Shown here piece after piece: positions 1-64,000 of a DNA stretch of 64,000 bases. Each line of letters starts with the position of its first letter. Within the stretch, counting starts at the first letter, position 1. Source of the stretch: Thozetella sp. PMI_491 (Eukaryota; Ascomycota; Sordariomycetes; Chaetosphaeriales; Chaetosphaeriaceae); contig MU270032.1 in the NCBI GenBank assembly GCA_021432635.1, positions 1 through 64,000 on the forward strand. The letters are read 5' to 3'. A program made the translations under genes and the position numbers. The notes below the pieces were generated by a model, which was not told where the DNA came from, did not search any database, and saw only the letters and a program-made list of their open reading frames with translations.

Positions 1-268
1 TTTTAAAATATAAGGGCATACGATCTTAGATATGGTGGTTGCAGACCATCCCCCTCCCCCCCCCATATGGGGGATCCCAGGGTTAGGGTCCACGCTTACG
101 TAAAATCGACCGGACCGGTAAAATAATAAAACGACCGGTCCGGTCGATTTAGTGATCCCCTGTGAAAGCACGCGCAGTGTTAGGATTCGACTACGATGAC
201 GTGCAATGCATAACTTTCTCCCTCCCCGTCTCCCATGCCCCCATTGTCATCGCCACTTGGAAATAGTA
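1..268. promoter_or_regulatory. 5' flank of Zn2Cys6 regulator with CGG palindrome
   Basis: Non-coding upstream region of the first regulator gene. It holds a C-rich tract (51-64) and a perfect inverted repeat with 17-base arms at 103-119 and 134-150 around a 14-base A/T loop. Each arm contains CCGGACCGG-like CGG/CCG triplets, the half-site type bound by Zn2Cys6 proteins. The distance to the start codon is about 120 bases, so a regulatory (possibly autoregulatory) role is plausible but only inferred. Confidence 0.45.
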
Positions 269-1959
269 ATGGTCAACCCCGGACATGCCAGCAGAGGTTG
301 CACTACATGCAAGCTAAGGCGGATTCGGTGCGATTCAAGCCGTCCAATATGTCTACGCTGTACAAAGTCGAAGAGGGTTTGCCTCGGATACGATACACAG
401 AAGCGGAGTCAACATCTTCATGATGTCCACACCGCCAAGACTAATACCGAGCCCATCGCTCCAACGCTCGGTTCGCCCCTCGTGCTTACTGATCCTTGCC
501 ACGCTATCACGCGGGTTGGGCCCGGAGCTAGTCGGCTGTCTCTCCTGGACCCTCTTGCTCGTAGCGCCGCCGGGATCAGAGCCCCAGGAGTCTTGAGTCT
601 TGGACCGTTGTTTGAGCCGCCTATTTTTTATGAAGCGCCAATAGGAGTGAACATATCGGTGCTGAAGGTAGTCAGGGCAGGGCTTTACTCGCTGCGGGAG
701 GGCTCGCAGACTATTGAGCATCGGAGGGCGCTGCTGGCCACGTACGGCTCTGCCACGCGTGAGCTCAGTGAAGCTATTGGCTCTCAGCCATCATCTCCTC
801 CGCTACTCATCGCATGTTTTCTCTTCGCGCTGTACGAGGTAGGACCTTTTCGCGCCTATGCGAACCTTTTCTCCGCTCCCGAGGCACGGTTAACAGGTAA
901 ACTAGATGGTTGTCAATGTCAGTTCCGAGGATAAGACCTGGAGGATTCACCTTGACGGACTTTTAAAGCTACTTCAAACAGGAACGGGGAGAAACACGTG
1001 GCCTAGCCTAACCAGAGCTATGGGACTGATACATACCAAGACTGACGTCTACGAAGCTATTGCATCCTCGTCGCTCGAGGGCTTTGGAAAGGCATGTTTA
1101 CTCCTCGACGTCGCAAAATTGCGTCTCTACAGCTTGGCCTTGGAGATGGAAGCTCTGTTGAACGACAAATCGAGGATTCCACGGAAGTTGGACGTGCAGA
1201 AGCTTCATGTCAGTACAAGGCAGATCGAAAAGAACCTCAACCTTGTTCCAGTAATGCTTTCGAGCGATCCACAGCCAACGATGGCGGCTGAGAGTATCGA
1301 CACTTGCCTAATGTATGCTGGAACTGGCAACAGGATGAACCTGCTTCTCCTAAATAGTAAGTTGTTTTTATGTGGAAATGGTATATATGCCCACGGACTA
1401 CTGACAGTTGAGACATAGTCCTTGTTCATGCTCGCTGGAATGAATGGCGAGCTCTCCAGATCACTGCCGCTACTATGCAGCTTAAGACTGGTGCCTTTCT
1501 TCATCCGGGTCAGGAGAACCAAAACACGAAGGAGTTCAAGCAGCTCCATCAGGCCGCCCGAAAAGCAGCCGAAGGTATATGCGATGCTTTGGCCCCCAGC
1601 GTCTTGTTATACTTGGAAGCCAGCTCAACTTGCTCCAAACCGGTTATGAACGAGGTATTAGAGGCCATAACGTTGCTGTGGCCTTTATATTGTGCCATAG
1701 GGGCTCCAGATCTCGCGGAAAGCCAGAGAGATTGGGCCGCGAATTCTCTCTGGCAGATTAGCCAGAAATTTGCCATTCCCAAGGCTGGGGCAATTGTAAG
1801 CTTCCCATGTTCCCTTCTTCCATAGATGTTTCAGGCTCACTCTAACCTCAGAGTCAGGCAGTATTGGAGGACAGTTGTTTTAGCGAATCTGATGCTATAG
1901 CCGGATTGTTATTGGCTAATATTGGTTCTTCACTGAGGGGTCCATACACAAGTTTATAG
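269..1959 (+). CDS. Zn2Cys6 fungal transcription factor
   Basis: Nuclear DNA-binding regulator. The start ATG at 269 puts the zinc cluster at the extreme N-terminus (residues about 11-38, CTTCKLRRIRCD then CLRC and a last Cys), as usual for small fungal regulators of the Fungal_trans_2 type. Exons read 269-838, 906-1356 and 1419 onward; introns 839-905 (67 bp, branch-like ggttaac) and 1357-1418 (62 bp) restore one frame that links FALYE to MVVNVSSEDKTW and LLN to ILVHARW. The last exon runs to a stop at 1825, or a further intron (1796 to about 1850, branch ctaac) extends it to 1959; the 3' end is therefore uncertain. An upstream in-frame ATG at 206 is less likely. No catalytic neighbour points to its target; the palindrome in its own promoter is the only clue. 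Confidence 0.82.
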
Positions 1960-2138
1960 AACGAATAACCCGGCGACTTCACTGGGGAATAGATACCCAC
2001 TGAGATGCGATCTTAAACTGTGACTTCTAGCAGATAATGAGTCTACTAGCGGTTAGATCTTCGAGTTATGCTTGTAACTTCATCTAAAGGAGGTTTGTTG
2101 GTATTTTCTTCTTTTCTATTTTTATTAGAAAATGAATT

Positions 2139-2489
2139 CTAAACCCTTGCCCTCTCTTCCCACACGCCAGCAAGAAACTCGGCTTCGCGTCGTGTGTTGA
2201 AGCGTACAGATCTCACCCCCTCGTCATTCAGCCATTGCAGCTCGCTCGAACTCATCTGTTCCAAATCCATCACCACACAGCCTCGGGCGTGGCGCCTCAG
2301 ACTCCACTGCCTACCCACGGCTTCGGTCACCATACCGCTGTTGGTTCCGTGCGGCCCGGCCATGACAACGACAAAGTTGTCGGCTGGTGTAGCAGCGATT
2401 ACTTGCGTCACACTACGTGGAGGGGGGTTAAAGACAGTGTATGGTACGTGTTTGATAAGCGTACGAGATCTCGTAAAGCAATAAAGCAA
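2139..2489 (-). pseudogene. Amidohydrolase (Amidohydro_2 type) fragment
   Basis: A 116-codon open stretch whose residues read like the front third of a TIM-barrel amidohydrolase of the Amidohydro_2 family: a VTQVIAATPADNFVVVMAGP segment, then RGCVVMDLEQMSSSEL and LNDEGVRSVRFN, which match the family's 'GVRGVR(L/I)N' turn. The N-terminal D-x-H-x-H metal motif is missing upstream and the chain stops after the GVR segment, where some 200 residues should follow. I therefore call it a decayed relic. Family assignment is by motif recognition only. Confidence 0.45.
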
Positions 2490-2842
2490 ACAAACTGTGT
2501 AAATCCGTATCGTGTATTAGTATCTATCTTCCGTGATTCGTTCCTAAGAGCCAATAAGCTCAGGAACGACTTTTATATGCTCCCATTGATCACGTAAGAA
2601 GAATCCACGTGATCAATGGGATCCTAATACTACAGATCCTCCACAGCTCGCCAGCGCTGCGAACGGCTATTCCAACAGTACGTAATATATTGTGCTAATC
2701 TCGAGGCTCACCACCTGAGAGAGGAATTTTTTCTGCGGCTCTCGTTGTATGGAGTGTGAATTATCTCTGGGCCTGACTGAATTTCTACGGCGCCGCAAGT
2801 AAACTTGACTGTCATTTGTTTTCCGTTGATCATGTTCCAGCG
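2490..2842. other. Intergenic with a 15-base-arm hairpin
   Basis: No gene seen. A perfect inverted repeat with arms 2581-2595 and 2607-2621 and an 11-base loop lies here, containing TGATCACGT and its complement. It may be a small transposon end or an RNA hairpin near the 3' end of the CorA-like gene; the sequence does not decide. Confidence 0.5.
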
Positions 2843-5800
2843 TCATACCTGATATCCGTCCATCTCTCCGATCTCTCTATCAGGATGTCTGGCAGCGGGC
2901 CTATTAGTATGTCCGTTGCTACGTCCATTGGTATGTCCGTTGCTACGTCCATTGGCGTGCCCGTTGCCATATCTACTTGCGTCACCTGTATTCCGAGCGC
3001 GACTACCCCGGAACCAACGGGACCCGGTTGATTGACCTTCGGGTCGCGTGTGCCCGTGTTTAGTGTGCGACTCTTCTCGCTCCATCTTCCTGTCCCTCAT
3101 ATACTTCACCATTTCTTCTCGCTCTTTCTTCCGCCAAATCTCGTTGTATATGACCCTAGCTCGCATGCTCTCGGCAGCGATATCGATGGCTTGCGTGAGG
3201 TCTCGACTGAGCTCGTTTAGACGCAGCCAAAAGACGTATATCGAGTACCCTGGCCATGGAACGTTGACCAGCAGGAATGTGGAAACATAAATGATTGGCG
3301 AGAATATGATCGAGTTGAACGGAAACAGGCCCCTCACCCACCGATTAAAAGCGAGAAGGATGGCAACAAAGGCGATGCCAGACGATATCGCGACTGGAGA
3401 TTTGTGAGTAAACCAAAAAGGACAATCTTCCTCGCGGGAACTACCTACAGATCAGCTTGATCTGGAAGTCGAATGTCCAGGTTGATGATAGCTCGTTCTG
3501 CATACTGAAAATGGCGCACATCAAGGAGAGGGGTGCCTAGCATGATATTAGTGACTGTGCACCGGAGCTTGGCGGCAGAAGAGTTGCTCATACAAAAATA
3601 ATGGTGATAACTGTGAACACCATAACCGATCGTCCTTGGTTGACCGTCACCTCTGCATCTCGAGAGGATTGCCACGATTGAAGGGCTGATGCCTGTTGTT
3701 GCTTAAGAGCAAGTATATCCTTTATCTATAGATTCGTTAGACGAGCAATGCCCGCAAACTTCGAGATCTCTTCGGAGCAACTTACACTCTCCGCTGTTGT
3801 CTGGGCGCTTGTTCTAAGTCGATCCAGCTCTTCAACATGGCTGGAGAGTTTAGCGGCCAGCTCACTGGCGTTTTTCATAAAAGAACGGAAAACAACCTTG
3901 TTCTTTATGTGAGATGGAAGCTCGTTCCGAGGTGGAAAGGTCGTTTCGGCCTTCAGTGGCCGCCTAGTCGCCGCACTCGGTGAGTCGCTTTGGAATTCTG
4001 TGACTTGAGTTTCTTCGTCCACTGTCCAAGTGGTTGCTCTGGACCCAAACTCTCCGTTCGGATTGAGTATTTCCTCGACCTGGGAGATATAGCTCTTGAG
4101 AACTTCTTTCTGGCTCCTTATTATGGAAAGCATTATGTCAATCTCCTCAATGATATCTTTGATCTCACTCTGGAGCTTGCCTTCGGCATTGATATCGAGT
4201 AGGACGTTGACGCTCGGCTTGATGTTTCCTTGGTACCATGACTTGACGTGCTCCATCCACCTCCAGAGCAGCAGTGACGCGTCAGTGTGTCGACTCGTCT
4301 AGAAAGAGATTAGCCAACCCCGCCTTGCTCGTTTATACCTCTTGATACTTACCACGTCCGCAATGGCTTCTGCAAACAAGTCGATAACAGGAGGTTGCTT
4401 CGGATCTGGATTTCTCGTTCGATCGAAAAAGGTCCCAGAACACTCCTCTATAATGAGTAAGCCTAGGTCAAAGGCTGACCTAATGCGGTTTTCAGGTGCC
4501 GCCTTCAAGCGTGTCCGGATAGATTTGTGCACCCCCGAGATATCGTGCTTGTTGGTTCCATAGCGTCGAGGGAAGAAGGTTAGGACCGTATTGGCGTCGA
4601 GAATCCACATCCATAGCTGATCAACCATGACAAGCTTCGCTACCTTGCGAATGTTTCGACGGCAATGGTCGCACCCATCCTGCAAATCTCGATCCTTGTG
4701 TTCCTTCCATTCTTTTGTCTCCGGGTTATACTGATGGAAGGACCCTGCGGTTGCCCTGGTAGCGCGGTAAACTACCTGGTCTCCGTCGCGATACTCCGTG
4801 TTCTCCAAGCTTCCGTAGTACGCCTGGTCCAAGGTGCGGCGAGGATGGAGTGGAGGATCTGCGTGCAAGTATTTGGACATCAGCTCCTTGTCGCGGTAAT
4901 TCCCCATGCTTTCGTACAGCCTTGCAGCGTCCAAGAGATATTGCCCAAGAGGATGGGGGCTGAGGACTCTGCTCGCCTTTGGATCTAGCTTGGGCATATT
5001 TCGCTTCTTCTTCAAAACTCCAAGCGATTCCAAGAGGTCCAAGAGATCTTCCAGTCTTTGTTTTTTCTTGGCTGTTCCCCTTCGCTCCTGCTCTAAGCCT
5101 TTCATCCATGCCGGTCTGGGAAGACTTTGACGGTTGGCTCGACGTCTCTCTTTGTTCTCTTTTTTCTTATCCGATATTCGTGTGTCGCATTTATTTGTGT
5201 TTATCTCCATCCAGTCGGAAAACTGGTTATATTGCCTACTAGTCTCCCAGTGGAGGTACGGCATCTGGAAAGTTAGATGTAGCCAAAACTCACAATTTGG
5301 ATGACTTACAAATAATGTTATATTCTGGGGGTTGTCCTCTTCGTTAGGGTCTTGGTTTCGTCAGGATAATGTCTAATATAGTAAAAAAGGGAACTGGTTG
5401 CTTACTAGAAGGTACCGCTTTACAAAGCGGCCGGAGGTGCCGCATATGGACCTTGGCCCCGAGGTTTCCATGCTGCTGGCCGCGCCAGTACTGGGGACGA
5501 AGCACCATGTGAGAGCGTGGTGCCTGGCCGCTCTTGTTCGGGTGCGAGATTTGGAAGTTTGTTGTGAGCTCATCATAGTAGCTTGCAATAGCTCTCTGTA
5601 AATACTTCACATTAGCTTGTACCCACTTGGATATTAGCGCGTCGACCAAGTCCATACCTCAACCCACTATGGAGATATCAGTGGCCGTAACTCTATAAGG
5701 TTGATTTGGGTTGATATGGGACTTACCATCATGTTGTTAGCTGGAAAGTGAAAGTAGCGAAGCATCTTTCCGGATTTATCGGCACGGAGAGGATTAAGTG

Positions 5801-6551
5801 CCCTATACATGGAGGTAGGGCTTGGGGGGTCGGTCGGTTCCTCATCCGAATCGAAGCCCTGAGAAGGAGAATCTTGTAGAACCGTATTCAGCGGATGTCT
5901 CTGGTCCGGAAATCGTGCTTTGATAGACGTGTCATTGTTTGGGACCAATCTATGCCCTTTATACTCCCACCGAATTGCGTATGCCTTGATATCGTTCTCA
6001 GGGTTGTAGGGCTGCGCTTCAGCAGCTTCCACTCGTTCAGTAAGCGTCCGAGGCGGGTGATGCGCTACGTCACAAAGAGACAGTGAAACGTCTCGTAGTT
6101 GCTTGCAGGTCGGGGATTGCGTGTTACCCCTCCGGCTCCAAGCCTGGACCAGTGGCAGATTTGTTCTGTACTCGGTAGATGATCTCCATGCATCCCTGCT
6201 TTCCTCGAGTTTCGTGACCAAGTCGCGGTCTCGCTGATCTGGCGACTTTAATAGTGTAGCCCGAAGAAGGTCAATTCGGAAGAGTTCGTCGATGCAGCTC
6301 TCAACCTCGCGGTGCATTTTCTCCGTCACTTTGATTTCGAGCTCCTCCAGAGGCTTCTTCTGCTGTACTTTGCGCCGCTCTCGCTTGAGTTCCTCCGTCC
6401 ATAGTCTACCGTCTATCTTGAACAAATCTAAGCGATCCCGGAACTCAACACAGCCGAGGAAGTGTGACAGATAGTCTCGGATGGAATATTCAGCGCCCTC
6501 GTCATGGGGATCCGGGCTGACGCAGGTCGGCCTGTCGTCATTTTCGGCCAT
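2843..6551 (-). CDS. CorA-like Mg2+ transporter-type membrane protein (9 exons)
   Basis: Large fungal CorA/ZntB-like protein, predicted 1086 residues. Exons on the minus strand: 6551-5727, 5666-5658 (9 bases, coding Trp-Val-Glu), 5595-5406, 5350-5310, 5264-4353, 4298-3786, 3725-3594, 3536-3449, 3393-2843; all phases agree. Recognisable blocks: FPANNMMWVERAIASYYDEL, FMPYLHWET, RRTLDQAYYGSLENTE, VMVDQLWMWILD, QGRSVMVFTVITIIFAPLSL and a following IFSMQN. The last is where CorA proteins carry Gly-Met-Asn. Membrane segments are VFTVITIIFAPLSLMCAIF, AISSGIAFVAILLAF and IIFSPIIYVSTFLLV. The cytosolic tail has a short Asn-Gly-His/Arg-Ser repeat (about 2885-2965). ATG 6551 is preferred over 6602 because residues start cleanly with MAEN. 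Transport activity is inferred; many fungal relatives are uncharacterised. Confidence 0.85.
5658..5666 (-). other. 9-base microexon of the CorA-like gene
   Basis: The bases TGGGTTGAG sit between an AG acceptor (…ccatag) and a GT donor (gtatgg…). Only by including them does NNMM join to RAIASYYDEL through Trp-Val-Glu, giving the family's conserved NNM-x-WVE block. Both flanking introns have ordinary lengths (60 and 62 bases). Confidence 0.75.
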
Positions 6552-7725
6552 CGTGGTTGCGCGATCGCGCCGGTGGCTTTGGAAGTAGGGTATTATATAC
6601 AAAGCAGTGCCTCTTTAGCCGCTAACTTGGTCACGCCGAGAAAACCTGTGATAGTATACACTCGTAACAATGGAAAGAGGAAGAGAGAGAGACCGTGTAG
6701 CTTCGCAATCGCGAAATGATTTGCTATCGGCGGAGGACGAGGCTCTGAGGGGTGTATTAATAACCCAATGCCGACCCCCTGCATCCTCAGCCTGATTCCC
6801 CCGATTAGGCGAGTATTGGCTCAAGACGAGGTGGCGTACATGCATCAGCGTAGCATAGTGTCCATATTCGGCTAGTGGTGTCAAGCTCCTTCGTACTCTC
6901 TTCCGAGTATTGGTCAGAATCGCGGCTGTCGCCCCATTGCCAAGATTAAAGCTGAAGTTCTAGCGAACATGTCGCAGATCCCACTCGCTTCCATGTTGTC
7001 AGCACGTCATTAGTGTACATTCAATAACTATGGGTGGCCAATTTACAAATTCCGATCGAGTGTGCCCTTCCCGCAGGGTTGTACATACCCGCTGAGCCTC
7101 ATGGTTCTTCTGCATGGTAGATACCATACCTTTGTTGAGTCTTCTGCCTGTCCGAACTTCTTAGAGAAGGAAGGAGATGCCAACAATGAGCATTATATTT
7201 TCGATACTTATGAGAGACAGCATTGAATTTGAACAGTTCATTAATATATTTCGACGCTACACGATAAGATCGGTGGAACAATCCGCAGGGATACTGAGGC
7301 GACGCCCCGGGAGCCTGGTTGTAAGCATGTGATGGAGAGCAAACAAACAGCGTGTTGGATTGCCATGCGGCCAGAAACATAATATTCTGCTCAGCTATAA
7401 TAATTCTCAGCGCCGCTAAAACGATCGCGCGAAGTACTTGTACTCATATTCCATGCTTCCAATATCGTAGAAGTTACAAATCTAAGACGTGATGGAAGTG
7501 TTCAAAATAGAAGTTTAGTTGAGGCTAACGTACTTCATACGCGAGCACCTCACCCAAGCAAGTGCCCCACCAATGGATAACTCTAGATCCCTCTATATAA
7601 TGAGTACTGAAGACACTCTTCAATCACTGTTCTAGTAAGACTCTATACAGGTAAAATCTGAGGTCAAGAAGCAATACTGCATCATTTTCACCTCATAACC
7701 TAGCTCCGTCTTATAAACAGGACTC
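6552..7725. other. Intergenic, no gene seen
   Basis: About 1.2 kb between the start of the CorA-like gene and the 3' end of the DUF2306-type gene. Open frames here (for example 7099-7380 minus) show no recognisable motif, and I do not support them as genes. The part next to 6552 presumably holds the promoter of the CorA-like gene. Confidence 0.6.
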
Positions 7726-8935
7726 TTATAAAAGAGGCTCGTAAGCAGTACTCCGGGTGACCATTTCTGTACTCGAAAAAATCGGCTTGGGCACCCATTT
7801 CTCCGAATCGCCGAACCGATCCACAGTCAGTCCGGCGTACCCAGCATTCTTCATGCCAGCTTCGAGTTGGCGCTTGTATGAGTACTGGCGCAGTCGCTCG
7901 TGCTCCACGGGTGTGAGATTAAACTGACAAATATTGTCAGTTGTGCAGTAAAGTATTGACAGCAACGGAAGAATAGGGTTTGCTTACATAGATCTCGACA
8001 GCGAGGAGATGGAGAAGAGCCGCCATCCACAGTCCAACTCCGAACCCAACACTGAGTGCAGCTGCCGCCTCGGCAGCATCTTCTGAGCCCATGAGTCTGG
8101 CCCTGACAGAGGCGAAATGGCCCAGCTCCTGGTTAGACAGGAATGGTGCGCACTCTGGATATGACTCGCGCATGATAGCGTCGTCTGCCACTGTGAAAGC
8201 TAACTTGTCGCACGGCATAGCGACGTAGTACGAGTCAAAGGACGATATGATGTAACCGGTAAGGATTTGGATAAGCCGAAGAGTAATAACTGCCCCAGCC
8301 TTCCGGGGCAATTTGAAGTTAGTGGAGGTAAACAGGAAGGTAACTTTCAGCATAGCCTGGGCTGTACTTACGTAGACCCAAGCCCGCATCATCCAGGCCC
8401 GATGCTGTTCGATCTGCAGCTTCTTGATGTTGATCATGGCCATGGCTAAGGCACCCAGGAACATCACAGCAAGTATTCCGATGCCAGCCTGAATATCGAC
8501 CGTACCACCATACGATACGGGTGCAATCATAAACACACCAGCCATCCCCACCAGGGTTAGGAGGAGCACAATGTAGCCATTGACGCGATGGAGGATGATG
8601 AGCTTGTGGCGAATGGCGGGCACGAACTGGAAGCAGGCAAGGACGCCAGCGGGAAGGATGCAGGCTAGGTGGAGCACGATACCGATGCTGTATGGGGGCT
8701 GGAGGTAGTGGAAGCATTCGCCCGGGCCGGCGGCGCCGGTCGTGTCCTCATTCAGGTTGCAGAACTGACCATAGAGGTCGATGGCAGGGAGCTTCGCGAG
8801 CGAGAAACCGAACAATGCACCGCAGGTGATGAACCAGAGGATTGCATTGTAGCCTTTGGAGAAGCCGATCGGGTTGTATATGTGGCGGACGGCCTTCACG
8901 AAGGCGTTCCGTGGTGGTCGGTCTGCCGTGACCAT
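7726..8935 (-). CDS. DUF2306-type multi-pass membrane protein, copy A
   Basis: Predicted 357-residue integral membrane protein from three exons: 8935-8372, 8299-7988 and 7923-7726 (introns 72 and 64 bp). Hydrophobic segments alternate along the chain: WFITCGALFGFSLAKL, IGIVLHLACILPAGVLACF, VNGYIVLLLTLVGMAGVF, GIGILAVMFLGALAMAMI, and a C-terminal LWMAALLHLLAVEIYV. The block FQFVPAIRHK-x8-RVNGY and the motif LQIEQHRAWMMRAW are shared with the paralogue at 55650-56920, and such His-rich 'HR.NGY…QHRAWM' patterns are typical of DUF2306 proteins. The C-terminal cytosolic tail is short. Biochemical function unknown. The TTG/ATG choice is clear: MVTADRPPRNAFVK aligns with MVAPARPPANGFVR of copy B. 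Confidence 0.8.
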
Positions 8936-10016
8936 GGCGATGATGGAAATTTAAGGGGGCGGTCGCTAGCTATCTCGGCTTGCTTCTGGAGTGTAGGTTG
9001 GAGTGTTGGGACGATGCGACAAACTGGGAGTTGCGAGATGCCCATGAACCAACACATGAAGCCATCTCGAAGGAAGTAGCAACCTTCTGGCTTTATATCT
9101 AAGCCCGTCATCCGCGAGCGCCAATGTATCAGAAAAGATTCTCGCATGGCCCTGCCCAGAGGAAATTGAGACTACTCATACCTGCCGTGGCGCATTAGAG
9201 AGAAAGAGTGGGCGATGAAAGCTTGGCCAGAGCCTTCGGCACGATTTACATCTATTTTGAGCCAACACAATCCTCCTCCCACTTTCGCTTTCAAGCGCCT
9301 AGCATCCCAGTCTGATAGCCTTGTCTGTCTAGCTGGGGTTATACGTTGCTCCAGAGGCATCTTGGCCGTCGCGGCACGGACTGCGCCAAACTCTAATTAG
9401 CGATGCAGTTGCGACCGGTGTTGGCGCTGGGATACTATCTCAGCCTTATGCCTGCTCCGATCCCCTGGTGCGACTCATAGTATGCTAACTGCGGGATGCA
9501 CACCTGGGGCTCAGCTCTGACTGTTGGGCTGGTCCTGAAATGGAAGTCCAGTTGCGAGCGACAGAGCTCTTACTAATAAAACTGCTTGTCAGCTTGTTTC
9601 CCCCGGGGCAGCACGCCGATCTACTCCGCCGAGGACAGGACCCAGTCAAAGTCAGTCTCGTCTAGAGCTCATTGTGGATACAAACAGCAACATCCGATAC
9701 CCCAATAGCCAATGAGAATGCACTCTCTGCGACCCAGCGCAACCGACGCTGCGTTTTGCCTAGTTGGGCTAAAGAATGGCGGGGTGCCAGGATCGGCAAT
9801 GCGAATCCGAGTCTTAGAATGCAGCAGCCTTACAAGTCTAGGATCCTTCATTATGCTCTGGCCGTGGTTACCTACTCGCTTAATCTTCCTTTCACTGTTT
9901 CATTACCTGTTCTGTACCACCCAGGCCAGTTCTATATATTTCCTTGTTGTTGTGTAGCTGCTGTCCCATCTAGCCTCAACCATCGTTAGCTCTCCGCAGC
10001 AGTTGTTTCGCAGGTC
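8936..10016. other. Intergenic, no gene seen
   Basis: About 1.1 kb between two divergently transcribed genes, so it should contain both promoters. No convincing coding frame, RNA gene or repeat was found. A pyrimidine-rich stretch precedes the LITAF-type gene start (about 9890-9970). Confidence 0.55.
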
Positions 10017-10022
10017 GTGAGG

Positions 10023-10804
10023 ATGGCGTCAACACAGGACAGCATCACGCCCGTAGGCTATAACAGCCCGCCTCCCTCATATACTGCGACTCCAGAACGC
10101 CCGGAAGACTTTTGGAGAATTGCAGAACAGGAAGCAAGGGCACGCGCCAGCTTAGTTCCAGCTGGAGCAGCAAGGCAAGTATACGTGCAAGAATTGCAGA
10201 TGCTGTAGTAGAGCTAACCATCCCAATGGAGTAGGGTTGCACCAACTTTGATCGATGATGATGGCCTCCCCGAGGTCGTGGTAGCAAAAGAATCAGAAAA
10301 GATCGTGGCAGAGTGCCCCACAGACAAAATTGTGATCGCTCCCATTGGTACCCCGACACCGACATATAGTTCAGCGGCGGAGTCAACCCCAAACATGACC
10401 CAGACTGTGACACCACTTCATCTACTTGGCGATCAGTCGGACACTGTGGACTGTCCGTTTTGCCAGCGCCGCGTGGTAACACGGGTAAAGAAAAGTCCCT
10501 CCTTGGCGACGCAGTAAGCCAATAAGCTTCCCTACTTCCCAGAACCGACGTGGTCTGACCTTACCTCCGCAGTGCTGCTGCCACCACTCTCCTCTTAACG
10601 ACAGGCGTAGGAGCTGTGGCACCCTACGCGTATCAATGGAAAGGTCATGTTAGTCACTACTGTTTAAATTGCAACCGGAAAGTGGCACACCGTCGTTATA
10701 ACCAGCAAGTCATGCAACCCCTCGGCACGCCGGAGCACTTGAGAGAATCGTCCCGGTTTCCCGAGGCAGATATGAAGCAAAAAGAGCAGAAATGGTGGAA
10801 CTAG
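10023..10804 (+). CDS. LITAF-type zinc-ribbon protein
   Basis: Predicted 220 residues from exons 10023-10174, 10235-10513 and 10573-10804; an in-frame ATG at 10017 would add two residues. Intron 1 begins with GC (AG|GCAAGT) and ends TAG; no GT donor restores the frame. The C-terminal half has the split zinc-ribbon of LITAF domains: VDCPFCQRRVVTRV, then a hydrophobic stretch (ATTLLLTTGVGAVAPYAY), then HVSHYCLNCNRKVAHR. LITAF proteins are monotopic, sitting on the cytosolic face of endosomal/lysosomal or plasma membranes. The N-terminus is Pro/Tyr-rich (NSPPPSYTATP), which is also typical and resembles PPxY-like recruitment motifs. Fungal members are poorly studied; role in trafficking is inferred. 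Confidence 0.8.
10175..10234 (+). other. GC-AG intron (LITAF gene)
   Basis: 60-base intron with AG|GCAAGT donor and gtag acceptor. No GT donor keeps both frames. Confidence 0.75.
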
Positions 10805-10959
10805 TTATCCCCGTATAGCACAACGCATTCTAAATGATTGTAAGACTAGATCTATGAAGTGGTATCCATGCAAGTACTTCTGTCCGTCGCAACCCCGCTA
10901 TGATGCCCAAAAACAAAAGAAAAAAGCAACGAACCGCGCTAGCGCCCATTCGTTGAGGT

Positions 10960-12675
10960 CTATAATCCACTAGTCATCTTCAACCCTTCTCTTACTTTTG
11001 CGACTAACAGCTCTGCATCTTTGGGATCAGGGCTAGGAGGTTCTGGTCCTGCATCACCAAATCGACTCTTGGGCAATTCAAGAGCTACCAAAGCACTCGT
11101 CCGGACAAACTGCTTCCGGAGCCAGTGAATCTGCCCGGGCCGAAGGCTACGGCTGAGAAGCACGGTGCCCTGGCTTTGCCCAGAGAGCAGGTTCATGATC
11201 GAGCCCAGACACATCATCATGTGCCATGGCCCCTGCATCACCATGTGGCCGCGGTGAGATTGGTAGCTCATGTAATTATCACTCGCCTTGTACCTGAGAA
11301 AGGGTTCGCTGGTCGGATCGAGATCGAAGTAGGAGGGATGGACAAAGGTTGGGTTCGTAACATCGGAAAGGGCGCCCCGTCCAAATCGGTTGCCGACGTG
11401 GAAGGGAACACTATGGCAGACCGCATCGAGGATCTCCTGGACCCGTTCCTGGGCGAGACGGATGAGCGTAATATGGGCTTCACTGACGTCATCGCTTTGG
11501 TCCGGTGGAGTTCCTGCCGCCGGGGAACTGAAGCCAGTCTGGCAATGGAGAATGGCAAGTTTGATTTTGAGTAGAATCAGCTGATAGGATCGCCAGATAT
11601 TCCAGATTGCCGCCACTTGACTCGCCGGGTAGATGTGGCACTCTCCCGCATAGGTTGGTATCGGTGGAAGGGCATCTGGTATGTTCGGCAGTGGCACCGG
11701 GGCCCAGTGGCTGGGCAGAATGCTCGGCCACTCTAACAAGCGATGTTCTATATCGTCTACTTCCTCGAGGAGGGTATGAAGCGTACGCTCCGAGGTCGAA
11801 ATCGCTCGCTTGGGGCCGCTTATGTGATTGGATGCATACTGGAGGTTCGCGATAGAGACACCGATTAGGTCAAGGGTCGAGGTGGGACTGTCGATCACAA
11901 GATTGCGTCTTATCCACGCTTCCATATCTGTGGGGAAAGCTGTTCCGGACTGCAATCGGTATGACACCTCGGAATGCAGTATACGGCGCACCACGTGGAG
12001 GCCGATCGATTCGTTGGTGATACCGAGGCCGTTTCGCATAAACATGGCGACGGCGCCGTCGTGATGAGTTCGGCTTGCTTCACGGAAGCCATAAGTGGCG
12101 TTCATGTTCTCGTAGAATTGCAAGATGATGGCAGCGAACGGCGTCGCGGGATTTTGCCTCTCGTCTGGGTTCTGCAACGCCGAACCTAGCCGCGCTAGGG
12201 CGGCACCGAGCGGCGGATGAGGTACTGTGAAGCTGCGAGCATCCCCACGCCAGAGCGTTAGCATGCGCGTGGCGAGGGCGGTTACGGCGGCGGTGGCTGC
12301 TGAATCCCTAGGTTCCATCGTGACGACAGAAGGCAGGGCTTCGAAGAAGCCCCGGGTTGAGGCCTGCGTGCGACCGACATCGACAAAGTAGTTGAAGAAG
12401 AAGCCTAAGGCGAGGTCTGGCTCGGGATAGCTCGGCGAATGGGCTGGCGCGGTGCGGGCGGCGACTGCGTTGGGATGGTAGGACGCCGGGATTTGTGGCT
12501 GCTGTGCATCGGAAGCCACCTGGATTTTAAATCGTAGCTTGAGCGGCTTCTTCTCGTAGCCGGCACAGCTGAAGCCCAGACGCTGGCAGGTTTGGCACGT
12601 GGGCCTGCCTTCATCGCACCGGACCCGACGCGCCTTGCAGGTGTGGCAGCCCCTAGACGGGCCCCTATTGACCAT
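10960..12675 (-). CDS. Zn2Cys6 fungal transcription factor
   Basis: Single-exon regulator of 571 residues starting at MVNRGPSRGCHTC; an upstream in-frame ATG at 12792 would add 39 residues of no known family character. The zinc cluster (CHTCKARRVRCDEGRPTC followed by CQRLGFSC spacing) begins around residue 9 and is followed by a basic linker, as in the C6 regulators with a Fungal_trans_2-like body. The middle (RMLTLWRGDARSF, NMNATYGFREASRTHHDGAVAMFMRNG) is helical and matches the usual regulatory domain. It lies tail-to-tail with the LITAF-type gene. Its targets cannot be read from the sequence. Confidence 0.88.
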   Translation of the reverse strand: MVNRGPSRGCHTCKARRVRCDEGRPTCQTCQRLGFSCAGYEKKPLKLRFKIQVASDAQQPQIPASYHPNAVAARTAPAHSPSYPEPDLALGFFFNYFVDVGRTQASTRGFFEALPSVVTMEPRDSAATAAVTALATRMLTLWRGDARSFTVPHPPLGAALARLGSALQNPDERQNPATPFAAIILQFYENMNATYGFREASRTHHDGAVAMFMRNGLGITNESIGLHVVRRILHSEVSYRLQSGTAFPTDMEAWIRRNLVIDSPTSTLDLIGVSIANLQYASNHISGPKRAISTSERTLHTLLEEVDDIEHRLLEWPSILPSHWAPVPLPNIPDALPPIPTYAGECHIYPASQVAAIWNIWRSYQLILLKIKLAILHCQTGFSSPAAGTPPDQSDDVSEAHITLIRLAQERVQEILDAVCHSVPFHVGNRFGRGALSDVTNPTFVHPSYFDLDPTSEPFLRYKASDNYMSYQSHRGHMVMQGPWHMMMCLGSIMNLLSGQSQGTVLLSRSLRPGQIHWLRKQFVRTSALVALELPKSRFGDAGPEPPSPDPKDAELLVAKVREGLKMTSGL

Positions 12676-13119
12676 GCTAGCAAGGATGGATGGGACTTGG
12701 AGACTATCCGCGGACCCGGATCGGCTGTTTTGACACCTTCGATATGCGGCAAGACTACGAGCATGGGCAGAGGCGAGGTGGTCTTCAGTCAACTGGGTGC
12801 GTGAGAAGGCCCATTATCTGGGGCACGACATTGAGAACTAGTCCGATTTAAGCTAATCTTTTGCGATTGGTCAAGTGCAGGGTCGCTGACCCGCTCACGG
12901 CCTATATAGCACAGCCATCCTGCAAGTCAGCGGTCCGTCCCAGTCATCAGAGGCTTGATCGACAAAAGGGCTGACGGATGATCTTGGCAGACTATGTGCA
13001 ACGTAGAATATCTTGGCAACTTTGCTCAGCAAGAGAAAGGATTTGCTCTTGACACGCAGAGCCACAATGAGGAGACCAGAAACGGGGCAAATATTCCCCG
13101 GCTGATAGGTGAGACGCAT

Positions 13120-13160
<41 letters not shown>

Positions 13161-13386
13161 GAAAAATTAATAATAACAATAAAATGACCTTATGAAGAGC
13201 TTGGACCACATGAAGGATACACGACTAGCCCCCGAGAAAGGTGCCTGGAGCGGGCTTGGAGTTGGCTGGCTCTGCTCTTGAGCATTCAGAAAATGGAACA
13301 CCTCTAAACTACCCTTGCGCCTTTCTAGCTTCCCAGCTCTTCCGCTATCACACCTTAGGCGGTGGAATATCCGGATGTAGCTTGCT
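12676..13386. other. Intergenic with 39-base poly-T
   Basis: No gene supported. An uninterrupted run of 39 T lies at 13121-13159 (poly-A on the minus strand). On the minus strand an open frame reads straight through it into poly-lysine, which is an artefact of the homopolymer. The tract could be the tail of an old retroposed insert or a slippage-grown homopolymer. Confidence 0.6.
13121..13159. repeat. Poly-T homopolymer (39 bases)
   Basis: Uninterrupted thymidine run, by far the longest homopolymer in the window. Length may be affected by sequencing error. Confidence 0.95.
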
Positions 13387-15500
13387 TTAATCGCCATACG
13401 TTTGATAAAGATCAACACACCAACGCTCCGGCCCTCCAGTCCTCTAATGTAAGTCGTGGATATATGTAGCCCGTAATATTGACCAGTGCTGATAGCTGGC
13501 TCACCTGTCCATGAGCAGGGAGAATGCTACAATCTCTATTAGTGATACTTATACTTTTGTGCCATAGAGAGCCGACTCACATCGCGTCTTCTGTTAGTCC
13601 ATCCTGGACAAGTTGGTCTAACCACTGTCTCATGATTGCCTGGTCCGACTGCTCTGCTGGCATCCCAGCTTGCCAAGCATCTGCTTCGAAAACGGCTATA
13701 GATGAGTTGGGATGAGGGCACTTGCTTGCGATCACAGCATAAGACCAATCAGCTGCATGGGTTGCCTCTGGTTGCCACATGAACCAAGCCTGAATGTCGT
13801 CGTCGGCGTAAACGAAGGGATGAGTATCGTTGAAGGTTTCAAACGTGGCATTTGGAATACTGGACCAATACTTCACAGCCATGTCAGGGACAATTAATTT
13901 AGCTCCCGCGGCGACATATTCTTGAGCCCCGCCACTGTGGTCTCGGTGGTGGTGAGAAGGCTGCGAGATCCTAGTTAGCATGCGAGCCAAGGTCCTACAA
14001 GTATTCGCATGCGGGAAAACGGACCCAGAGATGTGTAATGGGCTTCTTCAAGTTTTCTGAAACCCATTGAATAACATTGCTCGTCCACTGGGGAGGTGCG
14101 TCGCCAACAATGACCTGATTCTGGAACTCAAGGACCAACTGTTTAACGCCGAGGGTGTCGTTGTCAAGGATCAACCAATGGACAGTAGGCAGCCCAGGTA
14201 CCGGTTGTTCTGCCCGGAGGTCGTCTACACTAGACTGGGTTATTCCGCCCCATAGCATGTTGGAACTGAACTCGGTTATGCGGGCGTGAGATATTCCTTG
14301 CACCCTCTTCGGGGCAGATTTCGGGAACATACTTTCGTTTGCCGGCAGCCCGTCAAAAAAGTCAGACGAAAAGTCCGGATTCACAATTATCTCCTCAACG
14401 ATGTAGTCCTCGATGGTAGCATCCAGCTTTTGCGAAGATGAATTGTAGATCGTTTGAACGTGATGAGGGAACATGATGCCATCAACAGCATGGTAATCGC
14501 TCAAGTAGAGGTCGTTAGTGGACATTCCGTATACAGGGTGGTCCTCAAGGGTGCGAATGATGCGCGGGAAGTATGTTTCTCGATCGAGTACAACGGACAC
14601 GTCAAGGGCAGGTGCGTGCACTGTTTGAATTTTTAGAAAAGAAGACATACGGGATTTTGTCAGAGAGCCGCACCTGCTACCATTTGTTCATCGTTCACCA
14701 TAACCGATGTCATGAAGTTGCCATTACTCTTTTTGATCTAGGGAGTTTAATAATCAAGTCTGGCCCTTCTGGATTCTACCAAAGTTGACTTACTTTGGAA
14801 AGCAATTTTGGTGATAACATTTCTCCATGTAACACGAGATATTCCGCAAGCGCGGCTAGTTACGTGAGCGAACTCTCCATGTAAAGTACTGACAAATTGT
14901 TTGTAACAGCTGGTGTGAGCGACTTACCATCCGTGTATCCGGAAGCTAGATCCGTAGGAAGCCAAATTTGGTTATTTCCACGTACATAGCAGGCGAAGCC
15001 GTCGTCTCCACCGCGAACAACAAGAGAGAAGTCGATGGGGTCCAGTTTGGGAGAATCCCAAATCCAGTAATCTAGCAAAGTGTTAGCGACAATCTCCAAA
15101 GAGAGTCAATTTTGACAGAGTGCACTTGCTCGAAGGGATGAAGTGTCTATCGATCCGCTGCTCGAGCACGGCAGAAGAAAATCGAAATGATATGTTCTGG
15201 TGGCCGGCTATCGCCACCGCTGTGTCTGCTCTTGTGAGTTCGTAGCTTTGCATCAAGCTACGCGACCTGTACGTGCTTTGGTCTGTTAATAAATGGGAAG
15301 TAATAAAAAGATGGAATATAATACTTCGGAACATGGTACGTTACTCCTGCTAAGTTGTTGATCGCGACCTCGCCTCCTAAGGCGTTCAAAGCATCGTTGA
15401 GCAGAGCCGTCGCAGAAGAACTGTTGGACAAAGAAACAGAACTTCTGATACAGACTAAAAGACATAGCGTAACGGCCGTGGTTATTCTTTTGAAAGCCAT
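13387..15500 (-). CDS. Secreted metallo-beta-lactamase-fold hydrolase
   Basis: At least eight exons on the minus strand: 15500-15325, 15266-15130, 15071-14928, 14855-14794, 14737-14674, 14620-14025, 13960-13581, 13526 onward. The N-terminus is a signal peptide (FKRITTAVTLCLLVCIRSSVS). Family blocks follow: SLMQSYELTRADTAVAIAG, DSPKLDPIDFSLVVRGG, DGFACYVRGNNQIWLPTDLA, EYLVLHGEMLSPKLLS, RTLEDHPVYG, then THLW and the zinc motif PSHHHRDHSGGA (H-x-H-x-D-H). Later ATHAADWSYAVI may supply another metal ligand. The intron at 15129-15072 has a GC donor. The 3' end is uncertain: either stop 13412 by reading through after PAHGQ, or a further intron and stop 13387. Fungal relatives are annotated only as MBL-fold proteins; the substrate is unknown. 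The gene is divergent from a Zn2Cys6 regulator. Confidence 0.82.
15072..15129 (-). other. GC-AG intron (MBL-fold gene)
   Basis: 58-base intron, donor GCAAGT after CCTTCGA, acceptor gctag. Needed to join the IPS and YWIWDSP reading frames. Confidence 0.65.
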
Positions 15501-15961
15501 TAGAGCTCGTTAGTACTTTGGTGGGATAAATGTACGTCTAGAAATATTTGTGTCTGTTTTGCCGCTGTTGATGAGTAGACTTACCAGGGAATGGCAGGCG
15601 CCCTTTATATCAAGCATGAATGATACCTATCTGTCTATAATATTGAAAATTGGAGCAAAACGAACGGAGCGGCTCTGAATAGCCCGCCGTGTTGCGCCGA
15701 GAGCAACCTGGCTACTAGGTTGCCAGATACGTGGTGACCTCATCCCGGCCACGTAATCTCTGTAAGAGGAAAAGCTTAAATGAGCCACCCTGATTCGTCG
15801 CAGCCTTGCGTAGACTTGGACTTTAAAGCCTCTCAGCTTCCCACATTAGTTGGTACAGTCTGAGTCAGCTGCTTAGGCGCGGCTTTGAATAAGACCCCGC
15901 CCTCCGCTCATGTCAGGAGGGGCGGTCAAGTATAATGTAGATTGAGCCGACCGAATTCACC
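15501..15961. promoter_or_regulatory. Shared divergent promoter region
   Basis: A 461-base spacer between the start of the MBL-fold hydrolase gene (minus) and the regulator (plus). It presumably drives both genes. I see no perfect long palindrome; no operator can be named. Confidence 0.5.
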
Positions 15962-17881
15962 ATGATACACACCAAACCCTGCTCAACTTACGAACCGCCA
16001 TCCAACATGACCATATCTCCTCCTTCCGAGGTCGGTCTCGCTAGCGGATCGGTTCGGTTGAATCGGAGCTGTCGAGAATGCCAACGACGCAAGATCAAGT
16101 GCATTGTTCCGGCGACGACCCTCGATCCAATGAAATGTATGAGGTGCTCAAAACTCGCTATTGATTGCGTCTTTCTTCCTCCAATTATTAAAAAGAAGAG
16201 AAAAAGGAACGAATCACGGATCAAGCAGCTTGAACAGAGGCTAGAAGAGTTACAGGAAGCGATCGCTGCTGGCCCGGGCTTGGTAGCACTCTCTCAAGAA
16301 ATTCGAGGTCAACATGACAACGCGCCGCTCTCTGTCACATCGGAAGTACCGAAGCAGCTTAACTTAGTACCCACGACAGAGGAATGCTATCCGCGGACGC
16401 TCGCCAGCGACTTAGACTATGAGGCCGAGCATTCACTGGTCTTTGGAGGCGTTGATCCTGCGATAGAAGAGGAGCTCTATTCAGCATTTTGCACAAGTCT
16501 TGCACCAAATTATCCGCTATTTCAACCCCCTGAGCCATCCTTTTGGCAAGATGTAAAGATGGAACGGCCCGGTTTCTTCATGGCCTCACTCGCAGCAGCC
16601 AGCGGTATCATTAAGCCGAAGCTCTCAGCGCAACTCTTCCAGTCAGCGAGCAGATATATAGCAGAGAAGGTAGTCATCGCTGGACATAAGTCACTAGATC
16701 TTGTGCAGACACTACTTATTCTATCAACATGGCATCCACCTCCGGCCAGGTTCCAGGAGCTCAAGTTCACCCAATACGCCCATATGGCAGCAACTATGAT
16801 GGTGGACCTCCGCGCTTCTAACAAATGCTATGACGAACAATACTTGCACGACGGGCTCAGATTCTCTATAGATGAGAGGATGGAAGCATGGAGGACTTCT
16901 TTAGCATGCTATTTTCTTTGCTCCAGGTAAGTGTCGCCAAAGGTGCAACACACATAGCACGTAAGACTAACGTACCCATGCAGTATATCGCTCTCATACC
17001 ATAGACCAAACGTGCTGCGTTATGACCAGTGGGTGGAACATTGCCTCGCTGGCCTTGAGTCATCGTCTTCACTAAGCGACCGTCGGCTGGTAGAACTAGC
17101 GAAGCTCCAGAGGCTTGTTGAGGAGACTTTTGAGGCGCTTGGGCTAGACAATGAGACATCTGCAGACATCTCGGATGTGCGTGCCAACTTCGCACTGGCT
17201 GCTTGTGTCGAGCAGGTAGAGCAGTGGAGGCGGTCCACTGCACAACAAATCATGAACGGTGAGAAAAAAGTTTGTTCCGGAGCAGACGTGCTCAATACTC
17301 ACATCTCTACAGGCCCGATGATAATCCACTGTCAAATGATACTCATAAAACTCCACGAGCACGCCCTCTACGACGGGCACGACCTTAGCGATTTCCGCCC
17401 TCCATACATTATACGTTCCCACCCACAAACGAAAAAGCCCTTCGCGGAAGCTGGCTGGGAAGCTGCACGATCATTTGCGCTTTGCGTGACTTCCGCTCAC
17501 AGTCTTATCCATTCATTTCTAAATCTCAGCACGGATGTCCTCAAGTCAGTCCCGGTCATCATCTATACGAGGATGATGTATGCTACAGTGGTCTTAATCA
17601 AATGCCATGTATCGATGAAAATGTCCCTTGAACTAATGAATGGAGAGGTTGGAGAGGACTTGGACGTGAAGGGCGTCCTGCTGCGACTCTTAGACAAGTT
17701 GGATTCTGTTCAGCTACAACAACAAGAGCCCATACCGGTGCCGGCCGTCTTTCGCAGCATACTGTCGAATGTTGCGGAATGGTGCAAAAATCACCTGAAT
17801 CACGGTCTACACCGAATCGAAGAGGACATAATTGAGCCATTGATACACTTAAGTATTAACTGCGCAAAAACGAATATCTGA
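15962..17881 (+). CDS. Zn2Cys6 fungal transcription factor
   Basis: Regulator with the zinc cluster after about 37 residues: CRECQRRKIKC, then an 11-residue loop to CMRC and a final Cys. That loop is longer than the usual six residues but occurs in one branch of the family. A basic KKKRKRNESR segment and a coiled-coil (IKQLEQRLEELQEAIA) follow, as in Gal4-type dimerisation regions. Exon 1 ends near 16926 (CSS joined across an intron that ends in atgcag at about 16982); exon 2 continues with ISLSYHRPNVLRYDQW. A 54-base segment within STAQQIMN|GPMIIHC has GT/AG ends and keeps the frame whether or not it is spliced. The middle (FHGVDPAIEEELYSAF-like to LILSTWHPPP) is the Fungal_trans-type body. 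An alternative start is ATG 16007. It is divergent from the MBL-fold hydrolase, which it may control. Confidence 0.85.
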
Positions 17882-19265
17882 GGTTTTAAGACAGATCATC
17901 TCCCGCAATGGCTAGCTCGATGGAACTAGACGGCTATGTACCTTGTTGCTGATTTCCAGTGGGAAAGATACTGACGACTAAAGAGTTAGCGCCGCTCATT
18001 GTGGCAAACGTCTCATACATAGGATTTGACTAAATTCCTGTTCCTTCGATTCTACAAAAGCTCTCTGAACGCGACCGACTGCTCTAAGAAGATCACGCTT
18101 CCTATGCTTAGTGCGTTGTGTGTCTAGGTCGATCACGCAGTCCGAAATGTGTTTTGATGAGGTGATTGTTTTCTTTGGGAAGAGTTTGAGTATTGGCTAT
18201 ACCCTAGTACTAGTTCTTCTGGCTGATAGAAGGACAAGCTGTGCAAGTAGGTGTATTGTTTATCGAAAAGAATGCAGTGCGATAGTTACATGTATGCTCG
18301 GTAGTAGCTGGGACGTGCCTCAAACTATATCCACAAGCGGACTCTGGACCTGCATGTTACAGTACAAATAACTATAACTATCAGGCGATTAGACCTGTTG
18401 TTCCTGATACTTGGCCTAGCCGCATTAGTGTTAGCTGGCCCGATTGATGGGAGACAAGGCCCACTCCAAGGTGCTGTTGGCACTAACCTACCATGGTAGA
18501 GGTAGAGAGTTTCATCTCAGGAGACTACGCTAGAATCTGCTTCTCCATCAATATCAGACTCTAGCCTAACGTCCTATCTTCGGATGGTTACATGTTGATA
18601 CTAGATTTCAGCGTTATTAACGACTAGGCCCGATACCTTTCGTCTTTGTTTTCCTTATTGATAGGTAAAATTCCTATCAGACTCGATCTTGGAAAGGGAG
18701 CCGCAGTGTAAATCAGCTGAGAAAAAAGGAAAATGCGGCAAGCTTTTGAGCTTAAAGGTACACATAACTGGATCCGATGTATTTAGCTAGATTGCATGAG
18801 CAAGGCGTTCCCTTTCAATGAGCTGTTCTCATGTTTCGAGAACAGCTAGCTACAGCTAGGCTGAAACTTAGGCCTCTGCTATGGCCAGGCGCGATTCCTC
18901 TTATGTCCAAATTTGAAATCGCACCTGACCGCAAAAATCTATATAGTCCAACAAGGAAAAGGATGATAAGATATAATTTGTGTTACTACTGGCTTCGTTG
19001 GTGGCTAAAACAGATGACATCTGCTGATGCGACGAGAAAGCTATATGGGTGCTATGTGGGCTCCATCAGCTGTCAGTGATTGTCACCGCCACCTTTCCCT
19101 TTAGCCAATTTTGTGTATGATTTTCATCTCCTCGATGTACTCTTATGTGCGATACTAGATGCTGCTTCGCACCTAGACTGGCTACTGTCGCGATTACGGC
19201 ATGCAGAGACAGTAACTCTGGCGTATCACGCGAGCCGAGCTTCCCAGAAACTTTCATGAGATAGA
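17882..19265. other. Intergenic, gene-poor and A/T-rich
   Basis: About 1.4 kb with many short stops in all frames and no recognisable protein. Looks like decayed sequence plus the promoter of the next gene. No terminal inverted repeats were seen. Confidence 0.55.
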
Positions 19266-20591
19266 ATGACCAAATTTGACAATACTCACCAGACACGGAA
19301 AATAGAGGAAAACGACTCTATGTACATTACAGCTTCAACTACCGCTGCCATCCTGGAAGCGCGTCAAGCACAACAGTCTATACAGGAGCTGCAGGCGTCC
19401 ATTCAACAACTCCAGCAAAGTATTGTGACACTCGATAGGTCCGCCAACAGTGCGATAGCGAGTGTACGTTCTACAGCCGACGCGAGACTCCGTGATGTGG
19501 ATTCCAGTGCTGCTTCGGCTATTGCCAGCGTTCAGGCGGCCGCGTCTTCTGCGGCGAAAACGGTACCGGCCATTACTGCCACAGCCCTGGTGACAGCACC
19601 GGCTATTACCGTCACCGCCCTAGAAACAGCACCGGCCATCACCGTCACCGCCCTGGAAACAGCACCAGCCGTCACCATCACAGAGTCGGAAACAGCAGCT
19701 GCCATAACCATTACGGAGGTGGGAACAATAGCTACTATCACTGTCACGGCCTTAAAAACAGCGCCTGCTATCACAGTCACAGCATCGGTGACGGCACCCA
19801 CCATTACAATTACCGCTTTAGAAACGGCAGACGCAAGCACCATTACAGCCGTGGTAACAGCTCCAGCGACTACCATCACGGCCTTGAAGCCGTCACCCGC
19901 TGTAACAGTCACGGCGGTAGGAGAGGCACCACCGCCCGCCGCCACCGTCACGGCCTCTGCAGTAGTGGCAACGGCCACTGTCACAAGCTTTGCAACAGTG
20001 ACCGAAACTGTCACAATTGACAACGTTTCCCCCAAGAGAGTTTCTCCATCTTCTCTAACCATGGTATCGCCAGTAGAGAGCGATGCTACAGGCCCTGATC
20101 AGGTATGTATATTTGGTCTTCGGCCTGCAAGGATTGCCTGGGAACTGACTCAAGTATTTGAACTCTTTCAGTCGTCTGATTCACAGCCATCGGTCGATTC
20201 CGGCACGTCCAACACTCCTGTCAACGCCGTGGCGATTGTAGGATTTATTGTGGGCGTGATAGGACTGATTGCGCTGGGGTTGGCTCTTTGGAGTACGTAT
20301 CGGCGACGAAGTCGGAGCTCCACGATGGATTCCTCGAAGATCGGAAACGTTTCGAGACCATCTAGTCCTCAACAAGGCTACAGAGACACGAAGGAAAAGT
20401 GGCGGACAGAGTCTGAAACGTCGCCGAAAGAAAGAAAGTTTATGCCCTTCAGCCTATGGCCTAGTGGGTGGCGACGAACCAGTGATCGCCTATCATTCCA
20501 AGATATCGGACTCCCGTCTATGTTTATCATGAAGGCAACAAAGGGGGCGGGGCCGACGGATAGCATCAAGGGAAGAAGGGAGGGCAGGTAG
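19266..20591 (+). CDS. Membrane protein with long Thr-x-Thr repeat ectodomain
   Basis: No known family recognised. Residues 40-100 form a heptad-like, Gln/Ala-rich helix (SIQELQASIQQLQQSIVTLD). Residues about 100-250 are a degenerate 11-residue repeat of the pattern (A)PAITVTALETA with T-x-T at nearly every unit, some 13 units. After KRVSPSSLTMVSP there is a likely 69-base intron (about 20103-20171, gtatgt…ttcag) that is a multiple of three. Next come a Ser-rich hinge, one membrane helix (VAIVGFIVGVIGLIALGLALW), a stop-transfer YRRRSRSS and a charged cytosolic tail, arranged as in fungal Mid2/WSC-type surface proteins. No signal peptide is visible at ATG 19266 or at ATG 19320, so an unrecognised 5' exon is possible. 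Confidence 0.6.
   Translation: MTKFDNTHQTRKIEENDSMYITASTTAAILEARQAQQSIQELQASIQQLQQSIVTLDRSANSAIASVRSTADARLRDVDSSAASAIASVQAAASSAAKTVPAITATALVTAPAITVTALETAPAITVTALETAPAVTITESETAAAITITEVGTIATITVTALKTAPAITVTASVTAPTITITALETADASTITAVVTAPATTITALKPSPAVTVTAVGEAPPPAATVTASAVVATATVTSFATVTETVTIDNVSPKRVSPSSLTMVSPVESDATGPDQVCIFGLRPARIAWELTQVFELFQSSDSQPSVDSGTSNTPVNAVAIVGFIVGVIGLIALGLALWSTYRRRSRSSTMDSSKIGNVSRPSSPQQGYRDTKEKWRTESETSPKERKFMPFSLWPSGWRRTSDRLSFQDIGLPSMFIMKATKGAGPTDSIKGRREGR
19560..20025 (+). repeat. Degenerate 33-base tandem repeat encoding TVTALETAPAI
   Basis: Protein-level 11-residue units (ITVTALETAPA, VTITESETAAA, ITITEVGTIAT, ITVTALKTAPA and so on). DNA units have diverged at third positions, so selection on the peptide pattern seems likely. 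Confidence 0.75.
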
Positions 20592-21335
20592 TGGGTAGTT
20601 GTCTCGATCGTGGACCATGCCCTTGATAGGAGTTGCGCTAAGAAAGCAAGCCCGATTGTGGGTATATTAAAGGTATGACCCGTCGGAGAATTTCTTGACC
20701 CAATGCCGTACTGGCTGTAGTAGGGCGGTTTCTGCGACACACTGCCTTGTTTCGTTCTGTTGGTCTAGCGCCAGCACAAATTAGGTTGGCATCCGGTCTC
20801 AACACCAGTATACGCTTAGCGGTTGGGAAATTTTATAAAATGGGTAGCGATTCTATCTAAGTTCTCGTATTTTCTCGCTGGGTTTAACAAGAATATATTT
20901 AGGACTACAGCCTATAGCTGATAAAAGATAATTTTTCAGTGCGCTTCTCGTGACACCGCCATGTCTCAGACAGCTGATTGCGGGGTGGAGCGGAGCTAAG
21001 GTATGCGCTAGCAGCGGGAAAGTCGGTCAACTAATGAAACCAGAAGAAGTTAGAGACGCCCAAAAAGTGAGCCGTCTTTGCTAGCTTGCTGTTTATGGAA
21101 ACAATCGCCATCAGCCTCAGATCCGTGGCTGAGACTGTGGACATTTTTATTGTTAATTGCCTTTGTGCACGGTCGGTATTGCATGATCGGCATGGGCCGA
21201 TCGACATTGGACCGGAATATAAATGTAGCCCTCGGAGTAGACCTACTTTGGCTTGAGGGTTTTCAGCGAGAAGTAGTTCTTCATTAGATCAATCTTCAGG
21301 TTCCTCTCCTTAGGCCACCAAAGGAAGAAATAGCA
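20592..21335. other. Intergenic, no gene seen
   Basis: About 0.75 kb containing the 3' region of the repeat protein gene and the promoter of the Vgb-like gene. No RNA gene or repeat identified. Confidence 0.55.
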
Positions 21336-22553
21336 ATGCGTCTTCTCAGCCTCCTTTCGGTATTGCAACTGCACTTGTCGCTCGTGAGCCGATCACATGT
21401 TAGGGCCACCACCGTGAGCAGCTTACCTGCCAAGGGCGTTGTCGAATATTCTCTCCCCGCCGCTGCCGAAACTCACGAGATCCTCGCCGTGAGCGATAAC
21501 CTTTTGCTCATCTCCCAGCAAACTGATGGAAGTCTACTAAAAGTGTCCCTTGACGGCAATGGACGGCCTGCTGGTGCTCGCAAATGGACCCCGACGAGTC
21601 AATGGTCCGGTTTACACGGACTGACACTACACTCAGGATCCGGAGGCAATGCTTCTGGATCCACCGTCTGGGCAACTGTCCAGTTCGACAATGCTATTCT
21701 CCAAATTGACCCGAGCGGCGACGATATCAACTCACAGCCGAAGGTCATCAACACCATCCCCATACCTTCTCCGGCATTCGGGCCCCACGCGGTATTGGAA
21801 AACAACGGAAACTTATGGATAACGTGCAAAGACAGCTCCCACGTAGTCAGAATAAGCATCAGCAACCCGGATGATCACCAAGTCTGGGCTGTCAGCGGCC
21901 GTCCAATCTTCGTCGCCGTACACCCTACTAGCGGGGACGTCTTCTCTAGTCTGGACCTGAGCAGCAAGATCTGGCATTACAATAACGATGGAGGGAGTGG
22001 CAACGAGATTGCCATTCCTCCAGAGAAAGGGAACACGCCTGTCGGCCTGGTCGCAGGACCAGATGGGAATGCCTGGGTCGCTCTATTGGGTAATTCGACT
22101 ACTGGCACGGGCACGTTCGGGCGCATCAACAAAGACGCGTCTATCAACTGGTTCACCTTGTCCTCTGCTATCGGCAGTACTGCAGGTCTCATTCACATGG
22201 CCTTTGGCCAAGATCCGACGCAATTCTGGCTCCTGGGATCATCGACTGCCTGCGCCTCTTGCGTCAATGCCGTATTCACCGTGAGAATCGATACTCTATC
22301 GACTGGTGGCACCGCAAGCCCGAGAATCGCAGTACAGAACTCAATCGTGCTGCCCACACAGAGGAGCTGGACTCATCGTATCATCTCTCATGGGGGAAGC
22401 CTATACCTGACCGAGCTGAAAACTTCAACGTTCGCTCATGTAAGTGGAGCCGCCATGAATGGATTAAACGTCAGTGAGACTTGGGACCAGTATTCGGACT
22501 ACGGTCTAGGTTTGAAGGCGCAGGGCATCGATTATAATAATACTCTCTACTAA
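21336..22553 (+). CDS. Secreted Vgb-lyase-like beta-propeller protein
   Basis: Single-exon, 405 residues. A signal peptide (LLSLLSVLQLHLSLVS) is followed by repeated beta-propeller blades with the turns ISQQTDGSLLKVSLDGNG, GPHAVLENNGNLWITCKDSS, VAGPDGNAWVALLGNS and GRINKDASINWFTL. 'Dx(G)N.W' turns are the signature of streptogramin B lyase (Vgb)-like and SMP-30/gluconolactonase-like folds. Fungal relatives are predicted extracellular and uncharacterised; actual lyase activity on virginiamycin is not implied. Asn-x-Ser/Thr sites fit secretion. No intron signals are needed to keep the frame. Confidence 0.8.
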   Translation: MRLLSLLSVLQLHLSLVSRSHVRATTVSSLPAKGVVEYSLPAAAETHEILAVSDNLLLISQQTDGSLLKVSLDGNGRPAGARKWTPTSQWSGLHGLTLHSGSGGNASGSTVWATVQFDNAILQIDPSGDDINSQPKVINTIPIPSPAFGPHAVLENNGNLWITCKDSSHVVRISISNPDDHQVWAVSGRPIFVAVHPTSGDVFSSLDLSSKIWHYNNDGGSGNEIAIPPEKGNTPVGLVAGPDGNAWVALLGNSTTGTGTFGRINKDASINWFTLSSAIGSTAGLIHMAFGQDPTQFWLLGSSTACASCVNAVFTVRIDTLSTGGTASPRIAVQNSIVLPTQRSWTHRIISHGGSLYLTELKTSTFAHVSGAAMNGLNVSETWDQYSDYGLGLKAQGIDYNNTLY

Positions 22554-23057
22554 TGAAGTTAGAATGTTAGCTTCCCAAGAGGAGTACAAGCAAGCTTTCG
22601 AGTAGACAAACTAGCTGCCGTAGACAATAACCTAAGTACTCCCAGCAGTGATCAAACTATTATGAACACTCGATCGCTTCCCACTGGGCCAGCTCCCGGG
22701 TTGCCATAATGTTTAATACAATTCTATCTATAGGGCGTTTAAGTTATGTCATGGAGAACAGCTATTAGCCTGAAGCTTCCAGGGCTGTGGTAAGGACACA
22801 ATACATTAGGCATCTCGTGACTTGGAATTCCAATCACCTCTCCTACCTCATTCGCTTTCGGGTAAATTATATCCTTAGATCAACCCCGCGAAACCCGGCA
22901 CTTCTTGCTCTGCGCAGAGGGAACCGGAAGGCCACTTGTATAGATTCTCAACGGATCGCTCAATGACTATTTCCACGACATCCGCCAAGTCCAGATCTCC
23001 CAAGACACACCCACCTCGAACATCTCCCAGTGAGTCTTGATCTAAACTATAACCAAC
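22554..23057. other. Intergenic, no gene seen
   Basis: About 0.5 kb, holding the promoter of the small secreted protein gene. A pyrimidine/A-rich leader (ccatctcccag…taaactataaccaac) precedes its ATG. Confidence 0.5.
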
Positions 23058-23364
23058 ATGAAGATGCAGCTCGTTCTTGTCCTCGCACCGTTTCTAGCAG
23101 CCGCTATACCATCACACTCCTTCCACATTCGCCAATTCAATGAACCTCAAAACGTGGCTGGTTGCCAAGCAACGTTCGAACAGTGTAAGACACATGCTGG
23201 ACATCATCATCCGGGCGGCATGACGGTCCAGCAGTGCAAGGATGCTCTCAGTGAGTCAGATATCCTTACTACTCAAGTTAAAGAGCCGAGTTAACGGGGA
23301 TGATTGCTCCCTCTTTCCAGAAGCTTGCATCGCGGCCGCCCCGCCCGAGACACCGAATCCTTAG
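23058..23364 (+). CDS. Small cysteine-containing secreted protein
   Basis: Predicted 78 residues from exons 23058-23250 and 23321-23364 joined by a 70-base GT-AG intron. Without splicing the frame would end differently at 23294. A signal peptide (MQLVLVLAPFLAAAIP) is followed by a short mature chain with four Cys (AGCQATF, EQCKTH, QQCKDA, LKACIA), His/Gly-rich in the middle (HAGHHHPGGM), ending KACIAAAPPETPNP. Size, signal and even Cys number fit an effector-like or surface-active small protein, but no family was recognised. The His cluster could bind metal; that is a guess. Confidence 0.7.
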
Positions 23365-23936
23365 AAGCCAAACGAGAAGTCGAAAATATTAGCTGCTTGC
23401 GGTATTTCTACTGGTTAATGAGAATTGCCGCGTATGGGATACTGGTTTTTTTTTTGGATATAATATTGCTTGCAATAAATATACTCGTGTATTATCATGA
23501 TCGGAGCCTCGCGTGACATCTCGCCTGCTAGGGGTGTAATTACAGCACAACTGTACAGACTAGTGTACACACCCTTTTCCCTCGTATAAAGATTTCGTAA
23601 ATGATCCCATGGTCATGTCACGACGAGGTAGTGTTGTATACAACGGTTCTGTCGCCATGAAAAGGCCTGGTACCTCTCACTCGGCCACGTCACGACACCT
23701 CCATGAGTTAAAGCTAGACAATCTACCCGCTGAAATCACACTTTGTCGGGCTCAAGCTGGAATCAACGATGGGCGTTAAAAGCGGCACGGTGTCGTTGGC
23801 AGGAGTTTTATGGGGAACGACCCTCTTGTTCTTGCTGCTGCCACAGGGTGCTGCCGGACCCATACACTCAATTCCGCTGTGCTTGGGTTAGCCAACACTC
23901 TTACTTCAACTATGATCACCCGATATGGGACTGAGC
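23365..23936. other. Intergenic between convergent genes
   Basis: Holds the 3' ends of the small secreted protein gene and the HEXXH protein gene. No other coding sequence recognised. Confidence 0.5.
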
Positions 23937-24986
23937 TTACTCGTTAGGCCACCGATGTTCACATGTGCCGCCGGGAATTATGTTCTGCCCGAGGAATCCC
24001 TGAACAGTTGCATACTGGTGGAAGATGTCATGCCAATTCGGCTCAATCCCACCAAGACCCAGGGGCACAACCTTGTCGAATAGACCAATGACCGTTTCTT
24101 GAGCAAAATTCTCGTGCTGGTCTTGTTTATCTCATAGTTAATAGGCGTCCAGTTGATGAGGAATTCGTGTGCATAGCTTACTAGTTGCGGCATAGCCATC
24201 AGATATCTTGGGGTCCATGTTGTAGTTGTCGAGCCAAATCTGGGAGTCTGTGGCGTGTTAACCATAGCTGTGGCCACCACCAATTCCGAGTATTAATTAA
24301 AGACTAACCCGAGAAAAAGGTGTTATTGAAGCCATTAACCGCATGGTAGTCCATGATGTGCCCGAATTCATGGATGAACAGTGTTAGCGCTTTATGGGCA
24401 TCGCCCCATAAGATGGTGTCGCCGAGATCAACACTGCAAACAAAGTCAACAATAATCCAATAGACCACCAAAATGTGGCACTGGGTGTGAAGAGGCTTGT
24501 TACTATGTGAGGCCTTGCCTGTTCCCCGGAAGTCCGATAAGAGTGCGGACCCATTGCCGGGTTCTAACAGGAACACGCCCAAAGACATCCCTCATGCTGG
24601 TGATATCCATTGGCGAGGCGTGGTGTCGGCAAAATACCCAAGCGTTGGGACAGTCGCTGTAGGTAACATCGTAGACCTCGATGTCGTATGGGCTGAGCCC
24701 CTCGGTTATAGCGGTGTCATGGCAGCGCAAAGGAATCCCTGAACCGTTAGAGTGAGATGCCGAGAGTGTTTCGCCAACAATACTCACAGCCCCATTCCCA
24801 CTGATGAAGTGTGCTCTGTACAGGGTTCAACGAATTGAATAGCCCTGGGTCCATTCCTGGAATACCAGGAGTGATTTCCGGTTTCGTGAGCATCTGTGCC
24901 CTGGCCTTCTGTGCGAACAGACCCGCCAAAGCCCCCCAACTGGCGAATGCTAGAACTGACCGCATTTTGATCAAATTTTGATGCAA
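23937..24986 (-). CDS. Secreted HEXXH metallopeptidase-like protein (con-13 type)
   Basis: About 264 residues from exons 24986-24788, 24738-24519, 24433-24309, 24247-24182 and 24121-23937. The intron 24518-24434 has a GC donor (AG|GCAAGG). The start is at 24986 or 24965 (MRSVLAFASWGALAGLFAQKARA, a signal peptide). Central blocks DVTYSDCPNAWVFCRH and GRVPVRTRQWVRTL precede LTLFIHEFGHIMDYHA, whose HEFGH supplies a zinc-binding HExxH motif; the C-terminus reads FGLFDKVVPLG-like, WHDIFHQYATVQGFLG and PGGTCEHRW. The order resembles fungal conidiation-specific con-13-like secreted proteins. Peptidase activity is inferred from HExxH alone. It is convergent with the small secreted protein gene. Confidence 0.78.
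24434..24518 (-). other. GC-AG intron (HEXXH protein gene)
   Basis: 85-base intron, donor AG|GCAAGG, acceptor ttgcag, joining LPGN to SVDLGDTILWGD. Confidence 0.65.
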
Positions 24987-26316
24987 TAAACTTCTAAAGA
25001 CTTGGCTACTCCTGTGAATGTGAGTAGAGGAAATAAATCACATTATCTCACCCTTTTATATATTCATTTACCCTTGCCTCGGCTCCGGAGTAGACGGGCT
25101 AAAACATGTGCGTAGTCATTCGTACTACTTGGCTGGATATTTGATTCTGCTTACTCGCTGCAGGGAAATAGCTCCCCCCACAAGGGAGAACGTCCAATGA
25201 TCGGTTTTCCGTAAAAAAGTGAGATGTAAGCTTCGTCGACTAACTTATGTTGGAACACTTTGCTCGGCCTTCCCGGGCATGGGCTGTGGTTCGTGCGTCA
25301 GCATGATCTGTTCAGCCATGGAGTAGACGTCTGGGAGTGTCAGCAAGCACCGTAGCATTGACAGGGTTAAAGTCTGAGGATTAGAACTGCACCCAGGTGT
25401 CGGGAAGCATTACCAAAGTAGAGGGTCCTAACCAGTCCTCCCTAGAATCAGGAGAGAAGTTGCTGATGTCAGAGAAACATCGCGCTGATGTCAATGCTAG
25501 CTTCAATAAGTGTCTTTACTTGATTCGGAAATGATTTGCCTAGTTTATAACTCTACAGAGCTAATAAGAAGAAGTAACTTGGCCTTCCTCAAACTGCAAC
25601 AGTGAAGAGCTCTCCCTCTGCGACTTACTATTTTCATATAGATATCGTATCTGTAGAGAGAGACTAAAAGATCTTGCTAGCCTAAATATGCGCGACCTTC
25701 AACCTCAAGATTATACCTAAACAACGACGCAGCTATTTGACAAGGCATCATACAGCCTAACAAAATGAAGGAAAGAACAAGCATTGGAACCCTAGGCACC
25801 GAACTTCATGTGCTCCAATCATGCTTATATTGAATCTATGAGTGAGCGAATTGCTTACCAGAACACGTCACATCTGCAGCACAACTATCCGTTCCACAAG
25901 CCCCTATGAAAACTGGATTGGCCCGCAGGTACTGTTTCAAAGGTTAGGACGCGAGGCAATATAATGCATGAACGAGCGCCTCAATTTTCCCACCACCCTT
26001 ACGTATGTATGCTACACCCGCCATTTACATCGAAGGGAAACATGCCTGCATGCGCTAGTTACGCAGTTGAATGTTGACTGCACCAAAATACAATCTTTAA
26101 AGTCTAAAGACAAATTACCTTTCGCAGCACCCTGCAACATGGAGCAAGACGACCTAGTAAGAATACCGATCAACTCTACGAGCGGAAATTATTTGTATTT
26201 TACCGATACTTGACTAGGCATGTCAGCGCATGGTATCCGCAGAAGTAGCAGTGCGAGATATCATCGGTCTTGCTCAGACGTCGATGTGATATAGACCGAA
26301 CATTGATATTCTGCGC
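24987..26316. other. Intergenic, no gene seen
   Basis: About 1.3 kb. It includes the promoter of the HEXXH protein gene with a TATA-like ttttatatattcat at about 25055. An 81-codon frame at 25968-26213 has no recognisable features and is not called. Confidence 0.5.
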
Positions 26317-28554
26317 CTAAGAGCAGCTGTCTGAAGGGAATAGCCAGTTCAATCCAGTTCCTTCAAACGGATCACCTGCTCCCCAGTTATCGGGATCCAG
26401 ATTCTCTAACCCATATCCTAGGTCCATAGTCCATAACGGCATTGGTGGTTCTTCAACGGAAAACAATTCGCGGTCCTTATCGCTGTATCCTAGCTCAGTA
26501 CTTGTGGCTGCCAATTCGGCCGGGCTTTCGCTAAAACTCCTGGCTGGCTTTGTTTGATCATGAAGGTTGGGGCCCTGGAAGGGGTAGCTCAGTTTTATCG
26601 GCAATGCAAATACTACCTTCCAGCGATTTGCGAGCTCCCGCAGCAGAGCAATGGCCTTTGAGGAACGTGCTTGCGTAGATACCATCTCCTCAATAGCCTC
26701 TACGCAGCTGCGAAAGCGGAAAACAGATCGTCGACGGACAGTATTATCCCTTGACGTAGCGCCAAGGAGATGTATAATAGCTGCGGTGAGAACATGATGT
26801 ACGAGGAAGAACGGAGCGACTGTAAGGTCACCAGCCTTCCTGTATTCCCGAATAAGGTTCGTAATTGAGACCGCGGAAGTCGACATAGATCGAAGAGCTA
26901 GTCGGTATAGGTCTCCGTTGGGTTCTTGCCGGAGTAGTGGCCGTTGGACTAGCAGAAGGCTCATGTGGCAAAACATGTGAAATATGATGACGTTGATGCA
27001 CCCTGAGCGGCCTGGCGTCGCGAGCCGTGTGTCTATGTCCTGATAGAAAGAAAGAAGTTGCTCTCGACCGTCCAGAAGTAGCTTTGTTCTAGTTTTCGCA
27101 TCTAGCTCGTAAAATTCGAAGGAGTAGCTGGTCGGGTCAGCGCGGTTGCAAGGGAAGTAGAATCGTTGGAATAGGAGTTCGAATAGGAAATAACCCACAT
27201 TTGCTCCATGAATTTGTCAAATATGAACAGAAGCCTACATTCGTAGTCAAATGCCAGCTGTGGCAAAGACATAGAGTCATCATCTAGCGCGGTTTCGAGG
27301 TGCGGAGTCCGGACGCGTCGCCAGGGAAGAACACATTGCCTCCCCAAGCTAAAGGTAGCAATTCTACGAATCATCAGTGACATGATGCAATAAGAAGAAT
27401 GATGTAAACGTACCGATCGACTCTGAAACACTGCCAGAAAGCTTGGATACGAGCTTTCCTATCCTCAAGCGGGACGCCATTGAGGTTCTGCAGCGCCATG
27501 ACGTGTAGGCCCAAATGGGTCGCAAGACCGCTAGCCATACCTAAAATGGTCAGAATCTATCAGTTATGGAGCCATAGTGAGGAAACCGTTACAATTATAG
27601 GTCCATGCCATGTGTTCGTTGTCGAGTGTCAAATCTCTCCAGCACAGAATCGTCAATGCCTGCAAAACCGCAACACAGGGATGGCTTCGACAACAATGCT
27701 GAACAATACTCTCCGCATAGAATGAAAATGCGATACCAATGTTGTAGGCGTCTGGCCTTTGGGCAAGGCATGCGGCAGCGGCGAGAATGGCTCCCCTGAG
27801 AAGTGAGGCTGGGGAGGCTATTTTGAGGTCTAAATAATGGGTTACTGTCTCTAACGTCGTTGGGTCCACAAAGAAATGCTGTTTATTGAGATGATCCGAG
27901 AAGATGGTTACGAGTTCTTGTTGGAGGCAAATATCTTGTCGGTATTGTTCAAATAAAGCTGCTCGCGAACCATCAGGAGCGTCTAAGCTGCGCCTGCCGT
28001 TGCTCCCGTCAGCATCCCATATTGACGAGGAAAGATGGAAGTTGTTTGATGGTCCAATGAAGGAAGTATCTCCTTTGGTCCCGAATTTCAGCTTCCATGT
28101 GATGGAGCCGATCTCGTCCACCGCAGAAGCCAGGCGCGTCTCTGAGTCAGGGGGGTGATCTGTTCGATAACTCACGGCTTCTGAGGATGCAGGCAGCGAC
28201 GACACAGTGCGGTAAGTTTCCTGGTGATTCTCCTGGAAAATCTCTTCCGAGTTCGGCTGAAGGGCCCGCAAACTTGCACTCAGTTGCTGAACCTGCTCCT
28301 CTAGCCGCCCAACGTATTCTTTATTCCGCTTGCGCCTGACGATCCCACCGTTAGGGTACGAAAAGCGTATGGTATAAAGAGTACCATATATCGAAGGGAG
28401 TCACTGACTTTCTCGAATCTCGTTTATCAGCATAGACGCACTCTTTTCCCTGCTTGATACAAGACAAGCAATGTGGCCTCGCGCCATCACACCTTCGCTT
28501 CCTGCGATGGCATTCCTCGCAGGCTAATGAGATCCTTGTTTCGCTCGTCATCAT
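26317..28554 (-). CDS. Zn2Cys6 transcription factor with Fungal_trans domain
   Basis: Five exons. Exon 1 (28554-28409) encodes the zinc cluster CEECHRRKRRCDGARPHC and the following CIKQGKEC. The intron ends at gtcag and exon 2 opens with KRKRNKEYVGRLEEQVQQL, a basic linker plus coiled coil. The Fungal_trans region follows: HLNKQHFFVDPTTLETVTHY, LLRGAILAAAACLAQRP, then ASGLATHLGLHVMALQNLNG and AFWQCFRVDR (GLATxLGLH and WWxxFxxDR-like signatures), then RTPHLE. The remaining exons keep one frame to FEGTGLNWLFPSDSC. It lies 0.5 kb downstream of, and in the same direction as, an MFS transporter that is divergent from a nitrilase, so it is the natural candidate regulator of that group. Confidence 0.87.
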
Positions 28555-29048
28555 TCACTCTTTCTCAAGGCGACCCGAGTCTGCGTTCGATAAACGTGTA
28601 AGAAGATTTGACCTCGCGTCTGCTGCGACAGCCTCCAGAAAAAATGGGCGTGGGGCTAGGCTAACGCAGTTCGGTGGCAGAGGGTTGAAACTTAGTAGCT
28701 GGGCGGGGGCAGCCGCGATATATAAATGGGAGGGGCGATAACACCGCATGACATGCGAGTGCGGGTAAACCCCGAGTGGGTTCGGTGAAGGCGAACTTAG
28801 TGCACCTCTTTACAGCACTAGCTGAGGTACTGATTCGGTACGCTGCTATCGGAATTCCACTGTGCGTCTTTGCACTACAATTAGCCCTTTGGGTGTTTGG
28901 TGTCAGCTGCACACAGCGACACAGAATCTACGCAGAGTGCGTGCGCTCGAGGTGTTTAGTTGACACGTTCTCCGCTACTCAATATCCTATTCTATTGCTT
29001 GTATGATATTTTCGAATTTAAATAACGAGGCAGCCTTCATAGCTCGTC
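28555..29048. other. Intergenic between regulator and MFS gene
   Basis: About 0.5 kb between two genes on the minus strand. It should carry the regulator's promoter; TATA-like tatataaatggg appears at about 28720. No other gene is seen. Confidence 0.5.
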
Positions 29049-30804
29049 TCAAGAGCTCGCTTTTCTATGAAATAGATCTTGTTGGTCTCCCCAAGCTCGG
29101 AGTCGCTTCCCGAATACATATAATGGTACGGTTGTCAGCATTACCCCTACAGTGACAGCCCCAAAGGTAGAGAAAAATGCTAGCGGGCCTATCCTAGCGA
29201 GGTAATCGTTGAGGAAGAAGGTCAGCCCGAAGGCAAATGCACTCTTAATGACCTAGCGGAATGGTCAGTCCAGCTCGCAGAATCCTAGTGGGGATAAGAA
29301 CATACCATGGCTAAGCCGAATGCCTCGCCGGCTTTATCGGCGCATACGTCGTTCGTGTACGATACAATCCCTGTACAGCCCATCCCCACGGCAAGATTGA
29401 TGATGGCCAGGAATACACCGCAAACGTTGTAAGAGAGCTCCTCACGGACGACAGCACCGAGACCAAACGTGCCAACGGCCATGGCGATAGTTGCTGGGAT
29501 GATCACCAGCAAACGGAACTCCGGCTCATATATTCCTTTGTTGCGTGACGCCAAGGATCGAGCAAGTAGATCGCAGAACCAACCACCGACGATGGTACCT
29601 AGCGCGGACCCAACAAACGGAGCAATGCCGGAGAGATTGCCTATGGCTACGGTGCTCATGCTGTATGGAGGTGCAGCAAAGATCTGGGACACCACGGCGC
29701 CAAGGAGAATGGTCCAGGTGAAGGTGACGGACCACATTAGACAACCCCAGATCACGATTGGGTGGAGGAGTAGCGGAACAGGCGCCAGGAATGATCCCAT
29801 GAGGCCGTGCTGTTTCTGAATTCTCAGAGAATTGCGCCCCAGTACCATGCTTAATGGTGAGCTCCCCTGCGTCTGATTTAAGCCAATTTCTGGCTCGTGT
29901 GCCACGCTGACGCCTGTATCATCGTTGACCTTCTCGCCAGCCTCCCACTCGGCTTGTTCTGGCGGGGTGCCTTCGATGACACTTTCGTTCTGTTTGCTGC
30001 GCTGGAATGTTGTCTCTGGGAAGCAGAACAGTACAGCGCCTAGCAACAAGCCAAAAAGGATCGCCTCAACCCAGAAGCTCCATCTCCACGATAGGCCTGA
30101 GATTATGTATCCGCTGATCACTGGTGTAAGATTGACAGACACGATGATGCCAAAATTCCATAGGCCAACGCGGAAGCCCCTTTCGTGTATGAAGAATATG
30201 TCATTTATCGAATCGGTGCCGGCGAGAGCAAAAAAAGCCCCCATACCGAGTCCTTTTCGACTATTTAGCGATGTTCAGGGGATGCTAAAGGGCATTGGGG
30301 CTTGAGGGCAGTCAGCGGAACAAAGACGCCGACGTGCATACCTTGGAATACGCGAGATGCGACAAGTGAGCCATACGAATTCGACGCGGCGGCCCAGCAG
30401 CAGGAGACTAGCAGAAGCACCGTAGTGAAGATATAGACAAGCCGCTTGCCGTATATCTCGGCAAAACAAGAGCACAAGTACGCACTCACGCCGAGCGCCA
30501 TGACAAGGCTTCCATTTAGCAGCGTCACGCTAGTAAGGCCAACCTGGAGATAGACTGCCACATCGGCGAAGCCGGGAACCAACACCGGGCCGAGCGAACC
30601 GGTGGCACATGAGCCGAGGAGTATAGTTGCAAATAAGACTTCCTTTTTGAGCCTCGTCCAGTTCAAGGGGTCTTCGGGGGACTTGGATGGCGAGGGGACC
30701 AGAACAATGCGTTTCATAGACTCACCACTGGGAGGTGTGTCTTGGATAATGCTGGTGCCAGATGGGTGGGCGCCGGACGCGACGTCCAGGATACCGAATG
30801 TCAT
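29049..30804 (-). CDS. MFS transporter (DHA1-like)
   Basis: Predicted 537 residues from exons 30804-30342, 30252-29306 and 29252-29049; both introns (89 and 53 bp) have clean phases. N-terminal cytosolic region with DPLNWTRLKKE, the usual lead-in of fungal DHA1 transporters. The motif A region reads CFAEIYGKRLVYIFTTVLLL, followed by ASRVFQGLGMGAFFALAGT. Mid-loop is charged (about 29900-30000). The second half contains FAAPPYSMSTVAIGNLSGIAP, GGWFCDLLARSLASRNKGIYEPEFRL and AGEAFGLAMVIKSAFAFGLT, typical of the fungal Hol1/Qdr-like group. Twelve to fourteen membrane segments are expected. It is divergent from the nitrilase, suggesting uptake or export of that enzyme's substrate or product. Confidence 0.88.
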
Positions 30805-31453
30805 GATGGTTCTGAGTATAGTGAAGTGCCCTATTTTCTCGCGGAGACTACGAGTAGTGATTTGACGACTTCCTGAGAGGAGCGGCCATTGTACAGCCCC
30901 AGGTCAGTCACAGCAGTTGAGCCACTTATACCCCCAATGTTGCTTCATCAATCCAGCAATCACGAGCTACCCTGCATTCTATCACCGCCAAGGTGCTGGA
31001 CCCCCGGTCCACCTTATCGGGCGGCCCAAACTGAGCCGCCGCTAACGAGTCGTAAAGTGATCCGCTCTAGCACGAGACGGGCCAATGGCCATCTTCGTCT
31101 TCCTCGCAAAGGGTGGATACTCCCCCCATGTGTTTTGCCCGTCATGCTATCACGAGAGCTTATCTTGATTCAAATGCCGACAGCGTGATCTGGTAGTCCT
31201 AGCACTAACTTTATGGTAAATTATTGTTAATATGAATTCTTATCATTGCGTTATCGTGCGGTAGAAACTGGGCCGCCTCTAGCAATTCCTTCGAGCTGCC
31301 CGGTTTATGTAATATCACTCGTGCGGTGCAAGGGGATAAGCTTGGGGGTTTGCTTATAAGCTGCCAGAGCGCCGTTGCCACCGCGCTGCAATTGCACAGA
31401 CGGCATTCCTCTGAATCCTCTCATTACGTACATAATCGGGAATATGAAGCAAA
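30805..31453. promoter_or_regulatory. Divergent MFS/nitrilase promoter region
   Basis: A 649-base spacer between divergent genes that presumably share control. Several CGG/CCG-containing stretches occur (for example gtaccggg-like runs near 30990-31040), but I cannot assign a binding site. Confidence 0.45.
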
Positions 31454-32524
31454 ATGGCTTCCTCAGCTCCCTCGTCCGTTCGCGTCGCAGTAGCACAGTT
31501 CGAGCCCGTGTGGCTTGACTTGCAAGGGACTGTGGACAAAACCTGCCGGCTACTCGAAGAAGCCGCCGTAGGAGGCGCGCAACTCGTTGCGTTCCCAGAA
31601 TGTTGGATTCCAGGGTATCCTGCATGGATCTGGTGGGCCAAACTTCTTCCAGCAGCCACGATCTGTAACTGATCGCTCAAAGGACACGCAGCGTCGACTT
31701 CGATCTCTCTACCGCGTACATCCAAAACTCCCTGCGTGTTGATTCCCCCGAGATGCAAAGAATTTGCGACGCCGCTGCTAAGCACAAGATTTCGGTGGTC
31801 CTTGGATTTAGCGAGAATCACAGAGACTCGCTGTACATTTCTCAAGTAGTCATCGACGCTGACGGCATTATACAAGTCAACCGTCGGAAACTGAAAGCGA
31901 CCCATATGGAGCGGACGATTTTCGGGGAAGCGTCGGGCTTGTCTTTAAAGAACGTGGTTGAATTGGAGGGGATTGGGCGGGTTGGTGCACTTTCATGCTG
32001 GGAGCATACCCAACCGCTCCTTAAATATCACACCTACCACCAGAACGAATCGATTCATGTTGCGGCGTGGCCGCCCCTTTTTGCGCACGGAGGGGGACCC
32101 GACCTTTGGTCTATGAGCAGCGAAGGTGGGTACCCGAGCTTATGTGGGTTTCGCGCCATACAGCCTTGTTAACTTGTAACTTTCAGGTGCCCGCTGCCTT
32201 TCGCAGACTTATGCTATCGAGTCGCAGAGCTTCGTGCTTCACGCGACCGCCATCATCAGCAAGTCCGGCATTGAAAAGCTAGGCACTGGCGGCGGACTGG
32301 TAATGAATACGCCTGGTGGTGGTAGCTCCGCCATATTTGGGCCAGATGGGAGATTGATCTCCGAGCCGGTGCCCGAGACGGAGGAAGGATTCATATTTAT
32401 GGATCTGCCAATGGCTGACAGACTGAAGTCGAGAGGCTTTCTAGACGTCTGCGGCCACTATAGTCGATCGGATCTGCTGTGGCTTGGGGTAGACGACCGC
32501 GACAAGACGCCTCTAGGATCATGA
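31454..32524 (+). CDS. Nitrilase / cyanide hydratase family enzyme
   Basis: 319 residues from exons 31454-31632, 31683-32125 and 32187-32524. The apparent stop after [13 protein letters not shown] disappears when the 50-base intron 31633-31682 (branch gtaactgat) is removed, restoring [22 protein letters not shown]. The catalytic triad is visible: Glu in [10 protein letters not shown], Lys in [15 protein letters not shown] and Cys in [12 protein letters not shown]. Enzymes of this clade convert nitriles to carboxylates with ammonia, or cyanide to formamide; the sequence does not settle which. The block [13 protein letters not shown] followed by [18 protein letters not shown] is typical of fungal aliphatic nitrilases. 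Cytosolic, normally forming spirals. Neighbours are an MFS transporter (divergent) and an atypical SDR (co-directional, 0.5 kb downstream). Confidence 0.92.
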
Positions 32525-33031
32525 GGGACTGTTTGGGCTAGAATGTCGACTTCTACATCCGGCAGTTCTACACATACGTATACACTCAGCTGCGCATTTT
32601 GTAATGAGAATTTATTTTTTCGAATGTATCAAAACATGTTCAATCGATTGCTTATGTCTGTTTGAGTAGCCATCTTTGTTGAGATTTGGGCGATGGTCTG
32701 TAATATGGCAAGGCTATCGCATGCCCACGCCAAATCTGCAATGGTCTAAGAGATTGTGGTGTGGTTGTACAAACCAGAAAAGTTGGGCAATCCGCTAATT
32801 TAGCCGAGAATTAGAGCCTTGCCGCTGTTGGATGCAGTTCCAATGCCGTGCCACAATTACGCGCCTTGCACATGACCACGCCCCTTGTAGATCTTCACAA
32901 ACCAGGCGTGGAATGATTCCGACGTGTCATCCCAGTTTCTCCTAAAACATACAACCAATAATCAGTCTTTTCCTTCAAAATATCTACTCCCAGCTTGAAA
33001 CGTAGCTGGTGTTCGCGATACAATCGTCGCC
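32525..33031. other. Intergenic, no gene seen
   Basis: About 0.5 kb between the nitrilase and the SDR, with the SDR promoter. No coding frame recognised. Confidence 0.55.
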
Positions 33032-33866
33032 ATGCATTTGATCCTCACCGGTGCGACAGGGCTCGTGGGCTCGTGCGTCCTCGATGCAATGTTGAAGACC
33101 AAAGAAGTCACCAAGATTAGCATTCTCAGTCGACGACCTGTTCAGATGGCCGAGGATGCGAAAGACCCACGGGTGAACGTTATTATCCACAAAGACTTCG
33201 AGGCGTATCAATCAGATGTACTGGATCAGCTGAAAGGCGCAAATGGATGTGTTTGGGCGCTGGGGACCGCGCAAAGTCAGGCTTCGAGACCGTAAGGATA
33301 TAAAAGCCGGCGAGCTAGTGAGGTACACCTTTAGCGCCCCAAGCTGACAAGCAAGCAGGGAGTATACCAGAATAACGAAGACGTTCGCGCTTGCCGCGGC
33401 TGAGGCCTTTTCCTCCACTCTTGCTAAAGAATCTGAAACCCCATTCAACTTTGTCTACGTTGCCGGGGGCGGCACAACTACAAAGCCGGGGCTCACGACC
33501 ATGTTCCAGGGTCGTATCAAGGGCGAGGCGGAAATAGGGCTCTCAGAGCTGAGGAAGGCCAACCCCTCCTTCCAAGCTTGTTCTGTTCGACCTTTCGCGG
33601 TAGATATGTCGACTCATCTAGCCATCAAACCATATGTTGGGCCTCGACCGTGGGTCCATAGAGCCGGTGACGTATTGTTCTCGGGCATAATCCGTTCCCA
33701 TGTCAAGGATTACTGGGCGCCGACGCAGCAACTGGGCGAGTTCCTGACCGAGCTTGCCATGGGGAAACATCAAGAGCAGGCTCGGCAGCCTGATCTAGGG
33801 AATGAGACTCTGGGAGATTTCATCATTTGGAGCAATGCGGCACTGAGGAAGATCAAAGGATACTGA
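33032..33866 (+). CDS. Atypical SDR (NAD(P)-binding Rossmann protein)
   Basis: 255 residues from exons 33032-33291 and 33359-33866 (67-base intron). The N-terminus MHLILTGATGLVGSCVLDAM is the glycine-rich dinucleotide-binding turn of extended/atypical SDRs. Later blocks SILSRRPVQM, NGCVWALGTAQSQ, EYTRITKTFALAAAEAF and FNFVYVAGGGTTT match the 'nucleoside-diphosphate-sugar epimerase-like' fungal family often annotated as NmrA/HSCARG-like. The classical Tyr-x3-Lys pair is not clear, so oxidoreductase activity is uncertain. It is downstream of, and co-directional with, the nitrilase. Confidence 0.85.
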
Positions 33867-34617
33867 TCAGGTCCTTGCGAGACGTACGGGGCTCGATCTG
33901 CAACCCGACAACAAAAACAGTAGCTTGCTCGTAATCGCTCCCGGCTTTCGGGGACCAATAAATGCCTACCCCTCTTCCTTTGTTAGAATAAATCGATGCT
34001 AGCGTCTCTGTCCAGGGCTTGTGCGGAGGGAATCCCTATGACTGGGGCTATTTTGGATCCACTAGCAATCGCGGTGGAACATTCCGTCTAGGCCCGGAGA
34101 GGCAAAAAAAAAAGTCCGGGCTGAGGGGCGATGGGGCGGGAGAGACAGGCTTATGCGCTAAAGCGATGAAACTGAACAAAGAATTTATTGTCCTGGAGTA
34201 GAAAATGCGAAATCTTCCCCATTCTTCGAAGTCCACATCTCTCAAGCTACCACGCGTAAGGGACCACCTGTCTAGCATTCCCATTTGGGCGAGGCGGGTT
34301 AGTTTCTCCGATGAATCTGTATCTTTTGGGTGTCGGCGGCTATAGGTATCCAGATGCCGGAGACCGAATGCAGAACGACAACCGGCAAGGACTAAGAAGG
34401 GGCTTATAAGAGCCTAGTTTCGAAGAATCGCCAATGCAGCATACCGAATTCGGTGGATCGTAGAACCCCATAAGTGCTCTAGTTTACGGGGTCTGAGGTC
34501 GTCCTGCGACCATAAATTCTACGCCATGCCATCCTACTCATGTTCACAAGCTGCCTACTCATGTCAAGCATTCCTAAGGCTTTTCGAACTCTCCTTTTCA
34601 TGTCTTCCCAGCTCACC
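33867..34617. other. Intergenic, no gene seen
   Basis: About 0.75 kb. No recognisable gene; the tract leads into a Gfo/Idh/MocA relic. Confidence 0.5.
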
Positions 34618-34824
34618 ATGGCACCTCAGAGACTAAGGATTACGGCTACTAGGCTTGGCCGCATAGGTAAGCGTCATGCTATCAACTTCCTCAATCGCAC
34701 GCCCCGAGCCGAGCTTGTCGCTGCATTCTCTCCGGATCCCGAGGAGCTATCATAGGCAAAGCAGTATCTCGAACCTTACGGAGTGACACTATACGATGAC
34801 TACAAGAAAATGCTTCGTACATAA
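34618..34824 (+). pseudogene. Gfo/Idh/MocA oxidoreductase N-terminal relic
   Basis: Reads RLGRIGKRHAINFLNRTPRA, ELVAAFSPDPEELS, then a TAG stop, then AKQYLEPYGVTLYDDYKKML before a TAA. This is the N-terminal Rossmann region of a Gfo/Idh/MocA dehydrogenase, where a Trp (TGG) is expected at the TAG. The usual GxGxxG is degraded to TRLGRIG. The remaining roughly 280 residues of the family are absent, so this is a truncated pseudogene. The TGG to TAG change is the kind expected of C-to-T decay on the other strand, but one site proves nothing. Confidence 0.7.
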
Positions 34825-34827
34825 GCC

Positions 34828-36997
34828 TTATGTTCCATGATTGCAATTCGAGAGACATCGCCCCTGAGTAACATAATCCAACCCCTGTCGGTGCCGAACG
34901 ACCGCTGTGCCATGCAACTCCGCTCTCGGAACATCGCTGCCGGCTAGCTCGTGCATCTGAGGTACACTACTTCCAGCCAGCTCATAGGCGCTCAAACCAG
35001 TGGGCCCGTTTGTCTGTTCGGTTCCCATGGATATATGATGAACCGCGTGGCCGCGGCTGATTTCCGAAAGCGTACTTGCTCTTGTTGGCGTATCAACCTG
35101 GTAGATAGATCCTTCATTGCCGAGCTCTGAAAAGTGACTCTGTCTTGTAAACAAGAGCTTTTCATGGTCGTGATCATCCGGCCACTTCAAATTGGACAAT
35201 TCTTCGGCTCCCGGAAGCCCGGGGGTTGGCGGTGGGACCTCGTCTAGTGAGTCGTCTATCCCCGCAGCAGGCGCCTGGAGTCGGCGGCGGAAGAGAAAAA
35301 TCCCGCCCAAGAGCAAGGCGAGGGCTGCTGCCGCACCGATAGCGATGCCGGCGATGGCGCCCGCGCTCAGGTTGGCTTGACTCGCATTCGGCGCTTGAGA
35401 AGAAGACACGGAGGGGGAGGCGGATGGGGTGGTGTTCGAGCCAAGCCCATCCCCGAGAGGTGGGATAGCTACTACATGCTGAGACGTCCCTTCAATCCAG
35501 CTGCACTGTGAGACATTAAAGCGCCTGTGCTCATAATCGGCGGTAAGGTATCTAAATCGGATGTTAAAGCTTGCGAGCTGAACGGCACAACAGAGGAATG
35601 GACCACCTACGCCTCTTGCAGAAAGGTGCGACCAAGGGTATACTGCGACTCGTTCGCCGCCCGTTTCAGCGGAAAGAAATAGCTACTTGAATTTCCTACC
35701 AGCGGAGGTCCAGCTTGCAAGTCAAAGGCGGCGTAAGGCAAAACCACGGTTATAGACGCCCCTCCACTGAGGCCATCCGCTAGCTGAAACACCACTTCAG
35801 CGCCGGAGCTTTTGAGTTGCAAATGGTGCGTGTCATTGACCAGATAGAGCCCTGTCTTATTCTCTATAGTCAGGCCGAATGCAGATTCGAAGCGTTCGCA
35901 GGCGCTTTCTGGAAGCCAGATAAACGGGTCGGTGGAATCGATGAAGATGTTAATTGGAGCGTCGAGCAGGGAAGCCTGCGTCGATCCGGTATAAGAGATT
36001 GACTGCAAACCAACTACAAGGTCCCGGGTTGTATCATCGGCCATAGTGAAAGACACCGAATTACTGACGAAGCGGGAGTCATCATAGCCGCCCAAGATCA
36101 GCTGGCCATGCACTTGCTTCAGGCCTTGTAATTCGGTTAGAATCGGATATGCCGATAGAAGAAAGATTTAGACCTACGGTACCTGGCCCCGGCCGTATAG
36201 CTCCAGCTGATGCTTGGGATCATGTTCTGCCCCTTCAAGGACGTTAAATACGATGGCGTCGAAGAATTTCCCAGGCTTGTGAGGTTGACCGGCTCGATGT
36301 TCAATCCAAAGATACCTCTGCGACAGTGAGAACGAGACCATTATCGTCAGAGGCTATTGGGGTTCCCATACAGGTAGAATGGTGATGGATACGCGACACC
36401 AGCCACGGTCTGGTTGTAAAGGGTAGGCCCATTCCCCCCGGCGACTAACCCAAGACCTAGGGTATCGAGGCCAAACTGCATGTTCTGGGAGTATCCGAGA
36501 TTTGCCTCGAAGCCGAGGCCATCGTGATTAAGCGCGTATATGCCTTGCCCATACCAAGTTGTAGAGGCGCTTTCGTTAAACATCATGCCCCGAGACACTG
36601 CGCAGTTGCCTGGTACAGCGGCGGGTTTGAAAACGTCTGGCGAGCAGCCGAGCGACGACAAGACGACGATTGTCTGAGGAGATGCTGTAGATACAAGCGC
36701 GCGAACATACTGCTCTGGTGTCCCGACGCGCAAGTTGAAAGTGCTCCACGGTCCGTCGTTACCTTCACTAAGCGGGCAGTTAGTACCAACCCTTCGCGGT
36801 CGATAGCGGGATGGATGACGGACGTATACGTACAAATGTTGGCTTGGCGGCACCACAATAGGGGCGGGAATCAGTGTATTCTCTCTCGTCGAGAGCGCCA
36901 TGCCGACGCGCCTATCATTGTCAGAGGCTAGAGAAGAGTAAACTAGGGACGGTATTAAGAACAACACTGTCCCTCTGGAACGCATGTTCACGAGCAT
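34828..36997 (-). CDS. Membrane-anchored pepsin-like (A1-fold) protein, probably inactive
   Basis: Predicted 667 residues from exons 36997-36372, 36317-36178, 36124-35611 and 35551-34828. A signal peptide (GTVLFLIPSLVYSSLA) precedes a pepsin-like fold: FNLRVGTPEQYVRALVSTAS, FYLGIFGLNIEPVNLTSLG, QLILGGYDDSRF, IFIDSTDPFIWLPESACE and YTLGRTFLQEAYLTADYE. The first catalytic triad position reads Ser-Thr-Ala instead of Asp-Thr-Gly, and the second reads Asp-Ser-Thr, so proteolysis is doubtful. After a Ser/Pro hinge lies one membrane helix (GAIAGIAIGAAAALALLLGGIFLF) with a FRRR stop-transfer and a ~160-residue cytosolic tail. This is a fungal group of surface A1-like proteins with receptor-like topology. 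Role unknown. Confidence 0.82.
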
Positions 36998-37836
36998 CGG
37001 GGGAGGCGCTGCAAGTGATCAGCACTGAATATCCGTCCCGGGCTCGCATGTGAAGGAGGAGGACACCACGGCCGAATTGATAAAAGGAGTTGGGGGTGCG
37101 CTCGAACACCAGGACTGGGAGATTGATCGGCCAGTTGGGGAGTAGTGGTATATCGACCATTGCTGGGCACTCTGTGGATCCTCTCCGCTCCCCTGTCTGT
37201 TCAAATTATGGTTATAAGTATGCATCAAGGATTTGTCGCCTTCGCCTCGTGGCTCGTGTCCTTCTAGCCAGCCCAGTGCAGGGGTTTTGAGCCTCACAGG
37301 CCAGTCCGTAAGGAATTTCTTGTGCGTACAAGCTAATATAAGGGAAATAAAAATTCTTTTAAAATTTTGTTCTTATTTTTCCTTGGCGGGAGAGCTACTC
37401 GTGCCAGTTTTGTCGAGCTCAGTTTCACTTTTTCAGAGCTGGATGCCTCCCAGCCCCGACTAATGCCAAGACCTAGGGCTAGAAATGGCTGAAATCCTAG
37501 TCTGCTGAGACCCATCACTGTCAGATACGAGCTGTCCCCTAAGAGGACAGCTTTTACGGAGTAAAATTACTTGCCTCATCTGGCACACAAATTTCGAAAG
37601 AGGATGCCAATGCATTTGCGGCCTAGTTGACTAAGCGAGCTTTAGAGCATCCTGGCGGTCACCAACCGCGTTCGCGAGCCATCTTATAACGTCGTCGTCC
37701 AATCGCCACGTCCCTTGCCAAACTCATCCATCCCTCCAACATCAACACAGTCTTTACCTCCTGTAGTGGGTGTTTTCGCTCACGTGACATTCCTTTTTGT
37801 CGTTCATTCCTTATTTGCTCTTTGACGCCGATCACG
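36998..37836. other. Divergent intergenic region, partly A/T-rich
   Basis: About 0.84 kb between divergent surface-protein genes. An A/T-rich section (37335-37380) is present. Short open frames on either strand have no family features. Confidence 0.5.
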
Positions 37837-39495
37837 ATGTCGTGGGACTCCAAAACGTGGGTGTTACTCCAGGGATTGTTCATGGGCGCCACTGTGATTG
37901 AGGCGGTTGGTATGCGAAGCAAAGGTTCCCATCGCCGGGGGATGTGCAGCTGCTAATTTTCCTTTGCAAGCTGTGCCATTTTCACCCATCAGCGATGCCG
38001 CCTCAGCGAGCTCCAATGTTCCATCGACGACCAGCCACATACCTTCCACGATAACCTCTGCGGCCAGTCTTCCGCCGTGGGGCACGTTGCCGGTACCGCT
38101 CAATACCTGCTCGTACACGAGCGTCGACGAGAGAAACGTCACGGCCACTCTGTGGAATGAGCCGTGGTGCAGCCTGTACTCAATGATTTTCAGGAGAATA
38201 TAGACTGGACACGCTTCTGACGATCCCATAGTGCCGCTGGAACCGTTCAGCTTCATTTCTGGCCGACTATTGACAACAAGACCTATCCTGCCACTGTCTA
38301 TAACTCCGAGCTCGACTACACCTTGTACGTTGGTGCTCGGTCACTGCCCCAAGCCGGGCTCAACGCATGCATGCAACTGACAAGAAGCAGTACATCCCCA
38401 TCTGTGTATATGATTATCAATACCCTGCACGCCTCTAATGAATGCGGGCCACTGGGACCTGCGCCGACCAGCGCGATATTTGCATTTGATCTTACCGATG
38501 TTTCCACCTTGGTTCCCTTTACCGACGCTACTGCACATGGGCGTATGACCAGCAGGCAACTCGAGCTGAATGATCTAGATATTGGATGTTCGCAGTCTTT
38601 CGACATGAGCCAGATCCAGACGCAGACGTACTACACGGAGGATGATGCCCACCGGTGTAACCCGAGGCTAGCAATACCCAGGGACATCAAGCGCTACGGA
38701 TATCCCTACTGGAAACATTGCGGCCACGTCGGGGAAAGGTTTGGGCTCTTTGACCCGCCGTTTGCCTTTCCTCCGGGGGGCGGCTCGCTGCTTTCGTCCA
38801 CGGAATCTATCGGTTCAACAGCTGTGTCGACGACAGACTCAGCCGGGCCCACCGCGTCGCCTCCAGCCACGACACTCCCTACTCCGTCGACAGAACTGGC
38901 TCCGTCCACCAGCGCGCAGGTGAGCCTGCAGCCAACCATCAGCTCACCTGCGCCGCCTGCCGGGTCAGCCTCAACTACACCGACTGTAGTCTCTACCCAC
39001 GACTCTGCGTCTTCGCCTGCTGTCATCCCCTCCAGCACGGAGAAGCACGACGATCAAAACGGCACCCCTTCCCAGCCCCCAACAGCCACTGGAAGCCACA
39101 GCGACCAAAACGGCACCACTTCCCTGTCTCCTCCTCCTCCCGCATCCATTACGACAGTGAGCAGACAAGTCGTCAGCCTCGGGCCTAGTGGCGTTGTCGT
39201 CGTCAACGAGGACGGCACGAACACACCGACGACTTCGACATACATTGTCCCGGCCTTTGGCGCAACGGGACAGGGATCGGACGTCCAACAAGCCTCGGTA
39301 GTGGTGTACCATGACCAAACACTGACTCTCGGCGGCCCTGCGGCGACCATTTCCGACGTTGTTGTTGTACTGCCTACAGGCAGCGCAACTTCGAAGCCAT
39401 TCAACGTGGTCACAGCAGCTGCCCCGAGAACAATGACTGGCGGTCTTCTGGGTCTAATTCTCAGCGTGGTGACTATGATGTGTCTCCACTACTAG
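37837..39495 (+). CDS. Ser/Thr/Pro-rich GPI-anchored cell-surface protein
   Basis: Predicted 513 residues from exons 37837-37909, 37971-38175 and 38232-39495. The exon-1 peptide MSWDSKTWVLLQGLFMGATV is a signal peptide; splicing at gtatgc…ttgcaag leads to AVPFSPISDAASASS. The middle domain has a Cys-bearing, probably globular part (TLWNEPWCSLAAGTVQLHFW, TIDNKTYPATVYNSELDYTL, GLNACMQLTRS, HASNECGPLG, IGCSQSF, HRCNPRLA, YWKHCGHVG). It is followed by a long low-complexity Ser/Thr/Pro stalk and a hydrophobic C-terminus (GGLLGLILSVVTMMCLHY), which fits a GPI signal. No enzyme family recognised; a cell-wall role is inferred. Confidence 0.72.
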
Positions 39496-40900
39496 GCATC
39501 GGGGCCGTTGGTATTCAATGTGTTATACGCGTGTGACTCTGGATATATTTGACCCCGGTTGTTCTTATAGAACCATGAGGTTATTTCTCGTCAAGGGTTT
39601 TTCCGCGATCGGAGGGCTTAATAAATGTGGCGGATATCTGGATGGAGCATAAGTCATTCCTTTCAAGGCCGGGATATAATTGAACCTAGCTTTCCCATTC
39701 TAAATATACCGCGACCTAGTTCAGGTCTGAGAAGCCAATCCTGCAGTGAGAAATATTTTTCCGGACCGCACTTCGAACTCCTGCTGTCTGCATGGTTAAT
39801 AATTATGCGGCTGGCCCTTCCCGACATCAAGGTACCTGGCTCTCTTGAGTCTCTATAAACCCGGATCTGCTTGACACCCTCGCTGGTTCGCTTCCAGTTT
39901 CATTGATAGAGGCTAGTCCGGCGCAGACGACCAGAATTCCCACTGACAGTGTGGACAGCTATATAGCTACAGACGCTTATACATCGAGATATAGGGGGCA
40001 GCTGAAAAATGTCAGCGAAGCGGTGTCTCTACATTTAATGGCTAACTAGCTGCTGGTTCGCACTACTCGCTATAGACCTGTATCAGGATGATTGGCCGAT
40101 CGTCTTATTTACAGGCTAAAAAGGTTCCCGCCCTGTGATTGGCCAGCTGGATTTCCCCTTTTAGCCACTAAATGTAACCCTGACTCGAGCGACGACAGAG
40201 TGGCGCTTACAGCTGGGTAGTAACTAGATCTACTTATTTACAGCTGGATAATCTCGTTAAAGCTAGCTCATAAATTCGTTTTTTTTTCTTTGGCTTGCTT
40301 TCCTTCTTCCTCTTTTTCTCTTTGAAACTCCTGCTAGTGTAGTTGAAGCTGACCCGGCGGGCGGCGCAGGTGGGTTGATGGTTGGCTGCATGCTCACCTG
40401 CGCACTTGTTGCTAGTTCTCTAGGTAGTGATGCATAGAGAACTACAGCAGGAATAGCTATGCCCGACGATAGTACCCCGGTAGCTATTGGGAATACGGGC
40501 TTTCAGTCGGGTTCCGTCTGACAGGTGCTGACGTACTAACCATATCTAACAGTTCCAACATGATCTGGTAAGGACTAGGAAACCAGAAGTTACAGCTCAG
40601 AGTAGCATCCCACAGGATGTGTATTACAATCGGGTTGATATAGACTAATCGAGAGAATAGTTGAGTACTTAAATGTTATAGTGGAAGAGGGTGCTGCTGA
40701 GGAACGAGAATTCTTCCTTAAAAGAAATATCTCTGAGGCTGAAGGACCAAAGAAACAAATCGGATAATAAGCTGTAACAAGTGCATAAAGGACAAGACCT
40801 CAGGCTCAAGGCCGTTAAAAAACAAATAAAGGCTCGGCGGATGCTGCTCAGTTTGGTGCTTGCTTGTGTAGCTCTACATAGGTCTTTGGTTCTATGAGGG
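39496..40900. other. Gene-poor 1.4 kb tract
   Basis: No intact gene. A pyrimidine-rich run (40279-40335) and a GC-rich patch with complementary nine-base arms (gcgcaggtg / cacctgcgc near 40365-40405) are present. The A-rich part at 40680-40830 has a charged reading reminiscent of a transposase tail, but with stops, so I do not name it. Confidence 0.45.
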
Positions 40901-41236
40901 CGTGCCTATGTCCCCGGAAATATCTCAGTTAGTATCTCCGCTCTAGTAGCCCACCGAGACGAGTCCGTCTTCCCAGAGCCGGAGCGCTACATGCCCGAGC
41001 GGTTCCTCGGAGAACAGGGGAAACAGCTGCAGTCATCGTTCCTTGCCTTCTCCGCCGGAGCGCGCGGCTGTATCGGGCGCAATATCTCGTACCTGGAGCA
41101 AGCAGTTCTGCTGGCGTCCTTAGTGCACCGATATGAGTTTGCTATGCTGGAGGGGTTTGAGCTAAAGAGGGAAGAGACAATGAACCACATTTTGGGGGAT
41201 ATGCCATTACGGGTGTGGCATCGGGAAGTATCATAA
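40901..41236 (+). pseudogene. Cytochrome P450 C-terminal fragment
   Basis: Encodes RAYVPGNISVSISALVAHRD, VFPEPERYMPERFLGEQGK, then the heme-binding loop FSAGARGCIGRNISYLEQ and a short C-terminal helix and strand ending in a stop. This is the last ~110 residues of a fungal P450. The ExxR helix and everything N-terminal to it are missing in the A-rich upstream DNA. The Cys ligand is intact, but the piece cannot make an enzyme, so it is a truncated relic. Confidence 0.8.
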
Positions 41237-41551
41237 GACGTGGCGGTGGGGAGGGTAGTAAGCGGCAGTTATGCGTAAATGCTAAAATACACATGCCATC
41301 TATGGACATCCAGCTAGATATGACTGTGGACTGAATGACTTACGGATTACTCCCGTCAGAGGGGCCGGTGGAATTAGTATCTAATATGTCTATCTTGAGA
41401 AATTGAATTGTCCGCTTCGATGACCTTTTCCTTCCTATGCATGGTCCCTACCTAGTCTATCTACAATGCCGTATACCTAAAGTACTTTAACTGCGCTTAA
41501 TATGCAGTATTTTGTTGCGATTTCTGAATAGAAATAGCATGTAAAGAAGGT
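41237..41551. other. Intergenic between P450 relic and tyrosinase
   Basis: 315 bases, A/T-rich, no gene. It probably holds the 3' untranslated region of the tyrosinase. Confidence 0.5.
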
Positions 41552-42957
41552 TTAAAGGTAGTAATAGCAAAACGGCGTCCCGCCCAGGGTCGAAAGTGAA
41601 TCACCGATGGTTGTTTCGGGGGCATTGACACCGAGGTTGATAACATCAGTCAGGAGTGCATCGCGGCTGGGCGGTGTGTTCAGAATCGTGATGGTGCCGG
41701 CGATGTTCTTCGCGATGTCAAGATGGAGGGCCTGCCACACCCAGTACAGGCGGTCGACCATGGCGTGATGCAGGAAGAAGATGGGGTCGCTGGGAGACGA
41801 AAAGAGGTCGGATGAATCACCCCCCATGACAAAGTGGCCGGCCGCATGCATACCCAGGAACTGGTCGCCGAACCGGCCTTGGAGCTCATTCTGGAACGTC
41901 TCGACACTGACTGATGCGGCGCCAACCGTGACGTTTAGGAGGTTCGAAGCAGTCATCCACGTGTCGATGGAGTACTTGGTAAGGTCGCGTCGCAGGCATC
42001 GGGGGTTGGGGCCCAACGGGCCGGTGGCGCTGGCTGCCAGGCCATCCATACCGGGGCTGACTGGCCCAAGGTTGGCGGTCATGCTAGTTGTGTGTCAGCC
42101 ATCTCGTGCCCGGAATTATATTGCGTCAAATGCTTACTTAACAAAGGGTCCATCCTTCAAGCAACCTCCACCATTGCCAGAGGGCAGGAAGATGTTGTTA
42201 GTCCCGGACAAGCTACCGTTATGTTGCACGAAAGAGCCGTCACCACTCATGCTGGTTGGGCTTCCGTCGAAGAGCGGAGAGGAGGCGAAATCCTTGCCAT
42301 CAAACCAGTTCCAGTACTGCGTTTGGTTAGTCCCTAGGCACGAGTCCACAGAGGTGATTATGAAGCTTCCTTACCGGCTGAGCTCCTTTGTATCCACACT
42401 CATCCCTCAATGCTGTCTCGTAGGCCCAGGTGAAGTAGCGATGCCATGTCAAGAAGTTTCCCTGGAGGTGAAGTTAGCACAAAGAGCGCGCTCGAAAATC
42501 GCCGTGACCATCGGAGCTAGACTGGCTTACAGTGCCGTGGATGGACAACGTCTGGTTGATGTGGACGGCTACGAAGTCGTCGTACCGAGTCTTGGCGCCG
42601 GGCGCAAAGGTAGGATCCGCCTTGGATGGCTTGCTCATCAAGCATTGTACGGCATCGATGTACGCAGTCCTCTGGCAGGACGAGAGATTGTTCCTGGACC
42701 AACACTGTCAGTGCATGTCGATCAGAAAATACCCGATGGTCCAAGCTGGAAGATGCCTACCAATCCCTTCGCGCATATGCGTTAGCCAAGGAGCAACCCC
42801 GGGAGGCGATCGCACTGCTAGTACTATTCAAGGCAATGAGCGACTGGCTATTCAGCTGCTGCAAGATCTCATCGGCCGACAGGGTAGGCGCAGGCACCGC
42901 CAGTGCCTGGCCAGCCGCGCTGAAGAGCGCGATCGCTGCTGAGAGAGTGATCTGCAT
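41552..42957 (-). CDS. Secreted tyrosinase (type-3 copper)
   Basis: 385 residues from exons 42957-42761, 42693-42531, 42461-42375, 42316-42138 and 42083-41552. The start is the ATG of QITLSAAIALFSAAGQALAV, a signal peptide; an ATG at 43041 would bury it. CuA ligands lie in DDFVAVHINQTLSIHGTGN and FLTWHRYFTWAYE, CuB ligands in GMHAAGHFVMGG and DPIFFLHHAMVDRLYW. The Tyr-x-Trp-Asn-Trp (PYWNWFDGKD) block and NMTANLGPVSPG are typical of short secreted ascomycete tyrosinases. It oxidises phenols to quinones; it may serve pigment formation, wall cross-linking or secondary metabolism. It is a few hundred bases from a P450 relic. No C-terminal propeptide is visible. Confidence 0.93.
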
Positions 42958-45354
42958 TATACCGAAGCTAGCGCAGGGAGTTTGGGCGTGCAGGTAGCAA
43001 TCTTTACGGACTGAGAGCTTGGCGGCGAATGAAGGGGGCATTGCGGCTTCGGTTATATAGTCACAATGCCCCCCCGGAGGACAAATACGTGGATCCTCTC
43101 AATACCTCGATCTTTCTAGAGTGTAGCGGCGGACAGGCAAGATGACGCTAATCCCGCGAAGTTAAGAGGGTGATGGAGTGGAGATGGCTAATGCACAGTA
43201 GCCTGCGCCGGTGCTGTCCGTTCGACCAGACAAAGCACCAGCAACCGGTGGTGCAGCGTCTACCCCTGCGAACCTTCTGGGCGTCCATTCTCCGAATCGG
43301 GAAGAGGTAGCACGGCCACTTGCCTGCTCAAGTGCCGTATAAACCCTCCCAAGAGTTAACCGACAAGCCGATGAACCACTTCATTTCCGGTCCAACAATC
43401 ACGAGAGGATTCTTCCCATGGAGCTAGATACGGAGATTCGCGGCCATCTTGACATCTTCCCTAAAAGGTGTGATTCAATTTTGACGATACGCGTGTCCTC
43501 TGAATATACCGTAGCTTTGCAGCCTAGAATCTCGCAATCCGGTCCTGACCCCAGGCATTTTCGGACATTGGTTTCAAGCCCCTCCCCGAGTACTCAAATG
43601 AGAACTGAATCATGCGGTTATTAATCTAGCAACGCAGATAGACAAGGGCCGGGATCGAGCCAAATCAACCTCCATAGTCAGGAGGAGCGAAGTGTTCGGA
43701 TGAACTAGAAGCTATCAGAGAAGCTTAGAATTATTCTTCGACCTAACGCCGTTGTGGCTTGCGAGATTGAACAGCTACCCCGAACCATTGTGGATAGAGG
43801 CTAGAAAAACTGCGGGATTTGCGGTACGGGCCTACATCCCCGATGCGGGAGGTCGCTCTATTGACCTAGAGCGTGAGACTATTGCTGCACCGGTTCATTG
43901 TCTGTGTTGTCGTGCCGTCCTTCCCGGCCCCCCGGGGGAAACGTCTTTTAGTGGAAATTGCTTCAACGGGCGCTGCGCCGGCGGCGGGAGGCTTTTTGGC
44001 CAGCCAATAGGTCCGGGGCCACAGCTTCGGGAGCCATTTCGGTCTTTCGTCCAAAGCCAACCTTGGGTCGCTGGTAAGATCACGTATTCTTGCGGGCTAT
44101 TGGCTCGTCGCGGAGCCTGAGTCAAGACGCTGGCGTCTTAGTCGCATTAGCCTTGGGCTAGTGTCGCGGACTCTGCACAAGCCGACTCCTAGCCACGCGC
44201 TAGAGCCAAGAGCTGAGACTCCTAGACAGCTCTAGCTGGGATGTACCTGCTTTTCTCTTCACTCATCGGATAAATACGAGTTCGCTCTGTCTTGAAAACA
44301 AGAAGGGTTCTTGTCGTGTAGCATCGCCATATTCAGGCTAATTGCTGGGCGATTGCAATCAGCATCGAAATACGCAGACATCTTCGTCGGAGATGGGCGG
44401 GAGAACTTGTCAGGCCCCACTAGAACCAAAACAACATCTTCAAACAGATAGGAGAAGATGCTGACATGGAGGGTTTCCCATTGTGTCGGATTAGATGAGC
44501 GGCGGGTCTCAAGAGTTCAGCCCCTGATATCTTCGATGTCGGAATGCACCGTAGGTATTATCTCCTTCGGTGCATTAGCGTCAGTAGAGCACGCTCTAGA
44601 CTTGTTCGAGAAGGAACTCCTGTAGCGGAGTCGATCAGGGAAATTCATTGCAGCGAGAAAAGCCCAAGATGTGGAAACAGGGCCGCAAGCAGGCCACACC
44701 GAACGATCCCGATGGGTACACCGTTTCGGGGCCGCACCACATTTGCCATTTAATTGGGGCATCGCCACCTCCTTGCCAATTCATGAGATCGCCCGTGGGA
44801 ACTCCGTCTGCGGGGATGCAAACTAAATCAATCAAGCGGCTTTTAAACAGCACCGGCGTGGCTTGGAATTGTTTTGAAGATAGCGCGAAACCGGAACCTA
44901 AGAGTTCAAGACTTTGGTCGGTTCCGTTCCCGATGCACTACGATCCAAACATCGCCCACGCAGTCTCGCGAGGCAACCCCCTTCAGGAGAAATCCGAAAG
45001 AATAGTTGCGAGGATTCTAGTTGCGTGCGAGTGGTCCTACTAATCCAGATCGAGATGGCCCCCTTCGGTCTTGCCAAGAGCAAGTCTAGCTTAATATTGA
45101 CGCCTTCGGCCTGTCCTAGTCCACGCGGAACCCTCCCGGTGTTTTGGTGCGGCTCTCCCCACATCAGGTTCAGCTAGGCTGCAGGGTGGCTACGGAGTAG
45201 AACTGGGAGAGAAGGAGAGGAAGAGCGAGCACCCACCCTGTCAGCGATTGACGGTTTTAGCATGTCAGGGGCGTCCGGGGGGGATTCAAAAGATAGAGAA
45301 ACCCCGCCTGCCGATCCTGCTTCCTGTCCGCGGGTCCTCGCTCGCTTTCTTGCC
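42958..45354. other. 2.4 kb gene-poor region
   Basis: Upstream of the tyrosinase and of the rhodopsin-like gene. Several open frames of 60-130 codons (for example 43752-44120 plus and 44648-45043 plus) were inspected and show no domain, signal peptide or splice support. No tRNA or repeat was found. Confidence 0.5.
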
Positions 45355-46958
45355 ATGGCTTCGCCAACGACTGGGGAGATTGACCCTGCCAGGGCCGCAG
45401 AGAGCCATGCTCCTCGGATCTTGGCGGTGTCGGCCGTCATACACTTCACGGCACTGTTGGTTGTTGCCCTGCGATCTTACACCCGGGCCGTGCTAGTTCG
45501 GTCTTTTGAGGCACGAGATGTGGTCATGTTGCTAGCCGCTGTATGTTATTCTCCCCGAGTCATGTTTTCTGTATGCAATGTGTGCGCAATGACCTAGCGC
45601 TCGAGCCTATCCACTGACAGCTGCACAAGCTTTGTGCCTTGGGCGGAGGAATGATACCGCTTTTCATACAGGCCAGCCACGGCCTAGGACACCACCAGGA
45701 CACGATATCTGAGCCGGACTTGCTCATATTCAACCAGCTCTCGTTTGTTCAATCTATTGTTCCCCTCATTGGCGGCATCGCCCTGCTAAAGATCGCCATC
45801 GCCCTCGAGATCCTTAAGCTGTTGAAGAGCACTGCATGGAAGTGGTACACCATAATCCTCTGGAGCTTGATAGGTAATATCAATACTTCTACTGTATCTG
45901 CAACCAAACATCCCTAACAGATTCTAGGTTTTGTCTGTGCATACACATTCATGGCGTGGATGACCTTCTTCTTGTTCTGCCAACCGTTGGCCTTGATTTG
46001 GGATCACACTCTCGAGGGTCACTGCTATTCGATTGACCTATTTGTCACCTTCGGCTTGGTTAATACAGGTTCGTCACATATATAAATGGCTTGGCAGGCC
46101 AGGTACCCTAGAAGGTTATAGGGCTGACTTAGCGACTTCAGGGTTCAACATCTTCACGGACGTAGCATTTGCAACGTTGCCGGTGCCCGTTATCTGGAAT
46201 CTGAAAATGCATCTACGGACACGGATATATCTTATTGCCGTTCTAAGCCTCGGTTATGTGTGGGTGCATCTTTTGCCGATTATGTTACACATCTGACAAT
46301 CTGCAGTGCTGTTATTATGGGCATCATCAAAGCCGTGTATCAGATCGCGTTCTCTTCGACGGTCGACTTCACTTTGTACGGGTGATCTAACTCCACGCTC
46401 CATGAACTGTTACTAACAATTTAATTAAACAGCAACTATGATGTTCAGTTCTGGGGACTGTAAGCTACTCATCTTGATACTCGTTGGCAAAGCACAAAGA
46501 GTTGATCGCTAATCGGCCCGGTCAATAGTATGCAGCTCAACCTAGGCATTACCGCCGCTTGCGCACCATCCCTCAAACCACTCGTCGGAAGCATCCTGAA
46601 CCTCAAGAGCTTGACTCCCAAGTACAACTATCCAAACTCCGGGGCATATGGGACACCTGGCCGGTCGGGCCGAGGTACCGGAGCGAGAGGAGTAGGTACT
46701 GCTGCCTCGCGAGGCTACATCAAGCAGAACAGCAACAACGACGGCCTAGAAGAGTTCGAGTTGAGAGACAGACGTCTCCACGGAGATCATGCTGGCGCCT
46801 ATAGCGTGTCGGCTAAAGGGCCTAACAGTCCTGAGCTGTCTCACTCGGATGGCGCATCTAGGGACAGGGCTGGCAGTGAGGAGTCAATTCTGGCGGGTAC
46901 CAGGGATTCCCCCGGAAAAGGAATATTTCGGACGACTGAAGTCACTGTCACATACTAG
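45355..46958 (+). CDS. Pth11/rhodopsin-domain integral membrane protein
   Basis: Seven exons: 45355-45540, 45621 onward, then joins through AYTFMAWMTFFLF, NTGFNIFTDVAFATLPVPVIW, GYVAVIMGIIKAVYQIAF, NYDVQFWGL and MQLNLGITAACAPSLKPLVG. The order is that of the fungal rhodopsin-fold family (often 'integral membrane protein', PTH11-like): an ALRSYTRAVLVRSF-type loop, WDHTLEGHCYS with its conserved Cys, FTDVAFATLPVPVIWNL, FWGLMQLN and CAPSLKPL. Seven helices are expected, with a long hydrophilic cytosolic tail. The start at 45355 (MASPTTGEIDP) is more family-like than 45262. No CFEM domain is visible. Receptor function is inferred for the family, not shown here. Confidence 0.85.
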
Positions 46959-47192
46959 AGTTGCATTGGCGTTTCTGCGCGAGTTATCATGGCGGCCGTT
47001 AGGGCATGGTTATAAAAAAGGTCTTTGGTTACACGCTTCACAAATATGCACCTTCCAACCTGACTTTGGTCCGTCTACTCTGAGGGCGGGCTTTATACTC
47101 CTCTCCGGAACTGTCTTGAGCAATACGACCTTGGATTTCTAGAGGCTCTGGTCTGGAGGTGACGCGCCTGAACCGACACCATGCTCACCACA

Positions 47193-48209
47193 TCACCACT
47201 GCAACTTCCAACCCTGCGAAACCATGAGCTTTGCCGACGCTGCCACAATCGCGGTAAGGGTCGACGTCGTCAAAAAGTCAGCTACGCCCGATCCGACTAC
47301 GCTCTCGAGCCACGAGAGGCTCTTGGCTCCAGTTGGCTGGCGCTTTGCCATGCCGAGAAGAACGGTGAGGATGGTGGAAACGATATAGACCTCCAGAGAG
47401 CGCCGGCCCACGGCCTGCAGCAGGCCCTGGACGCCAGCCGGCAAATAAGGGAGGCCGGCCTCCACAGCGAGGTACTTCAAAATCGAGACACCGGAGGAGA
47501 CGAGCACGAAAGAGGGCGTCCATAGGCTCTTGGAAATGGGTGCATACTTGGGAAGGAGTCCGTGGAGAGTCTCGCCCGTGGCGATTGCGCCTAGGGCGAC
47601 CGCGGCCTTGTGCCAGATGTCCAGGTCGGAGGCTTCGACGAACAGCTGGCCCACAAGCATCGAGACAGCGGTGGTCAGGGAACCCAGAAGCCCCTCGGGG
47701 TCGTACGACGGTTTGTAGATGCGTGAGCCAAAGAAGAGCTGATCAATCCGCGTCTGCGCCGTGCCGGCGGCGTCGGCGGCGGCGTAGTCCGGATGGGCCA
47801 GAGGGTTGCTGCGGTTCGTCTCGGAAGCCCCCGCCAGCGTGACGCCATACCATAGGCCGACCAGAGGCAGGCCGTAGGTCTTGCGCAAAAAGGCCGACTC
47901 GGGTGCATTGGCGATGAGGCTCGCGAGACCTAGTCTCTGCAGCACGCCCGGAATCCGCACCGGCTTTCCGTGGGTTACAGCCACCAGCGCGTTGAGGCCG
48001 AGGCCCACCCCTACAAGCCCGAGGCTTCGGCGTACCGGCGTAGGCGACATACCAGAAAGGAACGCGAAACAGGGGAAGATGGTGTCGGCATAGGTGATCT
48101 GGCCGACGTATGGAGAGTGGCTCGTCCACCACAGGCCGCTGGCGTTGACGAACGTCATCTCGAGGCTCGTCAGGCCGCGGACGACGTCCCTGACCGGGTC
48201 GCGCGACAT
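47193..48209 (-). CDS. HGSNAT/NagX-like multi-pass membrane protein
   Basis: Single exon, 338 residues, about ten hydrophobic segments. The N-terminal VRDVVRGLTSLEMTFVNASG is the D-x-x-RGL entry of heparan-alpha-glucosaminide N-acetyltransferase-like and bacterial NagX/DUF5009 proteins. IPGVLQRLGLASLIA corresponds to the family's 'R(I/V)PGVLQRIA' block, and RIDQLFFGSRIYKPSYDPEGLLGSL to the 'DPEGLLS' block. These are all recognisable from motif memory. Members acetylate or transport amino sugars across membranes; substrate unknown. The gene is visibly GC-richer than its neighbours and intronless. It is convergent with the rhodopsin-like gene, about 230 bases apart. Confidence 0.82.
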   Translation of the reverse strand: MSRDPVRDVVRGLTSLEMTFVNASGLWWTSHSPYVGQITYADTIFPCFAFLSGMSPTPVRRSLGLVGVGLGLNALVAVTHGKPVRIPGVLQRLGLASLIANAPESAFLRKTYGLPLVGLWYGVTLAGASETNRSNPLAHPDYAAADAAGTAQTRIDQLFFGSRIYKPSYDPEGLLGSLTTAVSMLVGQLFVEASDLDIWHKAAVALGAIATGETLHGLLPKYAPISKSLWTPSFVLVSSGVSILKYLAVEAGLPYLPAGVQGLLQAVGRRSLEVYIVSTILTVLLGMAKRQPTGAKSLSWLESVVGSGVADFLTTSTLTAIVAASAKLMVSQGWKLQW

Positions 48210-49574
48210 CTTGCCGATTTTTCGTGCTTGTCTTTGAGATATTAAAGAAAGGCGGGCGGACGCAGCTCACCAAGGTGTTGTAGGCTCCGAACCGCAGGCG
48301 AGGCGTGCAGCGGTGACGTCTGGTTTCGTGGCGGAAGCTTCTCACAGAAAAAGGAGGGGTCGGGTTGATCTCTGGTGGTCATAGCGCCGTCCACACGAGA
48401 TGCGGAGCTTGGAATGCGTTTCTCCCAATTTGGAACGTTACTTTGCCTACCTTCGGTACTCGGGTACCCACATTCTCTTAGCGATCGGTCAAGCGACAAT
48501 TATTCCTGTAATAGGTTTACAGGCTCGCTTGAGACTGGTCTATGCTGGTTTATTGTATATAGCCGAGGTTGGTGAGGTTAATTGTCGTGATCATGCGGTG
48601 CGTGGCTGTGGCTCGAGCGGTTAATTAAGGTAGGCAGGCACATATAAGTGCTGCATGTATTGTTCAGTCAGTGGCTTTGAACGCTATGTGCACAGAAAGC
48701 GCGGTATGTATAGGGCTAGTGCAGAAGTTCGAATGCCCCCCTCAAGTATCAATTATCATGGACTAAGGGAAGATGCGATGAACCATCGTCTCGAGTGACC
48801 GGGCAGTATTTATACCCCTATATGAGTAACGATCATGCGTACCAGCGCCAGACGAGCGATGTTCGCACTAGGCCCAGTGGCAGGCCTCATCGAAGAGGGC
48901 ATCATCCATCCTTAGCTCGTATACTTGGTATTTCCTGTCTACTATACTTCTTACTCCCAATATTTCCCATCATAACCCTCCGATAGGAGATTTATCTGAT
49001 TACAGTTCCTATACTTGGAATTGTCGGTGCTAACGTCTAGTTGTGCCACTCTGGATATTTGTGCCATCATTCCGCAAGTGAGCATCTGTAGGTACCGTAC
49101 GATCTACGGGTGGAGACGTAAACGAGAGGTAATGAAGGTGAAGTCTTGGCTACGTATTGGAACAAGGGAACACAAAAGTAGTCGCCAAGCTATATCCATG
49201 ACTACGTACGAAGCCCCGAGGACTTATGAATTGCTTCCAATTAAGGGGATTGTCGTTCTTCGCTACAAGGGTTTTAGTGAAACCGTTTTTGTGGGGCGAG
49301 GATTGTAACGAGTAGAGCGGGAGTGTGCAGGTCTCTATCCTTTTCAAGCCGCGCCAAAATCCTAACGCCGTATTAATAGCAGATTTAACATTGCAGGGGC
49401 AAATCTAATCTGCAAATGTCCCTCGTAGCGACAACCGGCGCTACTTAGGTACGGTAACGATACACTTCTTATAGATATGATATCCTCTGCGCAAAGCTTC
49501 TCGTTCTCTCCTCTGGTGTAGTTGGCCCAAAGCTGAACAATTGAGAACCGCTGTCTCCGTTCTTTCCTGTCAAA
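48210..49574. other. Divergent 1.36 kb intergenic region
   Basis: Lies between the HGSNAT-like gene (minus) and the GH12 gene (plus). No gene or RNA recognised. The two promoters must be here. Confidence 0.5.
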
Positions 49575-50723
49575 ATGTGTTCCCTTCGATATCTTTGCAC
49601 GCTTAGTGTTGCCTTGGTTGTAGCTGCCACTTTCGCCGATGCAGAAGATTGCAATGATCCCGAGTCCCATGGGCGGCGCACACGTACCGTGACAGTCTCA
49701 CCATCAGATACGCCGTCCAGGCCTGCTCCAGAGAACTTCACAAAATCGACAATAAGGAATGGAGTCTCGGCGGTTACCATTAGCACGAGTCTTCCAGCCC
49801 CAACAACTTTGTTGTCTGTCGCCAGCTCGAACTCAGCAGCCAATGTTGAGCCAAGCCCAACCGCGACTTTGGCTGCAGAGCTAGCCGATGCTGCAGCAAG
49901 TACACCTTCAAACTTGGCATCTTCTGTGGTCTCGAGCGTGTTGGCTAAAGTGCAACCTACGACGCAATGCGGGACGGACGATCGTGTCAATTTGCCCGGC
50001 ACGGGCATGTCGGTCGCCAACTCGATGTACGGCGCCGCCTTAATGAGCGGAACACAGTGCACCAACTACGACACCATAAACCAGGCGGGCATTGTGTGGA
50101 CGAGCGTCACGAATGTCGATAAGACAAATGTCAACGACGCCAAGGGCTACTCTAACATTGGTCTCGGTAAGAACGTGAAGAACCGACTCTCCAGCATCTC
50201 TTCCATTCCGGTTTATTACAAGTGGGAACGCACAAACACCACAGAATTCAGGGGTATGTGCCAGTATTTTTGCAGTAGTATATCATCTAGCGGATTACAA
50301 TGCAACTTCTGACACTAGCTTGATATAGGAAACAACTGCTTCGACTTTATCACTTCCCCGACTGCTGGCCTAGCTGGAGACAACCCGGGATCGTCTGAGT
50401 TTATGCTCTGGATCGCGATATGGGGGAATCAAGTCCCGATTGGTTATGCGCAAGGTCCAATCGACGTTGTCAACCTCTTCGGCATATCTTGGAATCTCTA
50501 CTCGGGCACTAACCCCGGGAACGGTGTTACTGTCAGGAGCATGCTCCCCAACTCTCCTATCAACGGAGAATTCTCGGCCGATCTAAAAGAGTGGCTGCAG
50601 TACATGGTGACTAAAGGGTTCATCGCGGCCACTGACTATGTCAATATCGGGAATGCAGGGTCCGAGATCTTCTACGGAAACGCGGTTATGAACGCTACTA
50701 CATTCCTCACTATTAATCTGTGA
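49575..50723 (+). CDS. Secreted GH12 glucanase (endoglucanase/xyloglucanase)
   Basis: 357 residues from exons 49575-50253 and 50329-50723 (75-base intron). A signal peptide (RYLCTLSVALVVAATFADA) is followed by about 105 residues of Ser/Thr/Ala-rich sequence, then the GH12 jelly-roll. Its start is CGTDDRVNLPGTG, with YGAALMSGTQCTNYDTI. The likely nucleophile Glu is in SSEFMLWIAIWGN and the acid/base Glu in GNAGSEIFYGN; FDFITSPTAGL and PIDVVNLFGISWNLYSG are further family blocks. It cuts beta-1,4-glucans or xyloglucan in plant cell walls. No carbohydrate-binding module is visible; the N-terminal extension is unusual. Secreted enzyme. Confidence 0.9.
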
Positions 50724-52750
50724 TGGTGATGCCGTTCTCAAGGCCACCTAAGCTCGAGCATAGCTTTCACAAGCATCCATCGAGGAAAGTCCATGACACC
50801 ATCAGGCTAGATTCTAGGAAAGGTTAATTTATAGAAATGGCCACCGTCAGTATTCTCTTCCATCGTATCTGCATCGAAACTGCGAAAAGGCCAGATCCGC
50901 ACTTGTCCTTGAACTGTGTTCAATCCGGCCACGGTCCTCGAGCACTGCCTTGGGTGTCGAATTCTCTTTACATTCATGCATTCAAGCCAATGCTCGTGGG
51001 CGAAACCACTTTAGACGCTGTGCAATACGAGCGGGGAGTGTGGTGTGAAGGCTGGACGACGTCAGAGGGAGGCAGTATCGGGACCCGGGCAACACAATTA
51101 CCTCAAATGGGTGATATCTTGGCTGCAGAGCTACTTAACTTTGCCTCGTGACTATAGTCCATCATGGTAAAGGTGGCAGCAACCATTCCTGCTAAGTTTA
51201 ACTCACGATGTCTAGTATCAAGACCTACCATTGTCTATATAACTAGCCTGAACCTGTAGGCGATGGGTATTCTTAGCACTCGCATGATCCGCTATGTCAA
51301 CGAATGATTGATATATGGTTCCAATGTCGCCGCTGCCGCCGGAAACTTGAAAATTATTCCATGGCGCCTCTTTCACACTTTCCGACACCCAACGCCGGAC
51401 TGAGTAGCCTGGCTTCCTTGTATTTGACCTATCGGCCTTCCTCCAGCCCGGACCTATGATATGTATCAAAATGTGATGTTTGACATGTTTGAAGATGTAT
51501 TGAAGTTCATACCCTCTGACCGAGACTCTTTTTGGCTGTTAGTGCCCATGTTTCGCGGAGGCTGTTTTTAGTACTTTGGCTAGGTCATAGGAGCCGCCGT
51601 AGGTGAGCAAGTAGGCCGAACGAAGGGTACATGAAGGAGTAGGTGCTCCGTAGAAGAACTTTTTGGAGGTTGTAGATGGAGAGCATCACACTTCATGAGC
51701 GTGGAAATGAAAGGCGACTATTCCTCGCCGTGCTAGTTCCGGGTCCGGTAACTCTCTAATATCTTAAATTGTCAAGCTTCCCTGTCTCGACTTGAACTCA
51801 ACACTGCACATTTCTACAATCAGGTATGGGACCAGCATTTTCATTGGTGAAAGAAGATTCCTGTTGCCCGTGCTGGAAGGCGTCTGATAGACAGCTTCCG
51901 TCGTGCCTTGATATAGCGTCAATTTGCAAGCCTTAGAAGGCACAATTGGTAATTCTCTAGTAGCCATAGACCATTCAACAAAATGGCCTACGACGCATAA
52001 CAGTAATCTTGACACAGTACTGCGTCACCAGGTCTAGGTGTTCTAGTCCGTCCATGGCTGTTTTTCTCACATGTGCAGTCCTAGTAACAAGGAGTGATTT
52101 CTTTGCGTTGGTTTCCTCTGGATAAATTGTGGCAGTAGGCCAATATTTTGGTTGGTCTGCGAGATAAATTTGCAGAATCTCGATGCTTTTGAAGATGCCC
52201 GGACGAATCAGAAATTTGGCCTTAAGCCTACAGGCTCCCGAACGCAGGCGTTTCATCCACCTATCTTGGCTATTAGGTGTAATAATCGTAGGGAGGTATA
52301 TAGTGGACGGTGGCCTTCATGCGACTTTCATGCATAAGAGTAGAATGACCCCCACTGTGTTCATTGGCTAGAAAAAATGGCCTCGCTGCCTCCATGGCCA
52401 CATGCAGGAGTGGGGTTGCATGGAGCTGGAAGTACCAGGCTCTGACAGGGGGGCGTTTGTTACCACGTGTGCGCAAGGCGGGTCGGTGCCGGCACCTTTT
52501 ATTAAGGTCGTACCTATTAACCATCTTTCATAGCGCTGTTGGTCGATAACTTCAACTTTGTATCCGAGCATTACAGCAGGGTAGTATTCAGCCTACCTGG
52601 TAATTAGAACACTTCCGTGCTTTGAGGGAGTTGTCCTGACCAACTTTATCGAGCTGAACGGGTATTGCATTTCCAACGAGAAGTATGGTATATTTCAATT
52701 TTAAAGGAGCTATATTCAAATGGTGCAGTGGTACTTATTTAACCACCTAT
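50724..52750. other. 2 kb gene-poor region with dispersed repeat
   Basis: No gene recognised; an open frame at 50837-51151 has no known features. The right half carries one copy of an ~86-base repeat (52362-52447) whose second copy lies at 55172-55257. Confidence 0.5.
52362..52447 (+). repeat. Dispersed repeat, copy 1
   Basis: Begins attggctagaaaaaatgg and continues with cctcgctgcc, a variable stretch and cacatgcaggagtgggg. The second copy has one more A in the A-run and small substitutions. Both copies have the same orientation. Confidence 0.85.
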
Positions 52751-54826
52751 TCACTGCCCCTTGCCTCCCACGACGCGGCCATCCTTCAGTCGCCTTAGGG
52801 TCTTACCCGCTCTTATACCAGTCATTTTGCCTTCGTCAAGGGCTATCATCCCGTTAACAAGCACAAACCTAATGCCTTGGCTCGGTAACTTGGGCTCTTC
52901 AAATGTCGCCATGTCTTTGATCGTCTCGGGGTCAAATACAACGATGTCGGCGGCGGATCCTTCGGCAATGAGGCCGCGATGGGGATAGATTGAGAGACGT
53001 CGGGCTGGGCGGGAAGTCATATGAGCTACCATCTCAGGGATGGAGACTAGTGCGAGCTCCCGAGCATAGTGGCCTGTTTAGATTGGACACATGTGTTAGA
53101 ATCAAGTGTAGCTGGATTGAAACATCACAAGAAGGCATGGTGGAGGGAACGGGACGATCTTGCCTAGAAAGCGAGGAAATGTGCCATATGCTCGCGGATG
53201 AAGCGCTTCTCCGTGCAGAATGGCGTCGCTACCTGCCATGTGCACGCTATGCTTCAGAATCTGCTGGACATTCTCCTCGTTCCCGACGTGCACCAGGCAG
53301 CTTGTCGCCAGCTTGTCCTTTTGCAGTATTTCAAAGAAAACGTCGATCGATGTCCTGTTCTCAGAGCGTGCCACCTCACCTAGCCGGCGGCCAGCGTATG
53401 AGGCAATCGACTTGTCGCTAGGCGTGCCTATCTATAGTACAATCGATAAGGGCCTGGAATTTTTGGAAGGTTTTCTGGAAGGGGAGCAGCAGCATACCTG
53501 AACCTCATCCCAGTGAACCGGTATTCCGTGACCACCGTCAGATCCTTTCACCTCGATGGCGTAGCGAATCTTCTCCCTAATTTCTGGATCCTGAAGCCGC
53601 TTCAATGCCTCAACTGGCCCTCCAGAAGACGCCCAGCTCGGCATGAGCGAAGCCAATGTGGTGCATCCCGGAAGGTATGGATAAGTATCGAGAGTGATCT
53701 CAACGCCCTTTCCAATACTCTGGTCAATCATCGAGATAAGTTCTGGCGCCCTACCCTTATTCTCCGAATAATTCAGTGTGGCGTGTGTGAGGTCTGCAAT
53801 TAGTTAGCGCTTCTTCCACTCACGAACCAGCTTGGGACGTGGCTCACGGATAGGGCACCCCGTGAGTTCGCCGAGTTGGAGCATCTCAGCATAGCTCTCA
53901 ATAGCTCGTAGACCATAGCTGCGATGATGTGGGGCGTAAAAAGCACCCGGGTACTCCGACTTGAGGGTCTTGCAGAGGACAGCGAGCTCAGATGTTGACG
54001 CATACATTCCAGGAGTGTACGTGAGGCCACTGTTTTACCAGCATGGTCAGCCAGAAATTCTCGGAGTCCGAACGAATTGAGATCCCTAGATGTGACAAGC
54101 GGCACACGGAGACCGGGATGCTCGCCTTGACATGCCCACAGCACCTTGTTCCATCCCCTCCCGCAAGAGTTGCACCTGTCGCTGGATTTGTTCTTCTGTT
54201 GCAGGGGTATCGCAGGGCCCCACGGCAAGTAAGCGTAAATTTCCCTGGGGAACTAGCATGGCAACGTTGGTCGCAGTGCGATTCCTCTCAAGACAATCAA
54301 GATATTCTCCTACTGTCTGCCATTCGAACATGCCTACCCCGTTCAGCTTGGTCTGACATTCCTCATCTGTCGGGTTCCCATTCCAGCCGGCGATCTGCTG
54401 CCGTATGGCCGTGAGTTCGTCTCGATTCTGGATTGGCGCATAAGATATTCCGTCCTGGCCGACGACCTCGGTCTGAAGACATCCTGCGTTAGCTACAAAG
54501 TGTAGCTGACCATGGTCCGATGATTACTAGGCGCAAGTATAGTGCCAGTGACGTACAGTGCATCCCTGGGTGATCTTTGCCTCGTGCTCCGGGTGCGTCA
54601 ACAAGTACAAGTCGGAGTGAGCATGCATGTCGATGAAGCCGGGTGAGAGGTAGTAGCCCTCGGCCTTGATCCGGCGAGCGGAGGCGGGGGCATCTACCGA
54701 GCCCGGGTCGCCGATTTTAGCAATGAGCCCATTGGAGACAAGCAGGTCGGCGACGAAGGGCTGTACGGATTCGTCGCCGGTGATGATTGTGGCAGAAAGA
54801 AAAAGAATGTCACTTTCAGTCGCCAT
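52751..54826 (-). CDS. N-acyl-D-amino-acid deacylase (D-aminoacylase) family
   Basis: 471 residues from exons 54826-54557, 54472-54126, 54029-53848, 53793-53498, 53431-53164 and 53073-52751. An amidohydrolase-superfamily TIM barrel: GYYLSPGFIDMHAHSDLYLL carries the H-x-H metal site, ITQGCTTEVVGQDGISYAP the Cys region, then YAPHHRSYGLRAIESYAEM, CPIHLTHATLNYSENKGR, SDAILHGEALHPRAYGTFPR and the C-terminal beta-sandwich IAEGSAADIVVFDPETI. It hydrolyses N-acyl-D-amino acids to D-amino acids in bacteria; the fungal role is inferred. Introns 54125-54030 and 53163-53074 have GC donors. No signal peptide. The gene is bracketed by two copies of a dispersed repeat. Confidence 0.9.
53074..53163 (-). other. 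GC-AG intron (D-aminoacylase gene, last intron)
   Basis: 90-base intron, donor TAG|GCAAGA, acceptor aacag. It joins FPRFLG to HYARELALV. Confidence 0.65.
54030..54125 (-). other. GC-AG intron (D-aminoacylase gene, second intron)
   Basis: 96-base intron, donor AAG|GCGAGC, acceptor aacag. It joins GAVGMS to SGLTYTPGMYAS. Confidence 0.65.
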
Positions 54827-55649
54827 TGTAGCCGTAAATCGAGCTGAGGGTAATCAGATGAGGAAACAGGGATGCTTACTCCTCCTCTCACGAAGAATCC
54901 TTCTTGGAAGAAAAGAGCCTAGGTAGTTATTGGGGGACCGGTTACCGGCGTCTTTGTTGGGCGGGTGGGGCCGCTACTGTGCGAACGCCGTGTTCGGCTG
55001 TAGACGACGGATGGACCCGCTCTTCCGAAGTCAGCTGAGCAGAGTTAATACTAGGCTTCTTCTAAAGAAAATGCCAGCATGAATGGATCATCTATTGCTA
55101 TAACGTTGATATATAAGTCTAATACTCCACGGGAGAAAGCAAAGTAGCTGGTGCACTAACACTAGCTATTTATTGGCTAGAAAAAAATGGCCTCGCTGCC
55201 TCTCTAGGCACATGCAGGAGTGGGGCTGCTGGAGCCGGCAGCAAGCTCTGGCTGCAGGCACTTTCGGCAGCGAAACAATAAGACGCGTACTCCAAAGAAC
55301 AAGATGTCCAAGACGCCTATATGACACCTAATCCGCTGCCTAGGATTAAGGCTAAAAGCGAGCTGCTCAGCGGAGATTCTCACTTCACTACTTGCGAACA
55401 TGCAGCAACGAAAGCTGTTTACCAACTAGATAGAATCAGATGAGGGATCAATAATTATTAAAAGAGTGGAAGTTTTACCGTAGACCACTAGCAATGTGCT
55501 AAACTAAGATCAATTATGTGCTCATACCAAGCATGATGGCCTTTGCATGTAGTACTCTGATACTCTCTTCTTGCATTACCGAGCTCAATCCGTGTTGCTT
55601 GTCTACAGGTTCACGTTTCCTCAGTCGGGTCGGAGAGTTTTTGGGAGTG
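54827..55649. other. Intergenic with dispersed repeat copy 2
   Basis: Between the D-aminoacylase start and the 3' end of the DUF2306-type gene B. It holds the second repeat copy (55172-55257) and no recognisable gene. Confidence 0.5.
55172..55257 (+). repeat. Dispersed repeat, copy 2
   Basis: Second copy of the element at 52362-52447, same orientation. Conserved blocks are attggctag, the A-run, atggcctcgctgcctc and cacatgcaggagtgggg; the right part diverges. Confidence 0.85.
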
Positions 55650-56920
55650 TTAATTCCCATATGTCGTGTTGTCATATGCCGTGTTCACATGTGTCGAGGT
55701 ATTGCGTGGCACATCATCCTGGGGGATTGGCAACAAGCCTTGAGCTTGTGGGAACTCCATATCCATCTCCTTCGGAGTCCACCTAGGCGCATCGCCCAGA
55801 CGATCGGTAGTCAAGCCAGCGCTTCCAGGGTTCTTCATTCCAGCCTCTAGTTGCCTCTGGTATGACACCTTGCGCAGCCTTTCTGTCTCGGCAGGGGTTA
55901 AGTTCAGCTATACAGAGTGTCAGCAGTTATTCTCTGGCTTCCGTTGTCGTCATTATCGCCATGCTCACATAAAGCTCTGCTAAGACGGCATGGATGGTCA
56001 GGGCTAGCCAGGCCGCCGCTCCAAAGTTGAGTCCAAGTGCAGCGGCGACTTCATCTCCCTTCCCGGGGAAAGTGGCCTTCACCGCAGCTAGTGCGTTGGG
56101 ATTGGCACCGGAGTAGAAGTCCTCACAGCTTGGGTACTTGGCCAATGTTGCGTTCTGTCCCCCAAGAATGCTGTCGATTTCATCGCAATGTTTCGCCATG
56201 TAATAGTCGCCAATGTTCGAAATGACCATGGCAGAGATGGACATGATAATTCGCAGGGTGATAATGGAGCTTGCCTGCAGTAACGGTCGGGTCAGTCTCC
56301 GCGACAGCGCTATGGATTGGCTGGTATGCGGGGAAGCACAAGGGGGAAACACTTACATATGCCCATGCCCTGATCATCCAGGCCCGGTGCTGCTCAATCT
56401 GCAGCCTCTTGATGTTGATGTAAGCGAGGAGCATGGATCCAAGAAACATAATGGACATCCCGCCGACCGCGTATTGGGTTGCCATAGTCCCTCCCATGGC
56501 GTGTCTTGCAACCAGGAAAACTCCCACAACGCTGACTACTCCAAGGAGGAGGATAACATATCCATTCACGCGATGGAAGAGGATGACCTTGTGTCTGATG
56601 GCCGGAACGAACTGGAAGCAAGCTAGGAAGGCGGCCGGCAAAACAGCAGCGAGGTGCATGATGATGCCTGTCTTGGCGCTCAGCTCTTTGAGGTAATAGA
56701 AGCACTCCCCGGGTCCCGCATGGTTGATGCTGTATTCACCACTGCAATAGACGCCATAGAAGTTGAGGTACATCAGGCGGGAGAGCGTGAACCCCATGAG
56801 GGCGCCGATGCAGATGAAAAAAAAGACAAAGTTATATCCTTTACTGAAGCCGATTGGATTGTAGACTAGCCGAGCAACACGGACGAAGCCATTCGCAGGA
56901 GGTCGAGCTGGGGCTACCAT
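55650..56920 (-). CDS. DUF2306-type multi-pass membrane protein, copy B
   Basis: 375 residues from exons 56920-56357, 56274-55969 and 55907-55650. The first exon is 564 bases, exactly as in copy A at 7726-8935, and intron positions match (after RAWAY and after LAELY). Shared blocks: VRxARLVYNPIGFSKGYN, ACFQFVPAIRHK, RVNGYVILLLG, INIKRLQIEQHRAWMIRAW, LNLTPAETERLR and the tail RQLEAGMKNPGSAGLTTDRLGD. The C-terminus is longer and polar. Hydrophobic segments indicate a multi-pass membrane protein; the physiological role of fungal DUF2306 proteins is not established. No operon-like link to the neighbouring D-aminoacylase beyond shared orientation. Confidence 0.82.
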
Positions 56921-58850
56921 AGTTGCCGTCGGAGTGGAGGATTTCTGAGCTGGAAAAGGTTCGAATGAGATTTTAAACCTTTTTAGGCACTAGATTCGGT
57001 CAAAGGGTGGGAAATCGTCTACTGAGAAATAGATAGCTAATGGATATGGGCATGGAGGCCTCGAATGCATTTTATTTCGTTCTTATACTCCGTCCTTTGA
57101 TATAACCCAGTCCACAACAAGTTCTCGTGTTTCAAATATCTTAGACTTGCACTAGTTTCGGCGGCTCATGAACTTTCGCTCAGTTCTCGGGCGCGAGAAC
57201 CACGCGAAACGGGGACACCACCTGTGGTAACAATGCGCGCGTGTGAGGTACTCGTCCATTCCCAGCCCCAGCTGCGATATCATCGCCCCCGAGGCGCATG
57301 CCGTCCGTAGCCAATCCAACTTTGCTATTGATTCATTGTACTTGGGGTTCTCTGGGAGATTAGGATAGCCATCCTCCTTCTCATCCCGTGGGAGATCCAC
57401 GGCCAACTTTTGCAACGGCGACCAATTTGGCCAACAAGACGCGCCGTTGAGCTGAACTGAACCCTTTTGGGCAACATGGCGCGCTGTCGAGCTGACATTA
57501 GTGGCCCCTGTCGGCTCCACCTAGCCAGCCCCCCAAAGCTGACGTCCATTGCCGAGATAATCCGCTATTCCTTGATAGCTGCCGGCCATACCTTGGTATT
57601 GTCGGTTTAAGCACATCAAGTCTTGGCTAGGAGTAATCCGCGTTTTCGGTCAAGCTTCGTCCAGGGGCAGTGCGTGATGCTGTTGTTCCCTCTGGCCGCA
57701 CAGCCACAGCGTGTGCGCTAAAGGAGTGCTCGCAGACGCCCCTTGTCAAGTCAGCGCAGTATCCCCGCCTTGCCAACGCCACACGAATCCTTCTTGCTAT
57801 AGTGGCCTAAAACGGTAGCAACACGCGCGGCCCCTTCAACCCGCAATCAACTGTTATCCAGGTCGAGTGACCGCTTTGAAACGCTGATTAAAGTTCTGAA
57901 TTAGGCTAACTAGCGGCTTCTTAGAGACAGTGCGTGCTGGGGAGTCGAAGTACTGCTATCAGGATTGAATTAACAGCCTGCATTCACAAGTGCTTCCGGC
58001 TATTGGTCTATGGTAAGTTAAGCACGTGAGCGCCTTTGAGCAGTGGCTATATTCAATGGGAGCCGTAGCCAAAGCTGAGCATCACATCAGGCCTTCCGTG
58101 CGCAGCACCTCGCCCAGCCTAAGTCTTCATCAGAACATTCTTCATAGCTCAAAGATCTACTACCACCTTCTCCGTATCAAGCGGTAGCCAACTGATACCT
58201 AGCCCTAGTTGCTTCCAGAAGACAACGATATGAGACCAAGATATTTATTAGCCGGATCGAGCCTCTATTGCTGCCTGTGTTGTTTATATACTCTTAGGAG
58301 CTAAACTATTGTCCTGCTAACTTTAACTCTTTCTGATTATTTGGAGACCCACATAGTCTACGCTACAGTGCGTACTATACTCCCAGCCAATATCTGAACA
58401 TATGTTCCTACACTGGCCAAGTTCCCCAAACCACAGTTCGATAAGCTAACAGTTGTGTTCATAGCGATAGATAGTGTTATAGCAACTTGGAGCTACGATG
58501 AAGTGAATAGGCGGTTTCAGAGCAGGCCATGTATCGCTTTCAGATATCGACCTCCGTACAGTCGCGGGTGACACGCATATACCTGTCAAAAGAGGCTTGG
58601 GACGAAGGAGAAGAGTCATTATTGGAGCTAAGAAGATGATGCTGCTAGCCTGAGCCTTTTTTTAAATGGTGACGTAGAGGTTAGCCGGCTCTGTCGGACG
58701 GAAATGTAAGAGTTACAAGTGTGGCAGAGTAAACTCTTCTATCCTTCCCTTAACCGTGCTTCTCACCAAGGAAGCCGCACTTCCCCAGGGGAAGGTGAAT
58801 ATCAAATGGTTCCTTGGTTCCCGTGGGATCTGGGAATAAACTTGAAGGGC
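56921..58850. other. 1.9 kb intergenic, A/T-rich and gene-poor
   Basis: No intact gene recognised. A 122-codon frame at 57152-57520 (minus) has no known family; it could be a relic. The right part is A/T-rich and full of stops, as in old decayed repeat DNA. Confidence 0.5.
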
Positions 58851-61800
58851 TTATTCTTCCTCGGCATCACCTCTCTGTATTTCTTCCCACCGCTCTTGCC
58901 TTCCAGCCCACGCTGCACGCCTTTTGTTGAATGATAGACTCAATCTTTTCTTTTCAAATTTTACAATCTGTACAATTCTCGATAGCTGAGGTCGACTGCT
59001 GTTATCTGGAAGCTGACTGCACGCTGTTTTAGAGGCATTAGTTGCTTGCGTGACATCTTGGGAAGTCAATTTCGCCTGAAGCATAGGCATGGAAGGTGGG
59101 TTAGGTGGCATAGAGTGGGCCTTCAGCCACTGCAGCACACGACTTAGTGATTCGTGCAGATCCGTATTGCTCATCTTAAGCGGCATTAATCGGGGAGATA
59201 GTAGCTGCAGAAATTCCACAGATCTAACTTCCTGTGCATTGGTGTTTGGGTCCTGCGCAAGATTCTCAAGCGGCCGTAGAAACTCCATCACCTGCTGCTC
59301 TAAAGTTTCGATTTGCCGAGCATCTACAGCTTCGATGTGTCTCGTAGAGCATAATTCGATAAGAAATATGTCCCAGGAAACTAAGGCTGCGTGTTTATCC
59401 AAGTTTGATGTTGTTCCAGTCACGGCTTCGAGTAGAGCTTGCCCAAGACCCGGAAGAGCAGGCATCCGTAGACGTAAAGTAAAGGTTGAGTTGAGTAGCC
59501 CCAACCAGAATTTGAGAAAGTCTCGGAGTGCGTCATGGGTGCTAGTGGCAAGCTCGTCTGCGAGATAGGTTTTAAAAGAGTATATAATAGACACACATAA
59601 GAATCCGAGAGATTTGGTTTGCTGGAGGAGCTCCGGATGTCGATCTGTTGCCACTAACCACCGGAAACTATTATCGCAGTTTTGCGTTTCGTCGACCCAA
59701 GTTGCGGCATCGGAGCCATAGTTATCAAGGAGCAGGATGGCCGACCAGTGCGTGTCTGAAGTTGCCTTATGATACCCCATTTGGGCGTAGGAATCGGCGA
59801 GGCACCAGTGCTTGCTAAGCGTCATGTCGAACTCTCTGAGGCACGCAGTTGGGATGGGGTCCTGCTGCTTCTCACTCAACTGCGCATACCTCAATCCAGA
59901 GTACATGCATTGCCAAACCAAATTCCCCTGTCGTTGTGCAACTTGCATAGGTGAGTGGCTCTTGGCCATCATAATGCAAGAGAAGAAGAGGGCATGATAC
60001 GGATTATGTTGACTCCAGGACTTGATCTCAGCCCACACGCCCTGTTCATCCAAGAACTCGGCAACAGTTCTGTGTAAGAACTCGATATGCGGCCGGACAA
60101 TTGTCGTGTCTCCTATCAGATGTTCTATCATGGCCTTAGGTCGGCGTCGGTACTTTCTTTTCTGGAGCTCTAGGAGCCCACAGCACCGACTTCGGATGCG
60201 CCTGTCGATTTCGTCCAGTCTTCTCTGTTCCGCTTTACGAGTCATTTTCTCGAACTTTGCCTCTCGGACAGTCGTCCAGTCTTCTTCTGCGAATGATAAC
60301 TGGATTGCCAGAAGCGGCTGATTCCGTATGCCTTGTTCTACTGCTCGACTTCTCGCGTATACCTGGAATATGTTTGACGCTTGCTCGCGGTAGTTGATAG
60401 GTATTCTTCTCAGCATGTGTGCGTATAGATCGGCCAGATCGCTAGGCAGCTCTTCGAGTCGCGCACGTAACTCGCTGATCTTGTCGCCATCCTGAAGCCC
60501 GACCCGAACAGACTTGACGACAAGAGCGATCCAGAGAAATATTCCCTGTGATTTCGCTACAAGCTCATCGAGAAGCCCGAACCACTCAAGGCCCCCACGC
60601 TTAACGAGTGTCTTTCCAATCATGGATTCACAGTACTGATGCATGTCGTCCCAAGTAAGGTCGTGTAGTCGGAGGCCGGGGGCGGAGGCAAAGAAATCTG
60701 TGCAGGATGGAATAGGCCGGCTGGATACGACAAACTTGACGTTGGATGACGCTGCGCTTGCGAGGAGCTCCAATAACTCAAGATAGTCTCCTTCATATTC
60801 GTCTATCCCGTCGATAAGGAAGAAGAATCGGTGCGATGGGCTTGCCTGCCCCGCTAGCCGCCGAAACCAACGCTTCAAGTCAGGAAGGGTGGGTTCTCCA
60901 ATCACTGGAGAAAGCGAGTTGGCCGCTTCTTTGCATAGTTCTTGGAACACTGCAGGGATCAGCTTGGGCTGACGCTCGAGAATGTCGTGTAACAGGGATC
61001 TTAGAAGGCCTTCTTGGCGTTTTTGCAGCGGAGTACCGAGATTCCAAAAGAAGAACGACGCGCAAACCAGCGAATCTCCTTTGGCCCACTTCTCGAGATG
61101 AGCCCAAGTTGTTGGATCCTGCCATACGTATTTCATCAAAGTCGACTTTCCAGATCCAGCTTTTCCATTGATCCAATAGAAGTCGCCGCAATTTTCGAGC
61201 CATTGGGGAAAGTTGGACCAAGGCTTGGCCAGCTGACTCGGCTTCTGGAAGATCCAGCGAAACGTAGCATAATGGGCCTCCTGAATGTCGTCCATCCGCG
61301 TCTTGATGTGACGAAAGTAAATATTATCGAGAATCTGGTGCTGGAGCTCATCAAAACGTAAAGATCCTAGGCAAGCTTGCAATTTGTTATCACTCTGGTG
61401 GCTGCTGATCTGTAGAACACCTTGTTCGAAATCACGGGAGTTGAGCGTTGTGGATGATGACTGTGGATGAATAGTTCTTGTCTCCCCGGTAGTCAGAGTC
61501 AAGATGGCGGCGATTACTTCACCGTGGTTTCTCTTGATAAGATCTAGGCTGTCGTCAACCCTTCTCCTGAGTTCCTTGGCCTCCCCTTGGTTGAATGCAA
61601 GGACTTCCACAATTTTGGTGTCGCGACGCCTCACGTTCTCCAACTCGTCGGACTGGCGGCCTAGGTAAACGTCAATCTTGGAGTTTAAGCAAGAAAGAAC
61701 TCTGAGAACAAGTTGCTCGCGGTAGATCGACAGCCGCGCTCTCAAGTCTTCGATATGGTCCGCTTTCCAGATTGTACGAAGAGCCTGTAGGAAGTTGGTC

Positions 61801-62223
61801 CACTTGCATCGCTCTACCGTCTTTCCTTTTCTTCCCAGCTCTTCAGCTTCTGCTCTGTCTATCTTCTTGGGCCTCAGAGACCGTAGAGCGTCGGCGAGAT
61901 TCCGAGCGATCTCGCTGCACTCGCCTAGCATCCTGTCAAGTGCCTAAGGGTTGATTAGCGCGCAAGTTTACATGGAGAGTGGAATGTCAATCCCTGACCA
62001 TCTCATCCTCTGCCGAGGGACCTAGTGGGCCATGCGCCCGTCGCGATCGGCTTTTTAAAGTCGCATTCAGCTTCAGAAGGTCATTTGTCGTTTGCTCGAA
62101 AGCCTCGTATGTCAGCGGTTGGCCAACTTGGCGAATGTCGCGGTAGTCCTTGAGAAGACCAGTCGTATAGTCAACAAACTGGACGACAGCCGCCGCGATA
62201 CTCAGGGCACTGAAAGGATCCAT
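58851..62223 (-). CDS. NACHT-type NLR (STAND) protein
   Basis: 1105 residues from exons 62223-61999 and 61943-58851 (intron 55 bases with a gtcagg donor). The N-terminus MDPFSALSIAAAVVQFVDYT is the start typical of the fungal N-terminal STAND (HeLo-like) domain, with helical sequence to about residue 300. The NACHT core follows: P-loop GKAGSGKSTLMKY near residue 335, Walker B RFFFLIDGIDEYEGD near 451, then KFVVSSRPIP (sensor 1), LHDLTWDDMHQYCESMI and the winged-helix region. The C-terminus (about 400 residues) is helical and ends basic, KRRAAWAGRQERWEEI. No ankyrin, WD40 or TPR repeats are obvious, so the sensor region is divergent or lost. Such proteins oligomerise on sensing ligand and control cell death or conspecific recognition. 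It is divergent from a second gene at the window end. Confidence 0.88.
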
Positions 62224-63487
62224 TCTTGAGGCGCCAAACGGGCTGCTAAGTATGAGGGCGTTGTTGAAAAGCCTGTGAATGGGGAAAATGTTGGTGATGA
62301 TTGAAGGTGGTAGGTGATAATGCGGCTGGGCTGCGCCACCGCCTCCTCAGCTGCAGATAACGTGACAGGCTGCCTGGTCTCTTTTTGCTCACCAGCTTCT
62401 CACCAGCTGTAACATCCCTGCTATTAATGCGCCAAGGCATTGAGAAAGGTTCAGCCTTCTACGCCCAGCAGCCAGAGAATGGCGGGTTGCTGGACGCGAT
62501 AAACCTCGGCCCGTGTGATTAGATTCCAACCGGCAGAAAGTGGTGTATGCTACACTGGCTTCAGAAGCATCAGAGCTAGTGACATTCATGGTGCTTCAAC
62601 TTGATGCTAAGAGTTGAAATGGCTTATATTTAATATAATATACATGTCACACGTTTATAATCTTTCCATCAGCCACCTCTTGTCTTCCTATAGTAAGATC
62701 TTTTATTTGGCCCTAGATATGACTCTTTACATGATAATTCTTAAGGCTCCAGATAGACTTAGATGCCATTTTAGAGTCAAGAAGCATGTTCACCTTTCGT
62801 CAAAGGTCTAGTTAACCGTTAGAGTACTAGCCTACAGATCATATTTCTATCCTTATACCCCTTCCCTATAGCATAGCTATAGTAACTGGTATATATATAA
62901 TAGGAAAAGGGAAATATTTCACCTATAAATTAATAAAACGCCTTTATTGTGACGTGTGGAGGCCGGCCTGCCAGTGGGTGGGGGTCCTACATTAGGGAGC
63001 AAGCGATTCGCAGCCGAACGGCTGGCGATCTTGCTCCTACAGAGATCAACTTATGTTACAAAATCACCATTTATACGTCATATATCAGTGCCCCCACCTT
63101 TTTTCCGCTAGTTGCCCAAGCAGTGCAGTGTGTAAAGTGGCTAATACGAGAGCGATGTGCGTGGTATTACATTTTTAAACAAAGCTTAACTTATATTTAA
63201 TAGAGTATTAACAAATAAGTAGGCTACCTTGCATCTCCCAGTGCTGACATCGAACTTGGCACAAGCACAAGGTGGACTCCGTGGTGCCTTTTAAACTTGA
63301 TTAGGTAAGCTGCAGGGGATAATCAAGCCTGAGGCTGCTGCCTGCGCCACCTCCCCAAACATCGCTGACGTCCTGGTCGGCTGCGACACGCCTATCGAAT
63401 AATCCATATTCTCCCTATAAGGCCAAGAGACTAGCGCCTTGGCGACGTCTTTCTCTTACACCTCTCTTGTACAAATCTCTATTCTTG
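62224..63487. promoter_or_regulatory. 1.26 kb divergent spacer of NLR and partner gene
   Basis: Non-coding region between divergent genes. It contains A/T-rich tracts (62600-62940) and an imperfect hairpin at 62994-63038 with ggagcaag / cttgctcc outer arms. I find no regulatory motif that can be named. Confidence 0.5.
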
Positions 63488-64000
63488 ATGGATGCTCCTT
63501 CTCCTACGCCTCGGAGGCCACCGCCTCCTCCAGCTAAACCGAAGGCGCTGACTGGAATCCCCGTAGCATTGAGGCCAAGTGCGCTTGCTACGCCACCTCT
63601 CCCGCCCAGACCATCGGCTCTGGCATCCTCTCCCGATCGCGGTGATACAGATGCGCCTCGGGGTAGCAATGAAACGTCATCGCCCGCTAGTTTCATTCTA
63701 GGGGCGATTCGAGGTAGTGCTGAAAAAACCGGGGCGGCTTTTGCCGTGGCGGGAGCCGCAGTTCAGAAAGGGGCCATCAGCACAGCGGGTGTATTGAAAG
63801 ATGGCTGGGACCACACTTCCAATGCTGTCGGCGAGACCAGCGTGGGGGTGCTGCTCACGCACGTTCAAGGTGACATACGGGATACTGGGCGTAAGCTGTC
63901 TCAAAAGGACAGCCTGTGCGAACAATGCGCCCGATTCCCGGTCTCGGCATGCTGGGTCGGCGGGTCAGGCGCAGAGACGCTGGAATGGAGCACGCCTCTT
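63488..64000 (+). CDS. 5' part of a gene: Pro-rich, Ala/Gly segment, HET-like Cys motif
   Basis: Open for all 171 codons from ATG 63488 to the end, so the 3' end is missing. Residues 1-35 are Pro/Ala-rich (PTPRRPPPPPAKPKALTG). Residues about 68-100 are Ala/Gly-rich with spaced small residues (FILGAIRGSAEKTGAAFAVA, then GAAVQKGAISTAGVLKDGWD), reading like an amphipathic or glycine-zipper helix. Residues about 143-155 are LCEQCARFPVSACW, then TLEWSTPL: a C-x2-C...C layout that resembles the start of fungal HET-domain proteins, where a Trp/Leu motif and another Cys pair follow. The HET domain itself lies outside the window. Homology is tentative; the whole could be a novel effector of the adjacent NLR. 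Confidence 0.45.
   Translation, partial: MDAPSPTPRRPPPPPAKPKALTGIPVALRPSALATPPLPPRPSALASSPDRGDTDAPRGSNETSSPASFILGAIRGSAEKTGAAFAVAGAAVQKGAISTAGVLKDGWDHTSNAVGETSVGVLLTHVQGDIRDTGRKLSQKDSLCEQCARFPVSACWVGGSGAETLEWSTPL

Follow-up and report, generated by a model that had tools for sequence, protein, structure and literature searches.

The end of the window (the whole 64,000-nucleotide stretch of DNA that was analysed) holds an intact NLR gene (58851-62223, minus strand), encoding a 1105-residue protein in which an NPHP3_N/NACHT region is followed by DUF7791, and the beginning of a divergent gene that runs over the window edge. The contig (C18; 1,161,668 bp) continues beyond that edge and the divergent gene is complete there. 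It starts at 63488 on the plus strand, has two exons, is intact and encodes a HET-domain protein of 980 residues (Table 1).

Table 1. Features of the NLR and HET genes and of the region between them
Feature	Position	Strand	Remarks
NLR exon 2	58851..61943	-	1030 codons and stop; remaining N-terminal region, NPHP3_N/NACHT, DUF7791, unannotated C-terminus
DUF7791 of NLR	60404-59967	-	Pfam, exon 2
NLR Walker B, FFLIDGIDE	60798..60824	-	residue 449; coordinates by hand arithmetic
NPHP3_N/NACHT of NLR	61217-60717	-	Pfam, exon 2
NLR Walker A (P-loop), GKAGSGKS	61143..61166	-	residue 335; coordinates by hand arithmetic
NLR intron	61944..61998	-	55 nt; splice model yielding exactly 1105 residues
NLR exon 1	61999..62223	-	75 codons, MDPFSALSIAAAVVQF...; N-terminal region begins here; weak SesA-like signal on joining to exon 2
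Intergenic region NLR/HET	62224..63487		1264 bp, genes divergent; middle AT-rich
Stretch 77% identical to C28:11291-11661	62553..62932		short match also at C28:132611
Dispersed short repeat	62950..63171		eight other copies aligned; at least 16 further matches, 75-97% identical, some partial
HET exon 1	C18:63488-64987	+	first 171 codons = 63488..64000, inside the window
HET intron	C18, between 64987 and 65040	+	52 nt
HET exon 2	C18:65040-66482	+	completes 980 residues

Domain architecture of the two proteins

The sequence-only reading of the window described a 1105-residue NACHT protein with an intact P-loop and Walker B motif, and the gene model, the Pfam matches and the positions of both motifs agree with this description. 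Five alternative intron donors (GT or GC) are also in frame and give shorter proteins. Within exon 2, NPHP3_N (E 1.1e-23, 84.7 bits) and NACHT (E 2.9e-10, 40.7 bits) both score above the Pfam cut-off and DUF7791 is matched with E 4.7e-25; with its NACHT-type domain and intact Walker A and B motifs the protein belongs to the fungal NLRs (STAND, NACHT). The fungal STAND N-terminus that was also proposed has weak support, as none of the Pfam matches of the roughly 317 residues ahead of NPHP3_N reaches its cut-off; on the joined exons SesA gives E 0.04 and scores 14.5 bits where 26.3 would be required. Pfam places only DUF7791 after NACHT, with no WD40, ANK or TPR repeats, and the last ~370 residues carry no recognised repeat. 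The closest NLR paralog among the matches listed (46%, contig C10) likewise has DUF7791 alone C-terminal to NACHT. The domain order is identical to that of NPHP3_N/NACHT-DUF7791 fungal NLRs, from which the protein shows only ordinary divergence, apart from this C-terminus without a recognised repeat. Searches for relatives gave no match in viral contigs, five pattern matches but no true relative in contigs of bacterial and archaeal genomes, and no relative of exon 2 among solved structures (best E 0.67).

Translation beyond position 64000 bore out the suggestion that the divergent gene encodes a HET-like partner. Residues 440-594 match PF06985 over the full profile (1-146; E 1.2e-26, 94.2 bits against a cut-off of 22.5), and the core motifs YVALSYTWG, WVDALCKLQ and RGWTFQE place the protein in that family. 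A PSWSW motif, as reported for TOL and PIN-C of Neurospora crassa (PMC10890737), follows at residue 750, so that the order of HET domain and then PSWSW is common to all three. Unlike TOL and PIN-C, the protein described here has a long Pro-rich head and an Ala/Gly stretch ahead of a CxxC/CxxC module; the likeness to them is one of motif and class description.

The Pro-rich head, the Ala/Gly-rich stretch (residues 67-125) and the C-x2-C...C-W motif that had been read from the first 171 codons are all present. Residues 1-171 have no Pfam match with E of 1 or below, and exon 1 has no relative among solved structures (best E 0.97). It had further been suggested that the Ala/Gly-rich stretch may be a zipper-like, membrane-active segment, giving a partner of unusual domain order. 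The Ala/Gly-rich composition of residues 67-125 is the feature that favors this idea, which otherwise fared badly and which we consider very improbable: GxxxG/A motifs number two, not above shuffled sequences (P 0.88), the best 19-residue Kyte-Doolittle hydropathy window reaches 1.28, with no transmembrane-grade stretch, and the segment is not conserved, being poorly aligned in the HET paralogs on contigs C46 and C2 and loosely matched in that on C31. A single-sequence AlphaFold model of the 171-residue part shows no helix at the Ala/Gly stretch, but is uninformative because its mean pLDDT is 39. Neither the NLR nor the HET protein has a Pfam match to a HeLo domain at E up to 1, and with neither a membrane-grade helix nor a glycine zipper in the HET protein we rejected a HeLo/MLKL-like or zipper executor.

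About half of the intergenic region is repeat-like DNA. Its GC content falls to 0.375 at 62600-62999, the dispersed repeat has no clear terminal inverted repeats, and the stretch shared with contig C28 is perhaps also repeat-derived.

Neighborhoods of NLR and HET genes across the genome

A first look gave 440 HET and 294 NPHP3_N candidates, of which 150 each were scored, and the neighbor counts cover at least 187 HET-like and at least 193 NLR-like places, the given pair included. Among the 187 and 193 places listed, eight NLR-HET pairs lie within 5 kb against a uniform expectation of 5.5 (P 0.19), and 34 lie within 20 kb against 20.5 (P 0.004). At 5 kb, 8 of 17 close pairs were mixed, as against a mean of 8.5 when labels were shuffled over 173 HET and 180 NLR places; at 20 kb the shuffles gave a mean of 29.0 against the observed 31 of 58 (P 0.36). 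Ten of the listed pairs lie within 7 kb: two divergent, three convergent and five tandem. DUF7791 has 44 matches in the genome (one below the cut-off), which merge into 43 places. NLRs of this kind, among the places listed, have a HET gene within 5 kb in 3 of 43 cases (5 of 137 for other NLRs), within 12 kb in 6 (10 of 137) and within 20 kb in 9 (21 of 137), and thus tend to be somewhat more common near HET genes than other NLRs.

The paralogs of the two genes give a mixed picture. The NLR paralog on C10 is divergent from a DUF3433 gene and has no listed HET gene within 19 kb, and the HET protein finds no match at E 1e-3 in C10:641260-660000. Of the HET paralogs, the three nearest lie on C46, C31 and C2. 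That on C46 has no NLR among frames of at least 200 aa in 480501-490500, where the NLR of C18 is also unmatched; that on C31 has a decayed NLR remnant 6.3 kb away, and that on C2 an NLR of another type 6.1 kb away, both distances being measured between matched stretches. The remnant ranks third among 81 matches, self included, to residues 427-602 of the C18 NLR, and the two fall in one unresolved five-row group of the tree (89/93), a broad clade; the tree resolves no sister pair of them. A block duplication was rejected, as between C18:1-83400 and C31:26001-42000 nothing matched except the HET gene and the remnant. Linkage is not seen in the stretches searched on C10 and C46, and involves a remnant of the broad clade on C31 and a different NLR type on C2.

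Discussion

The sequence-only reading took the two genes for a possible NLR-effector pair. In such a pair the NLR would control its HET neighbor in trans, in the manner of NWD2 and HET-S. The genes are indeed both intact, divergent and 1264 bp apart, as in the het-S/nwd2 clusters, where a receptor gene and a gene of a cell-death family are also adjacent and divergent (PMC3321046). An NLR or remnant lies within 7 kb of two among the three nearest HET paralogs; the chance for at least two is 0.008 at the listed rate, or 0.03 if that rate is doubled. For one or more of five NLR kin to lie within 7 kb of one of three HET kin, the chance is about 0.003 (uniform, post hoc). Together with the rank and tree position of the C31 remnant, the paralog neighborhoods give a suggestive but faint, post hoc hint of an older association. 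However, adjacency within 5 kb occurs at about the chance rate, the closest NLR paralog and the C46 HET paralog lack the corresponding neighbor in the stretches searched, the NLRs on C31 and C2 are otherwise oriented with other genes intervening, and the compared C18 and C31 stretches have no further genes in common. We consider a functional pair unlikely, the C31 remnant being the weak positive evidence for it.

The sequences of the two proteins also argue against such a pair. The N-terminus of the NLR and the C-terminus of the HET protein show no similarity (Smith-Waterman score 30, shuffled mean 29.2, P 0.37) and rough regular expressions for sigma, PP and HRAM-like motifs found nothing at the NLR start or the HET end, so a shared amyloid-type motif was rejected. 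In contrast to the het-S/nwd2 clusters, the pair here has no motif common to the two proteins and the NLR already possesses a long N-terminal region (~317 residues) rather than a short motif; linkage was compared here in paralogs of one genome only. Furthermore, a search published in 2012 found no HET/STAND pairs with a STAND partner devoid of an effector domain (PMC3321046). Any contact between the partners would not depend on an amyloid motif common to both; the HET protein could, for instance, offer its Pro-rich head or its CxxC module instead. In het-B (Bh/Bp) of Podospora anserina a HET-domain gene also adjoins a putative sensor gene, an arrangement reported to be kept in 28 of the 31 taxa that have both orthologs, although that sensor is a PII-like protein (PMC10890737) whereas here it would be an NLR. 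It is conceivable, though unlikely, that a four-member HET subfamily (Pro-rich head, CxxC/CxxC, PSWSW) is repeatedly housed with NLRs as a trans receptor-executor pair without an amyloid motif. Three of the four members, the given one included, lie within 7 kb of an NLR or, in one case, of the broad-clade remnant. Such a pair would be of a kind that the 2012 split HET/STAND search did not find (PMC3321046).

A het/vic-type allorecognition locus, at which the HET gene, by itself or jointly with its neighbor, would cause incompatibility through divergent alleles, is improbable. The HET domain and PSWSW resemble those of TOL and PIN-C (PMC10890737) and partners in incompatibility commonly form a pair of tightly linked genes (PMC12881547), but few of the ~100 HET genes per species control incompatibility, five of 125 in P. 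anserina (PMC10197012).

The pairing is probably a chance one between two intact genes, each from a hugely expanded family of fungal immune genes; given the abundance of both families in this genome, an ordinary neighborhood is its most likely cause. The repeat-like DNA between the genes also favors this reading. The gene structures, domains, intact motifs and neighbor frequencies are observations, and the protein activities and the NLR-HET link are put forward as proposals. As ordinary neighbors, the NLR would most likely be a self-contained STAND switch with its own ~300-residue N-terminal region as output; from knowledge of the family, nucleotide exchange at NACHT would lead to oligomerization and then to activation of that region. 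The HET protein would most likely act in cell death as a TIR-related protein with PSWSW, whose N-terminal CxxC/CxxC module and Pro-rich head may govern activation or partner binding. On the other side, the 20-kb excess, the paralog neighborhoods, the C31 remnant and the DUF7791 trend could indicate that more than chance brought the two together.

We file the NLR and the HET gene as ordinary new members of known families. If they are mere neighbors, the locus shows how readily chance yields apparent pairs of an NLR and an executor in a genome with hundreds of each, and the counts presented here quantify that chance. Should the subfamily association prove real, it would represent a HET/NLR pair acting in trans, would allow HET activation to be tested with two genes, and would be relevant to the fungal equivalent that has been proposed for bacterial defence islands (PMC10197012).

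The NLR gene and its divergent HET neighbor

The window lies at C18:1–64000 of a 72.3 Mb genome in 157 contigs, and since contig C18 (1,161,668 bp) extends past it, the divergent partner gene could be read beyond the window edge. The full gene bears out the suggestion that the partner is a HET protein: its exons, joined over a 52-nt intron ending ctaactaggattctag, encode 980 residues, with a HET domain at residues 440–594 (94.2 bits vs. a cut-off of 22.5) and the HET core motifs present. PSWSW occurs at residue 750, a motif likeness to N. crassa TOL and PIN-C, for which a PSWSW-motif domain is reported (PMC10890737).

The NLR was likewise confirmed at 1105 residues, its two exons joining over a 55-nt intron; a further five in-frame donors, of GT or GC type, would shorten the protein. 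NPHP3_N, NACHT and DUF7791 all score above the Pfam cut-offs in exon 2, and the P-loop and Walker B are intact, as the sequence-only reading had it. That reading also proposed a fungal STAND N-terminus, for which a profile search returned a SesA match, but below threshold. The closest relative in the genome, on contig C10, aligns at 46% over exon 2 residues 2–1018.

Coordinates of the genes, relatives and repeats discussed
Feature	Contig	Position	Strand	Remark
NLR exon 1	C18	62223–61999	-	gene model
NLR exon 2	C18	61943–58851	-	gene model
Partner exon 1	C18	63488–64987	+	gene model
Partner exon 2	C18	65040–66482	+	gene model
Dispersed repeat	C18	62950–63171		~220 bp; nine copies aligned, window included
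Repeat-like stretch	C18	62553–62932
Repeat-rich frame	C18	19260–20591		443 residues
Closest NLR relative	C10	651259–654642
Decayed NLR stretch	C31	35946–36434		two stops; DUF7791
HET paralog	C31	27828–31262		frame
HET paralog	C46	483879–487169		frame
HET paralog	C2	1185015–1188515		frame

The two genes share a 1264-bp intergenic region, about half of which is made up of the dispersed repeat and a repeat-like stretch; there is thus no evident sign of a closely conserved promoter serving both genes. Besides the window, the aligned copies of the dispersed repeat lie on C14, C114, C4, C11, C135, C22, C26 and C21; among the matches listed there are 16 further ones (75–97% identity, some partial), and no clear terminal inverted repeats were found. 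The repeat-like stretch has one long copy elsewhere in the genome, 77% identical. Far from this region, the 443-residue frame shows by eye many T-A-P-A-I-T-V-T-A-L-E-type repeats and a hydrophobic stretch, and its Pfam matches all fall below cut-off.

The head of the HET protein

The three nearest long paralogs (on C31, C46 and C2) align with the partner at 27–29% and are mutually nearer (34–52%). All four proteins keep LCxxC, CxxC, NDPL and WPFG upstream of the HET domain, and the region ahead of LCxxC is Pro-rich across the subfamily heads. Motifs of an SH3-ligand-like pattern exceed composition shuffles in the partner (P 0.021), C46 (P 0.001) and C2 (P 0.0003), without clear excess in the C31 head (P 0.081). 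Three of the four subfamily heads are above shuffles, and PPLPPRP is common to the partner and C46 heads.

The Ala/Gly segment had been read as zipper-like and possibly membrane-active. Neither idea found support: two GxxxG/A motifs are no more than shuffles give (P 0.88), and hydropathy over 19 residues peaks at 1.28. In the paralog alignment the segment lacks conservation in C46 and C2 and is only loosely matched in C31. An AlphaFold model of the partner's first 171 residues alone was uninformative.

Neighbors of the paralogs

The C10 NLR paralog is divergent from a DUF3433 gene; the partner protein has no match at E 1e-3 in C10:641260–660000, and the closest HET among the matches listed is 19 kb away. 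On C31, a fatty-acid hydroxylase frame separates the HET paralog from the decayed NLR stretch, the two being 6.3 kb apart when measured between matched stretches. The decayed stretch ranks third, self included, among 81 matches to NLR residues 427–602 (101 of 101 candidates scored). In a tree of the NLR, nine relatives and this stretch, drawn from 43 DUF7791 places, it falls within one group with C18, C10, C15 and C65 (89/93), branching order not being separated. The C18 and C31 stretches compared have no additional genes in common.

The C2 HET paralog has a convergent NPHP3_N NLR at 6.1 kb, of another type than the window NLR, with a frame that by eye is transporter-like in between; no NLR-like frame of at least 200 aa was found within the 10 kb examined around the C46 paralog. 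That at least two of three HET paralogs lie near an NLR has a chance of 0.008 if the listed rate is taken, and of 0.03 if that rate is doubled. The latter is fairer, because the C2 NLR is missing from the NPHP3_N matches listed, having come from the genome-wide search with NLR residues 427–602, so that the listed rate is an underestimate.

Genome-wide proximity and a proposed functional link

Counts of HET (best 150 of 440 first-look candidates scored) and NPHP3_N (best 150 of 294) are at-least values; DUF7791 gave 44 matches from 60 of 60 candidates scored. NLR matches at C28:97607, C15:1168123 and C96:125539 fall in open frames of 23,718–26,917 codons; masked or unknown bases may have produced these as an artefact.

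Pairs among the places listed, against uniform placement (joined lists, 187 HET and 193 NLR places; control rows take in 92 of 105 P450 and 114 of 143 kinase)
Pair	Distance	List	Observed	Uniform	P
HET-NLR	5 kb	joined	8	5.5	0.19
HET-NLR	7 kb	joined	10	7.5	0.22
HET-NLR	10 kb	joined	16	10.5	0.07
HET-NLR	20 kb	joined	34	20.5	0.004
HET-NLR	20 kb		31	17.7
HET-HET	20 kb		18	8.5
NLR-NLR	20 kb		9	9.2
HET-kinase	20 kb		12	11.2
NLR-kinase	20 kb		8	11.6
HET-P450	20 kb		12	9.0
NLR-P450	20 kb		13	9.4

Among 173 HET and 180 NLR places listed, eight of the NLR places lie no more than 5 kb from a HET place, or seven without the window pair. Label shuffles of these places give 8.5 mixed pairs on average at 5 kb, 0.69 of shuffles reaching 8, and 29.0 against 31 observed at 20 kb (0.36 of shuffles). 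The ten listed pairs within 7 kb comprise two divergent, three convergent and five tandem. Among places listed, proximity within 20 kb is ~1.7× uniform placement, and the kinase controls show no excess. These counts therefore indicate at most mild, regional co-location and no short-range pairing among the places listed; the label shuffle fails to separate this co-location from general clustering of both families.

The sequence-only reading envisaged an NLR-effector pair. Similarity of the NLR start to the HET end (P 0.37) and to the HET head (P 0.10) is at chance level, and a published screen gives zero HET/STAND pairs with a STAND protein without an effector domain (PMC3321046). On these numbers a functional NLR-HET pairing is unproven and not needed. 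With mixed pairs not singled out by label shuffle, the counts lend at most mild support to defence-island-like regions in this genome.
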